From positions 1-10,962 of the forward strand of contig JAQSDS010000466.1 in NCBI GenBank assembly GCA_029946045.1: a stretch of 10,962 nucleotides of DNA, written 5' to 3'. The DNA comes from Rhodoferax sp. (GTDB lineage: Bacteria; Pseudomonadota; Gammaproteobacteria; Burkholderiales; Burkholderiaceae_C). Below, in pieces: positions 1 through 10,962 of this stretch (positions are counted from its first letter, which is position 1; the number at the start of each line of letters is the position of its first letter). Below the pieces are notes generated by a model, which ran no database searches, was not told the origin of the DNA, and saw only the letters and a list, made by a program, of their open reading frames with translations. A program made the translations under genes and the position numbers.

Positions 1-1
1 C

Positions 2-541
2 CTGCTTGACAACCATTTGCCTGGCGTCAACGGCGTAGATGCGCTGCCATCGTTGCTTGAAGCGGCCCCTGAAGCCTGCATTCTGATGCTGACGGTGAGT
101 GAAGACGAGAACGATCTGGTCGCAGCCCTGAGGGGTGGCGCCAGCGGCTACTTGCTGAAAACCATGGAAGGTGACGAACTGACCGCTGCCGTACACCGCG
201 CGTTTCAGGGCGACAGCATCATTGCACCCGAGATGATGGGCAAGCTGATTGCTGCCTACAAAAACACCTCTTTCAAGCCGACACCCGGCAGTCAGGCCTC
301 AGCGCCATCTCAAACCGCGAAAACCAGCACGCCCACGGGGCTGGCCATGGCCAGCCTGTCACCGCGTGAACTCGACATCCTGCGCGGCATCGCCCGAGGC
401 GCCAGCAACAAGGAAATTGCGCGCGAGCACGGCATTGTGGAGACCACCGTCAAAATCCATGTGCAACACGTGTTGCGCAAACTGGGGGTGAGTTCACGGG
501 TTCACGCCGCCGTGATGGCCACAGAGCAGGGGCTGCTTTAA
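2..541 (+). CDS. narL: NarL-family nitrate/nitrite response regulator (5' truncated)
   Basis: This is the C-terminal part of a two-component response regulator; the reading frame is open from base 2 and the true start lies upstream of the window. The first visible residues are LLDNHLPGVNG, in which the Asp at bases 8-10 sits at the phospho-acceptor position of a receiver domain. YLLKTMEGDEL carries the conserved receiver Lys. A Ser/Thr/Pro/Gln-rich linker of about 35 residues follows, then a LuxR/GerE-type helix-turn-helix from SPRELDIL to the end, with NKEIAREHGIVETTVKIHVQHVLRKL as the recognition region in two halves. The HTH and the C-terminal RVHAAVMA stretch resemble E. coli NarL closely. 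In this family the cytoplasmic regulator is phosphorylated by a NarX/NarQ-type sensor kinase, which would be expected upstream. It is convergent with nsrR, 18 bp away. A NarP-like or other LuxR-type regulator is the alternative, but the nor/narK setting favours NarL. Confidence 0.85.
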   Translation: MLDNHLPGVNGVDALPSLLEAAPEACILMLTVSEDENDLVAALRGGASGYLLKTMEGDELTAAVHRAFQGDSIIAPEMMGKLIAAYKNTSFKPTPGSQASAPSQTAKTSTPTGLAMASLSPRELDILRGIARGASNKEIAREHGIVETTVKIHVQHVLRKLGVSSRVHAAVMATEQGLL

Positions 542-559
542 ACCGGTCAGGCGATGGCC

Positions 560-1039
560 TCAAACGGATGCGCTTGGCAGGCCGGGAATCCAATGCACAC
601 GCTGTGTTTTTGCCTTGCCGCCAACATTGCTCACCGGCGCCACCAGATCTGCCAGCGTCACGCCATCCAGCACGGCCAGAAAACTCTGCGTGGCCTGATT
701 CAACACCCCTTTGAGTCTGCAGTTCTGGTCCATCCGGCACTGGTTAAGGCTCGGCTCAAAACACTCGACCACGGAAAAATCGGTCTCGGTGGCACGCACG
801 ATGGTACCCAGGCAAAGGTTTTCTGCGGACGGGGCCAGACGCATGCCACCGCCGCGCCCACGTGTGGTTTCCAGCCAGCCACGAGCCGCAAGTTGCTGCA
901 CGATTTTGGTCAGGTGACTGCGCGAAATACCGTGACTCTCAGCAATTTCGGTGATCGTCACCGGCTCGGCGCGGTCCTTGCTGGCCGCACAGTACATCAG
1001 TACGCGCAAGGTGTAATCGGTCCATTGGGTGAGGCGCAT
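560..1039 (-). CDS. nsrR: NsrR, NO-sensing Rrf2-family transcriptional repressor
   Basis: The product is 159 aa, typical for NsrR. Residues 1-65 form the Rrf2 winged helix-turn-helix (MRLTQWTDYTLRVLMY, then ITEIAESHGISRSHLTKIVQ), and the RGRGGGMRLA wing is characteristic of the family. Three cysteines at positions 93, 101 and 107 (ECF...QC...NCRLKGVL) match the Fe-S ligand region of NsrR rather than that of IscR. In characterised NsrR proteins, NO destroys the cluster and relieves repression of NO-detoxification genes. The gene is divergent from ccoG-DUF3079-nnrS and sits in the same locus as norCB, both classic NsrR targets. No strong Shine-Dalgarno sequence is visible before the ATG at 1039-1037. 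A candidate NsrR site at 1061-1083 lies just upstream, so autoregulation is possible (inference). Another Rrf2 regulator is conceivable but unlikely given the Cys pattern and context. Confidence 0.9.
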   Translation of the reverse strand: MRLTQWTDYTLRVLMYCAASKDRAEPVTITEIAESHGISRSHLTKIVQQLAARGWLETTRGRGGGMRLAPSAENLCLGTIVRATETDFSVVECFEPSLNQCRMDQNCRLKGVLNQATQSFLAVLDGVTLADLVAPVSNVGGKAKTQRVHWIPGLPSASV

Positions 1040-1060
1040 AGGTCAGACCAGGTTAAATCA

Positions 1061-1083
1061 AAGATGCAGTCAAGGTGAATTTT
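1061..1083. promoter_or_regulatory. Candidate NsrR operator 1, nsrR-proximal
   Basis: This 23-bp stretch starts with AAGATGCA, a perfect match to the half-site of the NsrR consensus as I recall it (AAGATGCAT-TTNAA-ATGCATCTT). The other arm (GTGAATTTT) is degenerate. By hand count about 16 of 22 informative positions agree. It lies 22 bp upstream of the nsrR start codon and about 90 bp upstream of ccoG, so it could serve nsrR autoregulation or add to control of ccoG. The match is by eye, with no matrix score. Confidence 0.4.
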
Positions 1084-1096
1084 ATCAGGGTAAAAT

Positions 1097-1119
1097 AACA
1101 TCCATATTAAATTCTTCTT
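1097..1119. promoter_or_regulatory. Candidate NsrR operator 2 for ccoG-DUF3079-nnrS
   Basis: This 23-bp AT-rich imperfect palindrome (AACATCCAT, centre ATTAAA, then TTCTTCTT) agrees with the recalled NsrR consensus at about 17 of 22 informative positions. It sits immediately downstream of a TAAAAT hexamer at 1091-1096 that could be a -10 element for ccoG; no good -35 was found. A repressor bound here would block the start of transcription, as expected for NsrR. Its centre is 36 bp from the centre of the candidate site at 1061-1083. Confidence 0.5.
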
Positions 1120-1171
1120 TAAGGATGGCACACATGCCGAAACCGCGACCGGTCCACGCAGCGCCAACGCG

Positions 1172-2626
1172 ATGAAAAAGCCTTTCTCCCAAAAGATCAT
1201 TCCTATCCAGCCGGTCCCCGTTGACGCCGCTGCTGACAGCGTCTTTTCCTTGAGCGACGAGCAGGGCAAAATTTATCCGCGCAGCGTCGGCGGTTTCTTT
1301 AACCGCCTGCGCTGGGTCATGGTCTGGGTCACGCAACTGGTTTTTTACGGCGTCCCCTGGCTGCAATGGAACGACCGACAGGCCGTTTTGTTTGATCTGG
1401 CCGGCAGCCGGTTCTTTATTTTTGGTTTGGTGCTGCACCCGCAGGATCTGATCTACCTGGCTGTGTTGCTGGTGCTGGCGGCACTGACGCTTTTTTTCTT
1501 TACCGCGGTGGCGGGTCGGCTCTGGTGTGGCTACGCTTGCCCGCAGACGGTCTACACCGAGATCTTTTTGTGGCTGGAACGCATCACCGAAGGTGATCGG
1601 CTGGCCCGTATGCGTCTGGACACCTCGCCCTGGCGCGCTGAAAAGGTCCTCCGTAAGGGCGCCAAGCAGGCCCTGTGGATCGGTCTGGGTTTGTTCACCG
1701 GGTTTAGCTTTGTGGGCTATTTCACGCCCATTCAGGACTTGGCGCAGCAACTGCTGACGCTGTCGTTTTCGCCCTGGGAATGGTTCTGGGTCCTGTTTTA
1801 CGGTTTGGCAACCTACGGCAACGCGGGTTATTTGCGCGAGCAAATCTGCAAACAGATGTGCCCCTATGCCCGCATCCAAGGTGCTCTGACCGACATGGAC
1901 TCGATGGTCATTGCCTACGATACCGAGCGGGGTGAGACCAGAGGCTCACGCACACGGGCCGCCGACCCCAAGGCGCTGGGCTTGGGCGACTGCATTGACT
2001 GCACGCTGTGTGTGCAGGTGTGTCCGACCGGCATCGACATTCGCAACGGACTGCAAAACGAGTGTATTGCCTGTGCCGCCTGCATCGATGTCTGCGACGA
2101 AGTCATGGTCAAAATGAACTACCCCACCGGCTTGATCCGCTATTCATCGGGCAAGGGCATGGCTGACAAATTGACACCCAGGCAGATGGTGAAACGGGTC
2201 TGGCGTCCACGCGTTTGGCTTTACGGCGCGCTGTTTATTCTGGTCGTGTCGCTCTTTGTTGGCGGTTTGTCGACGCGCAAGGGCTTTGCTGTGGACATCA
2301 TCAAGGACCGCGGCACCATGGCACGTGAACTTGGCAATGGCGACATCGAAAACATCTACCGCATCAAAGTCATGAACAGCACCGAACGCACGCAAAGCTA
2401 TACCGCAAGCGTGCAGGGCCTGCCGGGTTTGACGCTGACCACCATCCCGGAGTTGAGTGTGCCGGCCACGGGCATCGGGTCGCTGACCGTCCGGCTGACG
2501 CTGGCCTTCGAGGCGGCTCAGGCCTACCGTGGCAAGGCCAGCCCGATCCTCTTCAAGGTACAAACTTCGGACCAGGACAAAGCGGTGGCCGTAGAAGAAA
2601 AATCCACCTTTGTGATCCCGCGCTGA
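1172..2626 (+). CDS. ccoG: CcoG (FixG/RdxA), membrane 4Fe-4S copper-reductase-type accessory protein
   Basis: The product is 484 aa, a usual length for CcoG/RdxA/FixG. The N-terminal half has several membrane segments (about residues 48-66, 82-112, 165-183, 200-215). WCGYACPQ (C119, C123) and a second pair (C226, C230) flank the membrane core. Two classical ferredoxin motifs follow: CIDCTLCVQVCP (C274, C277, C280, C284) and CIACAACIDVC (C298, C301, C304, C308). Another membrane segment lies near 346-366, and a C-terminal Ig-like domain extends to residue 484. In other proteobacteria CcoG reduces Cu(II) for assembly of cbb3-type cytochrome oxidase and is normally next to ccoNOQP. Here it heads an operon with DUF3079 and nnrS behind a candidate NsrR site, which links it to NO stress (inference). 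No in-frame start lies upstream of the ATG at 1172, and no clear Shine-Dalgarno is visible. The stop overlaps the next ORF by TGATG. Confidence 0.92.
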   Translation: MKKPFSQKIIPIQPVPVDAAADSVFSLSDEQGKIYPRSVGGFFNRLRWVMVWVTQLVFYGVPWLQWNDRQAVLFDLAGSRFFIFGLVLHPQDLIYLAVLLVLAALTLFFFTAVAGRLWCGYACPQTVYTEIFLWLERITEGDRLARMRLDTSPWRAEKVLRKGAKQALWIGLGLFTGFSFVGYFTPIQDLAQQLLTLSFSPWEWFWVLFYGLATYGNAGYLREQICKQMCPYARIQGALTDMDSMVIAYDTERGETRGSRTRAADPKALGLGDCIDCTLCVQVCPTGIDIRNGLQNECIACAACIDVCDEVMVKMNYPTGLIRYSSGKGMADKLTPRQMVKRVWRPRVWLYGALFILVVSLFVGGLSTRKGFAVDIIKDRGTMARELGNGDIENIYRIKVMNSTERTQSYTASVQGLPGLTLTTIPELSVPATGIGSLTVRLTLAFEAAQAYRGKASPILFKVQTSDQDKAVAVEEKSTFVIPR

Positions 2627-2646
2627 TGCACCAACCAGGTTCTGCT

Positions 2647-2874
2647 ATGGCCAAGAAATTCCCCCTCCATCCCGCCAACCCGGAGCGCATTTGCTGGGGC
2701 TGTGACCAGTTTTGTGCCATTACCGCCATGGCCTGCTCTAACGAGCGCTCACCGCATCCGTCCGAATTGTTTGGCGAAGACTGGCTGGCCTGGGGTGAGC
2801 AGCAACTCGCGCCAAGTCCGTCGCCGACAGTCCCAAACGCCCCCTCAGAAAACAACACGAGAAAACAAACATGA
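2647..2874 (+). CDS. DUF3079 family small four-cysteine protein
   Basis: The product is 75 aa from the ATG at 2647, which gives the family-typical start MAKKFPLHP. An in-frame ATG at 2626 overlaps the ccoG stop and would add seven unconserved-looking residues, so I prefer the later start; an AGG lies about 8 bases before it. The core ERICWGCDQFC...MACSNE, with Cys16, Cys19, Cys23 and Cys30, followed by HPSELFGEDW, matches my recollection of DUF3079. The cysteine spacing suggests a metal or Fe-S site, but no function is established. The tail after residue 52 is rich in Pro, Ser and Asn and probably disordered. The protein is soluble, with no signal peptide. Its stop overlaps the nnrS start (ATGA), so it is almost certainly co-translated with nnrS and shares the NO-stress context. 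Confidence 0.8.
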   Translation: MAKKFPLHPANPERICWGCDQFCAITAMACSNERSPHPSELFGEDWLAWGEQQLAPSPSPTVPNAPSENNTRKQT

Positions 2875-4064
2875 CAGCCCCTGCCGAGAAAATAGAATCA
2901 GCCGCTCCCGTACCGCATGGCATGCCTTGGTTGCGGCTGGCATTTCGTCCGTTTTATCTCGGTGCGGCCCTGCTGGCGGCCCTCATCGTGCCACTCTGGG
3001 TGGCGATATTTCTGGGTGCAGTCCACTGGCAACCCACGCCGCCCACCGTACTCTGGCACGCCCATGAAATGCTGTTTGGCTTTGCCATCGCGGTCATCGT
3101 GGGGTTTCTGATGACCGCCGGCAAAAGCTGGACCGGTTTGGCCACCCCGCGTGGCCCGACTTTGGGCTTGTTGTTTCTGCTCTGGCTCAGCGCGCGGGTG
3201 GCGTCCTTGGTGGCAAGCTACCCGGTTTTTGCGGCCCTGGACCTGGCGCTGTTGCCCATCGTTGGACTCATTTTTCTGCGCTTACTGATCCGCTCACGCA
3301 ACTGGCGCAATGTACCGCTGGCGCTTATTTTGCTGCTGCTGACGCTGGTGAATTTGACGTTCCATTTGTCAGCCAATGGCGTGATCAACCTGGACCCGAT
3401 GCGCAGTTTGTATGCCGGGCTGGGTTTTGTGGTCATCATTGAATGTGTCATGGCTGGACGCGTGCTGCCCTTCTTCACGACCAGCGCCTTGCCGAACATC
3501 AAAATCGTCACCCTGCCCTGGCTGGACCGGACGGCGCTGGCGGCTACCGTCCTTGGCCTGGCGCTGTGGGTGACCGGCTGGCACAGTGGGCTGGCCAGCG
3601 CCACCCTGGCGCTGGCTTTTGCGCTCCATCTGATTCGCCAGTGGCGCTGGCACCCGCTGGCCACACTTGGCCGCCCCATTTTGTGGATTTTGCACGCGGC
3701 CCATCTTTGGCTGGCTCTGGGTTTGGGCTTGCTGGCCCTGGCGCAGGTGGGTTGGGTCACAACATCGATCGGGGTTCATGCGCTGGGCGTCGGCGCCACG
3801 GGTGGCTTGATCCTTGGCATGATGACACGCACCGCCCGGGGCCATACCGGTCGACCACTAACCGCAGACGCGCCGGAAATGGCGATCTATGCGCTGATCA
3901 TGCTGGCCGCACTGCTGCGGGTGCTGCTGCCCTGGCTGGTCCCGTCACTCTACGTCGGCGGCTTGGTGGCGTCAGCCGCAGCCTGGAGTGCTGCGTTCCT
4001 GATCTTCTTCTGGCAGTACACGCCCTGGCTGGTGAGCGCACGGCCCGATGGCAAGGACGGCTAA
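2871..4064 (+). CDS. nnrS: NnrS family membrane protein, nitrosative-stress resistance
   Basis: The product is 397 aa, normal for NnrS, and is almost entirely hydrophobic with roughly 12 membrane segments. Diagnostic stretches are LAFRPFYLGAALLA near residue 23, LWHAHEMLFGFA near 61-72, VGFLMTAGKSWTG near 77-89, MAGRVLPFFT near 194-203, and GMMTRTARGHTGRPL near 316-330. The His-rich motifs are consistent with the heme and copper reported for NnrS. Known NnrS proteins protect against NO-related stress, probably by preventing formation of iron-NO complexes, and are regulated by NO-responsive factors. The start overlaps the DUF3079 stop by ATGA, so translational coupling is likely; only a weak GAGA precedes it. 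The gene ends 90 bp before the convergent norD. Assignment to the family is secure. Confidence 0.93.
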   Translation: MTAPAEKIESAAPVPHGMPWLRLAFRPFYLGAALLAALIVPLWVAIFLGAVHWQPTPPTVLWHAHEMLFGFAIAVIVGFLMTAGKSWTGLATPRGPTLGLLFLLWLSARVASLVASYPVFAALDLALLPIVGLIFLRLLIRSRNWRNVPLALILLLLTLVNLTFHLSANGVINLDPMRSLYAGLGFVVIIECVMAGRVLPFFTTSALPNIKIVTLPWLDRTALAATVLGLALWVTGWHSGLASATLALAFALHLIRQWRWHPLATLGRPILWILHAAHLWLALGLGLLALAQVGWVTTSIGVHALGVGATGGLILGMMTRTARGHTGRPLTADAPEMAIYALIMLAALLRVLLPWLVPSLYVGGLVASAAAWSAAFLIFFWQYTPWLVSARPDGKDG

Positions 4065-4154
4065 AACGGATACTGGTGGCGAGCAGCCACACCGCCAGAT
4101 CTACCGCCTGCTGCGGCCCATCCGACGACGGGATTGAGCGGGTGGCACCTACCT

Positions 4155-5981
4155 TTAGCGGCGCGACAGCGTGGCCCAGGCTTGCGTGAGTTGCCTCACC
4201 AAATCTTGCGGCCGACGCACCATGGCGTAGCCGTTCTGACCAAACAGCATGGGCAGGTAGTCGTGCGCCTTGTCGTCGATGGTCACGCAAAACGGGATGA
4301 GTCCCGCAGCGTGCGCCTCGCGCACCGCCTGGCGCGTGTCCTCCAGACCGTAGCGGCCTTCGTAGACGTCCAGGTCGTTGGGTTTGCCGTCGGTGAGCAA
4401 CATCAGCAGGCGCTTGCGCTCAGGGCGCTCGGCCAATTGCCGGGTGGCGTGGCGAATGGCGGCGCCCATGCGGGTGTAATAACCAGGCTTGATGGCCCCA
4501 ACCCGGGCACGGCTGTCATCACCCCAACGTTCATCAAAGGTTTTGAGGTGCTGCATGCGCACATGCTGCCGACGCACCGAGCTGAATCCCCAAATGGCAA
4601 ACGGGTCACCCGCGGCGTGCAGCGCCTCGCCAAACACAAACAGCGCGTCCCGAATCACATCAATGACGCGTTCCTGGGGTGTGGCGTAGGCGTCGGTGGA
4701 CAAGGACAGGTCGGCCAGCAGCAGCGTGGCCAGGCTGCGGTCCAGTCGGGCCCGGCGCGTGTAGATGGGCGGCGTGTCGCTGCAAGGGGTGGCGTTGTCC
4801 AACTGGTCGACGTGAAAACGCACCCAGGCATCCAGATCAATCTCATCACCACTGTCCTGCCCGTGCACCGTGCGTGGGGCATCGCGCAGGGTTTCCAGGC
4901 GGCGGCGCAGCTGTCGGGCCGTGAGACGCAGGGCTGGTGACGGCGTGAAGGGCGCGCAATGCTGCGCCTGCATCACCTGCACCCGGCAATGGTCGGGCTG
5001 CAGCACGGCGCGGCGATAGTCCCATTCGGGAAATGCCATGCCCTCGCCCAAAGGCTTGTCGTCGGCGCTGCTGCTGGGTAAATCCAGGTCAAACTTGACG
5101 CGCGAGGCCAGCGTTTGCCCATCGGGAGCCACCGAGAGCTTGTCCATGTCGTTGGCGGCGTTCAGTGCGTTGCCATCTTCTTCGTCGTCGGTACTGCGGT
5201 TGACGTGCACCATTTCGCTCCACGACATCAGCGCTTCGGCACGAAACGGCAACACCATGGCATTGCGGCTCGGCTCGTGCGAGGTGGTCTGGGTGCGTCG
5301 GCGTTGCTTGTCATTGAGCGCAGTGGCTTGCTGGCGCGCGTCGGCACCTTTCTGTCCGGCCGGGCGATCGACCGCGCGGGTGTCCGTCGCACTCAGCCAC
5401 AACCAGACCGGAGCAACTTCCTGGGCTTGGCATGTCCGTTCTCCAGCGACTTGTTCTCTCAAAGCGCCCTGAACTGCAGACTCAGCCTGTTCTTTCTCCC
5501 CACCTGATGTTTGCAAATTCGGGCGTTGCACCAGGTGCGCTTGCAGCAGTGCTTGGTATCTTGAGGCAAAACCCGGAAACTGCGCCAGCGCCGCCTGCGT
5601 AGCGCGCAGATTGTCCTTGATCCAGTCACCGCGATGGACAAAACACGCCGACAGCATCGCCAGCCAAAGATACAGGTCACGATTGAGTTGCGCATCGGCA
5701 AACACGGCCAAGGTGGCGGGGAGCGCCAACACCTCAGGCTCCAGCTGGGCCGTATCAGCACGTTGCCCGCTGCCTGCGAGTTTTTGCAACCAGTGCCGCT
5801 GACCACCGACCGCCTGCATCGAGGCCGGCGTAAAACGCAGCACGGCCGGGCCACCAGCAGCGCGAAAAAAGATACCAATGGCTTTTTGCATGTCCTGCAG
5901 TTGCACTGCCGCCCCCGGATGATCCTGCCGCGTGACCTTGGTGATGGCCTGGTGCCACCAGCGTCCAAGCAATTCTTCCAT
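4155..5981 (-). CDS. norD: NorD, VWA-domain protein for NO reductase activation
   Basis: The product is 608 aa, consistent with NorD. Residues 1-160 are an alpha-helical N-terminal region. A polar, low-complexity middle (about 160-310) is rich in Gln, Asp and Ser. A von Willebrand factor A domain fills about residues 415-608. Its MIDAS metal site is visible as LLADLSLSTD (D424, S426, S428), with T503 in YYTRMGAA and D531 in LLTDGKPND. NorD acts with the AAA+ protein NorQ to insert the non-heme FeB iron into NorB in characterised cNOR systems. It is the last gene of the operon. Its ATG at 5981 overlaps the stop of the upstream Fe-S gene (TGATG), so translational coupling is likely. It is convergent with nnrS, and no clear terminator hairpin was found in the 90-bp gap. 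Confidence 0.93.
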   Translation of the reverse strand: MEELLGRWWHQAITKVTRQDHPGAAVQLQDMQKAIGIFFRAAGGPAVLRFTPASMQAVGGQRHWLQKLAGSGQRADTAQLEPEVLALPATLAVFADAQLNRDLYLWLAMLSACFVHRGDWIKDNLRATQAALAQFPGFASRYQALLQAHLVQRPNLQTSGGEKEQAESAVQGALREQVAGERTCQAQEVAPVWLWLSATDTRAVDRPAGQKGADARQQATALNDKQRRRTQTTSHEPSRNAMVLPFRAEALMSWSEMVHVNRSTDDEEDGNALNAANDMDKLSVAPDGQTLASRVKFDLDLPSSSADDKPLGEGMAFPEWDYRRAVLQPDHCRVQVMQAQHCAPFTPSPALRLTARQLRRRLETLRDAPRTVHGQDSGDEIDLDAWVRFHVDQLDNATPCSDTPPIYTRRARLDRSLATLLLADLSLSTDAYATPQERVIDVIRDALFVFGEALHAAGDPFAIWGFSSVRRQHVRMQHLKTFDERWGDDSRARVGAIKPGYYTRMGAAIRHATRQLAERPERKRLLMLLTDGKPNDLDVYEGRYGLEDTRQAVREAHAAGLIPFCVTIDDKAHDYLPMLFGQNGYAMVRRPQDLVRQLTQAWATLSRR

Positions 5982-6922
5982 CAGTGACGTTCTGCTTGTT
6001 CGCGCTGGCGTTGGCGCAAGGTTTCACGCAAAGCGTCCACGCCCACCTGCCATTCCAGCGTGGGCGTGCGCTGCTGCGCTTGCTGGGTACTGTCGCAGGC
6101 AGTCAGGCATTGGCCGCATTGCACACAGGAGAACATCATGCGTTTGATGTTGCGCGGGTTCAGGCGCATGGGGCAGGCATTGTCGCAAGCGGAACCGCGC
6201 GGGGCATCGCAGGTTTTGCACTCACGCGCCCGTTCCCGGGTAAAGGCCACCACCATGCCCTTGGGGTTGGCCATCCAGGCCAGGCTCTGGAACAAACCCA
6301 CGGCACAGCCAAAGCGGCAAAACAGGTGCCTGGCAAAGGCAAATTCCAGGGTAAATAGCGTGCTGGCAATCAGTAAAAATCGGGTTTGATTGGGTGTCAG
6401 CGTGCCGTGTATCAAGCCACCCCAAATGGCGACGGGCGGCAGCAAATAGGTGAGCAACGTGATTGCCCAGATGAAGCCCATCAGGGCACAACTCAGGGCA
6501 AACAAGGGCCACCAGCCAGCATGGGGGATGGCGCCCGGTTTGGGCGTGGGGCTTTTGTCCCAGAGGCTCAACTTGCCGCAGGCCCGGTGCAGCAGCTTGT
6601 TGAGCCCCTCCACCATCGAAAAATGCGGGCACAACCAGCCGCAATAGAGGCGGCCATAACGGTAGGCCACCCCCAAAAATACGGCCACCACCAGCAAGCC
6701 AGGCACAAAGGCGCGCCAAACCAGTTGCAGGGCGGCATCGGTCGCGCTGATTTGGCCCTGAGCCAGGGCGTCAATGCCCAGGGACCAGCGCTGCCCCAAA
6801 AACCAGAGCTGGGTGTCGGTCAAGTCAAAGCGCAACAGGTTGAGCGCCGGAGCCAACACAAACAGCGCAAAAAAGCCGGTCTGCGTGAGCAAACGCCAAC
6901 GCTGCATGTTGGCTGGTTTCAT
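5981..6922 (-). CDS. NapH/CcoG-like membrane 4Fe-4S polyferredoxin inside the nor operon
   Basis: The product is 313 aa. Membrane segments are predicted by eye near residues 12-30, 70-88, 137-163 and 180-197. LYCGWLCPH (C94, C98) and FCRFGCAVG (C202, C206) are the paired CxxxC motifs of the NapH/NosR/CcoG membrane ferredoxin group. A C-terminal double cluster domain follows: C235, C238, C246, C250-Pro, with unusual spacing CxxC-x7-CxxxCP, then a classical CVQCGQCLTAC (C266, C269, C272, C276). The last 35 residues are charged and helical. It lacks the C-terminal Ig-like domain of CcoG. Family members pass electrons across or into the membrane; no substrate can be read from sequence. Its start overlaps the norQ stop (ATGA) and its stop overlaps the norD start, so it is locked between the two halves of the NorQD chaperone. 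A role in cNOR assembly or electron supply is my inference. I know no settled gene name for it. Confidence 0.85.
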   Translation of the reverse strand: MKPANMQRWRLLTQTGFFALFVLAPALNLLRFDLTDTQLWFLGQRWSLGIDALAQGQISATDAALQLVWRAFVPGLLVVAVFLGVAYRYGRLYCGWLCPHFSMVEGLNKLLHRACGKLSLWDKSPTPKPGAIPHAGWWPLFALSCALMGFIWAITLLTYLLPPVAIWGGLIHGTLTPNQTRFLLIASTLFTLEFAFARHLFCRFGCAVGLFQSLAWMANPKGMVVAFTRERARECKTCDAPRGSACDNACPMRLNPRNIKRMMFSCVQCGQCLTACDSTQQAQQRTPTLEWQVGVDALRETLRQRQREQAERH

Positions 6923-7707
6923 GCGGCTTCGCCAAACAGGGCATGCACCACTTCAGCCAGCGCCTGCGCCGTGGCAACGTCGTCGGTCAGCGCATCAATG
7001 ATGGCGGCCTGACAGGCGGTTTGCAAGGGAAGTCCGGACGCGATCAGCCGACCCGCCGACACCAGCAAACGGGTGCTGGCGGTTTCTTCCAGGTCATGCT
7101 CGGTGAGCGAGCGCAAGGCTTTGGCCAATTGCACCAACCGGCTGGCCTGCACCTCGGAAATGCCGGTTTCGTTGCGCACAATATCCAATTCGACTTGCGG
7201 GCTGGGGTAGTTCATGCTCAGGCTGACAAAGCGCTGGCGGGTGCTCGGTTTGAGCCCCTTGAGCAGGTTCTGGTAGCCGGGGTTGTAAGAGATCACCAGC
7301 ATGAACTCGGGCGGTGCCGCCAGTTCCTCGCCGGTGCGCTCAATCGGCAAAATGCGCCGGTCGTCAGCCAGCGGGTGCAACACCACCGTGGTGTCCTTGC
7401 GCGCCTCGACCACTTCGTCAAGGTAGCAAATGGCCCCCAGACGCACGGCCCTTGCCAAGGGTCCGTCCGACCACTGGGTGCTGCCGTTGCCAATCAAAAA
7501 CCGCCCGACCAAGTCAGCCGCACTCAGGTCGTCGTGGCATGACACGGTGACCAGCGGCCGCTTGAGGCGCGCCGCCATGTGCTCGACAAAGCGGGTTTTG
7601 CCACACCCCGTCGGGCCCTTGATGAGCAGTGGCAATTGCTTGCGCCAGGCATGCTCGAACAAGCTGCATTCACCGGCCTGCTCGGCATAAAAAGGAAGGG
7701 CGGACAT
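6919..7707 (-). CDS. norQ: NorQ, MoxR-type AAA+ ATPase for NO reductase activation
   Basis: The product is 262 aa from the ATG at 7707; an in-frame GTG at 7713 would add two residues. I chose the ATG because the upstream GAG is spaced suitably for it and too close to the GTG. Walker A is GPTGCGKT (residues 31-38), Walker B is AICYLDE (about 92-98), and a sensor-1 Asn lies in VISYNPGY (about N142). STRQRFVSL supplies the probable arginine-finger region. These are features of the MoxR/CbbQ/NorQ clade. NorQ forms a hexameric ring that works with the VWA protein NorD to load FeB iron into NorB in studied systems. It lies 10 bp downstream of norB and overlaps the next gene by ATGA. The length is normal and all key motifs are intact. 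Confidence 0.94.
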   Translation of the reverse strand: MSALPFYAEQAGECSLFEHAWRKQLPLLIKGPTGCGKTRFVEHMAARLKRPLVTVSCHDDLSAADLVGRFLIGNGSTQWSDGPLARAVRLGAICYLDEVVEARKDTTVVLHPLADDRRILPIERTGEELAAPPEFMLVISYNPGYQNLLKGLKPSTRQRFVSLSMNYPSPQVELDIVRNETGISEVQASRLVQLAKALRSLTEHDLEETASTRLLVSAGRLIASGLPLQTACQAAIIDALTDDVATAQALAEVVHALFGEAA

Positions 7708-7717
7708 GCTCACAGAC

Positions 7718-9632
<1,915 letters not shown>

Positions 9633-9679
9633 CGTGTGAATCTCCAGAAAGTGAGGTTTGGATTGAGGCTTTTGCCCTG

Positions 9680-9940
9680 TCAAATTCGGGCGAAGTCAAT
9701 CACGATGGCACCGGGCTCGCGCTGCACATAAGCAATAGAGACCGCTTCGCCATAGCGGGCACCGAGTTGATGCAGCAAGGGAATCGGGTCGTGGTCATTG
9801 CAAAAACGCATGGTCTCGCCGGGCGCAAGCGCATCCAGCGCGCCAAAAATTGCGGCATGACGAAAGCGTTTTGCAACGCCACGGGCGTCGAAAGGGTAAA
9901 TCGCTTCAGGGGTGACGTGACCGGTTGCGCAGGAACTCAT
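9680..9940 (-). CDS. DUF2249 domain protein, first gene of the nor operon
   Basis: The product is 86 aa and consists of one DUF2249 domain (SirA/TusA-like fold according to the family description I recall). The recognisable pieces are YPFDARGVAKRFRHAAIFGALDALAPGETMRF (positions 15-46, in segments) and NDHDPIPLLHQL (48-59), followed by a short strand-rich end. Members often occur beside NO, denitrification or hemerythrin-like genes, but no biochemical function is settled. The protein is soluble, with no signal peptide; its two cysteines are Cys4 and Cys47. The ATG at 9940 has a well-placed GGAG upstream and is the gene closest to the candidate NsrR operator. It should therefore lead the nor transcript, with norC 47 bp downstream. 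Confidence 0.85.
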   Translation of the reverse strand: MSSCATGHVTPEAIYPFDARGVAKRFRHAAIFGALDALAPGETMRFCNDHDPIPLLHQLGARYGEAVSIAYVQREPGAIVIDFARI

Positions 9941-9961
9941 GGCTTGACTCCAATAAATTTA

Positions 9962-9994
9962 AAGATTCATTGTAGATGAATCATTTAAGATTCA
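9962..9994. promoter_or_regulatory. Candidate NsrR operator with three alternating half-sites
   Basis: A perfect palindrome GATTCAT-N5-ATGAATC occupies 9964-9982. The 23-bp frame 9962-9984 agrees with the recalled NsrR consensus at about 17 of 22 informative positions. The second arm is reused in an overlapping perfect palindrome TGAATC-N6-GATTCA at 9977-9994, so AAGATTCA occurs twice, 25 bp apart. The array overlaps a probable -10 (TACAAT, - strand) for the DUF2249-nor operon, an arrangement that suits repression. Binding by NsrR is inferred. Confidence 0.55.
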
Positions 9995-9999
9995 AACAA
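9969..9999 (-). promoter_or_regulatory. Possible sigma-70 promoter of the DUF2249-nor operon
   Basis: On the - strand TACAAT (9974-9969) matches five of six -10 positions. Upstream are two weak -35 options: TTTGAA at 9996-9991 with a 16-bp spacer, or TTGTTT at 9999-9994 with a 19-bp spacer. A poor -35 would fit a promoter that needs an activator. The -10 lies within the candidate NsrR operator. The start site is not proven. Confidence 0.35.
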
Positions 10000-10003
10000 G
10001 GAG

Positions 10004-10064
10004 TAGTTCCAAAATCCTGCCACTAGTTCTTTAGAACTATTCAAGACGATTGACCCCTAGTTCC
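10004..10064. promoter_or_regulatory. TAGTTC heptamer array with a perfect 7-2-7 palindrome
   Basis: A perfect inverted repeat TAGTTCT-TT-AGAACTA lies at 10024-10039. Two further direct copies of TAGTTCC followed by AAA occur at 10004-10010 and 10058-10064. A heptamer at 10005-9999 on the - strand reads TACTCCT, which fits the E. coli NarL/NarP heptamer TACYYMT. The 7-2-7 geometry is that of NarL/NarP sites, with G instead of C at position 3. The array sits between the divergent nor and narK units, about 92 bp upstream of the DUF2249 ATG and about 120 bp upstream of narK. Binding by the NarL-type regulator encoded at the left end is inferred. Confidence 0.45.
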
Positions 10065-10137
10065 AAATTGCGCCGGCACACGTTCCACAGAGGGATACCG
10101 CAAAGGCGCAGCAAAACCTACAGTCTTGCCATACCAA

Positions 10138-10143
10138 AAGGAG
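10138..10143 (+). promoter_or_regulatory. Ribosome binding site of narK
   Basis: AAGGAG lies 8 bases before the ATG at 10152. It is a strong Shine-Dalgarno and fixes the narK start. Confidence 0.8.
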
Positions 10144-10151
10144 TTTTTAAC

Positions 10152-10962
10152 ATGACCAAAAAAGGGCAAGCCCTCTCCGTGCTGATCGTCAGCACCTTCG
10201 CCTTCACCGTGTGTTTCATGGTGTGGATGATGTTTGCGGTGATCGGCATCCCGATCAAGAAAACCCTGGGCCTCAACGCCACCGAATTTGGCTTGTTGAC
10301 CGCCATGCCGGTACTGACCGGTTCACTGATCCGGGTGCCCCTGGGCATCTGGACTGACAAATTTGGCGGTCGCATCGTCATGACCTTGCTGATGGTCTCC
10401 ACCGTACCCGCCATCTGGATGATGAGTTACGCCACCGCCTACTGGCACTTCCTGGTCATCGGTCTGTTTGTCGGGATGGCAGGTGGATCGTTCTCAGTCG
10501 GTACACCGTATGTGGCACGCTGGTTCCCAAGAAACCAGCAGGGTTTCGCCATGGGCATCTACGGTGCGGGCAACTCGGGCTCTGCCGTCAACAAATTCCT
10601 GGCACCCGCCTTGGTGGTGGGTTTTGGCTGGACCATGGTGCCCCAGGTGTACGCCGCCATCATGCTGGGCACCGTTGCCCTGTTCTGGTTCTTCAGCTAC
10701 AGCGATCCGACCCATCTGGTGCCCAGTCACGTCAAGTTCAGCGACCAGCTCAAGTCCTTGAAAGACCCCAAGGTCATCAAGTACTGCCAGTACTACAGCA
10801 TCGTTTTTGGTGGTTACGTGGCACTTTCCTTGTGGATGGTGCAGTACTACGTGGGCGAGTTTGGACTGGACATCCGGATCGCCGCCCTGCTGGCCGCCTG
10901 CTTCTCGCTTCCCGGCGGTGTCTTGCGCGCTGTCGGTGGCTGGTTATCGGACAAGTACGGCG
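10152..10962 (+). CDS. narK: NarK-type MFS nitrate/nitrite transporter (3' truncated)
   Basis: The frame is open from the ATG at 10152 to the window edge (270 codons), about two thirds of a typical 12-helix transporter. At least seven membrane segments are visible. LTGSLIRVPLGIWTDKFGGR holds Arg61 in helix 2, equivalent to the substrate-binding Arg89 of E. coli NarK, plus the MFS loop motif. YGAGNSGSAVNKF (about residues 136-148) is the first nitrate signature. GGVLRAVGGWLSDKYG at the end carries the second substrate Arg, equivalent to Arg305. The protein would exchange or import nitrate and nitrite across the cytoplasmic membrane. In related betaproteobacteria narK genes usually precede narGHJI, which may follow beyond the window (inference). 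Whether it is the NarK1 (proton symport) or NarK2 (exchange) type cannot be settled from this fragment. It is divergent from the nor operon across a shared 211-bp control region. Confidence 0.93.
   Translation, partial: MTKKGQALSVLIVSTFAFTVCFMVWMMFAVIGIPIKKTLGLNATEFGLLTAMPVLTGSLIRVPLGIWTDKFGGRIVMTLLMVSTVPAIWMMSYATAYWHFLVIGLFVGMAGGSFSVGTPYVARWFPRNQQGFAMGIYGAGNSGSAVNKFLAPALVVGFGWTMVPQVYAAIMLGTVALFWFFSYSDPTHLVPSHVKFSDQLKSLKDPKVIKYCQYYSIVFGGYVALSLWMVQYYVGEFGLDIRIAALLAACFSLPGGVLRAVGGWLSDKYG

Follow-up and report, generated by a model that had tools for sequence, protein, structure and literature searches.

NorX, a membrane polyferredoxin encoded between norQ and norD, as a candidate partner in NO reductase maturation

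NO reductase carries out the N2O-producing step, and in a part of the bacteria that bear the cNOR type of this enzyme the gene cluster encodes a membrane polyferredoxin of a nor-specific family, for which we coined the provisional name NorX for convenience. Members of this family keep their place in the gene order and their motifs, co-diverge with NorD, and are absent from the remaining cNOR bearers. Our reading, to which we assign a probability of roughly 45%, is that NorX is a polyferredoxin dedicated to cNOR, which would be fed by quinol and act with NorQ and NorD in the maturation of NorB, most simply by keeping the FeB iron ferrous. Membrane polyferredoxins acting as accessory proteins are already known, and we rate NorX as a variant of that kind.

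The window, i.e. the whole stretch of 10,962 nucleotides that was analyzed, is contig C466 (JAQSDS010000466.1) of a Rhodoferax sp. assembly that is 86.7% complete, and it holds a single nor operon on the minus strand in the order norC, norB, norQ, norX, norD. The norC gene (9195..9632) encodes a membrane-anchored cytochrome c, recognized by its cytochrome c match, whose start was placed by eye at the ATG that opens MNQVKASGF; the automatically delimited ORF extends to 9683. It is followed by norB (7718..9157), the cNOR catalytic subunit (COX1 family, 263 bits), and norQ (6919..7713), a MoxR-class AAA+ ATPase (AAA_5, 127 bits, and CbbQ_C, 100 bits). The norX gene (5981..6922) was identified from the ORF list, Fer4_5 and cysteine motifs, and norD (4155..5981) encodes a 608-aa VWA protein, the partner of NorQ (VWA, 30 bits; full-length homologues were found). 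Reading of the sequence confirmed the preliminary description of a 313-aa membrane polyferredoxin joined to both neighbors by overlapping codons, with the norX start overlapping the norQ stop in ATGA (6922-6919, minus strand), and the norX stop overlapping the norD start in TGATG (5983-5979, minus strand).

The further claim that these overlaps lock norX in place holds only locally. With automatically chosen start codons, 39 of the 127 rows with a readable norD neighbor show the 1-base X/D overlap, and 4 of 136 rows show the 4-base Q/X overlap; what is conserved instead is the gene order. All 80 close relatives (the best 80 of 313 loci), whose titles include Rhodoferax, Hydrogenophaga, Acidovorax, Simplicispira, Piscinibacter, Roseateles and Azohydromonas, carry norQ-X-norD on a single strand; Hydrogenophaga pseudoflava and Acidovorax temperans are among those with this order. 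Since these relatives had been picked by similarity, genomes were also sampled at the levels of order, class and phylum, within one phylum, for both NorX and NorD. Among the 55 NorX loci from the three samples, 51 have norQ-X-norD on one strand. Of the four others, L129 has X-D at a contig edge, L150 has X-Q and then norC-B-D, and L152 has norB-X-D and a norQ that runs divergently; the 14 kb of L147 gave no match to norB, norC, norQ or norD, its norD being on another contig. A gap of ~0.5-7 kb separates norX from norD in 5 of the 55 (L102, L104, L107, L112 and L113), and many relatives have an additional small gene between norQ and norX. Annotated plasmids show the orders C-B-Q-X-D (Sphaerotilus, which has a nap operon, including a separate NapH, immediately upstream of the nor block), C-B-X-(COX3)-(COX4)-Q-D (Amphritea) and C-B-...-X-nnrS (Thiothrix, with neither Q nor D within the 18.9 kb displayed). 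The norQ-X-norD order recurs in Burkholderiales, in further Gammaproteobacteria as GTDB delimits them and in Magnetococcales, and norX is no chance neighbor of norQ and norD.

Fer4_5 (PF12801) is the sole Pfam domain detected in NorX, at 39.5 bits versus a gathering score of 22. Its cysteines lie in a CX3CPH motif at residues 94-100 (C94/C98, H100), a second CX3C at residues 202-206 (C202/C206), and two [4Fe-4S]-type motifs (C235/C238/C246/C250 and C266/C269/C272/C276). In an alignment of 81 homologues with 39-90% identity to the window protein, eleven cysteines are present in every row and the twelfth in 80, and H100 and H199 are each kept in 81/81. The long helices of an AlphaFold2 model (pLDDT 84.2; residues 3-26, 60-89, 137-160 and 177-196), together with Arg/Lys-rich segments after helices 2 and 4, suggest a protein that spans the membrane with four helices and whose two termini and Fe-S part would lie on the cytoplasmic side. 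A fold search of the PDB with NorX gave no match.

The earlier label "NapH/CcoG-like" stands at the superfamily level, through the Fer4_5 match, but falls at the family level, where the cut-offs were failed and the protein belongs to a separate clade. NorX resembles NapH in length, in the Fer4_5 membrane module and in its two Fe-S motifs; however, it reaches only 43.8 bits versus 213.05 (TIGR02163) and 40.3 versus 234 (NF007013), it branches outside the NapH clade, and the nor blocks of three annotated NorX plasmids contain no NapG or NapC. With CcoG/RdxA/FixG it shares the membrane CX3C motifs and two Fe-S motifs, as well as the status of an accessory gene of a heme-copper oxidase family enzyme that requires active-site metal insertion. 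It differs from CcoG in its score (38.8 bits versus 316.7 on TIGR02745, a model on which the window's own CcoG scores 493), in lacking the C-terminal FixG_C Ig-like domain, in its motif (CGWLCPH versus the CG[YF]..CPQ type of nearly all CcoG rows), in its location in nor clusters and in its separate clade. NosR/NirI proteins likewise have a CX3CP membrane module with an Fe-S motif and are accessory to a denitrification enzyme, but the NosR of Cupriavidus necator is an 873-aa protein with an FMN_bind domain, which by Pfam is absent from NorX. The best-scoring matches other than NorX (~50-85 bits) are 440-aa CcoG-like proteins (G2, 23 rows), most of which share with NorX the N-terminal pattern and, as second motif, RHxxC[RK]xxC. 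They differ in being mostly 395-530 aa long, in their CGW.CPQ motif and in FixG_C (found in one of two scanned), and neither NorB nor NorC was matched at their loci. YccM, which is CcoG-like and has no Ig domain, is a single E. coli row on a long branch, placed with NosR and flagged as unsure.

In a tree of 78 proteins, made by a quick method with no bootstrap and including two named NapH rows, the 32 NorX rows lie on one side of a branch with an SH-aLRT of 100, and CcoG, NapH and G2 (22 of 23 rows) form groups of their own; long branches were flagged, above all YccM and NosR. Support for a sister group of NorX was 58 and below. NorX is monophyletic, apart from NapH, CcoG, NosR and G2. The CX3CPH motif with H100 follows this division, being present in 32/32 NorX rows and in 0 of the 46 rows of the tree set that represent NapH, CcoG, NosR, YccM, G2 and their relatives, while H199 (RHLFC) is common to YccM and most G2 rows. 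Conserved synteny in a clade of its own, which the preliminary description had put forward as the mark of a nor-specific role, is thus what the 80/80 close relatives (best 80 of 313), the 51/55 sampled loci and the SH-aLRT of 100 display, rather than homologues scattered within ordinary NapH or CcoG clades in random context.

A protein search returned 3230 NorX homologues at E<=1e-3, which may also include NapH/CcoG-like proteins. For the genome samples, with the source genome excluded, NorX was counted at matches of at least 100 bits and NorD at matches of at least 246 bits. NorX scores are bimodal (full copies at least 240 bits, most fragments ~115-200, another group 50-85), so the NorX counts are independent of the threshold choice. 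The order sample (199 genomes) has 21 NorX and 40 NorD carriers, with all 21 NorX carriers also having NorD; the class sample (274 genomes) has 32 and 42, with both in 30; and the phylum sample (298 genomes) has 10 and 34, with NorD in 10/10 NorX carriers. Co-occurrence gives one-sided Fisher p values of 1e-17, 5e-28 and 1e-10, respectively, with kinship ignored. Altogether, a cNOR-type norD occurs in 61 of 63 NorX-bearing genomes, eight of which lie outside the locus set (G029, G079, G157, G190, G264, G293, G313 and G315). Three NorD-bearing genomes were common to more than one sample, leaving 113 distinct ones, of which 61 carry NorX and 52 do not. Two NorX carriers, G315 and G293, gave no NorD match at E<=1e-65. 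In G315 (470 contigs) the NorX match lies close to the start of a contig, and in G293 (560 contigs) NorX consists of two pieces in different frames. As the latter assembly is 99% complete, the absence of norD may be real and the pairing broken there; G407, of the same genus, has norD and lacks NorX. The carriers of NorX that have names belong to the Betaproteobacteria, to other Gammaproteobacteria as GTDB delimits them and to the Magnetococcales, where Magnetococcus marinus MC-1 has a NorX identical to that of L157; further named matches, by protein match alone, include Sideroxydans lithotrophicus, Noviherbaspirillum denitrificans and Thiobacillus sp.

Being absent from 52 of 113 norD-bearing genomes, NorX is not a required part of NOR in general. 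The Paracoccus operon norCBQDEF, which has been expressed in a laboratory strain of E. coli, is also described without it (PMC9976466), so that FeB insertion works somewhere without NorX. On a NorB tree, which took in 10 of the 80 close relatives, NorX presence requires 16 changes versus a shuffled mean of 27. A separate nine-row clade, to which other classes of the phylum contribute five rows and the same order or class contributes four, is without NorX; the other 81 rows comprise 57 with NorX and 24 without, and close pairs differing in NorX include G031/G076, G276/G395 and G735/G733. Direct evidence of loss in place comes from locus L221, where a 51-codon N-terminal stump of NorX lies between a small membrane gene and norD. 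NorX looks like an old but dispensable partner, and transfer as well as loss possibly lies behind its patchiness.

Within the nor operon, NorX tracks NorD. Rank correlations of pairwise distances were converted into partial correlations among the five nor genes, using the 46 NorX loci, out of 55 sampled, in which all five passed the score limits. The NorX-NorD value was 0.53 (0.40-0.62 in 70% subsamples, two runs; reached by 0 of 1000 permutations), equal to the 0.53 for NorQ-NorD, a pair known to bind each other. NorX gave -0.01 with NorQ, 0.19 with NorB and 0.13 with NorC; as a yardstick, NorB and NorC, which are subunits of one enzyme, gave just 0.19. When the analysis was confined to the 19 loci in which no small extra gene was detected, NorX-NorD still reached 0.47 and NorX-NorQ stood at 0.07, and linkage alone therefore does not explain the NorX-NorD correlation. 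The rates of the two proteins are alike (mean identity 0.52 and 0.51), which raises their correlation; X-D linkage and similar rate may be a partial source of it, and co-divergence is no proof of contact.

NorB is related to the CuB-containing subunit of cbb3 oxidase, with FeB replacing CuB. Under our preferred reading, the four predicted helices of NorX would put its pair of CX3C motifs at the cytoplasmic side of the membrane, with two putative [4Fe-4S] clusters in the cytoplasm beside NorQ and NorD. Electrons would most likely enter from the membrane quinol pool and be used where NorD is presumed to dock on NorB, and most simply they would hold the inserted non-heme iron FeB in the ferrous state. 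NorX would then be for FeB an analogue of what CcoG is for CuB, working at the NorD docking site on the cytoplasmic face. CcoG is described as a membrane protein with two clusters that reduces Cu(II) and on which normal cbb3 activity depends, and in its absence this activity and the CuB-containing subunit are severely reduced (PMC7558416). The same source reports Fe(III) reduction by CcoG as absent, a point against an iron-reductase analogy for NorX. FeB insertion into NorB requires NorQ and NorD, with the source of Fe2+ left open; purified NorQD did not reactivate FeB-less cNOR, and partial reactivation was obtained with a soluble fraction from cells carrying the complete nor operon (PMC9976466). 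A 2026 paper (PMC13036017) names six nor genes, no ferredoxin among them, and models insertion by force on NorD.

Between the two roles offered earlier, electron-supplying subunit and assembly factor, we favor the assembly factor on account of the gene position, the co-divergence with NorD and the CcoG precedent. A bolder form is doubtful, in which NorQ, NorX and NorD would make up a membrane iron-insertion machine, with NorX as a dedicated quinol-fed ferric reductase or Fe(II)-loading site (C94, C98, H100, H199, C202 and C206). If true, this machine would be the iron counterpart of the CcoG copper route, with a redox part absent from current FeB-insertion models. As NorX is lacking in Paracoccus and in roughly half of the norD-bearing genomes sampled, it may not be essential, and may instead raise the yield of maturation or extend it to iron-poor, partly oxic or NO-stressed conditions.

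If NorX were instead an electron donor to NOR, it would oxidize quinol and hand the electrons on to NorC/NorB, much as NapH serves periplasmic nitrate reductase. Fer4_5 and the CX3C motifs, which are common to NapH and NosR, speak for this, and electron transfer is described for NapH (from quinol) and NosR (towards N2O reductase) (PMC5928378). We nevertheless regard it as unlikely, given that the Fe-S motifs of NorX are predicted to be cytoplasmic and NorC is periplasmic, that NapG and NapC are missing from the three plasmid nor blocks, that co-divergence with NorB and NorC is weak, and that about half of the sampled norD-bearing genomes are without NorX. It also seems improbable that NorX keeps NorQ/NorD active, either by reducing a disulfide that blocks the NorQ P-loop or by gating FeB insertion to reducing, denitrifying conditions. 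A disulfide in the ATP site of one NorQ subunit has been reported, with redox regulation proposed (PMC13036017), and a P-loop cysteine (GPTGCGKT), presumably one of the two disulfide cysteines, occurs in the window NorQ and in 49 of 53 readable NorX-bearing sampled loci. Yet this cysteine is also found in 31 of 36 readable loci without NorX, and therefore does not follow NorX, which moreover co-diverges with NorD and not with NorQ.

Fe-S clusters react with NO, and NorX might accordingly serve as an NO or redox sensor or sink, whose damaged clusters would tune NOR activation or protect the maturation site. Such a condition-dependent function would suit the patchy presence of NorX; even so, we consider it quite improbable, as no regulatory domain was detected by Pfam and the conservation of twelve cysteines, including both CX3C motifs, better suits electron transfer. 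Least credible of all is a passenger, i.e. a general polyferredoxin lying in the operon by chance: its absence from many lineages, and the NorX pieces of G293 with no norD match, would fit, but they stand against an order kept from Burkholderiales to Magnetococcales and the norD of 61/63 NorX-bearing genomes.

Among the matches listed in open-licence literature (subscription papers being outside the scope), no name or function for NorX was found, and it is neither described nor named in the available passages of PMC13036017, PMC9976466, PMC7558416, PMC5928378, PMC10390337, PMC4689864, PMC8139620, PMC3475470 and PMC4794192. That descriptions of the cNOR cluster do not include such a protein, as stated earlier, agrees with the descriptions covered here, e.g., that in PMC13036017. 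The route of iron to the FeB site is left open in passages of PMC13036017 and PMC9976466, and NorX, tracking NorD in about half of the norD-bearing sampled genomes, offers a specific candidate for a redox step. In databases the protein is labeled "4Fe-4S binding protein", "polyferredoxin" or "ferredoxin-type protein NapH", and labels such as the first and "NapH" hide the norX gene. In the gene table of PMC10390337, norQ and norD are ten tag numbers apart in both organisms; the locus tags seem to be stepped by five, and a gene between norQ and norD may therefore be unlisted there.

A second nor gene without a name encodes a membrane protein, judged by eye, of about 130 aa (e.g. at 4886-5293 of the fetched locus L104), and it occupies the same position in many of the sampled nor loci. 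In most loci it lies directly 3' of norQ, and ahead of norX, the provisionally named polyferredoxin gene, if the locus has one; it also occurs in the norX-less loci L083, L089-L092, L207, L209, L211, L214 and L221. A Pfam search of two members of this small membrane protein returned no match. At L221:1996-2148 a decayed stump of the norX N-terminus is flanked by the small membrane gene and norD, and the norX copies of two sampled genomes, G293 and G313, are split in two pieces.

Within the nor neighbourhood of the window, a true CcoG is encoded at 1172-2626 (493 bits vs a cut-off of 316.7), and is separated from norD by nnrS (2871-4064). Between ccoG and nnrS, overlapping each by a few bases, is a small cysteine-containing ORF (2626-2874), which we take to resemble DUF3079. 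The same genome carries a second CcoG-like gene, a 487-aa open frame on contig C319 (L181). A regulator of the Rrf2 family is encoded at 560-1039, with the RirA and NsrR models closest and the cut-offs of both not reached, and a DUF2249 protein is encoded immediately upstream of norC (9680-9940) and is retained in several close relatives.

Some of the 440-aa CcoG-like polyferredoxins form one sub-clade of the protein tree, whose genes adjoin NorD/CbbO-like genes without norCB (L119:6456-10711, L120:5947-8960 and L101:4083-7111), and in L119 NorQ/CbbQ-like genes too. This gives a second case in which a polyferredoxin gene is linked to genes of the MoxR/VWA type. The proteins concerned have additional C-terminal cysteines.

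On the Thiothrix fructosivorans plasmid pTfr153 (L178:5546-11159) the gene order is norC-norB-...-norX-nnrS, with neither norQ nor norD annotated within the stretch shown. Separately, in several Gammaproteobacteria a protein of 500-550 aa with NosR-like CX3CP and Fe-S motifs is encoded 3' of norD (L129:2871-4523, L131:11322-12860, L141:12645-14237 and L143:11615-13132), and three have, by eye, an FMN-binding-like N-terminus.
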